From contig NC_019689.1 of the NCBI RefSeq assembly GCF_000317025.1, forward strand, positions 2,147,501 to 2,211,500: DNA of 64,000 bases. The letters run 5' to 3'. Both the position numbers and the translations under genes were made by a program. The stretch is from Pleurocapsa sp. PCC 7327 (GTDB lineage Bacteria; Cyanobacteriota; Cyanobacteriia; Cyanobacteriales; Microcystaceae). The notes under the pieces were generated by a model. The model saw nothing but the letters and a program-made list of their open reading frames with translations. It was not told the origin of the DNA and did no database searches. Position 1 is the first letter of the stretch. The number at the start of each line of letters is the position of its first letter. Below, in pieces: positions 1-64,000 of this stretch.

Positions 1-1
1 C

Positions 2-3000
2 TACCGCCTAGACGATCCCAGCCACGCGATCGGCGATTTTACGCCCATCAACCAAAACGAATTCCTAGTTATCGAACGGGATGGCAATGAAGGCGAGGAA
101 GCCCAGTTCAAGAAAATCTTCCAAGTTGACTTCTCTAAAGTAGACGAGAACGGCTTTGTCTTCAAAAAAGAATTGGTGGATCTGCTGAACGTGCAAGATC
201 CTAATGACATCAACGGCGATGGCAGCACGACCTTTACCTTTCCCTTTGTCACCATCGAAGACTTGTTAGTCATCGATGAAAATACTCTCCTCGTTGCCAA
301 CGACAACAACTATCCCTTCTCTATCGGTCGTCCGCCAGAAATCGACAACACTGAAATTATTCAGATTAAATTACCCGAACCTCTCAATCTCGATCCCCGT
401 CTCGGTAGGGCTAGCGGCGATCGCAATCCCTCCCCATCAGCGATCGCAACCGCTCAAATCACTCCGGCATCAGATCCTAACGCTCAAAGTAATAGCAAGG
501 GAACAGTAGAAATTTCGGCGATTCAAGGCGAAAGTCAGACCTCCCCATTAGTCGGTCAAACCGTCAAAACGACTGGGATTGTCACGGCAGTAGACGAACG
601 AGGTTTCTACTTACAAGATGCCGAGGTAGATAGCAACGATGCGACTTCAGAGGGCATTTTTGTCTTCACCGATTCAGCCCCCACCGTCGCAGTTGGCGAT
701 GAATTAGAGATTGAGGGCACAGTACAAGAATTCCTTTCCGGCGGCAAAGACACGGGAAATCTTTCGGTCACTCAGATTGTCCGGCCCGCAATTACGACAA
801 GATCGACGGGTAACGATCTGCCAGCAGCATTGATTTTAGGGGAAGGAGGGCGCACGCCGCCAAGTGAGATCGTTGAAAACGACAATTTTGAAGTTTTCGA
901 TCCCCAAGAAGACGCGATCGACTTCTACGAAAGTTTAGAAGGAATGCGGGTAACGATTCAAAATCCCGTTGCCGTTTCTCCAACCAACGAATTTGGCGAA
1001 ATTTGGACGGTAACGGACAAGGGAGCGCTAGCAACGCCCGGTTTGAATTCTCGCGGCGGTATTCCCTTGCAAGCCGACGATACCAATCCCGAACGCATTC
1101 AAGTACAACTCGACGCACAGGTGTTGCCCGACTTTGAGACAAGCGTCAAAGTTGCAGACAAACTCAGCGACGTGACGGGCGTAGTTAACTACAACTTTGG
1201 GAATTACGAAGTTGTCGCTACCGAAGCTTTTGAAGTCACCAATGGCGGACTCGGACAAGAAGAAACTACCTTAGTTGGCACAGAAAACCAGCTTACCGTT
1301 GCCAGCTACAACGTCCTGAATTTAGATCCGTCCGACACCGAGCAAATTGCTCAGATTGCTTCCCAAATCGTCAATAATCTTAAGTCGCCCGATATCCTTG
1401 CCCTGCAAGAAATTCAGGATAATAGCGGCGCTACGGACGACGGCACAACGGCAGGCGATCGCACCTTGCAAACCCTCGCAGATGCTATTGCCGCAGCAGG
1501 CGGCCCTACTTATCAATTTGCTGAAGTCCCGCCAGCAGACGGCACTTCCGGCGGGCAACCAGGCGGTAATATTCGAGTTGCTTATTTGTATAATCCACAG
1601 CGAGTTCAACTTAACAAAAACTCCCTCCAGTCGCTAGATGTCGAGGCGTTTAACGATTCTCGCGATCCCCTAGTGGCTGATTTTACCTTCAACGGCGAGA
1701 CAGTCACGATCGTTAACAATCACTGGACATCGCGCGTCGGCAGTACGCCTATTTTTGGGGCAACTCAGCCGTTCGTTCAAGCCGGGGAAGATGAGCGCAA
1801 TGCTCAAGCAGAAGTCGTTAATAACTTCGTAGATGGACTTCTGGCAAAAAATCCCGACGCTAATGTCATTGTGACGGGCGATTTCAATACGTTTGAGTTT
1901 ACCGATACGCTGTCACAGCTGGCGGGTGAAGGAGACGAGCGAGTATTGACCAATCTCATCGGCAAAGCAACCGACGATGCTACCTACTCGTACAACTTCC
2001 AAGGCAATTCCCAGTCTCTCGACCATATATTTGCCAGCGATCGCTTGTATGAAAATGCCGAGTTTGACAGCATTCATGTCAATGCCGATTTTCCCACCCA
2101 AGCGAGCGACCACGAACCCATCTTAGGACGCTTCCGCTTGACAGAGTCAAAACCCGAACCAGCGTCAGAAGCTTTTACGCTGCAACTTCTCCATGGATCT
2201 GACTTTGAGGCTGGGATTGAGGCGTTAGACGATGCACCTCGCTTCTCCGCCGTCATTAACGGGCTACGGGATGATTATAAAAATACCTTGGTTTTGTCCT
2301 CCGGAGACAATTACATTCCCAGTCCTTTCCTGTTTGCCGCTAGCGATCCTTCCCTTGCTAATACCCCCGTTGGCACAGAAGGGATAGGGCGAGCCGACAT
2401 TGAAATTTTGAATCAAATCGGCATTCAAGCCTCAGCATTTGGCAATCATGAATTCGACTTGGGGACGAGGGAAGTCCAAGGATTGATTAGCCCCGATGAG
2501 AATTATCGCGGTACTCAATTCCCCTACCTCAGTTCTAATTTAGATTTCAGTACCGATAGCAACTTGAGCGGGCTGGTAACGGCGAACGGGCAAGAAGCCA
2601 GCACTATTCCCAATACAATTGCCGAAAGTACCGTAATTACGGTTAATGGCGAAAAAATCGGGATTGTAGGGGCGACGACACCGCTTCTCCCCTCGATTTC
2701 TTCCTCTGGCGATGTAGGAGTGATTCCCTCCGATCCCAACAATGTTGCTGCCTTGGCTGCTGAAATTCAGAAGACAGTAGATGAGCTAACGGCAACTGGA
2801 ATCGATAAGGTAGTCTTACTGAGTCACTTCCAACAACTCAGGATCGAGCAAGCGGTTGCCCCGTTGCTGAGGGATGTGGATATTATTGTGGGCGGCGGTT
2901 CCCATACCTTGCTATCGGATGAGAGCGATCGCCTCAGAAGCGGAGATACTAGCGGCGGAACTTATCCCATCTTAACCACCTCTGCCTCTGGCGAACCGAT

Positions 3001-4507
3001 CGCGCTCGTCAATACCGATGCCAATTATCGGTACGTCGGGCGCTTGGTTGCCGACTTCGATGCCAATGGGGTTCTCGTTCCTGAAAGCATCGACCCCAAC
3101 ATCAGCGGCGCTTATGCCACCGACGAGCAGGGAGTAACCGATGTCGGCGGAACTCCCGATCCAGAAGTGGTTGCCATTACCGACACCCTGGGCAACGTAA
3201 TTAACGAGCAAGACGGCAACATCTTTGGCAAGACCGATGTTTTCCTCAGAGGCGATCGCACCTTCGTTCGCACCGAGGAAACCAACTTAGGGAATCTAAC
3301 TGCCGATGCTAACCTGGCAGCTGCTCAAGCGGTCGATCCCAGCACGGTCATTTCCATCAAAAATGGCGGCGGCATTCGCTCTAGTATCGGCGTAATCGAA
3401 GCAGCGGGCGGTTCGACCGATCCCGATGATTTTGCCCTGCTGCCGACCGCAGCTAATCCTGAAGCGAGTAAAGAAGAGGGCGATATCTCCCAGTTAGATA
3501 TTGCCAATTCTTTACGCTTTAACAATGGATTGACTTTACTAACTTTAACCGCCGAACAATTGCTCCAAACTATCGAACACGGCGTAGCAGCAACGGCATC
3601 GGGCGAAACGCCCGGTCAATTTCCTCAAGTTTCAGGTATCTCCTTTAGCTTTGACCCCGACTTGCCAGAGGGCGATCGCGTTTTGTCGCTAGCTGTCACT
3701 GACGATGAAGGCAACGTCACCGATGTCGTCGCCCAAAACGGCGAACTGCAAGGCGATCCTAACCGTACCTTCCGAACCGTTACGCTTGACTTCCTTGCGG
3801 GCGGCGGCGATGACTATCCTTTCGCGACGTTTGCTAACACTAATCCAGTGGAATTGGTAACGGAAGACTCAGAAAATCCCGCTCCCAGCAACCGCACGGG
3901 TGTCGCTACCTTTGCCGCCGACGGTTCGGAACAGGATGCCCTAGCAGAATATCTCGCCGCTAATTTTAACGAACAGAACCCGTTCGATGTAGCAGATGTG
4001 GCTCCCGAAAAAGATACCCGCATTCAAAATCTAAACTTCCGCGAGGATACGGTTTTGAGCGCTAATGTCGCGCCCGCCAGTACGGAACTCCCAGAAACTG
4101 TCTTTGGGACTTCTGGCGACGATGTATTCGATGCAGCCGATCCTAGCGGAAACTTTGATGGCAGTAAGGATATCGTCTCGGCAGGAGAGGGAAGCGATCG
4201 CTTTTTCCTCGGTGCAGGGGAGGGCGATAATTTACTAACAGGTGGCATTGGAGCCGACCAATTCTGGATTACCAGCAGCGATGATGGCTTGCCTTCTGTA
4301 GCGAATACAATTACTGACTTCAATAGTACCGAAGGCGATGTCATCGGTTTTGCCGACACCAGTCTTTCCTACGGGGCATTGGGAGGGGATTGGAATCTGC
4401 GTCAGGCAGGCAATGACGCGGTTATTGAGGCGTTCGGTCAAGATGTTGCCATTCTACAAGGCATTCAAGCCGATAGCCTTACCGAAACCAATTTTGTCTT
4501 TGGCTAG
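2..4507 (+). CDS. Secreted multidomain phytase-like esterase / endonuclease / 5'-nucleotidase (5' partial)
   Basis: The frame is open to the left edge, so the true start lies outside; at least 1501 residues are visible, and the ATG at 173 is internal. In order (residues counted from that ATG): the end of an esterase-like phytase domain (before about 70), an OB/nucleic-acid-binding segment (about 107-190), an exonuclease-endonuclease-phosphatase domain of the ExeM/NucH type (about 376-655, [32 protein letters not shown]), a metallophosphatase (from about 670, [17 protein letters not shown]), the 5'-nucleotidase C-terminal domain ([16 protein letters not shown]), and an RTX-like tail with [10 protein letters not shown] and [12 protein letters not shown]. 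By family knowledge it should degrade extracellular DNA and nucleotides to release phosphate. Secretion by a type I system is inferred from the RTX tail; no signal peptide is visible because the N-terminus is missing. Confidence 0.9.
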
Positions 4508-4517
4508 GAAAGACAAG

Positions 4518-4558
4518 AGAAGTCGGAAGTATCTTCTCCGAATTCCGACTTCTTTTTA
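4518..4558 (+). terminator. Rho-independent terminator after the phosphoesterase gene
   Basis: A perfect 11-bp inverted repeat (AGAAGTCGGAA at 4518-4528, TTCCGACTTCT at 4543-4553) is followed by a T run. It begins 10 bases after the stop codon, the usual position for an intrinsic terminator. Confidence 0.85.
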
Positions 4559-4766
4559 TCAATTGAAAGCGATCGCGCCGCTTCTGGAATCATGATTGGT
4601 ATCGCCCTCAAAAGCAATTGCTTTAAGGAGTCCACAACTCGATATTCTTAATTCTTAAACCAACTCAAATCTCGTTAGTCCAGCGTCCACACTGGGGACT
4701 CGTATGCTATCGCAACCGCGACCACTGAAGCATCTTCTCGATTTATGTAACATTTGATACAAACAT

Positions 4767-4803
4767 AAAAAACGACAAGGAAATCATAATCCCTTGTCTT
4801 TTT
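4767..4803 (-). terminator. Terminator hairpin downstream of dps, probably bidirectional
   Basis: GACAAGG (4774-4780) pairs with CCTTGTC (4792-4798). On the minus strand the stem is followed by a base and then six T; on the plus strand by five T. It lies about 105 bases beyond the dps stop and could end transcription from both sides. The rest of 4559-4908 shows no other feature I can support. Confidence 0.7.
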
Positions 4804-4908
4804 CCGATCCAGGTAAAACGCCCAACTTGAGAGAGAAAAATTTGCTAGCAGTTATCCTGGTTTTGGACTCAGTGCCTTACTTGGCTTTGTCCCATGACAC
4901 CGCTTTGA

Positions 4909-5457
4909 CTAGCTTGAATATACACCAATTGATTCCTTAATTTCAGATCCAGGGCGATCGCCGCTTGGCTTGAGATCTTCCCCTTCAATAAAAGAACGTA
5001 GCATCCAAGCCATTTCTTCATGTTCTTCCATCAAGCCAGTCAAAAAGTCAGCCGTTCCTTCGTCGTGAAATTCATCACTGCAACGATCGACATGCTCGCG
5101 CAGGTTGCGGATAATTTGCTCGTGGTCGTTAACCAAGCTCATCACCATATCGTTCGCAGTGGGTAGCGTGCCAGGTTGCTCTTGAATGGTGCTATGTTGG
5201 AGAAATCCTTGAGCAGTACCTATTGGATAGCCACCCAACGCACGAATTCTTTCGGCAGTCCGATCGATGTTAGCAGTCAAAGTCTCGTATTGTTCTTCCC
5301 ACAACTCGTGTAAAGAGCGAAACTGAGGTCCAATCACATCCCAGTGATATTTCTTGGTCTTAATTAGCAGCAAATAAAAGTCTGCTAAATCGATATTGAG
5401 AAGTCCTATTACGCCTTGTCTTTGTTCTTCTGTAAGACCAATATTTAATTTAGGCAT
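4909..5457 (-). CDS. dps: Dps family DNA-protecting ferritin-like protein
   Basis: A 182-residue Dps/ferritin-like protein. The family forms 12-subunit shells that oxidise ferrous iron with peroxide and protect DNA in starved or oxidatively stressed cells. The ferroxidase signature is visible: KTKKYHWDVIGPQF (about 34-47), then LHELWEEQYETL and IDRTAERIRALGG, with His, Asp and Glu at the positions used by Dps proteins at the subunit interface. A longer C-terminal tail (about 165-182) follows the last helix. A purine-rich GGAAAG lies about 10 bases before the ATG. It is transcribed alone, with its own terminator downstream. Function as Dps is confident; which of the several cyanobacterial Dps paralogues it is cannot be told here. 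Confidence 0.93.
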   Translation of the reverse strand: MPKLNIGLTEEQRQGVIGLLNIDLADFYLLLIKTKKYHWDVIGPQFRSLHELWEEQYETLTANIDRTAERIRALGGYPIGTAQGFLQHSTIQEQPGTLPTANDMVMSLVNDHEQIIRNLREHVDRCSDEFHDEGTADFLTGLMEEHEEMAWMLRSFIEGEDLKPSGDRPGSEIKESIGVYSS

Positions 5458-5776
5458 AACTAAATACTTTCCAATGCAACTTCTCTTTTATTAGAGCAAG
5501 CTTATCTCGATCGAACATCTGTTAAATGTAAGAGTTCCCAAGTTTATTTTCTGCGTTTATCTACCTTTGGGAATAGGCGACTTATTGGTAGAGTAATGGA
5601 CGAGTCGATTTTCGACTTGGCACGAGAGAAGCTAGAGACTAAACCTCTTGCAAAAATAACAAACTGTTCTTCAAATACAGGGGAAGAACAACGTAGGGAG
5701 GAAAAGGGAAAGGGAAAAAATCTATAAACGTTTTCCCTTCCCCCAAGCAAAGCTTCTCTCTTCCCCAAACCTTTTG
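5458..5776. other. Intergenic region between glcF and dps
   Basis: 319 bases with purine-rich and pyrimidine-rich stretches (about 5690-5765). It must contain the dps promoter near its left end. An open frame of 74 codons (5544-5768, minus) lacks any recognisable feature and I do not call it. Confidence 0.5.
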
Positions 5777-7177
5777 TTAAATTTTCAACTTAATTCCCCG
5801 AATTGAATAATCTAACAATTCCATCGGATGCATTAGAGGAATTTCTTGACCTTTCAATTGCATGTGTTTCTTAAGTTGCAACGAACAACCAGGATTGGGA
5901 GAGGCAATTAATTCCGCACCCGTATCGAGCAAATTCTTAACCTTTTGCTGACCCAATTCATTAGCCACTTCCGGTTGAAGCATATTATAAACTCCGGCAC
6001 TGCCACAACATAAAGCAGCATCTATCGGTTCTTTTAACTTCACGCCAGGAATTTGTTTTAACAACTGACGCGGTTGCAAGCTAATTTTTTGTCCGTGCAA
6101 CAAATGACAAGCATCTTGATAAACAATTGTCAAGTCTTTTTCGGTTAATGGCGATAAATTTGTCGTTAATTTTGCTTCTGCCAAAAACTCTTGAACGTCT
6201 CTTACTTTGGCGACAAATTGTTTAGCTTTTTCTCGATATTCCGGGTTATCTTCTAAAATATGATTGTACTCTTTTAGAGTATGTCCGCAACCTGCTGCAT
6301 TGATGATAACATAATCGATTCCCGTTCCTTCGAAACTGTCTATCATTTGTTTAGCTAAAGCTTGCGCTTGTTCCTCTTGTCCTTGGTGCGCAGGTAAAGC
6401 TGCGCAACAACCTTGTGTTTTGGGAATAACAACTTCGCAACCATTCGCCGTTAAAACTCGCACAGTTGCCTCGTTAACTGGTGAGAAAAAGAGACGCTGC
6501 ACGCAACCTAAAATTACTCCAACTCGATAGCGTTTCTCTCCTTGTGCGGGAATAATATCGGGTAAATTGTCGCGCAAAGATTTTAAATTAACTTCCGGTA
6601 AGATTGATTCCATTGCTGCTAAGCGAGGGAAGAATCGATCTAGCAAACCCGTCGCACGAACTAATTTTTGTATGCCTAGTTTTTGATATAACCACAATAG
6701 GGGCAAGAAAATTCGTAAGCGATTGGGATAGGGAAAGAGATTAAAAATTAACGTTCTAATTAACTTATCTTTTAAACTGCGAGGTTGATTGCGTTCGACT
6801 TGAGGACGAGTTGCAGCAATCAATTGGTCGTATTGAACGCCAGAGGGACAAGTAGTGACGCATGCAAGACATCCCAAACAGGAATCAAAATGTTGGGTAG
6901 TCGTTTCGTCTAATGCTGCTTCACCTTTATTAATTGCATTCATGAGATAAATCCTTCCTCTCGGAGAATCCATCTCTTTGCCAATAACTCGATAACTTGG
7001 ACAAGTCGATAAGCAAAATCCGCAGTGAACGCAAGTATCGATTAAGTCTTGTTTGGGAGGATTTTTGGGGTCAAATCCTTTGATTTCTTTATCGAGCAAA
7101 TTTTGTACGTCAAAGCTTTTCAATTCATTAGGAATCGATCTAACTGGATTATTTAAAGCTTTATCTGATGTTTGCAT
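5777..7177 (-). CDS. glcF: Glycolate oxidase/dehydrogenase iron-sulfur subunit GlcF
   Basis: 466 residues with the GlcF architecture. Two 4Fe-4S ferredoxin motifs lie near the N-terminus (CVHCGFCLSTCP at about 49-60 and CLGCLACVTTCP at about 99-110). Two cysteine-rich CCG domains follow (GCCAALPAHQGQ and LCCGSAGVYN) of the type that binds a non-cubane cluster or relays electrons. With GlcD and GlcE it oxidises photorespiratory glycolate to glyoxylate and passes electrons to the quinone pool or another acceptor. It follows glcE with a 52-base gap in the same direction, so the two are probably cotranscribed. No glcD is in the window. Some family members act on lactate instead, which cannot be excluded. 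Confidence 0.88.
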   Translation of the reverse strand: MQTSDKALNNPVRSIPNELKSFDVQNLLDKEIKGFDPKNPPKQDLIDTCVHCGFCLSTCPSYRVIGKEMDSPRGRIYLMNAINKGEAALDETTTQHFDSCLGCLACVTTCPSGVQYDQLIAATRPQVERNQPRSLKDKLIRTLIFNLFPYPNRLRIFLPLLWLYQKLGIQKLVRATGLLDRFFPRLAAMESILPEVNLKSLRDNLPDIIPAQGEKRYRVGVILGCVQRLFFSPVNEATVRVLTANGCEVVIPKTQGCCAALPAHQGQEEQAQALAKQMIDSFEGTGIDYVIINAAGCGHTLKEYNHILEDNPEYREKAKQFVAKVRDVQEFLAEAKLTTNLSPLTEKDLTIVYQDACHLLHGQKISLQPRQLLKQIPGVKLKEPIDAALCCGSAGVYNMLQPEVANELGQQKVKNLLDTGAELIASPNPGCSLQLKKHMQLKGQEIPLMHPMELLDYSIRGIKLKI

Positions 7178-7229
7178 AATTACTTAAGTTTTAAGATTTA
7201 CGAGCAGTTTTTAAACAAATGACAAATGA

Positions 7230-8522
7230 CTAAATTCCACTCACAAAACATCCCGGACTAAAAATATTATTGGGATCGAATTTTTGTTTAATTCGGCGCA
7301 TCATTTCTAGAGCATTTCCTGCATAGCCCCACGGATCTAATTGTTTTTTAACTGAAGTTGGGGCTTCTAAAATTGTGAGAAAACCTTGATTTTCTTGACA
7401 GAGCGATCGCATTTTTTTAATCTGGTTAATTTCTCCATATTGGCAATGCAGCTGTCCTAAACCACTACTAATATTAATCGCGATCGCTCCTTGATTATTA
7501 GTTATGCGCTCGCCTTGTTCTAGAATTTTAGAAGCCGCATTTGGTCTGACTGCTATTTTGCAGGTTACGGCATTCTCTGAGCTAGGAACTCGCGTTATTT
7601 GTTGCAATTTTTGCCATAAATCGATCTCATCGCGATGGCAATACAAACTTGTTTTTAACCCCAATTGTTGGGCAACCGATTCAACTTGTACTATCTGTTC
7701 TTTCACGCTTTCGACTATGCTTTGAAAACGGATGGCTAATCCAATTTCCTTACCGATTTCTAGGCGATTTACTAAACTGCCAGAAAGCATTTGGGCAGCA
7801 GTCGGTGCTAAACCAGACATTAGCAATGTTTGCGTTGCCGTGGCAATAGCATTGGTTTCTCCAGTTAAAACAATCGTTCCCGAAGCTTCTGGAATTGGAT
7901 AAAGTCTGAAGGTAACTTGAGAAATAATTCCCAACGTACCATAGGAGCCTGTAAAAAGCTTCATCAAGTCATATCCAGCCACATTTTTGACCACCCGTCC
8001 CCCTGCTTTGGCGATTTGTCCGTCAGCACGAACAAAAGACAATCCCAATACCATGTCTCTAACGCCTCCATAACGTTGTCGCCAACTTCCAGAATCAGCC
8101 GTTGCTACGATACCGCCAATGGTAGCCGATTCTGGATAAGCGGGATCGAGGGGAAGAAATTGATGGCTTTGACTTAAAAGTTTTTGGAGATCGGCTAGTT
8201 TAACTCCCGCTTCTACTGTAACTGTGAGATCGCCGACTGCGTGTTCGATGATGCGATCGAGGTGCTGGGTACTGACGACCAGTCGAGCGTCTTTTACCAA
8301 TCCTCCCCAACCGAGTTTACTACCGCTCCCGCAGGGAAGAACGGAGAATCGCTTTTCGCTAGCAGATCTAATGATTTCTGAGAGAGATTCCTGAGTTTTC
8401 GGAAAAATCAGACAGCTAGGAGGCATTTGACTGGCGATCGCTCCTTGTATCTTCTTCTGCCATATCGGTTCTACCTTTTCCCAGGCGATCGTTTCTGGTT
8501 GATTGGCGATCTCGTAAGTCAT
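7230..8522 (-). CDS. glcE: FAD-binding glycolate oxidase subunit GlcE
   Basis: A 430-residue FAD-linked oxidase with the PCMH-type FAD-binding fold. SVLPCGSGSKLGWGG (about 60-74), ATIGGIVATADSGS, and the long FAD motif region GGRVVKNVAGYDLMKLF through SYGTLGIISQVTFRLYP match the GlcD/GlcE family. The C-terminus NNIFSPGCF corresponds to the usual closing N-P-G-F motif. At 430 residues it is closer to GlcE than to the longer GlcD. It lies just upstream of glcF and is probably the first gene of that pair. It starts at ATG 8522. The substrate is inferred from the pairing with GlcF. Confidence 0.82.
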   Translation of the reverse strand: MTYEIANQPETIAWEKVEPIWQKKIQGAIASQMPPSCLIFPKTQESLSEIIRSASEKRFSVLPCGSGSKLGWGGLVKDARLVVSTQHLDRIIEHAVGDLTVTVEAGVKLADLQKLLSQSHQFLPLDPAYPESATIGGIVATADSGSWRQRYGGVRDMVLGLSFVRADGQIAKAGGRVVKNVAGYDLMKLFTGSYGTLGIISQVTFRLYPIPEASGTIVLTGETNAIATATQTLLMSGLAPTAAQMLSGSLVNRLEIGKEIGLAIRFQSIVESVKEQIVQVESVAQQLGLKTSLYCHRDEIDLWQKLQQITRVPSSENAVTCKIAVRPNAASKILEQGERITNNQGAIAINISSGLGQLHCQYGEINQIKKMRSLCQENQGFLTILEAPTSVKKQLDPWGYAGNALEMMRRIKQKFDPNNIFSPGCFVSGI

Positions 8523-8754
8523 TATAAAGACGAGAGATGGTGTGGATTGGCTTTAGGCTTTACTATTTCAGCGTACCGTAAGGAAGGATAAGTTTAAGAA
8601 AATTGGAAGTTGAATCAGCATGAAAGATAAGTTATCCCTTCGATAGAAAAAGTTGAATAAATTTGTTTTGATTTCATGCTAAGACAAGGACTGGGGACGA
8701 AGTAATTCGTCCCCTCGAAGTCTGTTGCCAAAGTGGGAGGAATTACTGATTGAG

Positions 8755-11646
8755 TTAATATCTCGATCCTGCGGCAGTGCCGAACAATTGAGATTGTAAG
8801 TCTTCCCAGGAGATTCCTTCTAAACTGGGAAGAACGACGTGAGCTTTACCCACTCTCTCCGCCGGACCCAATCCGACTGTTAGCATGCCAGCTGCTAAAC
8901 CCGCTTCTATACCGGATTCTGCATCTTCTACCACTACGCATTGAAAGGGTTCGAGTCCTAGCAACTCGGCTGCATGGAGAAATAGATCGGGTGCTGGTTT
9001 TGAGAGCTGTACGCTATAGCCATCGGCAATAGCATCTACTTTGTCGGCAATGCCTAGATGCTCGATTACCATTCGCGCATTTTTGCTCGCCGACCCGATC
9101 GCAATTTTAATCCCAGCCGCTCGCAGTTCGTCTAATAATTCCCTCGCTCCCGGTAACAGGTTGTCTGGTGTAATGTCTTGAATCGATTCCACATAATAGC
9201 GGTTTTTGCGCTCCATCATTTCTTCGAGTTGCGCTTCTGTATAATTTCTGTCGCCTACTATCCGCATCAGAGATTCCCGACGAGAGATTCCTCGCAGCGC
9301 CTCATTTGCCTGTCGGTCAAAGGGAATGCCTTCTTCATCTGCCAGCCTCTGCCAAGCACGGTAATGAAATTCTGCCGTATCCGTCAGTACTCCGTCTAGG
9401 TCGAAAATAACGCCTTGAATTTTACCTTCTGCCTTCTGTTCCGAAGCTTCTGCCCTCAAATCGAAGTCGTACCAGGTGCTGCGCCAGTGAATCTTAAACT
9501 TCAGACGTTGCCAGTGAGAGGGAAGGTGGGGGGTTGCTACTGGACCTTCTTGGGTGAGCTTAAACCCGCCAAATCCGAAAACAACCGCTTGCCATACGCC
9601 GCCCGCAGAAGCAGCGTGAATTCCATCGGCAGCATTGCCGCGCACGTCTTCTAAATCTACCATGGCAGCTTGCAGGAACAATTTGTAAGCCTCATCGGAT
9701 TGACCCAAATCGGAAGCTAAAATCCCGTGAATGGCAGGTCCGAGGGAAGATCCATAGGTAATGTCGGTTCGAGGGGCATAGTAATCCCAATTCTTTTGCA
9801 AGATTTCTTTGTTGTAGGGAAACTCTTCCGACTGGCGCATTAAATAGAGCAGCATTAATACGTCCGGTTGCTTGAGAACCTGTCGCTTGTTAGCTCCCTC
9901 AATGCCCAAAATTTCTTGCATAGAGCGAGTGCGAGGTTCGTAATGCGCTAAATCGATATCTTCTAGGTTAAAAAACCCCTCGTACTGCTCGATCAGTCCC
10001 GTTGTCGGGTCATAGGGAATCCAGAGATTGGCAGCCATATCTTCCCAGCGATCGCGCAGTTTGGCAGTTAGCCCCAGTTTTGCCTCCAGTTCGGCAGCGC
10101 GTTCGGGAAAGCGATCGCACAGCCATTGATAAACGGCGATGGCTTTTTCTAGGTGCCACTGCACCATCCGATTGGTAAAGGCGTTATTACTGACGTGTTC
10201 GTGGTATTCATCCGCACCGATGACTTCCCGAATCTCGTAGCGTTGTTGTTTGGGATTCCACTCAATTCGGCTGTTCCAAAAGACAGCCCCATCTAAAATA
10301 ATCTCGGCACCGCAGTCCCGCATCCACTCGTCGTCGTTGGTCGCCTGCCAGTAGGACCAGATAGCATAGGCAATATCCGAGCTAATGTGAATTTCCCGAT
10401 CGCGGCACCAAATCCTGATATCTTCGGCGTAGGGCTGATTTGGCAGCGCCCACCGGGGAGTCACTTCATCTCCCGTCTCGGCGCTTTCCCAGGCAAACAT
10501 GGCTCCTTTGTAGCCATAGTAGGATGCCTTACGCCGCGCTCCATTAAGGGTATGGTAGCGATAGGTCAGCAGGTTACGGGCGACGTTGGGTTGAGTGTAA
10601 ATAAAGAAAGGAAGGATAAAGATTTCGGTATCCCAAAAGATATGACCGCGATAGCCGAAGCCTGACAGGGTTTTGGCAGGGATGCTGACGCGATTGTCGT
10701 GACGCGGGGCACTGATGAGCAGTTGAAAGAGATTGTAGCGAACGGCAAGTTGGGCTTTGGTATCGCCCTCGATGAGGAGATCGCTGTGCTGCCAAACTTT
10801 TTCCCATGCTTCTATGTGGGCAGATTGTAATTGGGCGTAGGAAGACAGTTGCGCTAGCTTTTCTTGGGCGACATGGGCTGGCGTTTGAGCCTCTCGCGAG
10901 GTAAAAACTGTGACGATTTTGTCTAGCGTTGCCGTTTGTCCTGCTGCAACCGCCAAGGTCGTTTCTACGGTGGGATATCCGGGTACGCTCGTGACTTGAA
11001 AAGTTCCTTCCGTCCCCGATAGAAGTAACTTGGCAGCCATGCCGAGTTCGATGTGAGAACTGCGGGTGCGGACGTGCAACCAGATAGTGCCATCGCCATC
11101 TCCTCGATCTAGCTCTTCCCAATGGTTATAGCCTTGATTTTCGGGATAGCCATTCAAGCTTGCCGAGACGGCGATCGAACCATTAAAATCCAGAGGCGTT
11201 ACCTGGCAGCGCAGTGCTAATACGTTTTGGTCGGCAAGACTGGCAAAGCGCTCGAAGTAAAGGTCTAGCGTCTTTCCTTTGGGGCTGCGCCAGCGCACCT
11301 TGCGGCTGAGAATGCCTCTTTGGAGGTCGAGCTGTCGTTGATAGCTCAAGACTTCGCCGCGATCGAGTCGGAAATTCTCTCCGTCGATACTAACTGTTAG
11401 CGGCAGCCAGTCGGGACAGTTGGCGAGTTCGGTGTAGACGACGGGAACATCATCGTAAACGCCATTGATTAACGTCGCGCTCAAAGCGCGCGGGTAGCCT
11501 TCCTCGAAACTCCCTCGCGTTCCCAAATAACCATTGCCTATCGTAAAGACAGTGCCTTTGTGATTGATTTGTTCGGGGTCGAATTGCGTTTCGATTAAAT
11601 TCCAATCGGTATAAATAAAGTGATGGGAAGGAGCACTAGCAGACAT
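8755..11646 (-). CDS. GH65 disaccharide phosphorylase fused to beta-phosphoglucomutase
   Basis: 963 residues combining two enzymes. Residues 1 to about 730 are a glycoside hydrolase family 65 phosphorylase: N-terminal beta-sandwich, then an alpha/alpha barrel with GYRGHIFWDTEIFILPFF, the catalytic-acid region VIGADEYHEHVSNNA, and HAASAGGVWQAVVFGFGG. Residues from about 740 are a HAD-type beta-phosphoglucomutase (GVIFDLDGVLTDT with the nucleophile Asp, GSASKNA, KPAPDLFL, VVVEDAESGIEAG). GH65 enzymes split maltose, trehalose or kojibiose with phosphate to give beta-glucose 1-phosphate, which the second domain would turn into glucose 6-phosphate. The exact disaccharide is not readable from sequence. 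It lies 70 bases downstream of sucrose synthase and is probably in the same transcript. Confidence 0.9.
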   Translation of the reverse strand: MSASAPSHHFIYTDWNLIETQFDPEQINHKGTVFTIGNGYLGTRGSFEEGYPRALSATLINGVYDDVPVVYTELANCPDWLPLTVSIDGENFRLDRGEVLSYQRQLDLQRGILSRKVRWRSPKGKTLDLYFERFASLADQNVLALRCQVTPLDFNGSIAVSASLNGYPENQGYNHWEELDRGDGDGTIWLHVRTRSSHIELGMAAKLLLSGTEGTFQVTSVPGYPTVETTLAVAAGQTATLDKIVTVFTSREAQTPAHVAQEKLAQLSSYAQLQSAHIEAWEKVWQHSDLLIEGDTKAQLAVRYNLFQLLISAPRHDNRVSIPAKTLSGFGYRGHIFWDTEIFILPFFIYTQPNVARNLLTYRYHTLNGARRKASYYGYKGAMFAWESAETGDEVTPRWALPNQPYAEDIRIWCRDREIHISSDIAYAIWSYWQATNDDEWMRDCGAEIILDGAVFWNSRIEWNPKQQRYEIREVIGADEYHEHVSNNAFTNRMVQWHLEKAIAVYQWLCDRFPERAAELEAKLGLTAKLRDRWEDMAANLWIPYDPTTGLIEQYEGFFNLEDIDLAHYEPRTRSMQEILGIEGANKRQVLKQPDVLMLLYLMRQSEEFPYNKEILQKNWDYYAPRTDITYGSSLGPAIHGILASDLGQSDEAYKLFLQAAMVDLEDVRGNAADGIHAASAGGVWQAVVFGFGGFKLTQEGPVATPHLPSHWQRLKFKIHWRSTWYDFDLRAEASEQKAEGKIQGVIFDLDGVLTDTAEFHYRAWQRLADEEGIPFDRQANEALRGISRRESLMRIVGDRNYTEAQLEEMMERKNRYYVESIQDITPDNLLPGARELLDELRAAGIKIAIGSASKNARMVIEHLGIADKVDAIADGYSVQLSKPAPDLFLHAAELLGLEPFQCVVVEDAESGIEAGLAAGMLTVGLGPAERVGKAHVVLPSLEGISWEDLQSQLFGTAAGSRY

Positions 11647-11716
11647 CTGATTTAACTGAGGATTCGGAACGAGATCGGGGATCGGTTGGTGAGGGTTGTT
11701 GGCTTATATTTTTCTT

Positions 11717-14128
11717 CTATTGTTGTAAGTGTTTTTCTAAAATTTTTTCGGCTCTAGGCTTATAAATTAAATGAAATAAAGCTTCCAAATATCGATACAA
11801 TGCTTCGCGGTTTTCTTGAGAAATATGGTTCCAGAAATTAGAGATTTTAGAGAGCGAAACCAATTTTCTGGTGTGATCTTGCCAGTTATATCGATCTCGG
11901 ACTTGCTCGATCGCTCCTTGGGAGATTTCGTGCCAATATTGGGGATATACCTCGCATTTATCGATAAAATCGACGATTTTTTGGGCAGTTCCTTCGAGAT
12001 CGGTGGGGTTGATGTGAAACCCACTGATTCCTTCTCGAAGAATTTCTAAAGCGCCGCCGAATTGAGTGGCAAACGTAGGCAAGCCAGAAATCATCGCTTC
12101 GAGTATGGTAATCCCAAATGCTTCAAAACGGGCAAAATGAACGAATATTCCTCTAAAATCGGCGATAACTCGATAGGCTTCGCCAAGATCGGCGCTAGTC
12201 AGGCGCATTCCCAGCCAACGAATTTGACCCTGAAGGTGATATTGCTCGATGAGCGCGTGAAGACTCTCGATTTCTTTTCTTTCTTCTGGATTAGTAGCTT
12301 CCTCGGCATGTAAGTTGCCCAGTGACATAATCAAATTACAACGTTCTTGCAAAGCTTGGCTTCGACCGAAGCATTCTACCAGTCCTGTAAAATTTTTGAT
12401 AGCATTAATCGGTCCAACCGCAAAAATCGGTCGCTTGTTGGGGTTGTCTAAATACCCTAGAATGCGAGGGTCTTCGTCGGTAAAAAGTAAATTATAAATC
12501 CGTTTGCGATCGCTCTCTATTCTATCTTCTGTTTGCGTATAGGGGAAAAAAATATTTTCGTTGACTCCTGGCGGCACGACATTAAATTTAGGACTAAATA
12601 ATTCTATTCCATCGATCGCATGATAAAGCTGCGGCATAGTGAAACATTTGTACGACTCATACTGACCCATATTGTCGGGATTGCCTACGATTTCTTGGTA
12701 AGAAGAGGCAATAATGAAGTCAGCCGCATTCATGGCGATCAGGTCGGCGGTAAACTGTGCCGAGAAGTGATATCGCTCCTCTAAATCTTGCCAATATAAA
12801 TCGCTAAATAAATATCTGGGTTTCTCTAGGGCATGGGCAATATTGCACTGGGTCGCTTGAAAACGGCGGGCAAGCAGGAAGGCAACTAAATTGCCATCGC
12901 TGTAGTTGCCAATGATTAAATCGGGCTTTCCTTTCAGTTGGGCGATTAATTCTCTTTCTGCATCTAGAGCAAAGGTCTCTAGATAGGGCCAAATCTCAAA
13001 TTTAGAAATCCAGTTCTGAGTCACTTTAGGATTGAAGTCTTGGAAAGGAACCCTTAAAATCCAAGCATTTTCGGTGCCGTAGACTTTTTCTAGGCGGAGA
13101 TTGCACGAGGTTCCTTCGCAGTTGGGAATGAGGCGAGTAAGAATGATAACTTGAGGTTCGATGCCAACCACGTCGAGTCCTGCCTGATGCATTTCTTCGC
13201 GCAATTGATGTTCCAAGCTGCGGGCTTGATCGAGGACATAGACGACTTGCCCAACTGTTTCTGCTCGTCCCAAAACGTTTTCTTGCCCGACCCAGCCGTG
13301 TACGGAGATGAGAACGACGCGCCTGGTAATGGGAAGACGGGCGATCAAAGCTTCTACAACGGCGTGTTGTGGATTGGAGATCGACCGTTCGAGCAGTTCG
13401 AGAGTTTCTCGAATGCGAGATGCCGTATTGCCCCAACCCGGTTCAAAGCCCAATTGTTGGAATTGAAGGCGGAATGTTTCGTAGGGCATGTTGGGAGGCA
13501 ACTGATTGACAAATTCGATCGCTTCTTTAACGCGATCGATCAATTCGGTTGCCGAACCAATGCGATCGTTAATGAACAGCGAGATGCCGTCGTGCTGATG
13601 CTCGTGCAGGATGTTGAACAATCCTTCGAGCCAATGTTGGGGGTTGGCAGAAATTTTGCCAAACAAATAGCGGTGGAGAAACTCTAGTCCTTGACCGATA
13701 TTTCTGGGATCGTCAACAATGGGAGCGCCTCGATAAAAGGGACTGAAATCTATCTCTAAGATTTGGGGAGCGTAACGGTCAACCAAGCGATCGCGCAGAT
13801 CTAGCAAGGCTTGGGCGGTCATCGGTTCGACGCAACTGAGGTCGGCGGCGAGCCGAAAGACTTGTTGACTGCCGATTCTGGGCCGCAGGAGAAACCAGAA
13901 ACTTTCCCCATCAAGCAGAATTTCATGGGTGTGATGAATCAGTTGCGCTATGGAGGAGGAATGGTAAAAATACGCTGGTTTGTCTAATTGCCGACAGCTT
14001 TCTTCAAATGCCCGTTGAATTTCATTGCGCACAAAGAACTGCTTGCCCGAAGTCCTTAATTCCGCCAGCAACTGACGCAGTGTCTTTTTTTCGTCGCTAT
14101 TTAAGACAACTTGAATCAGTTCGTACAT
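11717..14128 (-). CDS. susA: Sucrose synthase
   Basis: 803 residues, the length usual for cyanobacterial sucrose synthase. An N-terminal regulatory region (about 1-240) precedes a GT-B glycosyltransferase family 4 domain with ISVHGWVG, NCEGTSCNLRLEKVYGTE, KPDLIIGNYSDGNLVAFLLA, FAVGPINAIKNFTGLVECF, and the nucleotide-sugar-binding region FARFEAFGITILEAMISGLP with the E-x7-E motif. It reversibly converts sucrose and NDP to fructose and NDP-glucose, feeding glycogen or cell-wall sugars. It is the first gene of a likely two-gene unit with the GH65-phosphoglucomutase fusion. The start is the ATG at 14128. Confidence 0.93.
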   Translation of the reverse strand: MYELIQVVLNSDEKKTLRQLLAELRTSGKQFFVRNEIQRAFEESCRQLDKPAYFYHSSSIAQLIHHTHEILLDGESFWFLLRPRIGSQQVFRLAADLSCVEPMTAQALLDLRDRLVDRYAPQILEIDFSPFYRGAPIVDDPRNIGQGLEFLHRYLFGKISANPQHWLEGLFNILHEHQHDGISLFINDRIGSATELIDRVKEAIEFVNQLPPNMPYETFRLQFQQLGFEPGWGNTASRIRETLELLERSISNPQHAVVEALIARLPITRRVVLISVHGWVGQENVLGRAETVGQVVYVLDQARSLEHQLREEMHQAGLDVVGIEPQVIILTRLIPNCEGTSCNLRLEKVYGTENAWILRVPFQDFNPKVTQNWISKFEIWPYLETFALDAERELIAQLKGKPDLIIGNYSDGNLVAFLLARRFQATQCNIAHALEKPRYLFSDLYWQDLEERYHFSAQFTADLIAMNAADFIIASSYQEIVGNPDNMGQYESYKCFTMPQLYHAIDGIELFSPKFNVVPPGVNENIFFPYTQTEDRIESDRKRIYNLLFTDEDPRILGYLDNPNKRPIFAVGPINAIKNFTGLVECFGRSQALQERCNLIMSLGNLHAEEATNPEERKEIESLHALIEQYHLQGQIRWLGMRLTSADLGEAYRVIADFRGIFVHFARFEAFGITILEAMISGLPTFATQFGGALEILREGISGFHINPTDLEGTAQKIVDFIDKCEVYPQYWHEISQGAIEQVRDRYNWQDHTRKLVSLSKISNFWNHISQENREALYRYLEALFHLIYKPRAEKILEKHLQQ

Positions 14129-14783
14129 GGCGATTTCTCGACTATAGCGTTTATTTTCATTCTAGTCTGGAGAAACTCAGATTTCTTCTTCCTTGAGTAT
14201 GAAAAATTTTTAAGAGTACGACGGGTGCGATCGCTCAAATCTAGATCGCGTTTTTTGCATAAAACCAACTAGCGCGATCGTACTCAAGTAATGTCAGCCG
14301 CTATCTTACTCTCCTCAGCTTTTTGTTTGATTTTTTAACAATCTCGGCTTGCTGTTTTCTATCAATGATGGCAACCAAGGACTATTTGTTCGCTCGTAGC
14401 ACGAGATTTTGTGTGATTTTGTTCGTAGCGATCGCTACGATTTTTTTTCGTAATTGGTACTTGCAAATATCAAAAGTTAAAAAAAGATTACCGAGTAGCC
14501 CAATACCTAATAGAGATCGTATTCTGAAATTGAAAGGTAGAGAAAACAATAGTAAAGCCAGCAGTAACGAAGATCTAAAATAGTCACAGCTAATTGCCAG
14601 CAAGGATTCGGTAAAGTCTGTTTCCAACCAAAAATTTTCCTAAACACGCAAACAGATGTTACACGGAGTTTACCTTGAGTTTTAGCTACAAGGCTTGGGA
14701 ACTTAAACAAAAATGTAAACCCGAAGGAACAGACTTGCCCGCAATTTTGTCTAACCGAGCCGATTGAATAGAGGAATTAAATC
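14129..14783. other. Divergent intergenic region between susA and ppsA
   Basis: 655 AT-rich bases with promoters for both divergent genes expected. Small overlapping open frames occur on both strands around 14323-14627, one with a hydrophobic segment, but none resembles a family I know and their starts lack a ribosome site, so none is called. A GAGG-type ribosome site sits just before the ppsA ATG. Confidence 0.5.
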
Positions 14784-17285
14784 ATGGTACAAACAACGAT
14801 CGATCGCGCATCGTCACAGCCTTCCAAAGAAAATGCATTAATTCTGTGGTTTGAGGAAGTTGGCATAGCCGATATTCCCCTCGTAGGTGGGAAGAACGCC
14901 TCTTTAGGCGAAATGATTCAACAGTTGACCCCCAAAGGCGTAAACGTTCCCACTGGCTTTGCCACCACTGCCTATGCTTTTCGCTACTTTATCGAAAAAG
15001 CTGGCTTGCAAGCGAAGTTGCGCGATTTATTTGCCGATTTGGATGTAGAAGATGTCAACAACCTGCGCGAACACGGCAGACAAGCTCGCGCCCTCATTCT
15101 CAACACCCCCTTCCCGTCCGAACTAGAGCTAGCTATTACTCAGGCTTACCTGAGACTATGCGAGCGCTATGGCGATGGCGCTGCGGCATGCGATCGCTAT
15201 GAAGGAGCCGAGAAAGAAGAGTGCAAGCGCTATCTGAGCGATACTGACGTTGCCGTGCGCTCTAGCGCCACCGCCGAAGACTTACCCGACGCTAGCTTTG
15301 CCGGACAGCAAGAAACCTATCTCAATGTCCACGGCGTTATCGGCGTTCTCGATGCCTGCCACCGCTGCTTTGCCTCGCTGTTTACCGATCGCGCCATCTC
15401 TTATCGAACAATTAAAGGCTTCGACCACTTCGAGGTTGCCCTCTCGGTCGGCGTACAAAAGATGGTACGCTCCGACCTAGCCGCCTCTGGGGTCATGTTC
15501 TCTATCGACACGGAAACGGGCTTCAAGAATGCAGCGCTGATTACGGCTGCTTACGGTTTGGGTGAAAACGTCGTTCAAGGCGCGGTCAACCCAGACGAGT
15601 ACTTCGTCTTCAAGCCCACCCTCAAGCAAGGATTCCGACCCATCTTAGAGAAGCGCCTGGGCAGCAAAGAAATCAAGATGGTCTACGATGTCGGCGGCGG
15701 CAAGCTGACCAAGAACGTTCCTGTCCCCGAACCAGAACGCAAAAAATATGCCATCACCGATGACGAAATCATCACCCTGGGCAAGTGGGCTTGTATTATT
15801 GAAGACTATTATTCAGAAGTACGCGGCAGCTACACGCCGATGGATATTGAATGGGCAAAAGACGGTTTGACGGGAGAACTCTTTATCGTTCAAGCTCGTC
15901 CGGAAACCGTCCAATCGCAAAAATCCGGTAGCGTCCTCCGTAGCTTCAAACTGAAAGGCACGGGTGAGGTAGTTGCCAAAGGTCGTGCCGTTGGCGAGAT
16001 GATAGGACAAGGTAAAGCTCGCGTCATTCTAGACGTTCATAAGATCGACGAATTCCAACCAGGCGAAGTCCTGATTACTAATAAGACCGACCCGGATTGG
16101 GAGCCGATCATGAAAAAATCCAGCGCGATCGTCACCAACCAAGGCGGACGGACTTGCCACGCAGCGATTATTGCACGGGAAATGGGCATCCCCGCGATCG
16201 TCGGTTGTGGCGACGCAACCGCAGTCGTGAAGACGGGCGAAGAAGTCACCGTCTCCTGTGCGGAAGGGGAAGAAGGACGGGTTTATAGAGGGTTAGTGCC
16301 TTTTGAAGTCCAAGAAACCCAGTTAGATAACCTGCCTCGCACCCGCACCAAAATCCTCATGAACGTGGGTAACCCAGAAGAAGCCTTCGGTCTGGCTTCC
16401 ATTCCCTGCGATGGCGTAGGATTAGCCCGTTTGGAATTTATCATTGCCAACCACATTAAAGCTCACCCGCTGGCTCTAATGCACTTCGACGAACTCGAAG
16501 ACGAAAGCGTTAAGCAGGAAATTGCCCAGCTCACCGCTCTCTACGACCACAAGCCCAACTTCTTCGTAGATAAGCTGGCTCACGGCATCGGCACGATCGC
16601 GGCGGCTTTCTATCCCAATCCAGTCGTCGTCCGCATGTCCGACTTTAAGAGCAATGAATACGCCAACCTCTTGGGCGGCAAGCAGTTCGAGCCAGAGGAA
16701 GAAAACCCGATGATCGGCTGGCGCGGCGCATCTCGCTACTACGATCCCAAGTATGCCGAAGCCTATGGCTTAGAGTGTAAGGCACTCAAGCGCGTCCGCG
16801 ATGAAATGGGCTTAACTAACGTTATCCCCATGATTCCTTTCTGCCGCACGCCCGAAGAAGGTCGCAAAGTGTTGGCAGAAATGGAAAAACACGGTCTCAA
16901 ACGCGGCGAAAATGGCTTACAAGTCTATGTCATGTGCGAGATCCCCAGCAACGTCATCCTCGCCGACCAATACAGCGAAATCTTTGACGGCTTCTCCATC
17001 GGTTCTAACGACCTGACTCAGCTTACCTTGGGACTCGATCGCGACTCCTCCCTAGTTGCCCACATCTTTGACGAACGGAACGATGCAGTCAAAGAAATGG
17101 TACGCCAAGTCATCGCGAAAGCCAAGAAAAACGGTCGCAAGGTCGGTATCTGCGGTCAAGCACCCAGCGATTATCCCGAATTTGCTCGCTTCCTAGTTGA
17201 GTTGGGCATCGATTCGATTAGCTTAAACCCCGATTCAGTGCTGAAGACATTGCTCGATATCGCTAAAACCGAAGGCGTTAGCTAA
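14784..17285 (+). CDS. ppsA: Phosphoenolpyruvate synthase (pyruvate, water dikinase)
   Basis: 833 residues, close to the usual PEP synthase length. The ATP-grasp domain is N-terminal (VGGKNASLGEM at about 34-44, RSSATAEDLPDASFAGQQ). The swivelling phosphohistidine domain carries GGRTCHAAIIAREMGIPA with the catalytic His (about 450). The PEP-binding barrel is C-terminal (GVGLARLEFI, SIGSNDLTQLTLGLDRDS, KVGICGQAPSD). It makes PEP from pyruvate and ATP with release of AMP and phosphate. Its place upstream of CBS-CP12, nifJ and phosphofructokinase suggests a role at the pyruvate node during light/dark or anaerobic shifts. A strong terminator follows, so it is probably monocistronic. Confidence 0.95.
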   Translation: MVQTTIDRASSQPSKENALILWFEEVGIADIPLVGGKNASLGEMIQQLTPKGVNVPTGFATTAYAFRYFIEKAGLQAKLRDLFADLDVEDVNNLREHGRQARALILNTPFPSELELAITQAYLRLCERYGDGAAACDRYEGAEKEECKRYLSDTDVAVRSSATAEDLPDASFAGQQETYLNVHGVIGVLDACHRCFASLFTDRAISYRTIKGFDHFEVALSVGVQKMVRSDLAASGVMFSIDTETGFKNAALITAAYGLGENVVQGAVNPDEYFVFKPTLKQGFRPILEKRLGSKEIKMVYDVGGGKLTKNVPVPEPERKKYAITDDEIITLGKWACIIEDYYSEVRGSYTPMDIEWAKDGLTGELFIVQARPETVQSQKSGSVLRSFKLKGTGEVVAKGRAVGEMIGQGKARVILDVHKIDEFQPGEVLITNKTDPDWEPIMKKSSAIVTNQGGRTCHAAIIAREMGIPAIVGCGDATAVVKTGEEVTVSCAEGEEGRVYRGLVPFEVQETQLDNLPRTRTKILMNVGNPEEAFGLASIPCDGVGLARLEFIIANHIKAHPLALMHFDELEDESVKQEIAQLTALYDHKPNFFVDKLAHGIGTIAAAFYPNPVVVRMSDFKSNEYANLLGGKQFEPEEENPMIGWRGASRYYDPKYAEAYGLECKALKRVRDEMGLTNVIPMIPFCRTPEEGRKVLAEMEKHGLKRGENGLQVYVMCEIPSNVILADQYSEIFDGFSIGSNDLTQLTLGLDRDSSLVAHIFDERNDAVKEMVRQVIAKAKKNGRKVGICGQAPSDYPEFARFLVELGIDSISLNPDSVLKTLLDIAKTEGVS

Positions 17286-17319
17286 TTGCGCTGAACTTGA
17301 TAAATAACTAGGAGTAGGG

Positions 17320-17345
17320 AGTAGGAAACTGCTTCCTACTTTTTT
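17320..17345 (+). terminator. Intrinsic terminator after ppsA
   Basis: AGTAGGAA (17320-17327) pairs with TTCCTACT (17333-17340) and runs straight into five T. It lies 35 bases past the ppsA stop codon. Confidence 0.85.
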
Positions 17346-17436
17346 GTTCGGGTGCGATCGCGTGTAGTTCGCTTAGGTCGATCTACCCCTCTATAAGCCA
17401 AGTTAGAATAAGCAGTGTGTGGAGTGCGTGCCTTGA

Positions 17437-17613
17437 ATGCCCACTGATGCCCAACTTAGAGGTTTATATCGTCTTAGCTATTGGCTAACGTATATTATGC
17501 TCCAGCCCATACATCTTGTTTGCATTGACGATCGAACAAGCAACTTGTATGTTTTGACTGGAAATCGTGAAGATCTAGAATTCCAGATTACGCCGAATGG
17601 AGAGGTATTCTAA
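17437..17613 (+). CDS. DUF6888-type small cyanobacterial protein
   Basis: A 58-residue protein whose centre (LYRLSYWLTYIMLQPIHLV, about 10-28) and following D-D-R-T-S-N-L-Y-V-L segment match the small cyanobacterial family I know as DUF6888. Translation runs from ATG 17437 to TAA 17611-17613. The stop shares one base with the ATG of the next gene (TAATG), which implies translational coupling. Members are usually found directly before a DUF6887 gene, as here. Function is unknown; the compact coupled arrangement resembles toxin-antitoxin pairs, but nothing in the sequence identifies a toxin activity. Confidence 0.75.
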   Translation: MPTDAQLRGLYRLSYWLTYIMLQPIHLVCIDDRTSNLYVLTGNREDLEFQITPNGEVF

Positions 17614-17837
17614 TGAGTCAGGTTAATTATGCTGCTATGTCTGATGAGGAGTTAAGACGATACTTTCTCCGACATCGTGAGGACAAGATGGCTCTTCGAG
17701 CATACCTGGATCGACTCAGCGATCGTCCGCGCCATCTTATCACGACCGTAGACGATCCGGACTTTGATGTCAAAATTCAAGCAGCAATTCTGCGGAAAAT
17801 GCAAGCAAAAGAGAGTAACGATGAAGCACAAGGCTAA
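17613..17837 (+). CDS. DUF6887-type small cyanobacterial protein
   Basis: A 74-residue protein, charged and probably helical: MSDEELRRYFLRHREDKMAL (residues 9-28) followed by AYLDRLSDRP and a C-terminal helix. This matches the cyanobacterial family I know as DUF6887. It begins at the ATG overlapping the stop of the DUF6888 partner. The early segment resembles the M-x-x-x-E-L-x-x-Y motif seen in many small cyanobacterial antitoxin-like proteins. The biochemical role is unknown. Confidence 0.75.
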   Translation: MSQVNYAAMSDEELRRYFLRHREDKMALRAYLDRLSDRPRHLITTVDDPDFDVKIQAAILRKMQAKESNDEAQG

Positions 17838-17989
17838 GACCTTGATAAGTAACCGAGAATTTGCTTGTCCTATATACCAAACCTTGTTAGTCTCATCCAA
17901 GTAGATTCCTGAATATTCGGGAAGTGGCTCTTTTGCTTGTAGGTGAAATCATTCTATGACTCAGCGCTGGTTGACTGACAAATCTTTGT

Positions 17990-18097
17990 CCCCTCATCCC
18001 TCAATCCCTTCTCCCACAAGGGGTGAAAGGACTTCAGGCAAAAGTCTTAAGTTGAAAACCCCTCTCCCAGAGCGGGAGAGGGGTTGGGGTGAAGGCG
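17990..18097. repeat. Interspersed C-rich/G-rich palindromic spacer repeat
   Basis: The core is a perfect 10-bp palindrome, CCCCTCTCCC (18059-18068) and GGGAGAGGGG (18074-18083), preceded by 'ccctcatccctcaatccc' and a 'tctcccacaaggggtgaaa' stretch. A shorter relative is at 63543-63583. This type of repeat is common in spacers of filamentous and colonial cyanobacteria. Confidence 0.75.
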
Positions 18098-18210
18098 ATT
18101 TGAGTTTTGTCACTCAACCAGGACTCAGCAACGCCCAAAGTTCAGTTGCATTCAAAAATCTCCATTGTCCTTGAGGGTTAACAATAATCTGTAGCTCTTA
18201 GCCTGCAAAA

Positions 18211-18340
18211 ATTCAGTCCATTAAAATGGACTTAATATGTAAGCCTGGAAATTGATTTCCAGGCACCTGTTGCGAAGAGTGCAAGATATAAGATAAAAGG
18301 GACTCTAGCATTTTAGCCAGAGAATTTATTCTCTGGCTAC
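18211..18340. repeat. Three-hairpin palindromic element (copy A)
   Basis: Three perfect hairpins lie within 130 bases: AGTCCATT/AATGGACT (18215-18222, 18225-18232), GCCTGGAAAT/ATTTCCAGGC (18243-18252, 18255-18264) and AGCCAGAGAAT/ATTCTCTGGCT (18315-18325, 18328-18338). Each has a two-base loop. The order and spacing resemble elements at 37497 and 52850-53030, with different but self-complementary stem bases. It may be a non-autonomous palindrome-ended mobile element. Confidence 0.75.
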
Positions 18341-18406
18341 TCAAAAGCGATCGCTCGATCTTTGATATAACTATCGTGATGTGTTCTCCTAGAAGGTTAA
18401 ACCCAG

Positions 18407-19018
18407 ATGAAAGCAGCAGATATCATGACGACGGAAGTAGTGACGATTCGCGGTTCGGCAACGGTAGCTGAGGCAGTAAAATTGATGAAAGAAAAAAGCC
18501 TGCGTGCTTTAATTGTAGATCGCCGACACGACGAAGATGCCTATGGGATACTTACCGAAACTGACATCGTCTACAATGTCACTGCTTATGGAATCGATCC
18601 CAAACAGGTGCGCGTCTGCGATATCATGACTAAACCGTGCATCGTTATCAATCCAGACTTGCAAGTAGAATATGTTGCCCGGTTGTTTGCCAAGACAGGC
18701 ATTCGCAGGGCACCCGTTATCAAAGATAAGCTGCTGGGGATTGTTTCAGTAACCGATATTCTGCAAAAAAGTAATTTCGTCGAGCAACCGAAAATCACTA
18801 AGCTAGAGCAAGAAATTCAAAAAACGATCGCTCATGCACGCGCTATCTGCGCCGAAAAAGGCACGACTTCTCCCGATTGTGCTGCTGCCTGGGATATCGT
18901 GAAAGAGTTGCAAGCTGAAGCTGCCCATCAAAAAGCAGAAAAGCTTCCAAAAACCGCTTTCGATGACTACTGCGAGGAGTTCCCCGAAGCCTTAGAAGCA
19001 AGAATGTATGAAGTGTAG
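18407..19018 (+). CDS. CBS-CP12 fusion protein
   Basis: 203 residues. A CBS pair (Bateman module; about 1-125, with DIMTTEVVTI and VCDIMTKPCIVI) is joined to a CP12 domain (about 135-203). CP12 features are clear: the N-terminal cysteine pair in ICAEKGTTSPDCAAAWD, a helix ending in QAEAAHQK, then FDDYCEEFPEALEARMYEV. CP12 links GAPDH and phosphoribulokinase and shuts down the Calvin cycle; CBS pairs sense adenine nucleotides. The fusion family is known in cyanobacteria and is thought to tie Calvin-cycle inhibition to energy charge. The second C-terminal cysteine of classical CP12 is missing (ALEAR in place of the usual A-x-E-C-R), so only one disulfide can form. An intrinsic terminator follows. 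Confidence 0.93.
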   Translation: MKAADIMTTEVVTIRGSATVAEAVKLMKEKSLRALIVDRRHDEDAYGILTETDIVYNVTAYGIDPKQVRVCDIMTKPCIVINPDLQVEYVARLFAKTGIRRAPVIKDKLLGIVSVTDILQKSNFVEQPKITKLEQEIQKTIAHARAICAEKGTTSPDCAAAWDIVKELQAEAAHQKAEKLPKTAFDDYCEEFPEALEARMYEV

Positions 19019-19750
19019 CCTCAACAAAAATTAATTTTTTCAAAAAACCTTGTATTAAAGTTGTGCGAGCATCTTGCTCGCATATTTTTTCTGAGGGCTT
19101 TTGGAAAAATAGCAATCTCCCCAAGAAAATTTTCTAAAAACGTTAGTCTATCTTATTTTTTTTGATAATAGACAAATTTTTCAAACAAACAATGCCAAAT
19201 AGAAGTTGATGTGACAATCTGCCATCTCTCTATTCCAGGACTACTTTCTTTACTTTCCTTGCTCTCATATGCTAAGAATTTATAAATTTATCCCCAACTA
19301 TAGAAAATTATAAATATAATTGATTTATTATTTCAGATTTCAGCAATTGTATTTTTTAAAAAACTACTTTTTCGAGTCAATGCCATGTCCGATCGCAAAA
19401 TTCGCTCGGTATCAAAACAAATCAGTAATTAAGATCGATCGCGATCGCTATGGTTGAGGCAGGATTGCAAGAAATTAAAAAATCATAAGAATCCCTATAT
19501 CGAGCAGATTTTTAGTAGATTATAGAAGTGAAGACTCAAGTAAATCTACTAACAAAAGTCCTGGCAATTGAACGTAACAAATACTACCAATTCAGCAATA
19601 ACTAATGTCTCTAGAAAAACCATAAAGAAGTTGTTAAAAAAGAAAGGCTGAAACCTTTGCTTAAGCCCTCTTCGTAACTTTAGATTTCCAAGAAAAAAGG
19701 CTTTTAAAGCTTTATCGATGTTTGAAAACACTCATAAGGTTTAAATAATC
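19019..19750. other. Long AT-rich intergenic region before nifJ
   Basis: 732 bases with no gene I can support. Apart from the terminator at 19064-19090 it is AT-rich, with a HIP1 site near 19441. The nifJ promoter should be in its right part. A long leader is possible; I see no riboswitch fold that I recognise. Confidence 0.5.
19064..19090 (+). terminator. Terminator hairpin after CBS-CP12
   Basis: TGCGAGC (19064-19070) and GCTCGCA (19076-19082) with an ATCTT loop are followed by TATTTTTTC. The same palindrome type (GCGGGC-ATCTT-GCCCGC) occurs at 23421-23437 without a T run, so it is both a dispersed repeat and, here, a plausible terminator. Confidence 0.75.
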
Positions 19751-23410
<3,660 letters not shown>

Positions 23411-23417
23411 CTAATCG

Positions 23418-23442
23418 GTAGCGGGCATCTTGCCCGCACTAC
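23418..23442. repeat. Short palindromic spacer repeat between nifJ and the DHOD-like gene
   Basis: GCGGGC-ATCTT-GCCCGC flanked by GTA and ACTAC. It has no T run, so it is not a standard terminator. Related palindromes lie at 19064-19082 and 58231-58247. Confidence 0.65.
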
Positions 23443-23490
23443 CCTGTAATTCCTAAATTCAGATCGATTGAGGCTGAGGAGAAATCATCA

Positions 23491-24501
23491 ATGGATTTAA
23501 CGACCACTTATATGGGATTGAAGCTGCGATCGCCCCTCGTCGTTGGCGCGGCAGCCCCGCTAACCGAAGATATCGACAACATCAAGCGAATGGAGGATGC
23601 GGGAGCGGCAGCGGTCGTATTGCATTCGTTATTCGAGGAACAACTTAGGCAAGAACAGCTTGAATTACACCACCACCTCGAATACAAAACCTATAGCTAT
23701 GCCGAATCCCTAACCTTTTACCCCGAACAAGAAGTCTTTCACGTCGGACCGGAGGAATATCTCAAGCACATTCGCAAGGCAAAGGAAACGACCAACATTC
23801 CCATTATCGCCAGCCTCAACGGTTTGACCCCTGGCGGCTGGACTGACTATGCCAAGCAAATCGAACAGGCGGGCGCAGATGCACTGGAATTAAACATCTA
23901 TTACGTGCCGACCGATCTGGATCTGCCCGGTTCTCAAGTCGAGCAAACTTATCTGTCTATTCTGCGTGCCGTCAAATCGGTAGTCAATATTCCTGTTGCC
24001 ATCAAATTGAGTCCTTTCTTCAGCAACACGGCAAATATGGCAAAACAGCTCGTCGAAACAGGAGCAGACGCGCTGGTTTTGTTTAACCGCTTTTACCAAC
24101 CCGACATCGATATCGAAAACTTGGAAGTGCAAGCCAACGTCCTGTTAAGTACGCCCCAAGCAATGCGCTTGCCCATGCGCTGGATTGCCATTCTCTACGG
24201 TCGCATTCAAGCCGATCTAGCCGCAACTAGCGGCATCCACAAAGCGCATGACGTGTTGAAAATGCTAATGGCTGGCGCGAGTATCACGATGTTAGTCAGC
24301 GTGTTGCTGCGTCACGGAATCCGGGAGATTGCGTCGATTGAAGAGGGAATGCGTCATTGGATGGAAGAACACGAATATGAGTCGGTCAAACAAATGCAGG
24401 GCAGTATGAGCCAAATCAATTGTCCCGACGAGAGTGCTTTTGAACGCGCCCAATATATGAAAGCCGTTCAAACGTATAATCCAGAGCGATTGCTTATTTG
24501 A
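23491..24501 (+). CDS. Dihydroorotate dehydrogenase-like FMN barrel protein
   Basis: 336 residues with the TIM-barrel pattern of the class 1/2 DHOD superfamily: start LTTTYMGLKLRSPLVVGAAA, then ADALELNIYYVP, VPVAIKLSPFF-like INIPVAIKLSPFF, and a late GADALVLFNRF. The strand that carries the catalytic Cys or Ser in true DHODs (N-x-S/T-C-P-N) reads LELNIYYVPTD here, so the usual catalytic residue is absent. I therefore call it DHOD-like and not PyrD. It has a GAGGAG ribosome site and lies directly after nifJ, so a redox role linked to PFOR is a reasonable inference. The substrate is unknown. Confidence 0.82.
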   Translation: MDLTTTYMGLKLRSPLVVGAAAPLTEDIDNIKRMEDAGAAAVVLHSLFEEQLRQEQLELHHHLEYKTYSYAESLTFYPEQEVFHVGPEEYLKHIRKAKETTNIPIIASLNGLTPGGWTDYAKQIEQAGADALELNIYYVPTDLDLPGSQVEQTYLSILRAVKSVVNIPVAIKLSPFFSNTANMAKQLVETGADALVLFNRFYQPDIDIENLEVQANVLLSTPQAMRLPMRWIAILYGRIQADLAATSGIHKAHDVLKMLMAGASITMLVSVLLRHGIREIASIEEGMRHWMEEHEYESVKQMQGSMSQINCPDESAFERAQYMKAVQTYNPERLLI

Positions 24502-24593
24502 GTCTGAAACATCAGGCTGGCAAATCGGGGGGCACTCTATGATTCATCGGACTTACACATTCTCTATGTAAGTCCCATTAAGAGGAGAAAACT

Positions 24594-25721
24594 ATGACCA
24601 AACGCATCGGTATTCTGACCAGTGGTGGGGACTGTCCGGGTTTAAATATGGCGATTCGAGCCGTCGTCTGTCATGCTACGAGTGCTTATGGGTGGGAAGT
24701 CCTCGGCATTCCCTATGCTACTCAGGGGTTGCTGGAGAAAAAAGCGATTTCTTTAAATTTACATGGCTTGGATTTGCACGGCATCGATCCCTTGTTGAGC
24801 ATGGGGGGAACGATTCTGGGTTCGACCAATAAAGGAGATACGCTGGCAAGGAGAGACGAACTAGATGCCAGCTATCGGGCGCTTGGGTTGGATGCTCTAA
24901 TTGTCATTGGCGGCGACGGCAGCTTGACGATTCTTAGAGAAGTCGCCCGCAAAGGAGGCTGGAATCTCGTTGGCATCCCCAAAACCATTGATAACGACGT
25001 GGCATTAACCGAACGCGCGATCGGATTTGATACGGCAGTCAATACGGTAACGGATGCTCTGACTCGCTTGACCTACACCGCAGCCAGCCACGATCGGGTT
25101 ATGGTCGTCGAAGTCATGGGGCGCATGGCGGGACATCTGGCCTTGTATTCCGGTATTGCAGGCGGTGCCGATGCCATCTTAATTCCGGAGATTCCCTACT
25201 CAGTGCCAAAACTGTGTCAAAAACTCCAAGAATTGCGCGATAAGTGGGGACGGAAATTTGCCCTCGTCGTCGTCGCCGAAGGCGCGAAAACCGCAGAAGG
25301 AGCGCTCAGTTGCTATACTGACTCCCTCGGCGAAGTCCGCTTGCGCGGCATCGGTCAATACATTACCGAGCAAATTCCTGCTTGTAGCAGTACCCCGATT
25401 GAAACTCGCTTGACGATTTTGGGTCACGTCCAGCGCGGCGGCATTCCTTCGGCAGGCGATCGCGCTCTAGCGGCTATTTTTGGCACGGCTGCTGTCGATT
25501 TGGTGGCGCGAGAACAATTCGATCGCATGGTGGCTTGGCAAAACGGCGAAGTCGTCAGCGTTCCCCTCGAAGCGGTCATCGCTCAGAGTCCTGCTTTGGT
25601 CGATCCCAACGGCTGTTTAGTGCAAACGGCGCGAGATCTAGGTATTTATATCGGCGAGAACGAGTATGTTACCGCATCATCTCAATCCCAACTGGCACAA
25701 AGTCTGGTGAAATCCTCATAG
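24594..25721 (+). CDS. pfkA: 6-phosphofructokinase
   Basis: 375 residues of the PfkA family: GILTSGGDCPGLNMAIRAVV (about 5-24, nucleotide loop), VIGGDGSLTILREV, GIPKTIDNDVALTERAIGFDTAV (the catalytic T-I-D-N-D region), EVMGRMAGHLAL and LGHVQRGG. It phosphorylates fructose 6-phosphate at C1. The phosphate-donor signature is mixed: Gly in GGDGS is typical of ATP users, while Lys in PKTIDND is typical of pyrophosphate users. Enzymes with this Gly/Lys combination are generally ATP-dependent, so ATP is my preference. A clear AAGAGGAG ribosome site lies before the ATG. It is the last gene of the plus-strand carbon block. Confidence 0.92.
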   Translation: MTKRIGILTSGGDCPGLNMAIRAVVCHATSAYGWEVLGIPYATQGLLEKKAISLNLHGLDLHGIDPLLSMGGTILGSTNKGDTLARRDELDASYRALGLDALIVIGGDGSLTILREVARKGGWNLVGIPKTIDNDVALTERAIGFDTAVNTVTDALTRLTYTAASHDRVMVVEVMGRMAGHLALYSGIAGGADAILIPEIPYSVPKLCQKLQELRDKWGRKFALVVVAEGAKTAEGALSCYTDSLGEVRLRGIGQYITEQIPACSSTPIETRLTILGHVQRGGIPSAGDRALAAIFGTAAVDLVAREQFDRMVAWQNGEVVSVPLEAVIAQSPALVDPNGCLVQTARDLGIYIGENEYVTASSQSQLAQSLVKSS

Positions 25722-25749
25722 TCAGCAGACAGTGAAATAGGGGGAAGAA

Positions 25750-25776
25750 TTTTGTCCTGGACTATCCAGGACAAAA
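25750..25776. terminator. Perfect hairpin between convergent pfkA and ppk
   Basis: TTTTGTCCTGG (25750-25760) and CCAGGACAAAA (25766-25776) form a perfect 11-bp stem with a five-base loop, in the 77-base gap between convergent genes. It lacks a clean T run on either strand, so it is a likely but atypical bidirectional terminator. Confidence 0.6.
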
Positions 25777-25798
25777 AAATCATGAATGATGTCAATTC

Positions 25799-27976
25799 CT
25801 AAATTCCTGCCGATCGCATTGCCATTTCCATCAAGATCTTATGAGAACTTTGCTCGCGTTCGCTGTCTGTTGGATGGCGTTGAATATAGCTGCCATCGGG
25901 TTGCAATTCCCAGGCTTGGCGGTTGTCTGAGAGCATAATTCCCAGGATTTCTTCTAACTCCTTGGCAATCTCCGGATCGTCTATAGGAGTAACGGCTTCT
26001 ACTCGGCGACTCAAGTTGCGCGTCATCCAGTCTGCACTGCCGATATAAACTTCTTCTTCGCCGCCATTTTGGAAGTAAAAAATGCGAGAATGCTCCAAAA
26101 AGCGACCGATAATGCTGATAACGCGGATATTTTCGCTGACTCCTTCAATACCGGGACGCAGGCAGCAAATTCCTCTAATAATGAGGTCAATTTGTACTCC
26201 GGCTTGGGAAGCTTCGTAGAGCGTTTCGATAATTTGAGCATCGACTAATGCATTCATTTTGGCGACGATGCGTCCGCTTTTCCCTTTGCGACAGTGTTCT
26301 GCCTCGCGACGAATCATTGCAACCATGCGATCGCGCATGTTAACCGGAGCAACCAACAACTTGCGATAGGATTTTTGCCGAGAATATCCCGTTAGGAAAT
26401 TAAATAAATCGGTTAAATCGGCACCCAATTCTTCTCGACAGCTTAACAGTCCTAAATCCGTGTACAGCTTCGCCGTTTTGGAATTGTAGTTACCCGTGCC
26501 GATGTGAACGTAGCGGCGAATTTTGTTGCTCTCCTGACGAACTACCAAAACGATTTTGGTGTGGGTTTTCAAACCAACCAACCCGTAGACGACGTGAACG
26601 CCAGCTTGCTCTAGCTTCCTAGCCCAGGTAATATTATTTTCTTCATCAAAACGAGCTTTCAGTTCCACTAGGACGGCTACCTGTTTTCCATTTTCGGCGG
26701 CGGCGATCAAGGCATTAACGATGGGCGAATCCCCAGAAGTCCGATACAGCGTCATTTTGATTGCCAGTACCTTGGGATCGTATGCCGCTTGGGTAATAAA
26801 TTCCTCGACCGTAGCGCTAAAAGACTGATAAGGGTGGTGAAGCAATCGATCCGAGTTGCGAATGAGGGTAAAAATATCTTCGCCTTCTTGAGTGTCGTCA
26901 CCGCGATCGCGACTGCTAATATCTTGAGTGCGCGACAGCCAAGCGGGAACGACGGGCGACCAGGGCGGATCTTTCAATTCCGGGCAGGGCATGGACACAA
27001 AAAACATTAAATCTTTGAGTCCGAGCAACCCTTCTACGTCGTAGACATCGATCTCTTCTAACCTCAGATCGTGCATGAGTCGGTTTCGGAGGTTTTCTGG
27101 CATTGAGGTTTGAATTTCCAGGCGAACGGCAGATTTTCCCACTCGTCGCTTGCGCAGTTCCTGTTCGATCGCCAGCATTAAATCGTCAGCTTCGTCTTCT
27201 TCTACCGATAGATCGGCGTTGCGAGTGACTCGGAACGGATGGCATTCCTGAACGATCGTGCCGGGAAACAGGGCTTCGAGATTGTGAGCGATCGCTTGTT
27301 CTAAGGGAACGCCCGACCAAATCGACTGTTTGTTGGCAGACTGCTGTCGCAATTCTTTCGGCAGAGAAATGAAACGAGGCAGAACGTTGGGGACTTTGAC
27401 GCGGGCGAATAATTCCTCATCGGTATCGGGATCTCTAACGATGACTGCTAAATTGAGGCTTAAGTTGGAAATGTAGGGAAAGGGATGGCTGGGGTCGATC
27501 GCCAGTGGCGTGAGGACGGGAAAAATATATTCTTCAAAGTACTGCTGGAGATAGGTGCGCTGTTCTTGATTGAGATCGACGTAATTAATAATATGAATGC
27601 CCTCGGCGTTTAACTGCTCTCTGAGTTCGTGCTCAAAATGCTGGTCTTGTTGCCTGACCAAAGGACGCAGGCGATCGCTAATCGCTTCTAGTTGTTCGCT
27701 GGGAGTCAGGCCGTCCGGCGTTAGTTTCGTTACCCCAGCTTCTACCTGCTGTTTTAACCCTGCCACTCGCACCATAAAAAATTCATCCAGATTCGAGCTA
27801 AAAATTGCAGAAAATTTGAGGCGTTCTAGGAGAGGGGTGCGCGGGTCGAGGGCTTCGTGTAAAACGCGACGATTGAACTCTAGCCAGCTTATTTCTCGAT
27901 TGATATAGTATTGCGGATCTTTGAGATCGATCTCCGGGGAAGTGGTTTTGGTTTTCGACATAGCAGTAGTTGGCAA
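25799..27976 (-). CDS. ppk: Polyphosphate kinase
   Basis: 725 residues with the four-domain PPK1 layout. The N-terminus reads YINREISWLEFNRRVLHEA. The phospholipase-D-like catalytic halves contain the autophosphorylated His region RYVHIGTGNYNSKTAKLYTD (about 460) and the second conserved His in RFLEHSRIFYF. SADWMTRNLSRRVE follows near the C-terminus. It reversibly builds polyphosphate from the gamma-phosphate of ATP. The first ATG is used; a second Met six codons in is an alternative start. It is not in an obvious operon. Confidence 0.95.
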   Translation of the reverse strand: MPTTAMSKTKTTSPEIDLKDPQYYINREISWLEFNRRVLHEALDPRTPLLERLKFSAIFSSNLDEFFMVRVAGLKQQVEAGVTKLTPDGLTPSEQLEAISDRLRPLVRQQDQHFEHELREQLNAEGIHIINYVDLNQEQRTYLQQYFEEYIFPVLTPLAIDPSHPFPYISNLSLNLAVIVRDPDTDEELFARVKVPNVLPRFISLPKELRQQSANKQSIWSGVPLEQAIAHNLEALFPGTIVQECHPFRVTRNADLSVEEDEADDLMLAIEQELRKRRVGKSAVRLEIQTSMPENLRNRLMHDLRLEEIDVYDVEGLLGLKDLMFFVSMPCPELKDPPWSPVVPAWLSRTQDISSRDRGDDTQEGEDIFTLIRNSDRLLHHPYQSFSATVEEFITQAAYDPKVLAIKMTLYRTSGDSPIVNALIAAAENGKQVAVLVELKARFDEENNITWARKLEQAGVHVVYGLVGLKTHTKIVLVVRQESNKIRRYVHIGTGNYNSKTAKLYTDLGLLSCREELGADLTDLFNFLTGYSRQKSYRKLLVAPVNMRDRMVAMIRREAEHCRKGKSGRIVAKMNALVDAQIIETLYEASQAGVQIDLIIRGICCLRPGIEGVSENIRVISIIGRFLEHSRIFYFQNGGEEEVYIGSADWMTRNLSRRVEAVTPIDDPEIAKELEEILGIMLSDNRQAWELQPDGSYIQRHPTDSEREQSSHKILMEMAMRSAGI

Positions 27977-28050
27977 CGATGAAGGCTAGCATCGATACTA
28001 TCTTGACAGTAACTAGCCAAGATTATCGTCAGATTAAAGCAAATCTTCCC

Positions 28051-28512
28051 CTAGCTATCCGCCATCGCGCGAATGATATCGCCCTGAGTTAAAATGCCGA
28101 TCGCTTTGCCATCCTCTCCGTCAACCACGACCAAGCGTCGGATTTTCTTTTCGTGCATAATGCGGGCGGCTTCTTTGAGAGAGCGATCGGGGGTAATGCT
28201 AATGGGTTTATCGGTCATCACCTCGCCAACCGTTTGTCCCAAGGCTTTATGAATTTCTTTTTCGTAACGGGCGGGATTTTGCAGATAGATGACGCTATCG
28301 AGAATCATAATATAGGGCGGCGGTTCCACGCCAGTTTCCTGCCACATTAAGTCTGATTCCGAAATAACGCCGACCAATTTTCCAGCATCGTCCACGACGG
28401 GCATACCGCTAATATGTTTCTCACACAGAAGCTTAATTGCTTCATTGAGTGGAGTTTGCGGCTTGACCGCGATCGGGTTGGGGGTCATGACATCGGCGAC
28501 GGTTTTAGTCAT
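28051..28512 (-). CDS. CBS-domain-pair protein
   Basis: 153 residues made almost wholly of two CBS domains: residues about 1-55 (VADVMTPNPIAVKPQTPL, ISGMPVVDDAGKLVGVISESDL) and about 90-150 (VGEVMTDKPISITPDRSL, IRRLVVVDGEDGKAIGILTQGD). Stand-alone Bateman modules bind adenosine ligands and regulate partner proteins. The partner is not identifiable. It is not fused to CP12, unlike the other CBS protein at 18407. Confidence 0.88.
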   Translation of the reverse strand: MTKTVADVMTPNPIAVKPQTPLNEAIKLLCEKHISGMPVVDDAGKLVGVISESDLMWQETGVEPPPYIMILDSVIYLQNPARYEKEIHKALGQTVGEVMTDKPISITPDRSLKEAARIMHEKKIRRLVVVDGEDGKAIGILTQGDIIRAMADS

Positions 28513-28693
28513 GAGATAGTCTGGGATTAATTATCGAGGCAGTTATTTTTATTATATTTCCTTTCTTAGCCTCCTTATTCAGGAAATATGACTGCGCGAT
28601 CGCGCCAGCAAATTTTGAACTCACGTTAAATCGTATTTCCTAGCTACCTGCCAAAACGCGATCGCACCGAATTCATTCAACTCCCAACTCAAG

Positions 28694-29347
28694 TCAGCTT
28701 AGCGGAGTCAGCCAATGCTCCACCTCTTCCCATCCCAAGCCTTTTCTAACAACGACAGGTTCTTCCTCGGTCAAATCCAAAATCGTAGAAACCTCAACGC
28801 CAGGATCGGAATCATCGTCGATAATAATATCCACCGACTTATCAAGCGCATCAAATAGTTTTGCTTTCTCTAGTTTGAGGGTGGGAAACTCCCCTTCTTC
28901 GTCGGGCAAATGAGCCGAACTGGAAATAATCGGATTGCCCAGCGTCTGTAAAATCGCTTGACATACGGCATGATCGGGAACGCGAATGCCGGTGGTTTTG
29001 CGCTTGGGGTTCATCACCAGTTTGGGGACTAATTTAGTCGCAGGAAGTAGAAAGGTATAAGGCCCCGGAATTAAATGCTTCATAATTCGATAAGCCGAAT
29101 CGCTGACGATGGCATATTCAGAAATATTTGAGAGTGACGAACACAGGAAAGTTAGCGGCTTATCGTTGGATAGCTGTTTCAGTTGCCTAACCCGTTCGAC
29201 TGCCGATTTGGAGTTAAGATCGCAGCCAATTGCATAGACGGTATCGGTAGGGTAGAGCATGACCGAGCCACGCCTAAGCGCATTGCAAATTTCGTCAATG
29301 GTACGTTGCTGGGGATTTTGGGGATGAAGGGAGTAGATAGTAGCCAT
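28694..29347 (-). CDS. YrdC/Sua5-domain protein (threonylcarbamoyl-AMP synthase family)
   Basis: 217 residues of the YrdC/YciO/Sua5 fold: LRRGSVMLYPTDTVYAIGCD (about 27-46), KQLSNDKPLTFLCSSLSN, PGPYTFLLPATK, TTGIRVPDH and a closing VSTILDL. Sua5/TsaC makes the threonylcarbamoyl-AMP used for t6A modification of ANN-decoding tRNAs. The sequence resembles the YciO branch, so the tRNA role is likely but not certain. It is divergent from larC, with a 90-base gap. Confidence 0.85.
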   Translation of the reverse strand: MATIYSLHPQNPQQRTIDEICNALRRGSVMLYPTDTVYAIGCDLNSKSAVERVRQLKQLSNDKPLTFLCSSLSNISEYAIVSDSAYRIMKHLIPGPYTFLLPATKLVPKLVMNPKRKTTGIRVPDHAVCQAILQTLGNPIISSSAHLPDEEGEFPTLKLEKAKLFDALDKSVDIIIDDDSDPGVEVSTILDLTEEEPVVVRKGLGWEEVEHWLTPLS

Positions 29348-29437
29348 TATCTTTTAATGAAAAATGAAATAATACAACTAACGCTCGCCTAATAGCCAAT
29401 CACAGATGAACAATCGATCGCGAAATTAAAAAAATTT

Positions 29438-30694
29438 ATGAAAAAGTTAGCCTATCTTGAATGCCAAACAGGAATTGCTGGCGATATGTGTTTGGGCGCT
29501 CTCGTCGATGCGGGCGTGCCGTTAGAATATCTAAGCGAACAGCTCAAGAAGTTAGGAATAGAGCGAGAATATAGTTTGTGGGCAGAAAAAGTTCGTCGCA
29601 ACGGACAGGTAGCCACAAAAGTTCATGTCGATGTCTATGCCGAACCAAGCGACAGCCACAAACATTATAACCACGAACGTCACCACGACCATCGCCACCG
29701 AGCAAGACATTTACCTGAAATCGAACAACTCATTCAAGCTGCTTCGCTACCCCCAAGGGCAGCCGAATGGAGTCTTAAGGTGTTTCGCCAACTCGCGATC
29801 GCCGAGGGAGCCGTTCACGGGATTGCGCCACAGAAAGTTCACTTTCATGAAGTTGGGGCAACCGATGCCATTGTCGATATTGTCGGAACTTGTTTAGGCT
29901 TGGATTGGTTGGGAATTGATGAATTGCATTGCTCTGCTATGCCCACGGGCGGTGGTACGGTAAAAGCTGCTCATGGGATTTTACCCGTTCCCGTTCCCGC
30001 TGTGATGAGATTGTGGGAAGCTCGTCAAGTTCCAGTTTACAGCAACGGCATCGATAAGGAATTAGTCACGCCAACTGGCGCTGCGATCGCGGCGACTCTG
30101 GCTACTCATTTTGGCGCTCCCCCGGCGATGAGTCTCGAACGCATTGGCTTGGGAGCGGGTTCGCGAGATTTACCCATTCCCAATATTCTCAGACTTTGGC
30201 TCGGTCGCTCGCTAGGAACGCTATCCACTAACCAAGAAACGATTTCGGTATTAGAAACGCAAATTGATGACCTCAGCCCCCAGGCGATCGGCTATGTTTT
30301 TGAGGAATTATTTAAGGTGGGTGCCTTAGATGTTTTTACAGTTGCTATTGGCATGAAAAAATCCCGTCCGGGGATTTTATTAACGGTTATTTGTCATCCC
30401 GAAAAGGTTTCCGCTTGCGAAGCGGTACTCTTTAGAGAAACGACTACTCTGGGAATTCGACATCTAACGCAACAGCGATCGATCTTACAGCGAGAAATTC
30501 ACGAGGTAAAAACAATTTTTGGCACGGTAAGAATCAAAGTCGCCACTCAAGGAACCGAACCAGAGAAAACGATTTTAAACGTGCAACCGGAATACGAAGA
30601 TTGTGCCGAATTAGCCAGGAATTCTAATCAGCCTTGGCACGTGATTCACCAAATGGCTTTGGCTGCGTGGTACGGTCAAAATGATGCTCGATAA
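29438..30694 (+). CDS. larC: Nickel-pincer cofactor biosynthesis protein LarC
   Basis: 418 residues of the LarC family: [20 protein letters not shown] (about 5-24), [41 protein letters not shown] and [15 protein letters not shown]. LarC inserts nickel into the pincer nucleotide cofactor used by lactate racemase and related enzymes. A His-rich stretch ([15 protein letters not shown], about 73-87) is a probable metal-binding loop. No larA, larB or larE is in this window, so partners must lie elsewhere. Confidence 0.9.
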
Positions 30695-30749
30695 ACAATG
30701 AAATAATGAAATTAAAACCTTGAAAAGGATAGTGTAAAGCGCGATCGAA

Positions 30750-31464
30750 TCATTCAAAACTTAAAGCTTTGCCATCGGCAAAAAAATCTTTAAGTAAATA
30801 GATTGAGTATGAATGTTGAGTTAAAAACTCGAAGGCTTGTTTAGAGGTAAAACCGAAGGCAGAAAGTCCCGATCGACAACACTCAAAGAGCAACAAAGGA
30901 TGATACTTAGATAAAGTATTTGCAGCGCCGCGAAGAATGGCTAATTCTCCTCCTTCTACATCAATTTTTATGAAATCGACCTGGCGATCGGGGTCTAAAA
31001 TATTGTCAAGGCTATCGCATTGAACTTCTACTTTTGTAACTAGATCGTCTCTTTTTCTATGCTTCCTCAGTCCGCTAAAGCCAGACCGATGCTTATCAAT
31101 ATAAAAAGAAACTTTGCCTGTCCTATCGCTTAAGGCAATATCTCTAATATCGGACCCCAGAAAATTTCTGTTTCAGCCAACAAGCTTTTTGTGGGGTTGG
31201 TTCAAAAGCCATATGACGACCATTGGGTGACAATCGTAAAATTTCACTCAGCATTGAACCCAAATGAGCGCCAATATCTATACAATTAGAAGAGATCCCG
31301 ATTTCACATTTCATTACCTGTTCGATTCTTTTTGACTCTAGATAAATTTCTTCTAGTTCGGGATGCCGGAGTCGCCGATTGTAATTGAGTAAAAATTGTA
31401 AGGTTTTTGCAGGTTTTTCGAGAGGCGTGCCAATCAAAACATGTTTTATATAGTCTTTCATCAT
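30750..31464 (-). pseudogene. FkbM family methyltransferase broken by one frameshift
   Basis: The first part (31464 down to 31144, 106 codons) reads as an FkbM N-terminus with NCIDIGAHLGSMLSEILRL (SAM motif I) and AFEPTPQKACWLKQKF, then stops. The continuation is in another frame from about 31150 down to the TGA at 30750: DIRDIALSDRTGKVSFYIDK, QVDFIKIDVEGGELAILRGA and LLFECCRSG, the conserved second half of the domain. Skipping one base near 31150 joins the two. Such enzymes often O-methylate sugars. It may be a recent pseudogene or a sequencing error, because the downstream half has kept its reading frame. Confidence 0.85.
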
Positions 31465-31707
31465 TAGGTAAATTTTCCCGATCTAATGTAAAAATCATCT
31501 ATCAAACATATCAGCGATCCTTTTTGATTTTGATTAAAATTAATTATAAAAATCCTAAAAGAGATAAAAACAAAAAAATCCAAATACAGTTTATATCTAA
31601 TCGAACTCGCATTAACATAGCAAAAAACAGCTTGAAGCAGGAATTCAAACTGTTTTAGTAAGTCTAATTCATTTAGTTCTAAATTTGTTGTCGGAGTGCT
31701 AAACAAT
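31465..31707. other. AT-rich spacer between the FkbM pseudogene and murA
   Basis: 243 bases, strongly AT-rich. Open frames on both strands here are short and have no recognisable content. No terminator hairpin stands out. Confidence 0.4.
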
Positions 31708-33162
31708 TTATTGATGAGGTGATAATTGCGAAGTGCAAACCGATAATTGCGAATTGGGTTGACCAATTGGCGAAATATTGGCTGAAGTCTGCGTCTGAGG
31801 CGTAACTCTGCGAAGTTTGGCTCCCAACTGACTCAGCTTTCCTTCTAGATTGTCGTACCCTCGGTCTAAATGATGCAATCCTTGAACGATTGTCTTGCCT
31901 TCGGCGGTTAAACCTGCCAGTACCAAAGCGGCTGAAGCGCGTAAATCGGTTGCCATGACGGGAGCGCCCAATAACCTGGGCACGCCTTTGACGATCGCGT
32001 GATTTCCTTTAACGCGAATGTCGGCTCCCATGCGATTTAATTCTGCCACGTGGCGCAGGCGGTTTTCAAACACCGTCTCGCTAATGACGCTGTTTCCTTC
32101 GGCAATGGCGAGAAGTGCCATAAACTGTGCTTGCATATCCGTGGGAAATCCTGGATAGGGAAGCGTTTCGATATCAGTCGCCCGCAGGGCGCCAGGTACG
32201 ACGCGCAAGCGATTGGGGGCATCTGTAACGACTTGAGTGCCGATCTCTTGCAATTTGGCAATTACGGGAGCCAAGTGTTCGGGAATGACGGGATATAGGC
32301 TAATTTCTGAGTCAGTAATCGCTCCAGCTACGAGAAAAGTTCCCGCTTCAATGCGATCCGGGATGATAGAATAATCCGTTTCGTGCAGGCGATCGACTCC
32401 AGAAATAAGAATCGTATTGGTGCCAGCGCCGCTAATTTGCGCTCCCATTGCTCGACAGAAATTAGCCAAATCTTCGACTTCTGGCTCTTGAGCGGCATTT
32501 TCAATGATAGTTTCGCCTTCCGCTAAAGTGGCTGCCATCATCAGCGTTTCTGTAGCGCCAACGCTGGGATAGTCTAAGTAAATTTTTGCTCCCTGCAATC
32601 TGCTTCTTCTTCCCCTGACGCAAGCATGAACCATGCCGTGTTCGATGCGAACGTCTGCTCCCATCGCTTGCAAACCGCGAACGTGGAGATCGACAGGTCT
32701 CGCTCCGATCGCGCATCCCCCTGGCAGAGGAACGCTAGCAACGCCTAGTCTAGTCAACAAAGGACCAATGACAAAAAAACTAGCTCTCATTTGAGAGACA
32801 AGATCGTAAGGCGCTTGGGATTTCCCAATATTGCTAGCATCCACATCTAAAATGTTGCCCTGCCTGTTGAGCTTGACTCCTAGAGCTTCCAGAATTTGCT
32901 CCATCCGCGTCACATCTACTAAGATCGGCACGTTCTGAAGCCGACATTCATCGGAACATAGGAGTACCCCTGCCATGATCGCTAGGGCAGAATTTTTGGC
33001 GCCGCTAATTCGGACTTCTCCTTCGAGAGACGCTCTACCCCAGATCTGTAAAATGGGTTGCTCGTCTTCGGGCTGGGAGAGGGGATGATTGGAACTATGC
33101 AGGGAGTTTATGGCTTTATCCTCCAAATATTGGGAAATCTTAATGTTTTTTTGGACGTACAT
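31708..33162 (-). CDS. murA: UDP-N-acetylglucosamine 1-carboxyvinyltransferase
   Basis: 484 residues of the EPSP-synthase-fold MurA, first committed step of peptidoglycan synthesis (PEP plus UDP-GlcNAc). The conserved Lys is in ISGAKNSAL. The PEP-binding/fosfomycin Cys is in [39 protein letters not shown]-like [26 protein letters not shown] and [12 protein letters not shown] follow. It is longer than the usual 420-450 residues at both ends: an N-terminal extension of about 38 residues, and a tail after [13 protein letters not shown] whose DNA resembles a spacer repeat. The enzyme should be fosfomycin-sensitive because Cys is present. Confidence 0.95.
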
Positions 33163-33313
33163 TTTGCCTACTAGATTTTACCGAAAAGATTGTAAAGATC
33201 CCGATTAATTAATTGGCTTTCAAATTAAGGACACAGACCATTAATAATGTTTCCAGTCAATGGTTGACGAATCTTATTCGGTGAATCATAATAAGAGATT
33301 GGGCGTTATATTT

Positions 33314-33397
33314 GCGGAACTGGCGGAATTGGTAGACGCGCTAGATTCAGGTTCTAGTGTCTGCAAAGACTTCCGGGTTCAAGTCCCGGGTTCCGCA
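33314..33397 (+). tRNA. tRNA-Leu (anticodon CAG)
   Basis: 84 bases fold as a class II tRNA. Acceptor GCGGAAC pairs with GTTCCGC, followed by discriminator A. The anticodon stem is CTAGA/TCTAG with loop TTCAGGT, so the anticodon is CAG. A long variable arm follows, then the T arm CCGGGTTCAAGTCCCGG. The CCA end is not encoded. Confidence 0.96.
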
Positions 33398-33478
33398 TTT
33401 GCAAGGTAAAAGTAAAAAGGTAAAAGGCAAAAGTGCAACTTTTTAACTTTTTATTTTTGCTTCCTTAGTACTCAAGGC

Positions 33479-34273
33479 ATGATTACGAGTCTTCAGAATC
33501 CTCTCGTCAAACAGATGCGCAAGCTACACTCCTCTAAAGGTAGGCGCGAGCAACATCTGTTTTTATTAGAGGGAACTCATTTGCTAGAGACGGCTTGCGA
33601 GAGCAATTGTTCCTTAGCAACAGTTTGTTGCACCGAGCAATGGCGAGATCGCTACCCACAATTATGGGAAAAAGCGTCTAAGCAAGCTCAAAGAGTGGAG
33701 ATAGTCTCCCCAGAAGTTTTAGGCGCGATCACAACGACGGTTCATCCCGATGGAGTAGTTGCCACTGCTTTACGCATAATAGATCGACCCGCAAAGCTAG
33801 CTCATCTAAAATTGGGATTAGTTTTAGAGCGATTGCAAGATCCTGGAAATTTGGGAACGATTATTCGTACCGCCGTTGCTGCTGGGGCAGATGGGTTATG
33901 GCTGAGCGACGATAGCGTCGATGTCGATAATCCAAAAGTTTTGCGCTCGTCTGCCGGGGCGTGGTTTCGCTTGCCAATTATCATCAGTTCCAATTTAACC
34001 GAAATCGTAGCAGACTATCGATCGCGGGGAGTACAAATAGTCGCGACGCTGCCTAAAGCCAAGAAACTGTATTGGGAAATTGATTTTACCGGCCCGACTT
34101 TAATTTTATTGGGCAATGAAGGGGCAGGACTGACACAAGAATTGGTTTCTCTATCCAACTTGCAAATAAAAATTCCTCTGGGTGAAGGAGTAGAATCGTT
34201 GAATGTTGCGATCGCGGCCGCTTTATTATTGTACGAAGCTCAACGACAAAGAAGGATTGAATCCTACTCTTGA
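33479..34273 (+). CDS. TrmH/SpoU family RNA methyltransferase
   Basis: 264 residues. An N-terminal substrate-binding region (HSSKGRREQHLFLLEGTHLLE, read as about 17-36) precedes a SPOUT knot domain with LVLERLQDPGNLGTIIRTA (motif 1), LILLGNEGAGL (motif 2) and IPLGEGVESLNVAIAAALLLY (motif 3). It transfers a methyl group to ribose 2'-OH in rRNA or tRNA; the target cannot be read from sequence. It lies 81 bases after tRNA-Leu, in the same direction. Confidence 0.9.
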   Translation: MITSLQNPLVKQMRKLHSSKGRREQHLFLLEGTHLLETACESNCSLATVCCTEQWRDRYPQLWEKASKQAQRVEIVSPEVLGAITTTVHPDGVVATALRIIDRPAKLAHLKLGLVLERLQDPGNLGTIIRTAVAAGADGLWLSDDSVDVDNPKVLRSSAGAWFRLPIIISSNLTEIVADYRSRGVQIVATLPKAKKLYWEIDFTGPTLILLGNEGAGLTQELVSLSNLQIKIPLGEGVESLNVAIAAALLLYEAQRQRRIESYS

Positions 34274-34362
34274 ATCTTTGATTTTAATTTTGCGATCGCG
34301 CTCCCGACATCTACGCTAAGATTGGCTATTATGTGTCGTGTTCTCTACTCGATCGGGGAAAC

Positions 34363-35274
34363 TTAAACGCAATTTAACTCAGGCTTTTCTATAGGAGGAA
34401 TTCCAGCAAGATCGAGGATTTGAGGAATTAAATCTTCTCGCTTAACTGCCATCAGATGAACGCCTTGGCAGACTTGCTTGGCTAAGCGCACTTGTTCGGC
34501 GGCAATGTTTACGCCTTCTTGAAGAGGATCGGGCGCATCGGCTAAGCGTTTGATGATGTCTTCTGGAATCTGAACGCCTGGAACATTTTTGTTGATAAAT
34601 TGAGCATTTTTAGCCGATTTAAGCAAGAAAATTCCTGCTAAAATAGGTTTATTGCTTCCGGCAGCGATTTGATTCATAAACTTATCCAGTCGCTCGAAAT
34701 CCGTAATCAATTGGCTTTGGAAAAACTGCGCCCCAGCTTCTACTTTGCGATCGAATCGTTGCTGCAAACTCGACCAACTCTTTAACTGCGGATCGACGGC
34801 AGCGCCCGCAAATAAATCTAGCGGTTCGTCGGGCAGGGGTTGATTTTTGAAATCTAAGCCACTGTTGAGGTTGGCAATTAATTTGAGGAGTCTAACCGAT
34901 TCCAATTCAAACACAGACCTCGATTCTTTGCGATCGCCTGCTTTAACCGGATCGCCTGTTAGCGCTAAAATAGTGCGGATTCCCAGAGCATGTGCGCCCA
35001 TTAAATCTGCTTCTAGTCCAATGCAGTTGCGATCGCGACAGGCAATCTGACAGATAGGTTCGATGCCGTGCTGTAATAAAATTACTGATGCTGCGATCGA
35101 AGACATTCGCACGACAGCGCGACTTCCATCGGTGATGTTCAAGGCATGAACTCGATCTTTGAGAAGTTTTGCCATTTCTAGCATTCGTACTGGATTGCCC
35201 CCTTTCGGAGGAGTCACCTCAGCAGTGATCAGAAATTCTCTATCTTGAACGGCACGACGAAATCTAGTTGTCAT
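34363..35274 (-). CDS. metF: Methylenetetrahydrofolate reductase
   Basis: 303 residues, the length of the short bacterial MetF. FLITAEVTPPKGGNPVRMLE (about 14-33) starts the barrel with the conserved Glu. ALNITDGSRAVVRMSS, GIRTILALTGDPVKAGDR and GAQFFQSQLI fit the family. It reduces 5,10-methylene- to 5-methyl-THF for methionine synthesis. It is convergent with the RNA methyltransferase gene, and a repeat spacer separates it from trpS. Confidence 0.88.
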   Translation of the reverse strand: MTTRFRRAVQDREFLITAEVTPPKGGNPVRMLEMAKLLKDRVHALNITDGSRAVVRMSSIAASVILLQHGIEPICQIACRDRNCIGLEADLMGAHALGIRTILALTGDPVKAGDRKESRSVFELESVRLLKLIANLNSGLDFKNQPLPDEPLDLFAGAAVDPQLKSWSSLQQRFDRKVEAGAQFFQSQLITDFERLDKFMNQIAAGSNKPILAGIFLLKSAKNAQFINKNVPGVQIPEDIIKRLADAPDPLQEGVNIAAEQVRLAKQVCQGVHLMAVKREDLIPQILDLAGIPPIEKPELNCV

Positions 35275-35303
35275 TAGTGATTCGATGAAAGGATTTTGAA
35301 TGA

Positions 35304-35396
35304 AAGGATTGGAGATTAGTTAGTAGTTAGTGGTTGGTGGTTAGTTTTCTCCCTTGTCTTCTCACCCTCTCACTTCCTCCCACACTCCCCGTCTTA
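35304..35396 (-). repeat. Composite spacer repeat (ACTAACT runs plus C/T-rich block)
   Basis: Read on the minus strand: a G/A-rich block containing GGAGTGTGGGAGGAAGTG, then several ACTAACT-type heptamers. The same order occurs at about 42400-42495 and 62465-62582 on the plus strand. It separates trpS from metF. Confidence 0.65.
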
Positions 35397-35399
35397 TAA

Positions 35400-36410
35400 C
35401 TAGAGAGGTGGTAGATAACCAAGGGCATTTTTAACTCGCTCTAGGGTTTTATTGGCAACCGCCTCGGCTTTTTGGCGACCTTCTCGCAATATAGAGTCTA
35501 AATAGTCCCTATTATCCATAATTTCTTTATATTTGTCTTGGATTGGTCTAAGAGCTTCGATGGTAACTTCAGCAAGCAAGGGCTTAAACTGTCCCCAACC
35601 CATATCCCGACATTCTACTGCCACTTCTTGTTTCGTCTTTCCTGACAAGATCGTGTAAAGAGTTAATAAATTATTGCATTCGGGGCGTTCTGGATCGTCA
35701 AAAGTCAAACCTTTGATAGGATCGGTTTTACAGCGCTTAATTTTCTTCTCAACTAATTCTGGCGGATCGAGAAGATTGATCCGACTCATATCTGAAGGAT
35801 CTGACTTAGACATCTTGCTTGTGCCATCCGTCAGACTCATCACTCTAGCCCCTTCTTGACGAATTAGCGGTTCGGGAAGTTTCAAGACGGGTTTCTCTTT
35901 GCTTCCGTATTTATCGTTGATTCGTATGGCAATATCGCGCGTCAGTTCCAAGTGTTGCTTTTGATCTTCGCCGACAGGAACTTTATCGGCATCATAAAGT
36001 AAAATATCGGCTGCCATTAAGACGGGATAATCCAATAAACCAACGCTAACGTTTTCGCCTTGTTTGACGGCTTTTTCTTTGAACTGGATCATCCTCTCCA
36101 ACCAGTTTAGAGGCGTGACACAGTTAAGCAGCCATGTAAGTTCGCTGTGCGCGCTAACGTGGGATTGGACGAAAATAGTGGAGTACTGTAAGTCGATGCC
36201 GCAAGCTAAATAGAGTGCGGCGATGGTATAGGTATCGTGGGCTAGGGTTTTGGGATTGTGCGGTACTGTAATGGCGTGTAGATCTACTACGCAAAAGTAA
36301 TTGTCATAATTGCTCTGAATTTCGACCCAGTTACGAATTGCCCCTAGATAGTTGCCTAAATGTAAGTTGCCCGTGGGTTGAACCCCAGATAAAACTCGCT
36401 GTTTTGCCAT
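35400..36410 (-). CDS. trpS: Tryptophanyl-tRNA synthetase
   Basis: 336 residues, the usual bacterial length. It is a class I synthetase: the HIGH-like motif is in GVQPTGNLHLGNYLGAI (about 8-24) and the KMSKS motif in DGTSKMSKSDPSD. YPVLMAADILLYDADKVPVGEDQ is the tryptophan-pocket region. It charges tRNA-Trp. It is divergent from menC, with a 93-base gap. Confidence 0.96.
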   Translation of the reverse strand: MAKQRVLSGVQPTGNLHLGNYLGAIRNWVEIQSNYDNYFCVVDLHAITVPHNPKTLAHDTYTIAALYLACGIDLQYSTIFVQSHVSAHSELTWLLNCVTPLNWLERMIQFKEKAVKQGENVSVGLLDYPVLMAADILLYDADKVPVGEDQKQHLELTRDIAIRINDKYGSKEKPVLKLPEPLIRQEGARVMSLTDGTSKMSKSDPSDMSRINLLDPPELVEKKIKRCKTDPIKGLTFDDPERPECNNLLTLYTILSGKTKQEVAVECRDMGWGQFKPLLAEVTIEALRPIQDKYKEIMDNRDYLDSILREGRQKAEAVANKTLERVKNALGYLPPL

Positions 36411-36503
36411 TATTTGCGATCGAATTGGTCAGGAGGATGACAGAGGGTTTGTTATTCTACATAATTTTTTACAATTATGCCTCATGCCAGACTTTCATAG
36501 AAG

Positions 36504-37421
36504 ATGTACTATCATTTTGAATTTCGTCCCTATCAACGCCGTTTCCGTCAACCTTTGAAAACCAGTCGCAGAATTTGGGAAATAAGAGAAGGTATTATTC
36601 TACGTTTGACTGATGAAATCGGTAGAATGGGTTGCGGCGAGATTGCCCCTTTGCCTTGGTTCGGTTCGGAAACTCTAGCACAGGCGTTAGCATTTTGCGA
36701 GCAATTGAAGGGAAAATTCACACAAGCAACAATACAAGCGATTCCAGAGGATTTACCTGCTTGTCAGTTTGGGTTTGAATCGGCGTTGGAGGATTTATTT
36801 CGTGCAGAGGGGGAGAGAGGAAGACTTTCTTTTAGTTATCTATTACCTGCTGGGGAAGATGCTTTACAGGCGTGGGAAATTCTTCAGTCATCAACTACCT
36901 TCAAATGGAAAATTGGCGCGCTCGCAATCGCAGAGGAAATTAAAATATTTAAGAAGCTAGTTCGCACATTACCAGCAGGAGCAAAGTTACGATTAGATGC
37001 TAATGGGGGATTGAGTACAGAAGAAGCAAAAGCTTGGTTAGAAGTAGCTGATGAGATGCAGATTGTTGAGTTTATCGAACAACCTTTATCGCCTCAAGAG
37101 TTCGATCTAATGTTAGATTTAAGTACCAATTATTCTACTGCGATCGCATTGGATGAATCTGTTGCTAATCTACAACAATTGGAGGATTGCTATCAAAAAG
37201 GATGGCGAGGGATATATATTATTAAAGCTGCGATCGCGGGTTCTCCTCAACGCCTGCGTCAGTTTTGTCAGCGGCATAAAATTGATGCCGTATTTTCTTC
37301 AGTTTTTGAAACTAAAATTGGTAGAGAAGCAGTATTGCGTCTAGCAGCAGAACTTTCTAACCCAAATCGCGCTATAGGTTTTGGGGTAGGTCATTGGTTT
37401 GAAAAAGATGATGGATTCTGA
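36504..37421 (+). CDS. menC: o-Succinylbenzoate synthase
   Basis: 305 residues of the enolase superfamily. Catalytic features in order: the Lys pair in TFKWKIGAL, the metal ligands in LRLDANGGLS, EFIEQPLSP and IALDESVAN, and the second catalytic Lys in IYIIKAAIAGS. It dehydrates SHCHC to o-succinylbenzoate for phylloquinone, the photosystem I electron carrier in cyanobacteria. menE lies downstream in the same direction but is separated by a 691-base repeat-filled spacer. Confidence 0.92.
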   Translation: MYYHFEFRPYQRRFRQPLKTSRRIWEIREGIILRLTDEIGRMGCGEIAPLPWFGSETLAQALAFCEQLKGKFTQATIQAIPEDLPACQFGFESALEDLFRAEGERGRLSFSYLLPAGEDALQAWEILQSSTTFKWKIGALAIAEEIKIFKKLVRTLPAGAKLRLDANGGLSTEEAKAWLEVADEMQIVEFIEQPLSPQEFDLMLDLSTNYSTAIALDESVANLQQLEDCYQKGWRGIYIIKAAIAGSPQRLRQFCQRHKIDAVFSSVFETKIGREAVLRLAAELSNPNRAIGFGVGHWFEKDDGF

Positions 37422-37496
37422 GACCGATGAAGAAGTAAACATTAAAATCTCTCCAAGCAATAAATTTCTTGGCTAACAGCATAAGCATCAATCAAC

Positions 37497-37625
37497 GCCT
37501 AGAACTAAAGTTCTAGGCTCAAAGCTCAGCTCGATTAAAATCGACTGAAATTCCTCCTATCAGGTATTCTTTAGAAGACTTTTTCGCTCAACCGGGAAAT
37601 TAATGACAACAGCAGTTGTTGAGAA
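37497..37625 (+). repeat. Hairpin element (copy B)
   Basis: It starts with a perfect hairpin GCCTAGAACT-AA-AGTTCTAGGC (37497-37518), then TCGATT-AA-AATCGA (37531-37544). After that comes a core that matches the reverse complement of about 52902-53030 with few changes, including the segments AAAGTCTT.TAAAGA and GACAAC.GC.GTTGTTGAGAA. GTTGxGAAxxGTGCAAGAT at its right end is shared with copy A at 18266. Confidence 0.8.
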
Positions 37626-37750
37626 TGGTGCAAGATCTCAGTTAAAATGGACTGAAAGTCTTATCTAATAATCTTTGGTTGTTGAAGGATATGCTAGAGA
37701 TTACTAGCTAATTCATAGTAAGCGACAAGACTACGTACTTACTTCTCTGA

Positions 37751-37912
37751 CAGGTTATCCCAAAAGTATAGTATGTCATATTGAGCGGAGCGATCGCGAA
37801 GCGAAACATCTTATAGCAATTCGCAATTGGTAATTATCAGTTCGCAATTAGCCAGCAGCTCTGGGTGTCAGGCTTTTTCCTCGATCGTTTGTAGCGTTCT
37901 TGTTTAGAGATG
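37751..37912 (+). repeat. Dispersed spacer repeat, copy 1
   Basis: It begins CAGGTTATCCCAAAAGTATAG, contains TGAGCGGAGCGATCGCGAAG and GCAATTCGCAATTGG, and ends near TGTAGCGTTCTTGTTTAGAG. The same order of blocks is found in direct orientation at 48476-48694. A shorter relative (GTCATGCTGAGTG...) is near 60165. Confidence 0.75.
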
Positions 37913-38112
37913 GTCTTATAGCACTTTTCAGTTAGATGAGAGACCCAATTGGTCGATTGGGGGATAGCGAAGCTTCTTTGAGCATCGAGGGAAAAGGGAA
38001 AAAATCCTGTATTCCACTCACTCAAAAATCCATCTAGTATACTAACTCCCAACAGAGATGCTTCGTTACGTTCTCCTGCACTCAGAATGACTCAGATGTC
38101 CTCTGACTAACC

Positions 38113-39513
38113 ATGCATGGAAATCTCCTTACTCCTGAGCATTTATTAGAATATCTAAAACAGCGCACTAAAGAAGATTGGCTGATTGGTTATGATAGTC
38201 AAAATTTTTATTTACTTGTAGAACAATTCTTGATTCAATTAACTCAACTTTCAAAAGAAAAAAAATCGCCGAATATTCTTATAGCAGAAGAAGACCCCTA
38301 CCAATTTCTTGCTGCCTTACTTGCTGCTGTTGCTGCTAACTGTCACGTTTTTCTCTGCAATCGAGATTGGCAACAACAAGAATGGCAACAAGTTTTCGAT
38401 CTAGTTCAACCCAATTCAATTTTAGGAAAATCGTTATTTATTCCTAGCAGTTCATCACTAAATCTTCACAAAAGACAAATGACTGATGATCGAGGACAAA
38501 AAATTATGATTCCAACCGGAGGGTCATCAGGAAAAATTCGTTTTACTATTCATACCTGGGAAACACTGACAGCTTCAGTAAAAGGGTTTTGCCAATACTT
38601 TAATATCGATAGTGTCAATTCTTTTTGTATTTTACCACTTTATCATGTTAGTGGTTTAATGCAATTCATTCGTTCTTTTCTAACAAAAGGAAACCTAGCT
38701 ATTTTGCCATATAAAGCCTTGAGAGCGGGAGAAAAAGTTAATATAAATTTCTCAGATTTTTTTATTTCATTAGTGCCAACACAGTTACAATTTCTCTTGC
38801 GATCGCAGCCAGATTGGCTCTCACAATTCTATACTGTACTACTAGGAGGTGCTCCTGCATGGCAATCTCTTTTAGAAACTGCTAGAAAGTATCGAATTAA
38901 ACTAGCGCCAACCTACGGAATGACAGAAACCGCTTCCCAAATCGTTACGCTTAAGCCCGAAGCATTTCTAAGTGACAATCATAGTAGCGGTCAAGTTTTA
39001 CCTCACGCAAAAGTGACTATTTGTAGCGATTGCAATGAGCGATTAGAACCCAAGCAGACGGGTATTATTACTGTAGAAGCAGAGTCTCTTTTTCTAGGTT
39101 ATTATCCAGAGATCGCTCGCGATCGCAAATCTTTTCAAACAGACGATTTAGGATATTTTGATGAAAAAGGAAACTTGTATATCATCGGACGTAGCAGTCA
39201 GAAAATTATTACGGGTGGAGAGAATGTCTTTCCAAAAGAAGTAGAAGCCGCTATTTTAGCAACTCAATTAGTAACCGATGTTGCCGTAATCGGTTTATCT
39301 GACTGCCAATGGGGGCAAGTAGTAACCGCTATCTATGTTCCCAAACAGAAGAGTTTATCTTCCAAAGAACTTAAAATTGCGATCGCGGATAAGATCGCTA
39401 AATTTAAACAACCTAAATATTGGATTCCAGTAGAAAACATTCCTCGCAACCAGCAAGGTAAAGTAAACTACCAACAGTTGCAACAAATCGCTACAAATCA
39501 ATTAGGTCATTAG
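38113..39513 (+). CDS. menE: o-Succinylbenzoate-CoA ligase
   Basis: 466 residues of the acyl-adenylate-forming (ANL) family. The phosphate loop is IPTGGSSGKIRFTIHTWETL (about 134-153). The adenylate motif is APTYGMTETASQIVTL. FQTDDLGYFDEKGNLYIIGR is the hinge region. The C-terminal catalytic Lys is probably in the final NQQGKVNYQQL. It activates o-succinylbenzoate with CoA in phylloquinone synthesis. Identity rests on family resemblance plus the menC neighbour upstream. Confidence 0.88.
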   Translation: MHGNLLTPEHLLEYLKQRTKEDWLIGYDSQNFYLLVEQFLIQLTQLSKEKKSPNILIAEEDPYQFLAALLAAVAANCHVFLCNRDWQQQEWQQVFDLVQPNSILGKSLFIPSSSSLNLHKRQMTDDRGQKIMIPTGGSSGKIRFTIHTWETLTASVKGFCQYFNIDSVNSFCILPLYHVSGLMQFIRSFLTKGNLAILPYKALRAGEKVNINFSDFFISLVPTQLQFLLRSQPDWLSQFYTVLLGGAPAWQSLLETARKYRIKLAPTYGMTETASQIVTLKPEAFLSDNHSSGQVLPHAKVTICSDCNERLEPKQTGIITVEAESLFLGYYPEIARDRKSFQTDDLGYFDEKGNLYIIGRSSQKIITGGENVFPKEVEAAILATQLVTDVAVIGLSDCQWGQVVTAIYVPKQKSLSSKELKIAIADKIAKFKQPKYWIPVENIPRNQQGKVNYQQLQQIATNQLGH

Positions 39514-39603
39514 ATAAGCATTCTCGATCGCGTTCCTCATCCAGGTGACTGAATAATTAATAATTTATAATTCATAATTAACGATCTCAAAAGTTGAAAA
39601 ATT

Positions 39604-40599
39604 ATGCTTAAAGGAGGAAGCAGAGCGCTGCTTGACGCGATAGGCTTCTCAAAGTTGGCGTTTGAGTTTTCTTTGCCGATACCGATAGCTTGGCAACTTA
39701 GTTTGGATTATAATTTAAAAAATATGCAAAAGAAACAGCTTTTTACAGTTTATAAAGCCTTAGAATGTCGTCCAGATAACTATCAAGACTGGTATCGCAT
39801 GGGCGATGCCTTACGCTTGCAAGGGAATCATCGAGAAGCGTTACTTAGCTATGAAAAGGCAATAGAATATTATCCCAGAGATTACTGGGCTTGGTATAAG
39901 CGCGGTATGACGCTAGAAGAATTAGGACGCTACGAAGAGGCAGCTGCTAGCTACGAAATCGCCTCAATAGTACAACCAAATAATTACTGGTCTTGGTACG
40001 ATCGAGGGTGTCTGTGCCTAGAAAAGCTAGGGGATTACGAAGGCGCGATCTCCTGTTTCGACAAAGTACTAGAAGCCTATCCCAACGACTACTGGGCGCA
40101 CTATCGCCAAGGAGAAGCCTATCGCTTTGCAGGCAACTATGAAAGCGCGATCGCTTGTTACGATAGAGCATTAGAAAAACGACCAAACGACTACTGGAGT
40201 TGGTATCGTCGTGGCGATGCCTTTCGCAGTAGGGGCAAATTGGAAGAGTCCTTGACGAACTATCAAAAAGCCGTAGAAAGCAAACCCCAAGATTATTGGG
40301 CTTGGTATCAGCAAGGCGTTATTCTACAGCAGCTACAGCGCTACGGCGAAGCGATTTCATGTTACCAGCATGCCTTAAAAGTCGAACCAGAAGATGACTA
40401 TACCCACTATAACCAAGCTTGCTGTCAGGCGGCATTAGGTAAGGTCAATGAGTCTCTCGATAGCTTAGAAAAAGCAATCGACCTTTATCCGGAAATTTAT
40501 ATCGAATTAGCTCATTCCAACGGAATTTTTGACGATTTGCGCCAAAAATCTAGGTTTGAAGCTTTAATGGCAAAATCGTGCCATTATCGAACTGACTGA
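39604..40599 (+). CDS. Tetratricopeptide-repeat protein
   Basis: 331 residues with about seven 34-residue TPR units from residue 44 on. Each unit opens with an aromatic signature (DYWAWYKRG, NYWSWYDRG, DYWAHYRQG, DYWSWYRRG, DYWAWYQQG) and carries the A-x-x-x-Y-x-x-A helix pattern. TPR stacks bind protein partners. The ATG at 39724 may be the true start, because residues 1-40 are unlike a TPR and their DNA resembles spacer sequence. Only 17 bases separate it from the DUF3616 gene, so the two are probably cotranscribed. The partner is unknown. Confidence 0.85.
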   Translation: MLKGGSRALLDAIGFSKLAFEFSLPIPIAWQLSLDYNLKNMQKKQLFTVYKALECRPDNYQDWYRMGDALRLQGNHREALLSYEKAIEYYPRDYWAWYKRGMTLEELGRYEEAAASYEIASIVQPNNYWSWYDRGCLCLEKLGDYEGAISCFDKVLEAYPNDYWAHYRQGEAYRFAGNYESAIACYDRALEKRPNDYWSWYRRGDAFRSRGKLEESLTNYQKAVESKPQDYWAWYQQGVILQQLQRYGEAISCYQHALKVEPEDDYTHYNQACCQAALGKVNESLDSLEKAIDLYPEIYIELAHSNGIFDDLRQKSRFEALMAKSCHYRTD

Positions 40600-40616
40600 C
40601 AAAACCCCTCAAACCA

Positions 40617-41672
40617 ATGATACCTACTAAATTAATCGAGCAAGTTAAACTCGACTTTAACAACGTAAATCCTTCAAAATCTATCCATCAAGACTTATCT
40701 ACAGCCGTATTTACCTCGCCAGATACGCTTTGGGTTGCCTCCGATGAAATCAATGCGATCGAACGACTAAAAAAGGTTGATGGGAAAACTTTTGGAGAGC
40801 ATCAATCTTTTCATTTATCGCAATTGCTAAATAATTTTAATGATGAGGAAAAAGAGGTCGATATCGAAGGAATGGATTATGATGGAAACTATCTTTGGTT
40901 AATCGGATCTCACAGTACCAAACGAAAAAAAGCGAAACTAGATAATATTAACAGACTTCAGACAATTAAACAAGATAAAAATCGCTATCTTCTCGCTCGC
41001 ATTCCTTTGGTTGGAGATAAGTTAGAAAAAGAAGCTAATAACCGACAAGCCGCTTACTTAGAACGTAACCCATTTGGAACCAATCAACTAATAGAAGTTC
41101 TTAAAAACGATCCGTACATTGGAGACATTCTCTCTATTAATTTACCAGGAAAAGATAATGGTTTTGATATTGAGGGTTTGCTCGTTCGCGAGGAAACAAT
41201 TTTAATTGGCTTGCGAGGGCCTGTTTTGCGAGGAATTGCAATTATCTTGGAAATTTCTGTTGAAGAAAAAGAAGCAGGAATTCTCTCGTTAAAATCTATT
41301 AATAATGAAGGGCAACGCTACAAAAAACACTTTTTAGATTTAGATGGATTGGGCGTGCGCGATCTCTGTCTAGATGGAGAAGATGTTCTAATTCTCGCAG
41401 GTCCAACCATGGATTTAGATGGAACGTTGCGAGTTTTTCGCTGGCAAGGCGCTTTTGGTTTACCCGATAAGAGTTTTTCAGTACAAAAAGAAGGCACGTT
41501 AGCAACTTTATTTGATATTCCTTATACTAGCGGCAGCGATCGCGCTGAAGGGTTAACCTTATTTCCTCATGCCAATGCAGCTAAAGCTGTCTTGGTCGTC
41601 TACGATTCGCCCGACTCGAAAAGAATTATCGAACCTGCCGGAGTTTTAGCAGATGTGTTTGCCTGGGAATAG
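40617..41672 (+). CDS. DUF3616 domain protein
   Basis: 351 residues matching the DUF3616 family: VDIEGMDYDGNYLWLIGSHS (about 81-100), DNGFDIEGLLVREETILIGLRGPV and LDGLGVRDLCLDGEDVLILAGPTMD. The repeating D-x-E-G and L-I-G/A-G strands suggest a beta-propeller-like fold, like the esterase-like phytase family. No signal peptide is visible. Function is unknown. It directly follows the TPR gene. Confidence 0.82.
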   Translation: MIPTKLIEQVKLDFNNVNPSKSIHQDLSTAVFTSPDTLWVASDEINAIERLKKVDGKTFGEHQSFHLSQLLNNFNDEEKEVDIEGMDYDGNYLWLIGSHSTKRKKAKLDNINRLQTIKQDKNRYLLARIPLVGDKLEKEANNRQAAYLERNPFGTNQLIEVLKNDPYIGDILSINLPGKDNGFDIEGLLVREETILIGLRGPVLRGIAIILEISVEEKEAGILSLKSINNEGQRYKKHFLDLDGLGVRDLCLDGEDVLILAGPTMDLDGTLRVFRWQGAFGLPDKSFSVQKEGTLATLFDIPYTSGSDRAEGLTLFPHANAAKAVLVVYDSPDSKRIIEPAGVLADVFAWE

Positions 41673-41816
41673 GTTCTGGCACAGAGGGATTGGCGAGATC
41701 GCGCTTGGGCTTGTTTGTTATAGTTGCAAAAACTAGGAGAAAAAGTCCATTTAAAGCTACACTAACTTACGAAACTCTCTTATCTGTTGGGGCGAGCGCC
41801 ATAGATAATAACTCTG

Positions 41817-42362
41817 ATGAATATCATTCCCACAGAAATTCCTGAAGTTTTAATCCTAGAACCCCGCGTTTTTGGAGACGAACGCGGTTTTTTCTACGAG
41901 AGTTATAACGAACGGGAGTTCGCTGAAAAAACTGGCGTAACGGCACATTTTGTCCAAGATAATCATTCTCGTTCTCTCAAAAACGTCTTGCGGGGGTTGC
42001 ACTATCAAATTCAACAGCCGCAAGGTAAGTTAGTCCGAGTTGTTGTAGGAGAAGTGTTTGACGTTGCCGTCGATCTCAGAAAAACTTCACCCACCTTCGG
42101 ACGATGGGTAGGCTGCCTTCTAAGTGCAGAAAATAAGCGGCAATTTTGGATTCCAGAAGGATTTGCCCACGGCTTTCTAGTCCTCTCGGAAGTGGCAGAA
42201 TTTTTGTATAAAACCACCAATTACTACGCACCTCAATACGAGCGAACTTTACTGTGGAACGATCCCGATCTCGCGATCGACTGGCGCCTAAAAACCGAAC
42301 CCATCCTATCGACCAAAGATAAAGCAGGTAAACCTCTTAAGCAAGCTGCGGTTTTTCTGTAA
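41817..42362 (+). CDS. rfbC: dTDP-4-dehydrorhamnose 3,5-epimerase
   Basis: 181 residues, a standard RmlC cupin. ERGFFYESYNEREF (about 22-35), NHSRSLKNVLRGLHYQ with the catalytic His, GEVFDVAVDLRKTSPTFG with the catalytic-dyad Asp, and FWIPEGFAHGFLVLSE are all present. It is the third step of dTDP-L-rhamnose synthesis and the first gene of the polysaccharide cluster that runs to rfbB. Confidence 0.95.
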   Translation: MNIIPTEIPEVLILEPRVFGDERGFFYESYNEREFAEKTGVTAHFVQDNHSRSLKNVLRGLHYQIQQPQGKLVRVVVGEVFDVAVDLRKTSPTFGRWVGCLLSAENKRQFWIPEGFAHGFLVLSEVAEFLYKTTNYYAPQYERTLLWNDPDLAIDWRLKTEPILSTKDKAGKPLKQAAVFL

Positions 42363-42369
42363 CTTTAAA

Positions 42370-42510
42370 GATGGGGAGACTTCTGAGACTGGGAGATGGG
42401 GGACAAGGGGGAGTGTGGGAGGAAGTGGGAGGGTGGAGAGAACCGGGAGACAACTAACTACTAACTACTAACTACTCCTCAATGACCAATCCAAAATCCT
42501 CTTATCGAAT
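42370..42510 (+). repeat. Composite spacer repeat before rfbD
   Basis: A G-rich block (with GGGAGTGTGGGAGGAAGTGG) is followed by repeated ACTAACT units and then CCAATCCAAAATC and AATGACAAATGACC. The same three-part order occurs before yjbQ (62465-62590), and a partial inverted copy lies at 35304-35396. Confidence 0.7.
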
Positions 42511-42515
42511 GACAA

Positions 42516-43409
42516 ATGACCAAGCGCATTTTAGTGACGGGAATTCACGGACAATTAGGGCAAGAGTTAAAACAAACCCTAGCCCCATTAGGAGAGGTGA
42601 TTGGGGTGGGACGCGAAACGATGGACTTGACTCAACCGAATGCGATTCGTCAAGCTATTGCCCAAGCAAAACCCGATCTCATCGTCAATGCGGCTGCCTA
42701 TACAGCAGTGGATAAAGCAGAAACCGAAGTAGAATTAGCTAACGCTATCAATGCGATCGCGCCTGCAATTATGGCACAAGAATGCCAGCAGCTAGGAGCC
42801 ACTCTGCTTCACGTTTCTACCGATTATGTCTTTGACGGCAAGAAAAATACGCCCTATCTCGAAGAAGATAGTCCCAATCCTCTCAGTGTTTATGGCAAAT
42901 CCAAGCTAGCAGGAGAAGCGGCGATCGCGCAAGCTTGCCAATCCCATATCATTTTGAGAACGGCTTGGGTTTACGGGACTTGTGGCAAAAGTAACTTTGT
43001 CAAAACCATGCTGCGCCTCGGCAAAGAACGAGAAGAAATCCGAGTCGTTGCCGACCAAGTTGGCAGTCCCACCTGGGCGCCAGATATTGCCCGAGCGATT
43101 GCTAAACTTGCCATCGATTCAGACAAAATGGGGGAAGCGACGAGGGGGATTTATCACTTTACCAATAGCGGCGTTGCCAGTTGGTACGATTTTGCGATCG
43201 CTATTTTTGAGCAAGCAAGACAACTCGGTTTTCCGCTCAAAATCCGACAAGTCGTCCCGATTACGACTGCTGAATATCCCACGCCTGCCAAACGTCCTGC
43301 CTATTCAGTCCTTTCGGGTCAAAAAATCTCAGCCATCTTGGGAACTCATCCCCTTTACTGGCGAGACTCTCTCAGACAGATGCTCGAACAACTTGCTTCT
43401 CAAGCTTGA
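42516..43409 (+). CDS. rfbD: dTDP-4-dehydrorhamnose reductase
   Basis: 297 residues, an SDR-extended RmlD. The Rossmann motif is ILVTGIHGQLGQELK (about 4-18). HVSTDYVFDG and YGKSKLAGE carry the catalytic Thr/Tyr/Lys. LRTAWVYG and VADQVGSPTWAPDIA fit the family. It performs the last step to dTDP-L-rhamnose. The ATG lies at the edge of a composite spacer repeat, which may carry its ribosome site. Confidence 0.95.
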   Translation: MTKRILVTGIHGQLGQELKQTLAPLGEVIGVGRETMDLTQPNAIRQAIAQAKPDLIVNAAAYTAVDKAETEVELANAINAIAPAIMAQECQQLGATLLHVSTDYVFDGKKNTPYLEEDSPNPLSVYGKSKLAGEAAIAQACQSHIILRTAWVYGTCGKSNFVKTMLRLGKEREEIRVVADQVGSPTWAPDIARAIAKLAIDSDKMGEATRGIYHFTNSGVASWYDFAIAIFEQARQLGFPLKIRQVVPITTAEYPTPAKRPAYSVLSGQKISAILGTHPLYWRDSLRQMLEQLASQA

Positions 43410-43562
43410 TAAATGCCGAGCCATGCCAATCCAATCTTATTATCGCTCTTTATGGCGAAGCTACTCGCCCATCAAAACGGCTAAAGTCATTTATCGGGAA
43501 TGGAAGCCTTCAGCCTTGTAGAAAAGTTAAGCTTCTGAAGTCCAAAACCCAAGCAAAATTTT

Positions 43563-44777
43563 ATGTCTAAACAGTTTAATTTAGCTGTAATTCCAAACCT
43601 TAAAGTCGAACTATTGCCCGACGGGCGAGTTGCGATCGAGCAAAAATTTTTAGAGGGAATCCTCAAGTACGATGGTTTGTGGTCTGGCTCTGTTACAGTT
43701 TTGATGGAGAAAAACCCCGACCGGGATAAAAATTTTCATAAAAAAATCTTCAAACGAGACGAATTGCCATTCAAGTTGGAAATTATTTCTTCCAAAGAAA
43801 TAACTCCGCAAAAATTGTTGGAAAATAAGATTTCTGTCGTTCTAGCTAGTGCAGATTATCGAAAAAACCACCTCAGTCAAGTTTGTCACTCAGCCAATCT
43901 CCCGTGTATCTACATCACTGAGTACAGCCTACAAACTAGGAAACAGATAATCGCTGCCAACACCAATAATCCATTACTTCGCTTGCGCAGAAATCTATGG
44001 GAAGAAAATCAGGAACGGAAGCAGCGCAAGGCAATAGCACTGGCAGAGGGAGTGCAGTGTAATGGAACGCCAACCTATGAAGCCTATCGTACCATCAATC
44101 GCAATCCACTCCTCTATTTTGATGGTCGCGTGACCGAAGCGATGCTAGCCACAAAGGAGGAGATCGAAAAGCGCTTCCTCAACTGCAAGGAAGATAGGCC
44201 GTTGCGATTGCTTTTTTCGGGACGGCTTATCAAAATGAAAGGAGCCGATCGCTTGCTGGATGTAGCGCGAGAACTTAAGCACTCGGGAATTCAGTTTGAG
44301 ATGTTTATCTGTGGAGATGGCGATTTGAGAGAGAAAATGCAACGCGAGATCGTTGCTGCCCGACTAAAGGATCGCGTCAAAATGATGGGAGTGCTCGATT
44401 TTAAGACAGAGTTAATTCCGTTTGCTAAAGCCAATGTAGATCTGTTTGTTTGTTGTCACCCACAAGGCGATCCCTCTTGCACCTATCTAGAAACGATGTC
44501 GTGTGGCGTGCCGATTGTGGGATATGCTAACGAAGCTTTTGAGGGAGTGGTGAAATATTCGCAAGCAGGATGGCTGATTCCCATGGATCGACCCAAGCTA
44601 ATAGCGCAGCAATTGGCAGCTTTGAGTCAAAATCGCCATTCGATTAAAGCGATGTCCCTAAAAGCCTTAGAGTTTGCCCGCCAGCATACCTTTGAAAAGA
44701 CCTGGGAAGCACGGATTTCTCATCTAAAACGGGTGGCAATGAGGAAGATGGCTCTCGAATCGAGTATGCTTCACTAA
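43563..44777 (+). CDS. Glycosyltransferase family 4 protein
   Basis: 404 residues with a GT-B fold. The C-terminal half has LRLLFSGRLIKMKGADRLL (about 218-236), FEMFICGDGDLREKM and PSCTYLETMSCGVPIVGYAN, the E-x7-E-like nucleotide-sugar region. The N-terminal acceptor domain is less conserved. It probably adds a sugar, possibly rhamnose, to a surface polysaccharide, judged from its position between rfbD and rfbA. Donor and acceptor are unknown. Confidence 0.88.
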   Translation: MSKQFNLAVIPNLKVELLPDGRVAIEQKFLEGILKYDGLWSGSVTVLMEKNPDRDKNFHKKIFKRDELPFKLEIISSKEITPQKLLENKISVVLASADYRKNHLSQVCHSANLPCIYITEYSLQTRKQIIAANTNNPLLRLRRNLWEENQERKQRKAIALAEGVQCNGTPTYEAYRTINRNPLLYFDGRVTEAMLATKEEIEKRFLNCKEDRPLRLLFSGRLIKMKGADRLLDVARELKHSGIQFEMFICGDGDLREKMQREIVAARLKDRVKMMGVLDFKTELIPFAKANVDLFVCCHPQGDPSCTYLETMSCGVPIVGYANEAFEGVVKYSQAGWLIPMDRPKLIAQQLAALSQNRHSIKAMSLKALEFARQHTFEKTWEARISHLKRVAMRKMALESSMLH

Positions 44778-44811
44778 TAGAATACTTTCATCGACTCCCA
44801 ATACTGAATTT

Positions 44812-45885
44812 ATGAAAGCACTGATTCTCTCAGGCGGGAAAGGAACGAGATTGCGTCCCCTAACGCATACTGGGGCAAAGCAATTAGTTCCCGTGGCAAA
44901 CAAACCCATTCTCTGGTACGGTATTGAAGCGATTGTCGCCGCAGGAATCACGGATATCGGCATTATTATCAGCCCGGAGACTGGAAAAGAAATCCAGGCT
45001 ATAACTGGCAATGGCGAACGCTTTGGAGCCAAGATTACCTATATCCTGCAAGAGCAACCGCTAGGCTTAGCTCATGCGGTCAAAGTCGCCCAACCCTTTT
45101 TAGAAAATTTTCCCTTTATTATGTATTTGGGAGATAACTTGATTCAAGACAGTCTCGATATTTTTCTAGCCGAATTTGCCAAGGAACATTTAGATGCACT
45201 GATTCTCTTGCGCACAGTCAGCAATCCCACTGCCTTTGGCGTAGCTGAAGTAGACGAGAAAGGGCGCGTCTTGCAGTTGGTAGAAAAGCCCAAAAATCCC
45301 CCGTCTAATCTAGCTTTGGTAGGAATTTACTTTTTCTCTAGCGCCATTCACGGCGCGATCGCATCTATCCAACCCTCTGCTAGAGGGGAGTTGGAAATTA
45401 CCGATGCCATTCAAGCCCTCATCGATCGCGAGAAACCCGTAGAAGCCCTGCAACTTCAGGGATGGTGGCTCGATACTGGCAAGAAAGACGACCTGCTAGA
45501 AGCCAATCGCATTATTCTCGATACCTGCTTGCAGATTGCCGTTGACGGACAGGTAGATGCTCAAAGTCAAGTAAGCGGGCGCGTTCAGATCGGGGCTAAC
45601 TCCAAAATCATCAACAGCACGATTCGAGGACCGGTCATTATTGGCAACGACTGTCATATAGAAAATTGCTTTATCGGTCCTTATACCAGCATCGCCGATC
45701 GCGTTACGCTAATCGAGGCAGACATAGAGCATAGCGTTATCCTGCAAGAGGCTAAAGTGAGTGGCATTCACCAAAGAATTGTGGACAGCGCCATCGGACA
45801 GCGTGCCAAGCTAGAAATCGCGCCGCAACGACCGAAAGCTTTACGTTTCCTCATCGGGGATGATTCCCATATCGAGTTAGTTTGA
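44812..45885 (+). CDS. rfbA: Glucose-1-phosphate thymidylyltransferase (long form)
   Basis: 357 residues. The nucleotidyltransferase domain starts ALILSGGKGTRLRPLTHTGA (about 3-22), with KQLVPVANKPILWYGIEAI and MYLGDNLIQD. A left-handed beta-helix tail follows (ANSKIINSTIRGPVIIGNDC, about 264-283). This is the long RmlA type, not the about 290-residue E. coli form. It makes dTDP-glucose, the first step to dTDP-rhamnose. It has a 34-base gap to the preceding GT gene. Confidence 0.93.
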   Translation: MKALILSGGKGTRLRPLTHTGAKQLVPVANKPILWYGIEAIVAAGITDIGIIISPETGKEIQAITGNGERFGAKITYILQEQPLGLAHAVKVAQPFLENFPFIMYLGDNLIQDSLDIFLAEFAKEHLDALILLRTVSNPTAFGVAEVDEKGRVLQLVEKPKNPPSNLALVGIYFFSSAIHGAIASIQPSARGELEITDAIQALIDREKPVEALQLQGWWLDTGKKDDLLEANRIILDTCLQIAVDGQVDAQSQVSGRVQIGANSKIINSTIRGPVIIGNDCHIENCFIGPYTSIADRVTLIEADIEHSVILQEAKVSGIHQRIVDSAIGQRAKLEIAPQRPKALRFLIGDDSHIELV

Positions 45886-45922
45886 TAATTATTTTGGATT
45901 GGCGGCTGTATCAAAAAAATCT

Positions 45923-47248
45923 ATGTCCACTGCTAACCTGAGAGTCCTCATCGTAGCCGAACATGCCTCTTTCAAGCTAGGGGGCGAAGCTGCACTCCCT
46001 TTGCATTACTTCCGAATTTTGCGCCGACGCGGTATTGAAACTTGGTTAGTCGTTCACGAACGAACTCGCGACGAACTGAAATCCCTCTTTCCCCAAGAAT
46101 GCGATCGCATTTACTTTATCGCCGATACGATTTGGCACAAATTTCTATGGCAAGTCTGTCAACTGCTTCCAGGTCAACTGGGTAACTTCACTACGGGGTT
46201 CGTCATGCGATTTCTCACCCAGATCCTTCAGCGTCGCCTTGCTAAGCAAATTGTCAAAGAAAAAAATATCGATCTCGTTCACCAGCCCATTCCCGTTTCC
46301 CCTAGAGAACCATCGACGATTTTCGGCATGGGCGTACCAGTTGTCATCGGACCGATGAATGGAGGTATGGATTATCCCCCCGCTTTTCAGAGACGGCAAA
46401 ATCCTCTAGAATCTCTGATTTTTGTCGTTGGTCGTTTTCTCTCTAATTTTTTTAACATTTTGATTCCCGGCAAGCGCCAAGCTACTATTCTACTGGTGGC
46501 TAACGCTCGTACCAAGAGGGCATTGCCAAAGAGCGTGTTCGGCGAGCACAAAATCGTTGAATTAGTCGAAAATGGAGTAGATCTGTCGATTTGGCAGAAT
46601 CAATACCCGACTCGTTCGTTAGCAGACAACGAAGCGATCGATTCCCATCCCAGTCAACCACGACCGACAAAATTTATTTATATCGGCAGATTGGTGGACT
46701 GGAAAGCCGTCGATCTCCTCTTCATCGCTGTCAAGCAAGTACTTAAGCAAGTCCCAGTAGAAATAGAAATTATTGGCGATGGGAATCAAAAAACCGCTTT
46801 GCAAGAACAAGCTAAAAAACTGGGTTTGCTACAATCGGGTTCGGTTCATTTTCTGGGTTGGCTGTCTCAGGTCGATTGTGCCAAACGGCTTAAATCGGCT
46901 GATGCCCTAGTTCTGCCAAGCCTATGCGAGTGTGGGGGAGCGGTGATTTTAGAAGCGATGGCAATGGGGATCCCAGTCATTGCTACTAACTGGGGAGGAC
47001 CGACAGACTATCTCGACGAATCTTGCGGGATCCTGGTCGAACCTAGCTCGCGCGAAGGATTTATCGATGGCTTGGCAACAGCAATGGTTAAATTAGCAAC
47101 TAATCCGGAATTAGCGCGACAAATGGGTCGGGTGGGAAAACAAAAAATCGTTGACTGCTTCGATTGGGAGATTAAGGTAGATAAAGTATTAGAAATTTAT
47201 CAAAAGTCCATCGCCTTCAAATCGTTTGATGATTTTCTAAAACTTTGA
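45923..47248 (+). CDS. Glycosyltransferase family 4 protein
   Basis: About 441 residues from ATG 45923; an in-frame TTG at 45899 would add eight. GT-B fold: N-terminal VAEHASFKLGGEAALPLHYF, then PTKFIYIGRLVDWKAVDLL, IEIIGDGNQKTALQEQA and EAMAMGIPVIATNWGGPTDYL with the C-terminal nucleotide-sugar-binding Glu region. The start SLKLGG-type motif resembles mannosyl- and rhamnosyltransferases of exopolysaccharide clusters. It lies between rfbA and rfbB, so a surface-glycan role is inferred. Confidence 0.88.
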   Translation: MSTANLRVLIVAEHASFKLGGEAALPLHYFRILRRRGIETWLVVHERTRDELKSLFPQECDRIYFIADTIWHKFLWQVCQLLPGQLGNFTTGFVMRFLTQILQRRLAKQIVKEKNIDLVHQPIPVSPREPSTIFGMGVPVVIGPMNGGMDYPPAFQRRQNPLESLIFVVGRFLSNFFNILIPGKRQATILLVANARTKRALPKSVFGEHKIVELVENGVDLSIWQNQYPTRSLADNEAIDSHPSQPRPTKFIYIGRLVDWKAVDLLFIAVKQVLKQVPVEIEIIGDGNQKTALQEQAKKLGLLQSGSVHFLGWLSQVDCAKRLKSADALVLPSLCECGGAVILEAMAMGIPVIATNWGGPTDYLDESCGILVEPSSREGFIDGLATAMVKLATNPELARQMGRVGKQKIVDCFDWEIKVDKVLEIYQKSIAFKSFDDFLKL

Positions 47249-47349
47249 AATAATGAAAATCAAAGCTATCTCTAGCTCAATTTTATTGGGATTGCGACTG
47301 GAAAATTGTTAAAGTGGCTACAAAATAGCGATCGCCAAGATATTAAACA

Positions 47350-48465
47350 ATGACTGATTCTCAACAGGAACGAACTCAATCTAGAAAACCTCGTCGAATT
47401 TTAATTACAGGTGGGGCGGGTTTTATTGGTTCTAATTTCGTCCATCACTGGTGTGCCAATTACGGAGGCGATCGCGTCGTCGTTCTCGATGCCCTCACCT
47501 ATGCGGGCAATCGCCAGAATCTAGCCTCCTTAGAAGGAAAAGCCAACTTTCGCTTCGTTTGCGGCAATATCTGCGATCGCGCCCTAATCGATTCCCTACT
47601 TCGAGAAGAAAAGATCGATACGGTTGCTCATTTGGCGGCGGAATCCCACGTAGATCGCTCGATTTTAGGACCCGATGCTTTTATTCAAACCAATGTCGTC
47701 GGAACTTTTACCCTACTGGAAAGTTTTCGCCACCATTGGATCGAAGAGGGACAACCAGCAACCTACCGCTTTCTTCACGTTTCCACCGATGAAGTCTACG
47801 GCAGTCTCAAACCCGACGATCCGCCCTTCAGAGAAACTACGCCCTACGCGCCCAATAGTCCCTATTCTGCCTCGAAAGCCGGAAGCGATCACCTCGCTCG
47901 CGCCTACTATCATACTTACAGTTTGCCGACGATTATTACCAATTGTTCTAACAACTACGGCCCCTACCACTTCCCAGAAAAATTAATTCCCCTAATGTGC
48001 ATCAATATTCTATTAGGCAAACCCCTACCCGTATACGGCGACGGACAGAATATTCGCGATTGGCTGTATGTAGGCGATCACTGCCGCGCCCTAGATACAG
48101 TCTTACACCGAGGTAGACCGGGCAAAACTTACAATATTGGGGGAAACAATGAAGTCAAAAATATCGATCTCGTCGATCGCTTGTGCGAACTGATGGACGA
48201 ACTCGCCCCCGAATTGCCCGTGCGACCTTCTAAACAATTGATTACCTTTGTTAAAGATCGTCCCGGACACGATCGCCGCTACGCGATCAATGCAACTAAG
48301 ATGAGACAAGAATTGGGTTGGACTCCCCAAGAAACGCTTTCAAGCGGTTTGCGAAAAACTATTAAATGGTATTTAAATAACCGCAATTGGTGGCAACCCC
48401 TGCTCTCTCAAGAATACCAAGCCTATTACCAAAAAGTTTACGGACAGGTCGAACCAGTTAACTAA
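47350..48465 (+). CDS. rfbB: dTDP-glucose 4,6-dehydratase
   Basis: 371 residues, an SDR-extended Rml[20 protein letters not shown] (about 18-36), [21 protein letters not shown] with the catalytic Asp-Glu pair, [15 protein letters not shown] with Tyr-x3-Lys, [19 protein letters not shown] and [12 protein letters not shown] are all present. It is the second step of dTDP-rhamnose synthesis. With rfbA, rfbC and rfbD the pathway in this cluster is complete. Confidence 0.96.
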
Positions 48466-48475
48466 CAGGTTGTCC

Positions 48476-48694
48476 CAAAAGTATAGTATGTCATGTTGAG
48501 CGTCGCGATCGCGAAGCGAAACATCTTATAGCAATTCGCAATTGGGAAATAGAGATGGATTCTAGCTAGAAATTCAATGTTTTTAGATTTTAATGGCGAA
48601 TTGCGAATTATCAATTGCGACTTATCAATTAGTCAGCCGCTCTGGGTATAAGGCTTTTTCCCTGAGCATCTGTAGCGTTCTTTTTTAGAAATGG
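48476..48694 (+). repeat. Dispersed spacer repeat, copy 2
   Basis: It starts CAGGTTGTCCCAAAAGTATAG and carries the same HIP1-containing block, CAATTCGCAATTGG block and CTGTAGCGTTCTT end as copy 1 at 37751, with an extra internal stretch. It fills most of the 307-base gap between rfbB and the methyltransferase; nothing else is seen there. Confidence 0.75.
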
Positions 48695-48772
48695 TAAATA
48701 TTTTTAGAAATGGTAATAAAATAGCACGTTAGTAACCTAAGTATGTCAGTAACTTAAGTTTGTTTAACTGCA

Positions 48773-49432
48773 ATGTCACAATTGCAAATCCTGTTCCGAC
48801 AAACTTCGTCGTGGTTGTACAGCAATAATTCGTTTGTCAAAGAGTGGCGCTATAGGCGTTTAAAGCAATTCTTGTCACTGGTCAAACCGCCTAATCGCGC
48901 TCGGATTATCGACTTAGGAGGAACTCCTTACATGTGGGAGTTAATCGATCGCAGCTTCAATGTTACTCTCGTCAACTTACCTGGTGCGATTCGGCAAACT
49001 GATAAGGTACGGGGTTATACTTATGTTGAAAGCGATGCAACCAATCTTATCAGTCTGTTTGACGACAAATCTTTCGATATCGTATTCAGCAACTCCGTCA
49101 TCGAACATGTTGGCGATGAAAAAAAACAAGCGGCTTTCGCGGCAGAAGTTCATAGATTGGCTAACGCTTATTGGGTGCAAACACCGAGCGATAACTTTCC
49201 TATCGAGGTGCATACTGGCGTTCCCTTTTATTGGCAGCTGCCTCATTGGATACGCGATCGCTTAATCCGATCGTGGAAGACAAAATTGCCCGCCTGGACA
49301 AAAATGATTGAAGAATTAAGGGTTGTATCTAAAAGTTCGATGAGACAATTGTTTCCTGATGCAAAGATATATGTCGAACGCAAATTGTGGTTTGAAAAGT
49401 CATACTCTTTCTATAAACCTTTTCACCAATAG
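48773..49432 (+). CDS. Class I SAM-dependent methyltransferase
   Basis: 219 residues. Motif I is in ARIIDLGGTPYMWEL (about 43-57), and FDIVFSNSVIEHVGDEKKQA (about 103-122) is the motif 2/post region typical of class I methyltransferases. WVQTPSDNFPIEVHTG follows. The protein is short and lacks a clear acceptor domain. The substrate is unknown; position at the end of the rfb cluster suggests sugar or lipid-linked glycan methylation. Confidence 0.82.
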   Translation: MSQLQILFRQTSSWLYSNNSFVKEWRYRRLKQFLSLVKPPNRARIIDLGGTPYMWELIDRSFNVTLVNLPGAIRQTDKVRGYTYVESDATNLISLFDDKSFDIVFSNSVIEHVGDEKKQAAFAAEVHRLANAYWVQTPSDNFPIEVHTGVPFYWQLPHWIRDRLIRSWKTKLPAWTKMIEELRVVSKSSMRQLFPDAKIYVERKLWFEKSYSFYKPFHQ

Positions 49433-49619
49433 CTCGAAAAATCAATGTTTTTAGACTGATATCAAGTCCGGTTAAAGTTTTACCGACGATTATTTTTTCT
49501 CCTCAGTTATTACTATTCCTGACCGCTATGGGATTTTGCCGTAAGTGGATCGTACTGAGATCTTGTACCTTTGGCATCAACGCCTAGGACTAAAGGGCAT
49601 TGCTGAATAAGCATATGAT

Positions 49620-50069
49620 TCACTGAGGGACAGGCACCTCTCCAAATTTCAGGTAGTGCAGTAACAATTTGAGCGAGTGCTTTAGCATTGCTACGGACTT
49701 CGAGTAGCACAACGTCTTGCGGTGCAATCGAGCCAGGTAGTGACGTAATCGGGTATTTTCGCCTTCCACCCGCGTCATGTAAGTCTTGCTGATAATGTGG
49801 TTGCCATCGGGAATGAAACCAGGATAGACCTTCCAACCATCGGTGACATAGAAATAGCACTTCCAAGCGGCCACGATGGCCCACAAGGGACGGAACGTTT
49901 CCGCGCTATGAGCCCCTAAAACCCACCCTAAAATCCCCGCTTTAAAGTGGTCAACGGCAGTCCACAGCCAAATCTTGTTTTTTTGTGCCCACAAAGGTCT
50001 CCAACTCATCCAATTCCCCCACTTCCGGCGTGACTTCTGGTTCGTAAGCATCGGGTAACAATTCCCCAA
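49620..50069 (-). CDS. IS1-family InsB-like transposase part (copy 1)
   Basis: The functional part begins at NKIWLWTAVDHFKAGILGW (about residues 31-49 of the open frame) directly after the A run. It holds FYVTDGWKVYPGF (second catalytic Asp) and MTRVEGENTRLRHYLARLHR (catalytic Glu with the helix seen in IS1 InsB). The upstream residues of this frame are overlap with InsA. Joining InsA to it needs a +1 or -2 shift at seven A. Confidence 0.85.
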   Translation of the reverse strand: MGNCYPMLTNQKSRRKWGNWMSWRPLWAQKNKIWLWTAVDHFKAGILGWVLGAHSAETFRPLWAIVAAWKCYFYVTDGWKVYPGFIPDGNHIISKTYMTRVEGENTRLRHYLARLHRKTLCYSKSVAMLKHSLKLLLHYLKFGEVPVPQ

Positions 50070-50310
50070 TTTGCTTGACCCAAGTAATCACCGTTGTATG
50101 GTGAACGCCTTTGACTCGTTCAATGGCTCGAAATCCCATGCCGTTGACATCCAGTTTGAGACAGTCCCGCTTAAACTCATCACCATAGCCTGCAGGGGGA
50201 TCATAGGTTTCAATGAACTGCCGCCGACAAGCTTTACAAAGGTAATTTTGTTTACCTCTTTGCTTACCGTTCTTACCGAGCGCAGTAGAGCCACATTCAG
50301 GACATTGCAT
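49951..50310 (-). CDS. IS1-family InsA-like protein (copy 1)
   Basis: 119 residues. It opens with a zinc ribbon (CPECG and CKACRRQF, residues 3-31), then a helix-turn-helix (MGFRAIERVKGVHHTTVITW). It ends with GELDELETFVGTKK, which contains the first catalytic Asp. It stops just after a run of seven A (T on the plus strand, 49978-49984). The rest of the transposase is in another frame. Confidence 0.9.
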   Translation of the reverse strand: MQCPECGSTALGKNGKQRGKQNYLCKACRRQFIETYDPPAGYGDEFKRDCLKLDVNGMGFRAIERVKGVHHTTVITWVKQIGELLPDAYEPEVTPEVGELDELETFVGTKKQDLAVDCR

Positions 50311-50349
50311 TGGTTTTACCCTCGTTTCATATCCTCATTATGCAATGCC

Positions 50350-50576
50350 ACAGGTCGAAGTCACGAATTATTGCCAGAAACATTAATCGCATAGAATAGA
50401 TAACTATATAAGAATAAAATAAAAATAGATAACATCGATCCTTAAACTTTGGCGTGGAATTGAGCTTATTTAGGGAACAGTAACTGCTATCAATCCTCAA
50501 TCTCGCCCGACAACTTCACAAATTCCTCATTTTTCCGAGTTTCTATTGTCAGTAGATCTTAGTGAGGGACAAATTT
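50350..50576. other. Spacer inside the inverted segment, holding the displaced tail of tauE
   Basis: 50358-50399 reads AAG...TAG as KSRIIARNINRIE and stop. It continues in frame from the tauE C-terminus if copy 2 and the inversion are undone. The remaining bases hold the likely promoter of the OB-fold gene. Confidence 0.7.
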
Positions 50577-51081
50577 ATGAAAAGGATTGCAACTCTAATT
50601 GCAACGCTTTCGCTGATTAGCCTGCTTGTAGCTCCAACCGTCCTCGCTCAACCTCGAATGGGTCGAGGCAGCGAGGGTTGGGGGGGGACAGTATCAGCGC
50701 ATGTATAACCCCAAAACAGTTGAAACTCTTACTGGAGAAGTGGTTGCCATAGACACCATTACGCCGATGAGGAGGATGTCTGGTGGCGTGCATTTAAGAG
50801 TACGCACCCAAAATAATCGAGAGGTTTCCGTTCACCTCGGTCCAGCTTGGTATTTAGATCGCCAGGATGTCCAGATTGAAGTCGGAGATAGGATTGAGGT
50901 AAAAGGCTCCAGAGTGACGTTTTCAGGACAACCCACCATTATTGCTGCCCGAGTCAGGAAGGGCGATCGCGTTTTGACCCTGCGCGATGACAATGGCTTT
51001 CCCGTCTGGAGTGGCTGGCGCAGATGGCAGCAATCGGGAAGTCCTGGGAAGGAATTTTCAGGTTTTCGCGATCGCTCCTAA
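50577..51081 (+). pseudogene. Secreted OB-fold protein with a frameshift in a G8 tract
   Basis: From ATG 50577 (GTGAGGGAC upstream) the frame encodes a signal peptide: MKRIATLIATLSLISLLVAP, cleavage near VLA-QP. It then reads through eight G and stops 16 codons after the signal peptide. Removing one G joins it to the second frame, whose ATG is at 50701: PKTVETLTGEVVAIDTI, VHLRVRTQNNREVSVHLGPA, IEVGDRIEVKGSRVTF and LRDDNGFPVWSGWRR. This second part matches the small OB-fold family often annotated as DNA-binding protein. It may be truly broken, phase-variable, or an assembly error in the homopolymer. Confidence 0.82.
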
Positions 51082-51116
51082 AAAATGACTCGATGATAAC
51101 GCACGGTTGCGTACCG

Positions 51117-52121
<1,005 letters not shown>

Positions 52122-52206
52122 TCATGTCACCGAGTCTTTCGTTCTTATATTTTGGGAGTTCTGGGACGATCGCGATGTTAAGAAAAGCGATCGCCAGCAA
52201 AATTAC

Positions 52207-52695
52207 TTATCTTTCTTCGGCAACTAACAAAACAACGCTATAAGCGGCGATTCCTTCTTCTCGTCCTACGGGGCCTAGTTGTTCGTTAGTTGTCGCTTTG
52301 ATGCCAATGCGATCGCGATCGATAGATAGCGTTTGCGCTAATTTATCCTGCATATCTTTAATGTGGGGTTTTAGCTTGGGACGTTCGGCAACGATTACCG
52401 AGTCTACGTTCCCGATTTGCCAACCCCGCGATCGCACCAACTGATTGACTTGTTCGAGGAGCATTAAACTATTTGCCCCTGCCCATTTGGGATCGGTGGG
52501 GGGAAAATAGTGCCCGATATCTCCCAAACTCAATGCTCCCAGCATGGCATCCATAATTGCATGGGTTAGCACGTCAGCATCGCTGTGTCCTAGTAGTCCG
52601 ACTGTATGAGAGATTTCCACGCCGCCGAGAATTAACGGTCGTCCTTCTACGAGTCGGTGAATATCGTAACCATTACCAATACGAATATTTATCAT
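52207..52695 (-). CDS. ispF: 2-C-methyl-D-erythritol 2,4-cyclodiphosphate synthase
   Basis: 162 residues, the standard IspF length. [20 protein letters not shown] (about 5-24) carries the Asp-x-His metal ligands, [20 protein letters not shown] the next ones, and [20 protein letters not shown] the conserved C-terminal loop. It makes the cyclic diphosphate of the MEP isoprenoid pathway, which supplies phytol and carotenoids. It sits upstream of por in the same direction, with a 127-base gap. Confidence 0.96.
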
Positions 52696-52849
52696 TTTTT
52701 ATTAAGTGGTTTGTTATCAATTAACCGTAAAAGCGAATGATGCTTCGCCCGTATCAGTTACCAGTGTATCGGATAGACTATAGCAATAATCTAGCGATGC
52801 AAGCCGTCATAAAACACGCTAACGATCCGGCAATCATTGCCCTCATGCC
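52696..52849. other. Spacer upstream of ispF inside the inverted segment
   Basis: Together with the repeat to its right this forms the 335-base gap between ispF and IS copy 2. I see no gene here; it should contain the ispF promoter. Confidence 0.4.
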
Positions 52850-53030
52850 TAATTAAGCCAGAACGCCTCGGCGTTTTGGCACGACCCAGAGCTTACACCC
52901 TTCTCAACAACTGCCGTTGTCATTAATTTCCTGGCCGAGCGAAAAAGTCTTTTAAAGAAGACTAAAGAAGACCCGATAGGAATTTCAGTCGATTTTAATC
53001 GAGTTGAGCTTTGAGCCTAGAACTTTAGTC
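52850..53030 (-). repeat. Hairpin element (copy C), cut by IS insertion and inversion
   Basis: 52902-53030 is the reverse complement of the element at 37497-37625 with scattered changes, including TTTCAGTCGATTTTAATCGA and GAGCCTAGAACTTTAGTC, where it ends abruptly at IS copy 2. Its missing half-stem (GCCTAGGACTAAAG) lies at 49582-49595, left of IS copy 1. A further palindrome, GCCAGAACGCC-TC-GGCGTTTTGGC, is at about 52857. Confidence 0.85.
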
Positions 53031-53069
53031 GGCATTACATAATGAGGATATGAAACGAGGGTAAAACCA

Positions 53070-53429
53070 ATGCAATGTCCTGAATGTGGCTCTACTGCGC
53101 TCGGTAAGAACGGTAAGCAAAGAGGTAAACAAAATTACCTTTGTAAAGCTTGTCGGCGGCAGTTCATTGAAACCTATGATCCCCCTGCAGGCTATGGTGA
53201 TGAGTTTAAGCGGGACTGTCTCAAACTGGATGTCAACGGCATGGGATTTCGAGCCATTGAACGAGTCAAAGGCGTTCACCATACAACGGTGATTACTTGG
53301 GTCAAGCAAATTGGGGAATTGTTACCCGATGCTTACGAACCAGAAGTCACGCCGGAAGTGGGGGAATTGGATGAGTTGGAGACCTTTGTGGGCACAAAAA
53401 AACAAGATTTGGCTGTGGACTGCCGTTGA
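53070..53429 (+). CDS. IS1-family InsA-like protein (copy 2)
   Basis: 119 residues, identical in sequence to the copy 1 InsA. Zinc ribbon, helix-turn-helix and the GELDELETF segment are intact. It ends just after the seven-A run at 53396-53402. Confidence 0.9.
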   Translation: MQCPECGSTALGKNGKQRGKQNYLCKACRRQFIETYDPPAGYGDEFKRDCLKLDVNGMGFRAIERVKGVHHTTVITWVKQIGELLPDAYEPEVTPEVGELDELETFVGTKKQDLAVDCR

Positions 53430-53760
53430 CCACTTTAAAGCGGGGATTTTAGGGTGGGTTTTAGGGGCTCATAGCGCGGAAACGTTCCGTCCCTTGTGGG
53501 CCATCGTGGCCGCTTGGAAGTGCTATTTCTATGTCACCGATGGTTGGAAGGTCTATCCTGGTTTCATTCCCGATGGCAACCACATTATCAGCAAGACTTA
53601 CATGACGCGGGTGGAAGGCGAAAATACCCGATTACGTCACTACCTGGCTCGATTGCACCGCAAGACGTTGTGCTACTCGAAGTCCGTAGCAATGCTAAAG
53701 CACTCGCTCAAATTGTTACTGCACTACCTGAAATTTGGAGAGGTGCCTGTCCCTCAGTGA
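53311..53760 (+). CDS. IS1-family InsB-like transposase part (copy 2)
   Basis: Same as copy 1: the catalytic part runs from NKIWLWTAVDHF after the A run and ends GEVPVPQ. The second catalytic Asp (FYVTDGW) and Glu (VEGENTRL) are present. Since both copies are intact and identical, the element may still be active if the frames can be joined. Confidence 0.85.
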   Translation: MGNCYPMLTNQKSRRKWGNWMSWRPLWAQKNKIWLWTAVDHFKAGILGWVLGAHSAETFRPLWAIVAAWKCYFYVTDGWKVYPGFIPDGNHIISKTYMTRVEGENTRLRHYLARLHRKTLCYSKSVAMLKHSLKLLLHYLKFGEVPVPQ

Positions 53761-53769
53761 ATCATATGC

Positions 53770-54663
53770 TTATTCAGCAATGCCCGACCTGTTTGTATCC
53801 GAGCGTTTAGCAGGTGATGCAGAAGACTGGGTTGTCGGCACGGAGCGGGAAGTCCGGGACGGACGAAAGGCGGTTCGGTTTTGCCAAAGGATAAAGGCAG
53901 CCATTGCCAACAGAAAGTAACCAAAGGCTTTTTGTAGGTGTCGAGCTTGGACAAACCGCACTAGATAGGCTCCGGCGACAATTCCCAAGCTAGCAGCCAC
54001 GGCAAACGATGCCATCAAATTCCAATTTAGGGCGACGTGTCCCAGATAGCCTAGAAATCCAGCCGCAGAATTGAGGGTGATCACGACCAAAGAAGTGCCG
54101 ATCGCCTGTTTCATCGGGATATTTGCTAGCAATACCAATGCAGGCACGATCGCAAATCCCCCCCCCACGCCCACCAAGCCAGTTAAGGCTCCTACGCCCA
54201 ACCCTTCGGTAATCAGCCACAGCCAGCAATATTTGCAAACAGGTTTGGGATAGAGGGCTAAATCGGGACCTGTTGTTGGGGGAGGCGCTTCTGCTTGGGG
54301 ACGCTTACGAATCATGAAAACGGCTGCCAGCAACATCATGGTGGCAAAGAGCACCATTTGCATGGTGCCAGTCACGAACGGCAGGGTGGCTAGCCGCGCC
54401 CCGCCGTAAGCTCCTAGCATGGTAGACAACCCGAAGGTAGCAGCCGTCCGTAAATTGATATTGCCCAGCTTCCAGTGAGGAATTGCGCCTAAGAGGCTAA
54501 CCGTTCCCACAACTGCCAAACTCATCGCGATCGCTGATTTAGGAGGTACTCCCATCACGTATACCAGGGTAGGAACTGCCAAAATCGAGCCGCCCCCACC
54601 GATTAAGCCCAAGCTAATCCCAATTGCCGCTGCCAGAATATGACCGAAAATCCAGCCAATCAC
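53770..54663 (-). CDS. TauE/SafE-family sulfite/organosulfonate exporter, C-terminus altered by IS
   Basis: 297 residues with about eight hydrophobic helices. GISLGLIGGGGSILAVPTLV (about 15-34) and the second-half repeat GALTGLVGVGGGFAIVPAL (about 156-174) are the family signature. The GTG start is preceded by GGAGG. The last helix ends near residue 265; a charged tail follows. The final four residues GIAE and the stop come from IS copy 2. Undoing the inversion gives RS-KSRIIARNINRIE instead. The transmembrane part is intact, so transport is probably kept. It is the third gene of the sulfide-detoxification operon and may export sulfite produced from persulfide. Confidence 0.88.
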   Translation of the reverse strand: MIGWIFGHILAAAIGISLGLIGGGGSILAVPTLVYVMGVPPKSAIAMSLAVVGTVSLLGAIPHWKLGNINLRTAATFGLSTMLGAYGGARLATLPFVTGTMQMVLFATMMLLAAVFMIRKRPQAEAPPPTTGPDLALYPKPVCKYCWLWLITEGLGVGALTGLVGVGGGFAIVPALVLLANIPMKQAIGTSLVVITLNSAAGFLGYLGHVALNWNLMASFAVAASLGIVAGAYLVRFVQARHLQKAFGYFLLAMAAFILWQNRTAFRPSRTSRSVPTTQSSASPAKRSDTNRSGIAE

Positions 54664-54736
54664 ATGCTTACCTCCTGCTTACTTCCCTCGAGCTGGTCGG
54701 TTCTCAGAGAAGATAAAATTCATAACGTTTTGTTTA

Positions 54737-55438
54737 TTAAGTAGCAAGGCTCGCCAAGCGACCGCACATCTCATTAGCAGGAACGGCTTCCATCATTTTC
54801 TTAGGATCGGGCAAGTTTAGGTTGCCCATAAATTCGATAAAACCTTCGCGAGTGCGCCCTACAAATCGGGGATTCCATTGCTTTTCCTCCCCGATTGTGG
54901 ATACTGTATGACCTCGGTAATCGTGAGCCGGATAAACTAAAGTATCATCTGGCAATGCAAACAATCGTTGCGTCACCGAGTCATAGAGCGTACCCGCATC
55001 GCCACTCTGGAAATCCGTGCGCCCGCAGCCGCGAATGAACAAGGCATCTCCCGTCAACACGCGATCGCTGTTTACTAAATAAGCCATGTGGCTATCGGTG
55101 TGTCCTGGGGTTGCAATCGCTTGAATCGTTATCGCTCCTAGTTGCAGGGTTTCCCCATCTTTAATATGACGATCCGCACAGCTAGCCTGTGCATGTTCGG
55201 GAACGATTCCCAAACATCCTGTCATCTGACGTAATTTATCGGTTCCTGTAATATGATCCGCATGGATATGAGTTTCCAGGCAGTAGCGCAGGGTTAGTCC
55301 TAGTTCTTGGAGAAGTTTGCGATCGCGCTCCACTTGCTCCAGCACCGGATCGATGAGAATGGCTTCTTTAGTATCGGGATCTGCGATTAAATAAGTGTAA
55401 GTACTGGTTTCTTGGTCGTATAACTGTCGAAATAACAT
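54737..55438 (-). CDS. Persulfide dioxygenase-like metallo-beta-lactamase-fold hydrolase
   Basis: About 233 residues from ATG 55438, which follows AAGGAGGAGACAAAG; a longer frame to 55492 overlaps the preceding gene and is less likely. The metal site is THIHADHITG (His-x-His-x-Asp-His), with IATPGHTDSHMAYLV. GDALFIRGCGRTDFQSGD is the signature of the ETHE1/persulfide dioxygenase branch. That enzyme oxidises glutathione persulfide to sulfite. Its neighbours, a DUF442 protein upstream and a TauE-type exporter downstream, fit this reading. Confidence 0.9.
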   Translation of the reverse strand: MLFRQLYDQETSTYTYLIADPDTKEAILIDPVLEQVERDRKLLQELGLTLRYCLETHIHADHITGTDKLRQMTGCLGIVPEHAQASCADRHIKDGETLQLGAITIQAIATPGHTDSHMAYLVNSDRVLTGDALFIRGCGRTDFQSGDAGTLYDSVTQRLFALPDDTLVYPAHDYRGHTVSTIGEEKQWNPRFVGRTREGFIEFMGNLNLPDPKKMMEAVPANEMCGRLASLAT

Positions 55439-55463
55439 CTTTGTCTCCTCCTTTTTTGAAAAT

Positions 55464-55916
55464 TCAAGCCGCTTGTGAGTATTTTTCCACATAAGACTTG
55501 AAAAACGCTTTCATTTGCGGATAAGCACTGCAATCAAAGCCAATTTCGCCTGCTTTCTCAAAAGCTTGCTCTGGAGTTAGCCCTTGCCGCGTCGCCAGGT
55601 ACATCAATGTTATGGCACCTGCCCGCAGGGAAACGCCGCAGTGAATTAAAGCGGGTTTCGGCAGCGCGTCAATTTGCTGGAGTACTTGAGTTGTTATTTC
55701 CTCCGTCAATTCCTCTGCCTTGGGTACTGGAATGTTAGCGTAGTGCAATCCCAAGGCTTCTGCTTGTTGTCCCTCTTCGCTCCAATAGCCCTGTTCGGCA
55801 GGCGATCGCAAATTGAAGACAGATTTGAAGCCTTCCTGGGCTGCTTGTTGCAACTGCTCTGGCGTAATCTGTCCGGCTATAGCGAGCTGGTCGTTAATCT
55901 GCTTGACATTTTCCAT
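55464..55916 (-). CDS. DUF442 (beta-lactamase hydrolase-like) phosphatase-fold protein
   Basis: About 150 residues from ATG 55916, preceded by AAAGGAGGCAACT. It has a dual-specificity-phosphatase-like fold: DQLAIAGQITPEQLQQAA (about 8-25), FKSVFNLRSPAEQGY, and the active-site loop LIHCGVSLRAGAI with His-Cys-x5-Arg. This DUF442 domain is often fused or adjacent to persulfide dioxygenases in sulfide-oxidation operons. It lies 25 bases before the dioxygenase gene, so it is likely the first gene of a three-gene operon. Its exact activity is unsettled. Confidence 0.87.
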   Translation of the reverse strand: MENVKQINDQLAIAGQITPEQLQQAAQEGFKSVFNLRSPAEQGYWSEEGQQAEALGLHYANIPVPKAEELTEEITTQVLQQIDALPKPALIHCGVSLRAGAITLMYLATRQGLTPEQAFEKAGEIGFDCSAYPQMKAFFKSYVEKYSQAA

Positions 55917-56531
55917 AGTTGCCTCCTTTAATCTACGCAGGGATGAGCTGTAGAATTTAAACAGATCGCCAAAACAATTCACAATCGGCAATTGGGTAGC
56001 CTATAAGTGAAGCGCGACTATAAACTTTGGTTCTAAAATCGGAATCGCAATCATGCGATTGAAGCACAGCTTTGTCGGATAATTGCCAATTGGATTGACT
56101 TTTAGTCATGAGTGAATAATTGCTCGTTGCAAATTAGAATGACTCTTTCTCCATTTGCATCACTTAATTACTGTCCGAGGTACGATCGCTACCTCGACAG
56201 TTACTATATTTATTTTATCGCTATCAAGTCATATAATCAATCTATTGATATTTCTTGAGAAACTAACTTCTAGGATTGTTTCTGAAAGCAGATGCTTACC
56301 GAGCAAGACTGCGATCGCCCATGACTAATATTAAAGCTTGATAAATAGTTTTTTAAGAGTCAACCGATCGCGCTATTGTTCCTTGTTTGATGAGCGATCG
56401 GTTATAATTGGTTTTATTTTACTAAAAACAAGACAACTTTTCATAAAATGAATTGTGCTGTAAATAGTAAATATAGAGATTAATATCAACAATTAATTGT
56501 TTTTTTTTGATAAAGTATTAACACTTAAATT
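55917..56531. other. Divergent intergenic region between the sulfide operon and the kinase gene
   Basis: 615 AT-rich bases with no gene I can support. It should hold promoters for both the DUF442 operon and the Ser/Thr kinase. No BigR/SqrR-type regulator gene is present, and I recognise no operator. Several HIP1-like sites occur. Confidence 0.45.
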
Positions 56532-58178
56532 ATGGTCGATCTTCTGAAAAATCGCTATCGAATTCTCTGTAGTTTGAGTCGTGGGGGCTTTGGGGAAACA
56601 TTTCTAGCAGAAGATACGGATATGCCTTCTGCTCGTCGCTGCGTCATTAAAAAACTTATCCCGATCGCTAACGATCCTCAAATCTATCAGTTGGTTAAAG
56701 AACGATTTCAGCGAGAAGGTATTATCTTAGAAAAATTGGGCGAAGGCAATTCGCAAATTCCCAGCTTATATGCTTACTTTGAAGAATCCGGTCAATTTTA
56801 TTTAGTTCAAGAGTGGATTAAAGGGACTACTTTATCAGAGAAAGTTCGGCAGGAAGGAAAGTTAAATGAGGGTGTAGTTAAAGAAATTTTAATCAGTATT
56901 TTGTCAGTTTTAGATTACATTCACACTCAGCATATCGTCCACCGAGATATTAAACCGGATAATATTATTATTCGTGCATCAGATAATAAACCCTTTCTGA
57001 TTGATTTTGGTGCGGTAAAAGAAACGATGGGAACGGTGATGACGACCTCTGGACACAGTACCTATTCAATTGCGATCGGGACTCCTGGATTTATGCCAAG
57101 CGAACAGATAGCAGGTAGACCCGTTTATGCTAGCGATTTATATAGTTTAGCCCTAACGGCTATTTATTTACTGAGTGGGAAGTATCCCCAAGAGTTCGCC
57201 ACTAATCCAGCAACAGGGGAGATTCTATGGCGACAGCATGCTTTGAGCACCAGTTCAGCTTTAGCGACTATTTTAGATAAAGCGATTCAACCCCATCCGC
57301 GCGATCGCTTCTTAAGTGCAAAGGAAATGCTCGCTGCGATTAAAAATGAAGTTAGAGCAATTCCAACTAGCGCACCTTCTGCAAGTCCTACTGGTGTATC
57401 CACAGCAGTTATATCGCCTGCTAGAGGCAATAGTAATTCACGGGTAACTAATACAAATTCTGGCGGTTTGAAAGATTGGCAAAAAGCTACTATTGTTGGT
57501 AGTATAATCGGCTCTTTTGTCATGGGAGCCTCGATGGTAAATAGCTATTTCAGTCGTCAATCCGAACTACAAATATCTGCTTCAAATTCACTTAATAATT
57601 CTGAAGTTCAACCGCAAGAACACAACACTCCAGAAATTAATACTTCCCCGATCGTTCAACCGACACAACCAAGCGAATCAGAAACTGTTAATTCTCCTGC
57701 CGCACAACCGACACAACCAAGCGAATCAGAAACTGTTAATTCTCCTTCCGTTCAATCGCCCAACGATCGCAACGAGAATTCAAAAACAGGTAATTTATCT
57801 CCCAAACCGTCGTCAAGCGATCGCAACGAAAATTTAACTAATGCAATCGAGGAAAGTCAAGCTGCTCAGTTTGTCGAGAAGCTTTATGCGCTGCTTTCAG
57901 ACAAAAAATTTGATGAAGCTAGACTTGCCTATGGACCTCCATTAGCTGCTCAATTCGATCCCAATTTTTTTACTCAATTTGAAAGAGTGACCGTAGAAAA
58001 TCTACAGATAATTTCAAGGACGGATTCTTCGATTAATTTGATTGGCGAAAACACTTATTTTTATCCAGACGGTTCGACACAACGAGAACAAAGAACCTAT
58101 ACTGTTAGAAATTTAAATGGAAAGTTAAAAATTACCAATTCTAAATTTGTTAAAGTGACTAAATTTAGACAAAATTAA
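56532..58178 (+). CDS. Membrane-anchored Ser/Thr protein kinase
   Basis: 548 residues. An N-terminal Hanks-type kinase (about 8-275) has the glycine loop RGGFGETFLA, catalytic VHRDIKPDNIII and magnesium-binding DFGAVKE. A Pro/Ser linker leads to one transmembrane segment (TIVGSIIGSFVMGASMVNSYF, about 319-338). An outer linker with a repeated PTQPSESETVNSP unit and a C-terminal NTF2-like region follow (AAQFVEKLYALLSDKKFDEA, about 438-457). This layout is frequent in cyanobacterial kinases. The outer domain may sense an extracytoplasmic signal; that is inference. Confidence 0.9.
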   Translation: MVDLLKNRYRILCSLSRGGFGETFLAEDTDMPSARRCVIKKLIPIANDPQIYQLVKERFQREGIILEKLGEGNSQIPSLYAYFEESGQFYLVQEWIKGTTLSEKVRQEGKLNEGVVKEILISILSVLDYIHTQHIVHRDIKPDNIIIRASDNKPFLIDFGAVKETMGTVMTTSGHSTYSIAIGTPGFMPSEQIAGRPVYASDLYSLALTAIYLLSGKYPQEFATNPATGEILWRQHALSTSSALATILDKAIQPHPRDRFLSAKEMLAAIKNEVRAIPTSAPSASPTGVSTAVISPARGNSNSRVTNTNSGGLKDWQKATIVGSIIGSFVMGASMVNSYFSRQSELQISASNSLNNSEVQPQEHNTPEINTSPIVQPTQPSESETVNSPAAQPTQPSESETVNSPSVQSPNDRNENSKTGNLSPKPSSSDRNENLTNAIEESQAAQFVEKLYALLSDKKFDEARLAYGPPLAAQFDPNFFTQFERVTVENLQIISRTDSSINLIGENTYFYPDGSTQREQRTYTVRNLNGKLKITNSKFVKVTKFRQN

Positions 58179-58227
58179 CAATTTTCCAAATGGTTTAGGG
58201 GGTTATTATAATAAGACTCAGTAATGA

Positions 58228-58252
58228 TAGGCGAGCTAGAAGCTCGCACTAC
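58228..58252. repeat. Short palindromic spacer repeat
   Basis: GCGAGCT-AGA-AGCTCGC (58231-58247) followed by ACTACC, in the gap between the convergent kinase and murE genes. It resembles the palindromes at 19064 and 23421. Confidence 0.6.
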
Positions 58253-58288
58253 CTACCTATTATGACTAATTAAACAGATTTGATATGA

Positions 58289-59782
58289 CTAGCCCAATCT
58301 TATAGACAAAGCTTCTCTTGCTTGTTCTCGGTCGTCGAAATGAATTTTTTCCGTGCCGAGAATTTGATAATCTTCGTGACCTTTTCCGGCAATAACTACT
58401 CCGTCGCCTGGTTTGGCATCCTGAATCGCTTGATGAATCGCCGTAGCGCGATCGCAAATTACTATCGGTTTAACCGATGCAGGAATGCCTGCCACGATAT
58501 CTTGCAAAATCCGTTTCGGGTCTTCGGTACGGGGATTATCTGAGGTAACAACCGCGACATCGGCAAGTTCTGCGGCAATTTTCCCCATAATAGGACGCTT
58601 AGTGCGATCGCGATCGCCCCCACAACCGAACACGCAAATCATCTTTCCTGAAATAAAAGGTCGTGCTGCTTTGAGTAAATTCTCCAAACTATCGGGCGTA
58701 TGGGCATAATCGACGATAACGCCAATATCCTGGTTCTCGCTAATTTGTACCCTCTCCATTCGTCCGGGAACGCCAGGAAACTTGAGTAACTGTTCGATAA
58801 CGATTTCTAAGTTCAAACCGAGGTGCAGGACTGCCGCGACAGCAGCGAGAAGATTGGATAAATTAAATTGACCGACTAAGGGCGATCGAAAAGAGATTTG
58901 ACCTACTGGGGTATGCATGACCCCGCTTACACCTGTAGATTCATAATTGAGTTGTGCGGTGTAAAAATCAGCAGCAGGATTGCTAACGCTATAACTCCAA
59001 ACCTTGTCCGAATCTAGCGCTTCTATCAAACGCTTGCCATAGGAGTCATCCAGGTTAGCGATCGCTCGACCTTTAAGATAATCGGGGCTAAATAACAATG
59101 CTTTGGCAGAAAAATAATCTTCCATGTCTTTATGGAAGTCTAGATGATCTTGAGTGAGGTTGGTAAACACGCCCACGTCAAACGAACACCCTTTCACGCG
59201 ACCTTGTGCTAGTGCGTGAGAACTGACTTCCATGACTGCATATTGATTTCCTGCATCCCTAGCGGCAGCAAGTTGTGCTTGCAGTTGGGCAGCAAAAGGC
59301 GTGGTATGAACCGCAGTTTGTTGAAAACCCGCCCACCGAGTATATAGGGTTCCCAGAAGAGCAGTCGGCAATTGAGACTGATTGAAGAAAAATTCGATGA
59401 GATGGGTGATTGTGGTTTTGCCATTGGTTCCCGTCACGCCAACCATTCTTAATTGCTGGGAAGGATAACCGTAGAAAGCTGCCGATAGGTCCGCACAAGC
59501 AGAAACCGGATCGGCGACTTGGATGACGCAAGCATTAGGTGTAGGCGGGTATTTAGCGGCTGATTGAGGGCTAATTAATGCCGCGATCGCACCGGCTTCT
59601 AAGGCACTCTGCCAGAATTCTCCCCCATCTACCCGCGTTCCTGGCATGCCAATAAATAAATCTCCAAGCTGACAAGCATGGGAGTTGGTACTAATTCCTT
59701 TTACTTCTTTATCTAGTGCAGGGTGTTCGGGAATCTGAGAGATACCGGAAACCTTGGCTAACAAATCGCGCAGCTTCATCAT
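58289..59782 (-). CDS. murE: UDP-N-acetylmuramoyl-tripeptide synthetase MurE
   Basis: 497 residues, standard Mur ligase. GVTGTNGKTTITHLIEFFF (about 118-136) is the ATP loop, YAVMEVSSHALAQGRVKG the substrate region, IVDYAHTPDSLENLL the third domain start, and TSDNPRTEDP the D-N-P-R motif that selects meso-diaminopimelate. It adds meso-DAP to UDP-MurNAc-L-Ala-D-Glu. It precedes the glutaredoxin-like gene chromosomally but is downstream of it in transcription (66-base gap). Confidence 0.96.
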   Translation of the reverse strand: MMKLRDLLAKVSGISQIPEHPALDKEVKGISTNSHACQLGDLFIGMPGTRVDGGEFWQSALEAGAIAALISPQSAAKYPPTPNACVIQVADPVSACADLSAAFYGYPSQQLRMVGVTGTNGKTTITHLIEFFFNQSQLPTALLGTLYTRWAGFQQTAVHTTPFAAQLQAQLAAARDAGNQYAVMEVSSHALAQGRVKGCSFDVGVFTNLTQDHLDFHKDMEDYFSAKALLFSPDYLKGRAIANLDDSYGKRLIEALDSDKVWSYSVSNPAADFYTAQLNYESTGVSGVMHTPVGQISFRSPLVGQFNLSNLLAAVAAVLHLGLNLEIVIEQLLKFPGVPGRMERVQISENQDIGVIVDYAHTPDSLENLLKAARPFISGKMICVFGCGGDRDRTKRPIMGKIAAELADVAVVTSDNPRTEDPKRILQDIVAGIPASVKPIVICDRATAIHQAIQDAKPGDGVVIAGKGHEDYQILGTEKIHFDDREQAREALSIRLG

Positions 59783-59848
59783 AGCAAGACTCAGAGTGAG
59801 GATTTTTGATTTTAGATTATTAAAGAATTGTGCAAGTTCCGTCTAGTT

Positions 59849-60115
59849 TTATGACTCTGGCGATAAATATTTTTGTAACAATTGCTCCAATTGTTGCACG
59901 GAAGCGCGAGGAGAAGGTCGGGGCAGCGGTTTTTCGACCCCTGAAAGATTTTGACACAACACGGGAACTTCATATTGGTATGCCTCGAACCATTCTGGGC
60001 GAGTGGTAATATCTCGCACCTCTAGTTCAAAAGCGATCGCTTTTACCTGTTGTAACTTTTCCAGCAGCCCTTCACATAGATGACAACTGGGTTTGCTATA
60101 TAAGATTAACTGCAT
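59849..60115 (-). CDS. Glutaredoxin-like protein
   Basis: 88 residues with a thioredoxin fold. YSKPSCHLCEGLLEKL (about 6-21) carries the Cys-x2-Cys redox site, and a cis-Pro lies in YEVPVLCQNL. The family (DUF836-type) is small and often of unknown partner. It lies just upstream of murE on the same strand. It is called glutaredoxin-like because the full GSH-binding site is not evident. Confidence 0.82.
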   Translation of the reverse strand: MQLILYSKPSCHLCEGLLEKLQQVKAIAFELEVRDITTRPEWFEAYQYEVPVLCQNLSGVEKPLPRPSPRASVQQLEQLLQKYLSPES

Positions 60116-60164
60116 TGGCTTTTTATATATATTAGGCGTTGCCTAAATGCGGGATGAATTTTAT

Positions 60165-60240
60165 TTTGTCATGCTGAGTGCAGCCCTTCACTTCGAGAGA
60201 GGGTAAACTCCGCGAAACGAACATCTGTCGGGATTCTTTA
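60165..60240 (+). repeat. Diverged dispersed spacer repeat
   Basis: GTCATGCTGAGTGCAG, then AACGAACATCTGTCGG, a relaxed form of the 'TGAGCG...GCGAAACATCTTA' block in the repeats at 37751 and 48476. It lies in the gap between the glutaredoxin-like gene and the GT-B gene. Confidence 0.5.
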
Positions 60241-60315
60241 CATCCCCGCTCGAGCGGAGGACTTCCCGCTCACGGAGTTAAAATTGCTTGGGTATGTTTC
60301 TTTTAGCTTATCCCA

Positions 60316-61407
60316 ATGATTCAACCCGTTCTTTACTTCGCCATTACTAGCCATGGTTTTGGACATGCCGTCCGCGCCTCCTCTGTTGCTGCCCAGATTA
60401 AACAGCTTTATCCCGACATCCTCCTAGTTATGGTGACGACTGCGCCTCGTTGGTTGCTAGACTCTTACATTCGGGGAGATTTTATCCATCGCCTACGCGC
60501 CTTTGACGTGGGAGTTATCCAATCGGATAGTTTGACCATGAATAAAGCTGCTACCCTGGAGAAAATGAAGCAAATTCGCGCCGAACAAAGGTCGATTATT
60601 GCCAGCGAGGTAAACTTTCTGCGCACCAATCGAGTCGGGTTAATTTTGGCAGATATTCCAGCTTTAGCTGCACCAATGGCGAAAGCGGCAGGGATTCCCT
60701 GTTGGATGATGGGCAATTTTGGCTGGGATTTTATTTATCGCAATTGGGGAGAGGAATTTACAGAAATTGCCGATTGGATTAGCGAGTGCTATCAACAGTG
60801 CGATCGCACCTTTCGCCTTCCCATGTGCGAACCGATGACTTCTTTTAACAATATTACCGATACGGGCTTAACGGGCGGTATGCCTTACTATAGCGAAACC
60901 GAACTGCGAGAAGTATTTAATCTGAAAGCACCTCGCAAGAAAACCGTTTTGCTTTCTTTTGGCGGACTGGGACTGCAACAAATTCCCTATCAAAATCTAC
61001 AACAATTTCCCGATTGGCAATTCATTACCTTCGAGCGCAATGCTCCCGATTTGCCCAATTTACTGAAAATTACTGGAGAATACTATCGGCCCGTCGATTT
61101 TATGCCAATCTGCGGGCGAGTCATCTCCAAACCTGGCTATAGCACCTTTGCCGAAGCTATACGCCTGCAAGTTCCTATCATTTCCTTAACGAGAGAGGAT
61201 TTTGCTGAAACCCCTTTACTCTTAGACGGGATTCAAAACTACGCCCATCATCAAATTATTGCACCAGAAGAATTCTTCCACAGTAGCTGGGAGTTTCTCC
61301 GTCGCGATCCCGATCCTCCCCTTCAATCTGCATCTCTCCCGACTGATGGAACGGAAGTCATTGCCCGCGCCGTTATCAACTATTTTAATTTAATCTTGCC
61401 TGAATAG
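60316..61407 (+). CDS. GT-B fold glycosyltransferase-like protein
   Basis: 363 residues. The start FAITSHGFGHAVRASSVAAQ (about 8-27) has the His-Gly-x-Gly-His loop of GT-B proteins such as MurG/GT28. VLLSFGGLGLQQIPYQNLQQ (about 211-230) and VISKPGYSTFAEAIRLQVPI (about 272-291) are the nucleotide-sugar side. It resembles the N-terminal half found fused to arabinose kinases in plants. The substrate is unknown. It is divergent from the glutaredoxin-like gene. Confidence 0.8.
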   Translation: MIQPVLYFAITSHGFGHAVRASSVAAQIKQLYPDILLVMVTTAPRWLLDSYIRGDFIHRLRAFDVGVIQSDSLTMNKAATLEKMKQIRAEQRSIIASEVNFLRTNRVGLILADIPALAAPMAKAAGIPCWMMGNFGWDFIYRNWGEEFTEIADWISECYQQCDRTFRLPMCEPMTSFNNITDTGLTGGMPYYSETELREVFNLKAPRKKTVLLSFGGLGLQQIPYQNLQQFPDWQFITFERNAPDLPNLLKITGEYYRPVDFMPICGRVISKPGYSTFAEAIRLQVPIISLTREDFAETPLLLDGIQNYAHHQIIAPEEFFHSSWEFLRRDPDPPLQSASLPTDGTEVIARAVINYFNLILPE

Positions 61408-61473
61408 GGATTAAGCTAGAGATGGGAGTTTTTTTAGCAAGGTTTATTAAAAGAGTAGAGCGATCGAGAACCA

Positions 61474-62037
61474 ATGACGGTCATCCATCATATTTTTGCC
61501 CAAAAGGCACAACAGTTAGACGAAATACAACAGTCCAAAGAACACAAAAAAACCGAAGAGCTTCAAGGAATTCGTTCCTCTGCTACCCTAGAATTAGCAG
61601 CTCAGGATGTTCGCACTGTAATCGAAGAACAAAAACAGCAAAGCCATCTTTTGACCACTAAGCTAAATATTTTATTTGTTGTCAATGGTGCTTTACTAAC
61701 TTGTTTAACTATTACTCGGTTGGTCTTACAACCCAGTGTATTTAGTTTTGGAGAAATTCTGGGATTTTTTATTAATTTCTCGTTGCTAATTAATGCTTTT
61801 CTGCCTCGCCAAGTAGCAGTTAGTCCCAATTTAGGAGATACAAAATTTTTGGAGAGATATCTTGCTTTAGCACCTGAAGAATATAAATTGCAAATGATAG
61901 TCAATCAGGTAGCAACCTACAATACTAATAAACAGCGACTCGATGATATTTCACAGTCTTTAACTTATTCAGCTTATGTAACTTGGACGATAGCTTTTAT
62001 AATCTTATTGCATATGGTGTCATTTTCTTTTGCCTGA
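61474..62037 (+). CDS. Three-helix membrane protein of unknown function
   Basis: 187 residues. A charged, probably coiled N-terminus (1-65, many Gln/Glu/Lys) precedes hydrophobic segments at about 67-88 (ILFVVNGALLTCLTITRLVL), 91-108 (FGEILGFFINFSLLINAF) and 167-187 (AYVTWTIAFIILLHMVSFSF). Between the second and third lies a soluble loop of about 55 residues. The pattern is reminiscent of SLATT- or Pycsar-effector-type small membrane proteins, but no cyclase or nucleotidyltransferase neighbour is present. I do not assign it. Confidence 0.7.
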   Translation: MTVIHHIFAQKAQQLDEIQQSKEHKKTEELQGIRSSATLELAAQDVRTVIEEQKQQSHLLTTKLNILFVVNGALLTCLTITRLVLQPSVFSFGEILGFFINFSLLINAFLPRQVAVSPNLGDTKFLERYLALAPEEYKLQMIVNQVATYNTNKQRLDDISQSLTYSAYVTWTIAFIILLHMVSFSFA

Positions 62038-62077
62038 AGAATATAAGAGAATAAATCGATAGGAATAGCTTACAAGT

Positions 62078-62461
62078 ATGACTTCCAAATTTACTCATAC
62101 CAACTCGGAAAAAGATGTCAGTAAGGAATCGGAAGAGATAACTTCTGCATCTGTAGAGGAGGTTGTATCTGTAGAACCAGTTAAATCGACACCAACAGAA
62201 ACTCCGGAAAATCGCATCGAGTTACCCAAACCCGATGCCGAAAATATAACAGTGTTGACTGATAAGTTACCAAATAAGCCAATTTTGCCTTGGAATCGCT
62301 ATGATTCTCCTTGGGAAGAGTCAGTAAATGAAGAAGAAACGGGATCGAATTCTCCTGAGAATGCAGCAGAAATTTCTGAGGGAGCGGCATTAAAAAATTC
62401 TACCGAGACAGAAACAGGCAACACAGTAACGGATAAAACTGAGTCCGACGAAGTGGATTGA
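62078..62461 (+). CDS. Acidic, low-complexity hypothetical protein
   Basis: 127 residues, very rich in Glu, Ser, Thr and Pro, with no hydrophobic core and probably disordered. One more ordered patch is NKPILPWNRYDSPWEESVNE (about 66-85). It follows the membrane protein by 40 bases, so they may be cotranscribed. The reading frame is maintained and composition is biased in a protein-like way, but function is unknown. Confidence 0.6.
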   Translation: MTSKFTHTNSEKDVSKESEEITSASVEEVVSVEPVKSTPTETPENRIELPKPDAENITVLTDKLPNKPILPWNRYDSPWEESVNEEETGSNSPENAAEISEGAALKNSTETETGNTVTDKTESDEVD

Positions 62462-62464
62462 AGA

Positions 62465-62590
62465 AGTCAGAAGGCAGGAGAGTGAGGAGAGTAGGGGGAT
62501 GAGGGAAGTGTGGAGGGAGTGGGAGACTGGGAAGAAGACATACTACTAATCACTAACTACTAACTCTCACCAATCCAAAATCAAAAATTA
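62465..62590 (+). repeat. Composite spacer repeat before yjbQ
   Basis: A G-rich block with GTGTGGAGGGAGTGGGAG, then ACTACTAATCACTAACTACTAACT, then CCAATCCAAAATC and AAATTAAATG. Same order as at 42370-42510, and like there it runs into the next start codon. Confidence 0.7.
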
Positions 62591-62591
62591 A

Positions 62592-63011
62592 ATGAATCAC
62601 TATCAAAAAATTCTCTCAATCCAAACTACGGGAAAATCTCTACATAAAATCACCCATAAAGTAGAAGCGATTGTCACTCAATCGGGAATCAAAACGGGAT
62701 TGTGTACGCTTTTTGTCCGGCATACTTCTGCTTCTCTAGTGATTCAAGAAAATGCCGATCCCGACGTGTTGAAAGATTTAGCCAACTTTTTTGCTAGATT
62801 AGTGCCTGAAGACCCTACGCTTTACATTCATAATGCTGAGGGACCCGACGACATGCCAGCGCATATTCGCTCGGCACTAACCCATACTTCAGAACAGATT
62901 CCCATCGCCAGAGGAAAATTAGTTTTAGGGACTTGGCAGGGAATTTATTTATGGGAGCATCGTCAATGGAGCCATCACAGAGAAGTTGTAGTACATATTA
63001 GCGGAAAATGA
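62592..63011 (+). CDS. yjbQ: YjbQ family (UPF0047) protein
   Basis: 139 residues. [21 protein letters not shown] (read from about 33), [30 protein letters not shown] and [20 protein letters not shown] match the secondary thiamine-phosphate synthase family, a beta-barrel trimer with conserved His/Asp pocket. Members can complement thiE weakly; the true role is unsettled. Its stop overlaps the ATG of ridA by four bases (ATGA), so the two are translationally coupled. Confidence 0.92.
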
Positions 63012-63409
63012 ACGATCGCAGAATTATTCGCACCGATAACGCACCCGCACCCGTTGGTCCCTACAATCAGGCAATCGCAGCTAGCGGTCAAATGCTGTTT
63101 GTAGCAGGACAAATTCCCCTCGATCCTCAAACTGGAGACATTGTAGGAGCGGGAGATGTCGCCAAGCAAACGCAACAAGTAATGGCAAACCTGGAAGCCA
63201 TTCTCAAAGCAGCGGGTGCCAGTTGGGAAGATGTAGTGAAAACGACCGTCTTCCTGACCGACTTACAGAATTTTGCCGCCATGAATCAAGTTTATGGCGG
63301 GTACTTCAGCAAAGGCAATGCCCCCGCACGTGCCTGCGTCGAGGTTTCTCGCTTACCTAAAGATGTTTTGGTAGAAATCGAGTGCATCGCCGTTGTCGGG
63401 ACTCGATGA
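63008..63409 (+). CDS. ridA: RidA family enamine/imine deaminase
   Basis: 133 residues of the RidA/YjgF/UK114 family: [20 protein letters not shown] (about 7-26), [32 protein letters not shown] and the closing [20 protein letters not shown] with the conserved Arg that binds the substrate carboxylate. It hydrolyses reactive 2-aminoacrylate and related imines. It overlaps yjbQ in an ATGA. Confidence 0.95.
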
Positions 63410-63542
63410 AGGCGATAGCGAACCATTTTTTGTAGGCGAGAATTGACCTGCGATCCCAACAAAAACTCTGCTATCTAGAAGACAGTTGAAATTTGGACAC
63501 CATACCATTTTTCAAAAGTAATGACAGAGATAGTTGATTGCC

Positions 63543-63583
63543 CTCACCCCCAACCCCTCTCCCAATTTGGGAGAGGGGTGAAG
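63543..63583. repeat. C-rich/G-rich palindromic spacer repeat
   Basis: CCCCTCTCCC and GGGAGAGGGG with an AATTT loop, preceded by CCCTCACCCCCAA. Same core as in the repeat at 17990-18097, oriented alike. It lies between ridA and the HhH gene. Confidence 0.75.
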
Positions 63584-63611
63584 AATGTTGATCGCGACTA
63601 ATGAAAATTGG

Positions 63612-64000
63612 TTAGAACTGGAAGTAGTGCATTAATTGAGAGATTAATCGACTATCTAAAACAAGTCGGCGCTGTAGATCGGCTAAATTGCGATAAACGC
63701 CATTTTCTTGTCGATTTTGAATGATTAATTCAGCTAAAGAAGGTTCGAGACAGGGAATTTGCTCGAGTTGTTCTGTCGAGGCAGTATTGGGATTGATGCG
63801 CCTAGGAGTTAAGAGACTTTCCGGATCGCAATAGCCGAAGTATAAGATAGGTTTGAGGGGTTGGAGACGTTGTACGGGTACGTTAATAGCTGCGGCAATA
63901 TCTTCTAGGCAGAGAAACTGAACTCCCATGCTCGTCAGTTCTGCTAACGTTCGTGCTTGGTGGATAGAAATACCAGGCAATCTGAGCCAATCATCGACGC
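63612..64000 (-). CDS. Helix-hairpin-helix (ComEA-like) protein, 5' partial
   Basis: At least 129 residues; the frame runs off the right edge, so the N-terminus is missing. Two helix-hairpin-helix motifs are visible: RLPGISIHQARTLAELTSMG close to the edge and TASTEQLEQIPCLEPSLAEL (about 82-101 of the visible part), followed by GVYRNLADLQRR. Such motifs bind DNA without sequence specificity. The second copy is ComEA-like, but without the N-terminus a competence role cannot be asserted. Confidence 0.78.
   Translation of the reverse strand, partial: VDDWLRLPGISIHQARTLAELTSMGVQFLCLEDIAAAINVPVQRLQPLKPILYFGYCDPESLLTPRRINPNTASTEQLEQIPCLEPSLAELIIQNRQENGVYRNLADLQRRLVLDSRLISQLMHYFQF

Follow-up and report, generated by a model that had tools for sequence, protein, structure and literature searches.

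The class of CP12 proteins that lies closest to the gene described here, CP12-N-CBS, has CBS domains in front, an N-terminal Cys pair and an incomplete C-terminal pair (Stanley, Raines and Kerfeld, 2013, as cited in the accessible part of PMC3906501), and modelling had already suggested that such fusions are unable to interact with GAPDH (Stanley 2013, via the same part of PMC3906501). GAPDH binding by canonical CP12 was abolished when Cys4 was mutated to Ser (Wedel and Soll, 1998, as cited in the accessible part of PMC9514657). For CBS-CP12, the available sections of two further sources report no ternary complex with phosphoribulokinase (PRK) and GAPDH and an AMP-dependent inhibition of PRK activation (PMC9406205; PMC9514657). 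The literature on a relative with four CP12 cysteines likewise describes AMP binding, a hexamer, PRK inhibition and no ternary complex. The CBS-CP12 of Synechococcus PCC 7002 was unable to take the place of canonical CP12 in Synechocystis (PMC9514657, same sections), a failure that fits a separate role for CBS-CP12.

Here we examine one such gene within a window of 64,000 nucleotides from Pleurocapsa sp. PCC 7327 (i.e., the whole stretch of DNA analysed), together with its relatives. It is a member of the known cyanobacterial energy-sensing CBS-CP12 family, of the CP12-N-CBS class, and in itself offers little that is new; specialist attention is better directed to the pairs of genes that share one split CP12 and to the pattern of gene neighbourhoods across the family.

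The CBS-CP12 gene and its product

The open reading frame has exact limits, with an ATG start and a TAG stop, and its product follows the Pfam domain order of the CBS-CP12 fusion family, two CBS domains and then CP12 (Table 1). Five cysteines are present: Cys71 and Cys78 in CBS domain 2, Cys148 and Cys158 as the N-terminal pair of CP12—retained, as the first-pass annotation had stated—and Cys189, the third CP12 cysteine (C3). The C-terminal tail, YCEEFPEALEARMYEV, is of the ALEAR type noticed in that annotation and has Ala198 in place of the last classical cysteine (C4), so that Cys189 is left without its partner and the classical C3–C4 disulfide loop indeed cannot form. Because Hydrococcus rivularis (the nearest relative, 95% identical) and LEGE 06147 carry the same EAR tail, Ala198 is not a sequencing slip. 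Set against the description of the CP12-N-CBS class, the protein has the N-terminal pair (Cys148, Cys158), an incomplete C-terminal pair (Cys189, Ala198) and five of the six fixed letters of the AWD_VEE core, Lys166 replacing Glu; set against canonical (N/C) CP12, with both Cys pairs, it lacks the fourth cysteine. The retention of one Cys of the C-terminal pair (Cys189) and the Lys in the core are observations that go beyond the earlier note.

The core of CP12 to which Lys166 belongs is needed for glucose catabolism in Synechocystis, according to the accessible part of PMC9514657. Among the 212 rows that have this column of the AWD_VEE core, Lys166 (18902–18904) is the sole Lys, the residue being Glu in 185 and Asp in 20; the Hydrococcus relative has Glu. 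Since the charge is reversed in a core that lies beside the PRK-binding pair, PRK binding by the window protein may be weakened, and, judged from the alignment, Lys166 could matter more for this binding than the missing Cys. Both CBS motifs of the form G-x-x-S/T-x-x-D, which we take to be the nucleotide-binding motif of CBS domains, are intact, with D53 and G111 in 236/236 rows and D117 in 233/236, and the control by CBS nucleotide binding proposed in the first-pass annotation is to that extent plausible. A conserved thiol in CBS domain 2, Cys78 (18638–18640), is present in all 236 family members.

An AlphaFold2 model of the protein (53 sequences; mean pLDDT 85.3) shows the CBS pair, a two-helix hairpin (residues 129–151 and 156–176) and two short tail helices, the end of the tail being least certain (pLDDT <50 at residues 201–203). 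By sequence and by fold its best PDB matches are the CBS-CP12 structures 5nmu, 5npl and 5nvd, and the top six chains are all CBS-CP12 at 65–69% identity (68% for the best fold match, 5nmu, in that alignment). Against these structures the query TM-score is 0.64–0.67 and the rmsd 5–7 over the chain, i.e., the relative placement of the domains differs or is unsure. The CBS-CP12 chains in the PDB have modelled lengths of 171–181 against a 208-residue chain, which suggests that some 30 residues are unseen in the crystals.

Table 1. Features of the window and loci with a divided CP12 (window positions, except for the loci of the last row)
Feature	Position	Strand	Details
Sucrose synthase family gene, upstream of PPDK, opposite strand	11717..14128	-	Pfam GT-B_Sucrose_synth, SUS domains
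Pyruvate phosphate dikinase (PPDK) family gene, upstream	14784..17285	+	Pfam PPDK_N, PEP-utilizers, PEP-utilizers_C
CBS-CP12 fusion gene	18407..19018	+	203 aa; ORF and translation, Pfam CBS and CP12 above cut-offs
CBS domain 1, residues ~3-58 (edges approximate)	18413..18580	+	Two Pfam CBS stretches; motif G47-T50-D53
CBS domain 2, residues 70-120	18614..18766	+	Best Pfam stretch; Cys78, motif G111-S114-D117
CP12 domain, residues 133-202	18803..19012	+	PF02672, E 1.3e-29, profile 1-70 of 70
N-terminal Cys pair, Cys148 (18848-18850) and Cys158 (18878-18880)	18848..18880	+	Sequence
AWD_VEE core, reads AWDIVKEL, Lys166 for Glu	18887..18910	+	Alignment rows
Lone third CP12 Cys, Cys189	18971..18973	+	Sequence
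Codon GCA for Ala198, where classical CP12 has its fourth Cys	18998..19000	+	Sequence
Pyruvate:ferredoxin oxidoreductase (PFOR, nifJ-like), downstream	19751..23410	+	Pfam POR_N, POR, EKR, PFOR_II, TPP_enzyme_C
Dihydroorotate dehydrogenase-like gene	23491..24501	+	Pfam DHO_dh
Split CP12 loci (13)	L257:4325-5555; L234, L235, L244, L245, L247, L249, L251, L252, L258, L264, L270, L276

Tail cysteines and the division of CP12 across the family

Relatives were drawn from two samples: the best 80 of 247 relatives in a scan of genome contigs, and 140 regions from a search of 388 genomes of the class, 144 of them with a match at E <= 1e-50 (among the 150 matches listed, 3 were from the window's own genome, 140 were taken in and 7 were left out). 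Together with the window and two own-genome regions these gave 252 frames, or 236 unique proteins once 16 duplicates had been dropped before counting. The three CBS-CP12 of the window genome, none of which has C4, supplied the search profile, and both collections were ordered by their similarity to this profile, so that the family counts lean towards the kin of the window protein. As a control we used the stand-alone CP12 of the same genome and 29 other loci, which, chosen as its best matches, favour canonical CP12.

The missing fourth cysteine is the usual state of the CBS-CP12 family as sampled. Among 190 unique full-length proteins in this sample leaning to the window protein's kin, 129 keep C3 only, 30 have both tail cysteines, 31 have neither and none has C4 alone; the 388-genome search by itself (n = 119, full-length) gives 69 C3-only, 20 both and 30 neither, and the top-scoring stand-alone CP12 have both in 30/30. 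As C4 is absent from 160 of the 190 full-length relatives, the C4-less tail can be regarded as a stable state. By the same count, the missing Cys is neither peculiar to the window gene nor an error, and the loss does not set the protein apart in the way first supposed, its class having already been described. Nor do all other CBS-CP12 lack this Cys, an eventuality that the first-pass annotation had considered, the alignment having it in 30/190 full-length proteins. Specifically, C4 is replaced in the 129 C3-only rows mostly by Ala (95), Ser (14) or Val (9), and over the 208 rows that have the column it reads Ala in 119, Cys in 30, Ser in 17 and Val in 12, while C3 is Cys in 175 of the 213 rows having its column. 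The N-terminal pair is intact in 173/190 full-length proteins. Tails ending in WCxG, found in 22 unique proteins (L003 of the window genome, L087 and 20 others), bring an extra C-terminal Cys, and 11 of these 22 have lost the third CP12 Cys.

The genome of the window (one contig, 4.99 Mb) has four CP12 genes, one stand-alone and three CBS-CP12. The stand-alone protein has four Cys and ends ECRVYDD; the fourth CP12 Cys is absent in all three CBS-CP12. One paralog (L003) ends YCLEYPEALEARMLDSWCSG, with its extra Cys further downstream, and the other (L004) has lost the first Cys of the N-terminal pair and ends FCQEHPEILQVRHQVLETTT.

Within the family, CP12 is also found divided over two genes. 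Short CBS proteins of 149–176 aa (23/236) pass from the CBS domains directly into the CP12 tail, without hairpin or N-terminal pair (e.g., YCEEFPDAPEARIYED in L249), and a further 23/236 are without an alignable tail, 22 of them stopping after a hairpin with the N-terminal pair and one (L231) being an odd form. In 13 of the 23 short forms the same-strand neighbour, 60–260 bases off, is a tail-less form (Table 1); the remaining short forms have a full four-Cys neighbour (7), a degenerate-tail neighbour (1) or no partner within 1500 bases (2). One CBS gene of such a split pair thus ends after the hairpin, with the N-terminal Cys pair and the AWD core, and the adjacent one has the C-terminal tail only; both members have a complete CBS pair, so that the arrangement is a division of CP12 over two genes and not a simple frameshift. 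C3 alone is kept in 16/23 short forms and C4 in 0/23, and five of the split tail halves (L247, L251, L252, L258 and L276) have diverged to a Cys-free form, SYMD[DN]PEVLQ[EQ]REYDV. That a tail is kept without the hairpin speaks against control resting on the N-terminal pair alone. At the 10 tail-less loci that have no short partner, the tail motif was absent up to 1500 bases on either side. In seven loci (L088, L095, L100, L102, L110, L220 and L233) a short tail-only CBS protein lies beside a full-length four-Cys CBS-CP12, and most of these cluster with trxA, often also with petF and adk. A split CP12 was not found described in the open-licence literature searched, including the accessible parts of PMC3906501, PMC9406205, PMC9514657, PMC3610870, PMC7281370, PMC9025218 and PMC9199185. 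The split pairs offer a natural means of telling apart the functions of the two halves of CP12.

Gene neighbourhoods

In the window, the CBS-CP12 gene lies between a PPDK family gene and a PFOR gene (Table 1), an order shared with Hydrococcus (L034) and LEGE 06147 (L037). The gap from PPDK to CBS-CP12 is 1121 bases in the window, 247 in Hydrococcus and 114 in LEGE 06147, and that from CBS-CP12 to the downstream PFOR is 732 bp; with gaps of 1121 and 732 bp to its neighbours the window gene is not clearly in one operon. An interspersed repeat of ~155 bases (17967–18123; ~40 genome copies, 84–95% identical) lies between PPDK and CBS-CP12, in DNA that is missing from the shorter Hydrococcus gap. 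A general link of CBS-CP12 to PPDK and PFOR was considered and dropped, both being nearby in only 2 of the 80 best loci, several of which are too short to show the neighbours. PFOR alone, cut by the locus end, occurs at the edge of one hox locus (L106). An 80% identical CBS-CP12 was met on a contig titled as a Candidatus Gracilibacteria MAG (L035), probably a misbinned cyanobacterial contig.

Across the family, neighbours were labelled by clustering and by Pfam of one representative per cluster. For trxA, petF, adk, hoxE, hoxF, hoxU, hoxY and hoxH the representatives agree with their labels in Pfam; that of hoxW has no Pfam match, was named by eye and was left unused in defining a hox neighbourhood, and one label covers proteins with CBS domains alone. 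Distances were taken from stop-to-stop frames, so that a close upstream gene can appear downstream, as hoxU does at L003, although the ORF list places it ahead of this paralog. On this basis, 37 of the 236 unique CBS-CP12 lie near hox genes (hoxE, F, Y or H being in view for 35 and hoxU alone for 2), and 24 of the 37 stand between hoxY and hoxH. Among the full-length proteins, 18 carry a nif/mod label: 6 have a Pfam-checked nif gene among their nearest genes, or 11 if a putative molybdate transporter is counted, and for the other 7 the label rests on genes that merely recur with nif or molybdate genes. Of the two paralogs in the window genome, L003 starts 13 bases downstream of a gene from the HoxU cluster, and L004 has close to it homocitrate-synthase-like and ArsC-like genes whose clusters recur at nif-type loci. 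A tail of the type 'C.EHPEILQVRH' or similar was observed near nif or putative molybdate-transport genes in L183, L204, L208, L214, L215, L223 and L227, where Pfam assigns the neighbours to NifW or to ABC/solute-binding families; L004 shares this type of tail.

The state of the tail varies with the neighbourhood. Both C3 and C4 are present in 22/25 full-length proteins of the trxA cluster (20/23 when the trxA gene itself is required in view), 6/6 near an lpt cluster and 2/107 elsewhere, against 0/34 near hox and 0/18 with the nif/mod label, and the contrast of 22/25 with 0/34 gives a Fisher p of 2.6e-13. Proteins that share a neighbourhood are often closely related, and a tree of the CBS columns (144 columns, 236 rows; 99/230 inner branches open) offers only 3 independent contrasts on well-supported branches, which leaves a sign test powerless and the association of C4 with neighbourhood confounded by ancestry. 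We regard the pairing of four-Cys forms with trxA, and of C4-less forms with hox, as a weak lead that ancestry alone could explain. The Microcystis CBS-CP12 gene reportedly lies with trxA, as the window gene does not, and Hackenberg and co-workers are said to have remarked in 2018 that CBS-CP12 neighbourhoods vary, several being unrelated to photosynthesis, so that the hox and nif links may have been reported before. We take the Anabaena gene alr0765 to be a CBS-CP12 gene. The accessible part of PMC4915528 gives this hox-operon gene as a hypothetical protein. CBS-CP12 at nitrogenase genes was not found described in the same open-licence literature as was searched for a split CP12.

Function and comparison with known systems

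We lean, with some reserve, towards the window protein acting, like the CBS-CP12 of Microcystis, as an AMP-sensing brake on PRK with no recruitment of GAPDH. The CBS pair would sense adenine nucleotide, the CP12 helical hairpin keeps its N-terminal Cys pair beside a tail unable to close a disulfide, and the oligomer, with AMP bound at low energy charge, would restrain phosphoribulokinase activation with no GAPDH recruited. For this we infer from the domains, Cys state, CBS motifs and fold, and from the one PRK-family and two GAPDH-family loci of this genome; the biochemistry comes from a relative, and as that reference protein has four CP12 Cys its transfer to the three-Cys class is an assumption. 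The placement between PPDK and PFOR in three species suggests that the protein may act in dark or anoxic metabolism. The PPDK reaction makes or uses AMP. Thioredoxin may stay reduced in the dark or under anoxia, in which case a disulfide switch would open at the wrong time; hypothetically, the class as a whole would serve metabolism of this kind.

The missing Cys bears on GAPDH less directly than the first-pass annotation implied. Its argument that the C-terminal loop which binds GAPDH cannot form stands, and the canonical Cys4-to-Ser mutant makes loss of GAPDH control a fair expectation for the window protein. Yet the protein of the solved Microcystis-type structures carries the fourth Cys (DALECRIYD), and the ternary complex is reported absent even where CBS-CP12 keeps the ECR Cys, so that lost GAPDH recruitment would not have been caused by the missing C4.

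Several other readings have to be weighed against an AMP-sensing brake on PRK. The target of the protein might be not PRK but the product of a neighbouring gene (PFOR or PPDK in this case, hydrogenase or nitrogenase in that of the paralogs), CP12 having been co-opted as a module for docking to enzymes that are oxygen-sensitive or fermentative. The proteins near hox (37/236, 24 of them between hoxY and hoxH), the 18 with a nif/mod label (6 with a Pfam-checked nif gene, 11 with the putative molybdate transporter) and the positions of the two paralogs agree with such a partner; however, neighbourhood speaks for co-regulation at most and not for contact, most rows retain the N-terminal pair and the AWD core, as PRK binding would predict, and the neighbourhood of the window gene is itself poorly conserved. 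We consider this reading unlikely. In the tail, the lone Cys189 could be a redox element, through an inter-subunit disulfide, a mixed disulfide or pairing with Cys78, so that thiol control persists by another route. C4-less tails do keep C3 in 129/160 full-length and 16/23 short proteins, C4 alone is kept in 0/190, and Cys78 is present in 236/236 rows, but this Cys is just as invariant in rows without C3, which means that no covariation backs a pair. C3 is not indispensable either, since the tree requires at least 16 changes of it, compared with 11 of C4, and since 11/22 of the WCxG-type tails have lost it, and a redox role of Cys189 seems to us decidedly unlikely. That the tail of the CP12-N-CBS class is a decaying remnant without function we judge very improbable: its end is modelled with pLDDT <50 at residues 201–203, C4 and sometimes C3 vary, and 5/13 split pairs have a Cys-free tail half, yet the 145 tails with C3 but without C4 are conserved at Pro (145), Phe (142), Arg (133) and Tyr (124), and tail residues are still kept in the short CBS proteins that bear the tail alone.

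For the family as a whole we offer a tentative and rather doubtful proposal, in which CBS-CP12 would be energy-charge switches that drop the tail disulfide wherever the gene serves a metabolism that is oxygen-sensitive or fermentative (hydrogenase, nitrogenase, PFOR). CP12 would moreover be separable, the 13 split loci encoding mixed CBS oligomers that would rebuild CP12 only when both subunits assemble. Should AMP-sensing CBS-CP12 variants truly match hydrogenase, nitrogenase and pyruvate modules by their tail-Cys state, cyanobacteria would have a disulfide-free brake on the Calvin cycle for the dark without oxygen, where thioredoxin signals could mislead. While the window gene alone matters little, the wider family pattern may matter.

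Compared with described systems, the short CBS-plus-tail genes resemble GapB and algal ADK3 in having a CP12 tail on another protein, although in the available sections of PMC9406205 the GapB and ADK3 tails read CxxxPxxxxC with both Cys, whereas the last Cys occurs in 0/23 short CBS forms. Canonical stand-alone CP12 shares the hairpin and tail with the window protein but differs in having both C3 and C4, no CBS domains and, per the literature, a GAPDH/CP12/PRK complex. With the CP12-N-CBS class, as far as the accessible review text describes it, the window protein shares the N-terminal pair, the incomplete C-terminal pair and the CBS domains in front, and differs in the Lys of its AWD_VEE core and perhaps in keeping one Cys of the C-terminal pair. 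The CBS-CP12 of Microcystis (PDB 5nmu, 5npl, 5nvd; Hackenberg et al., 2018) shares with it domain order, fold, CBS motifs and the N-terminal pair, the difference being the fourth CP12 Cys on the Microcystis side and Ala198 on that of the window.
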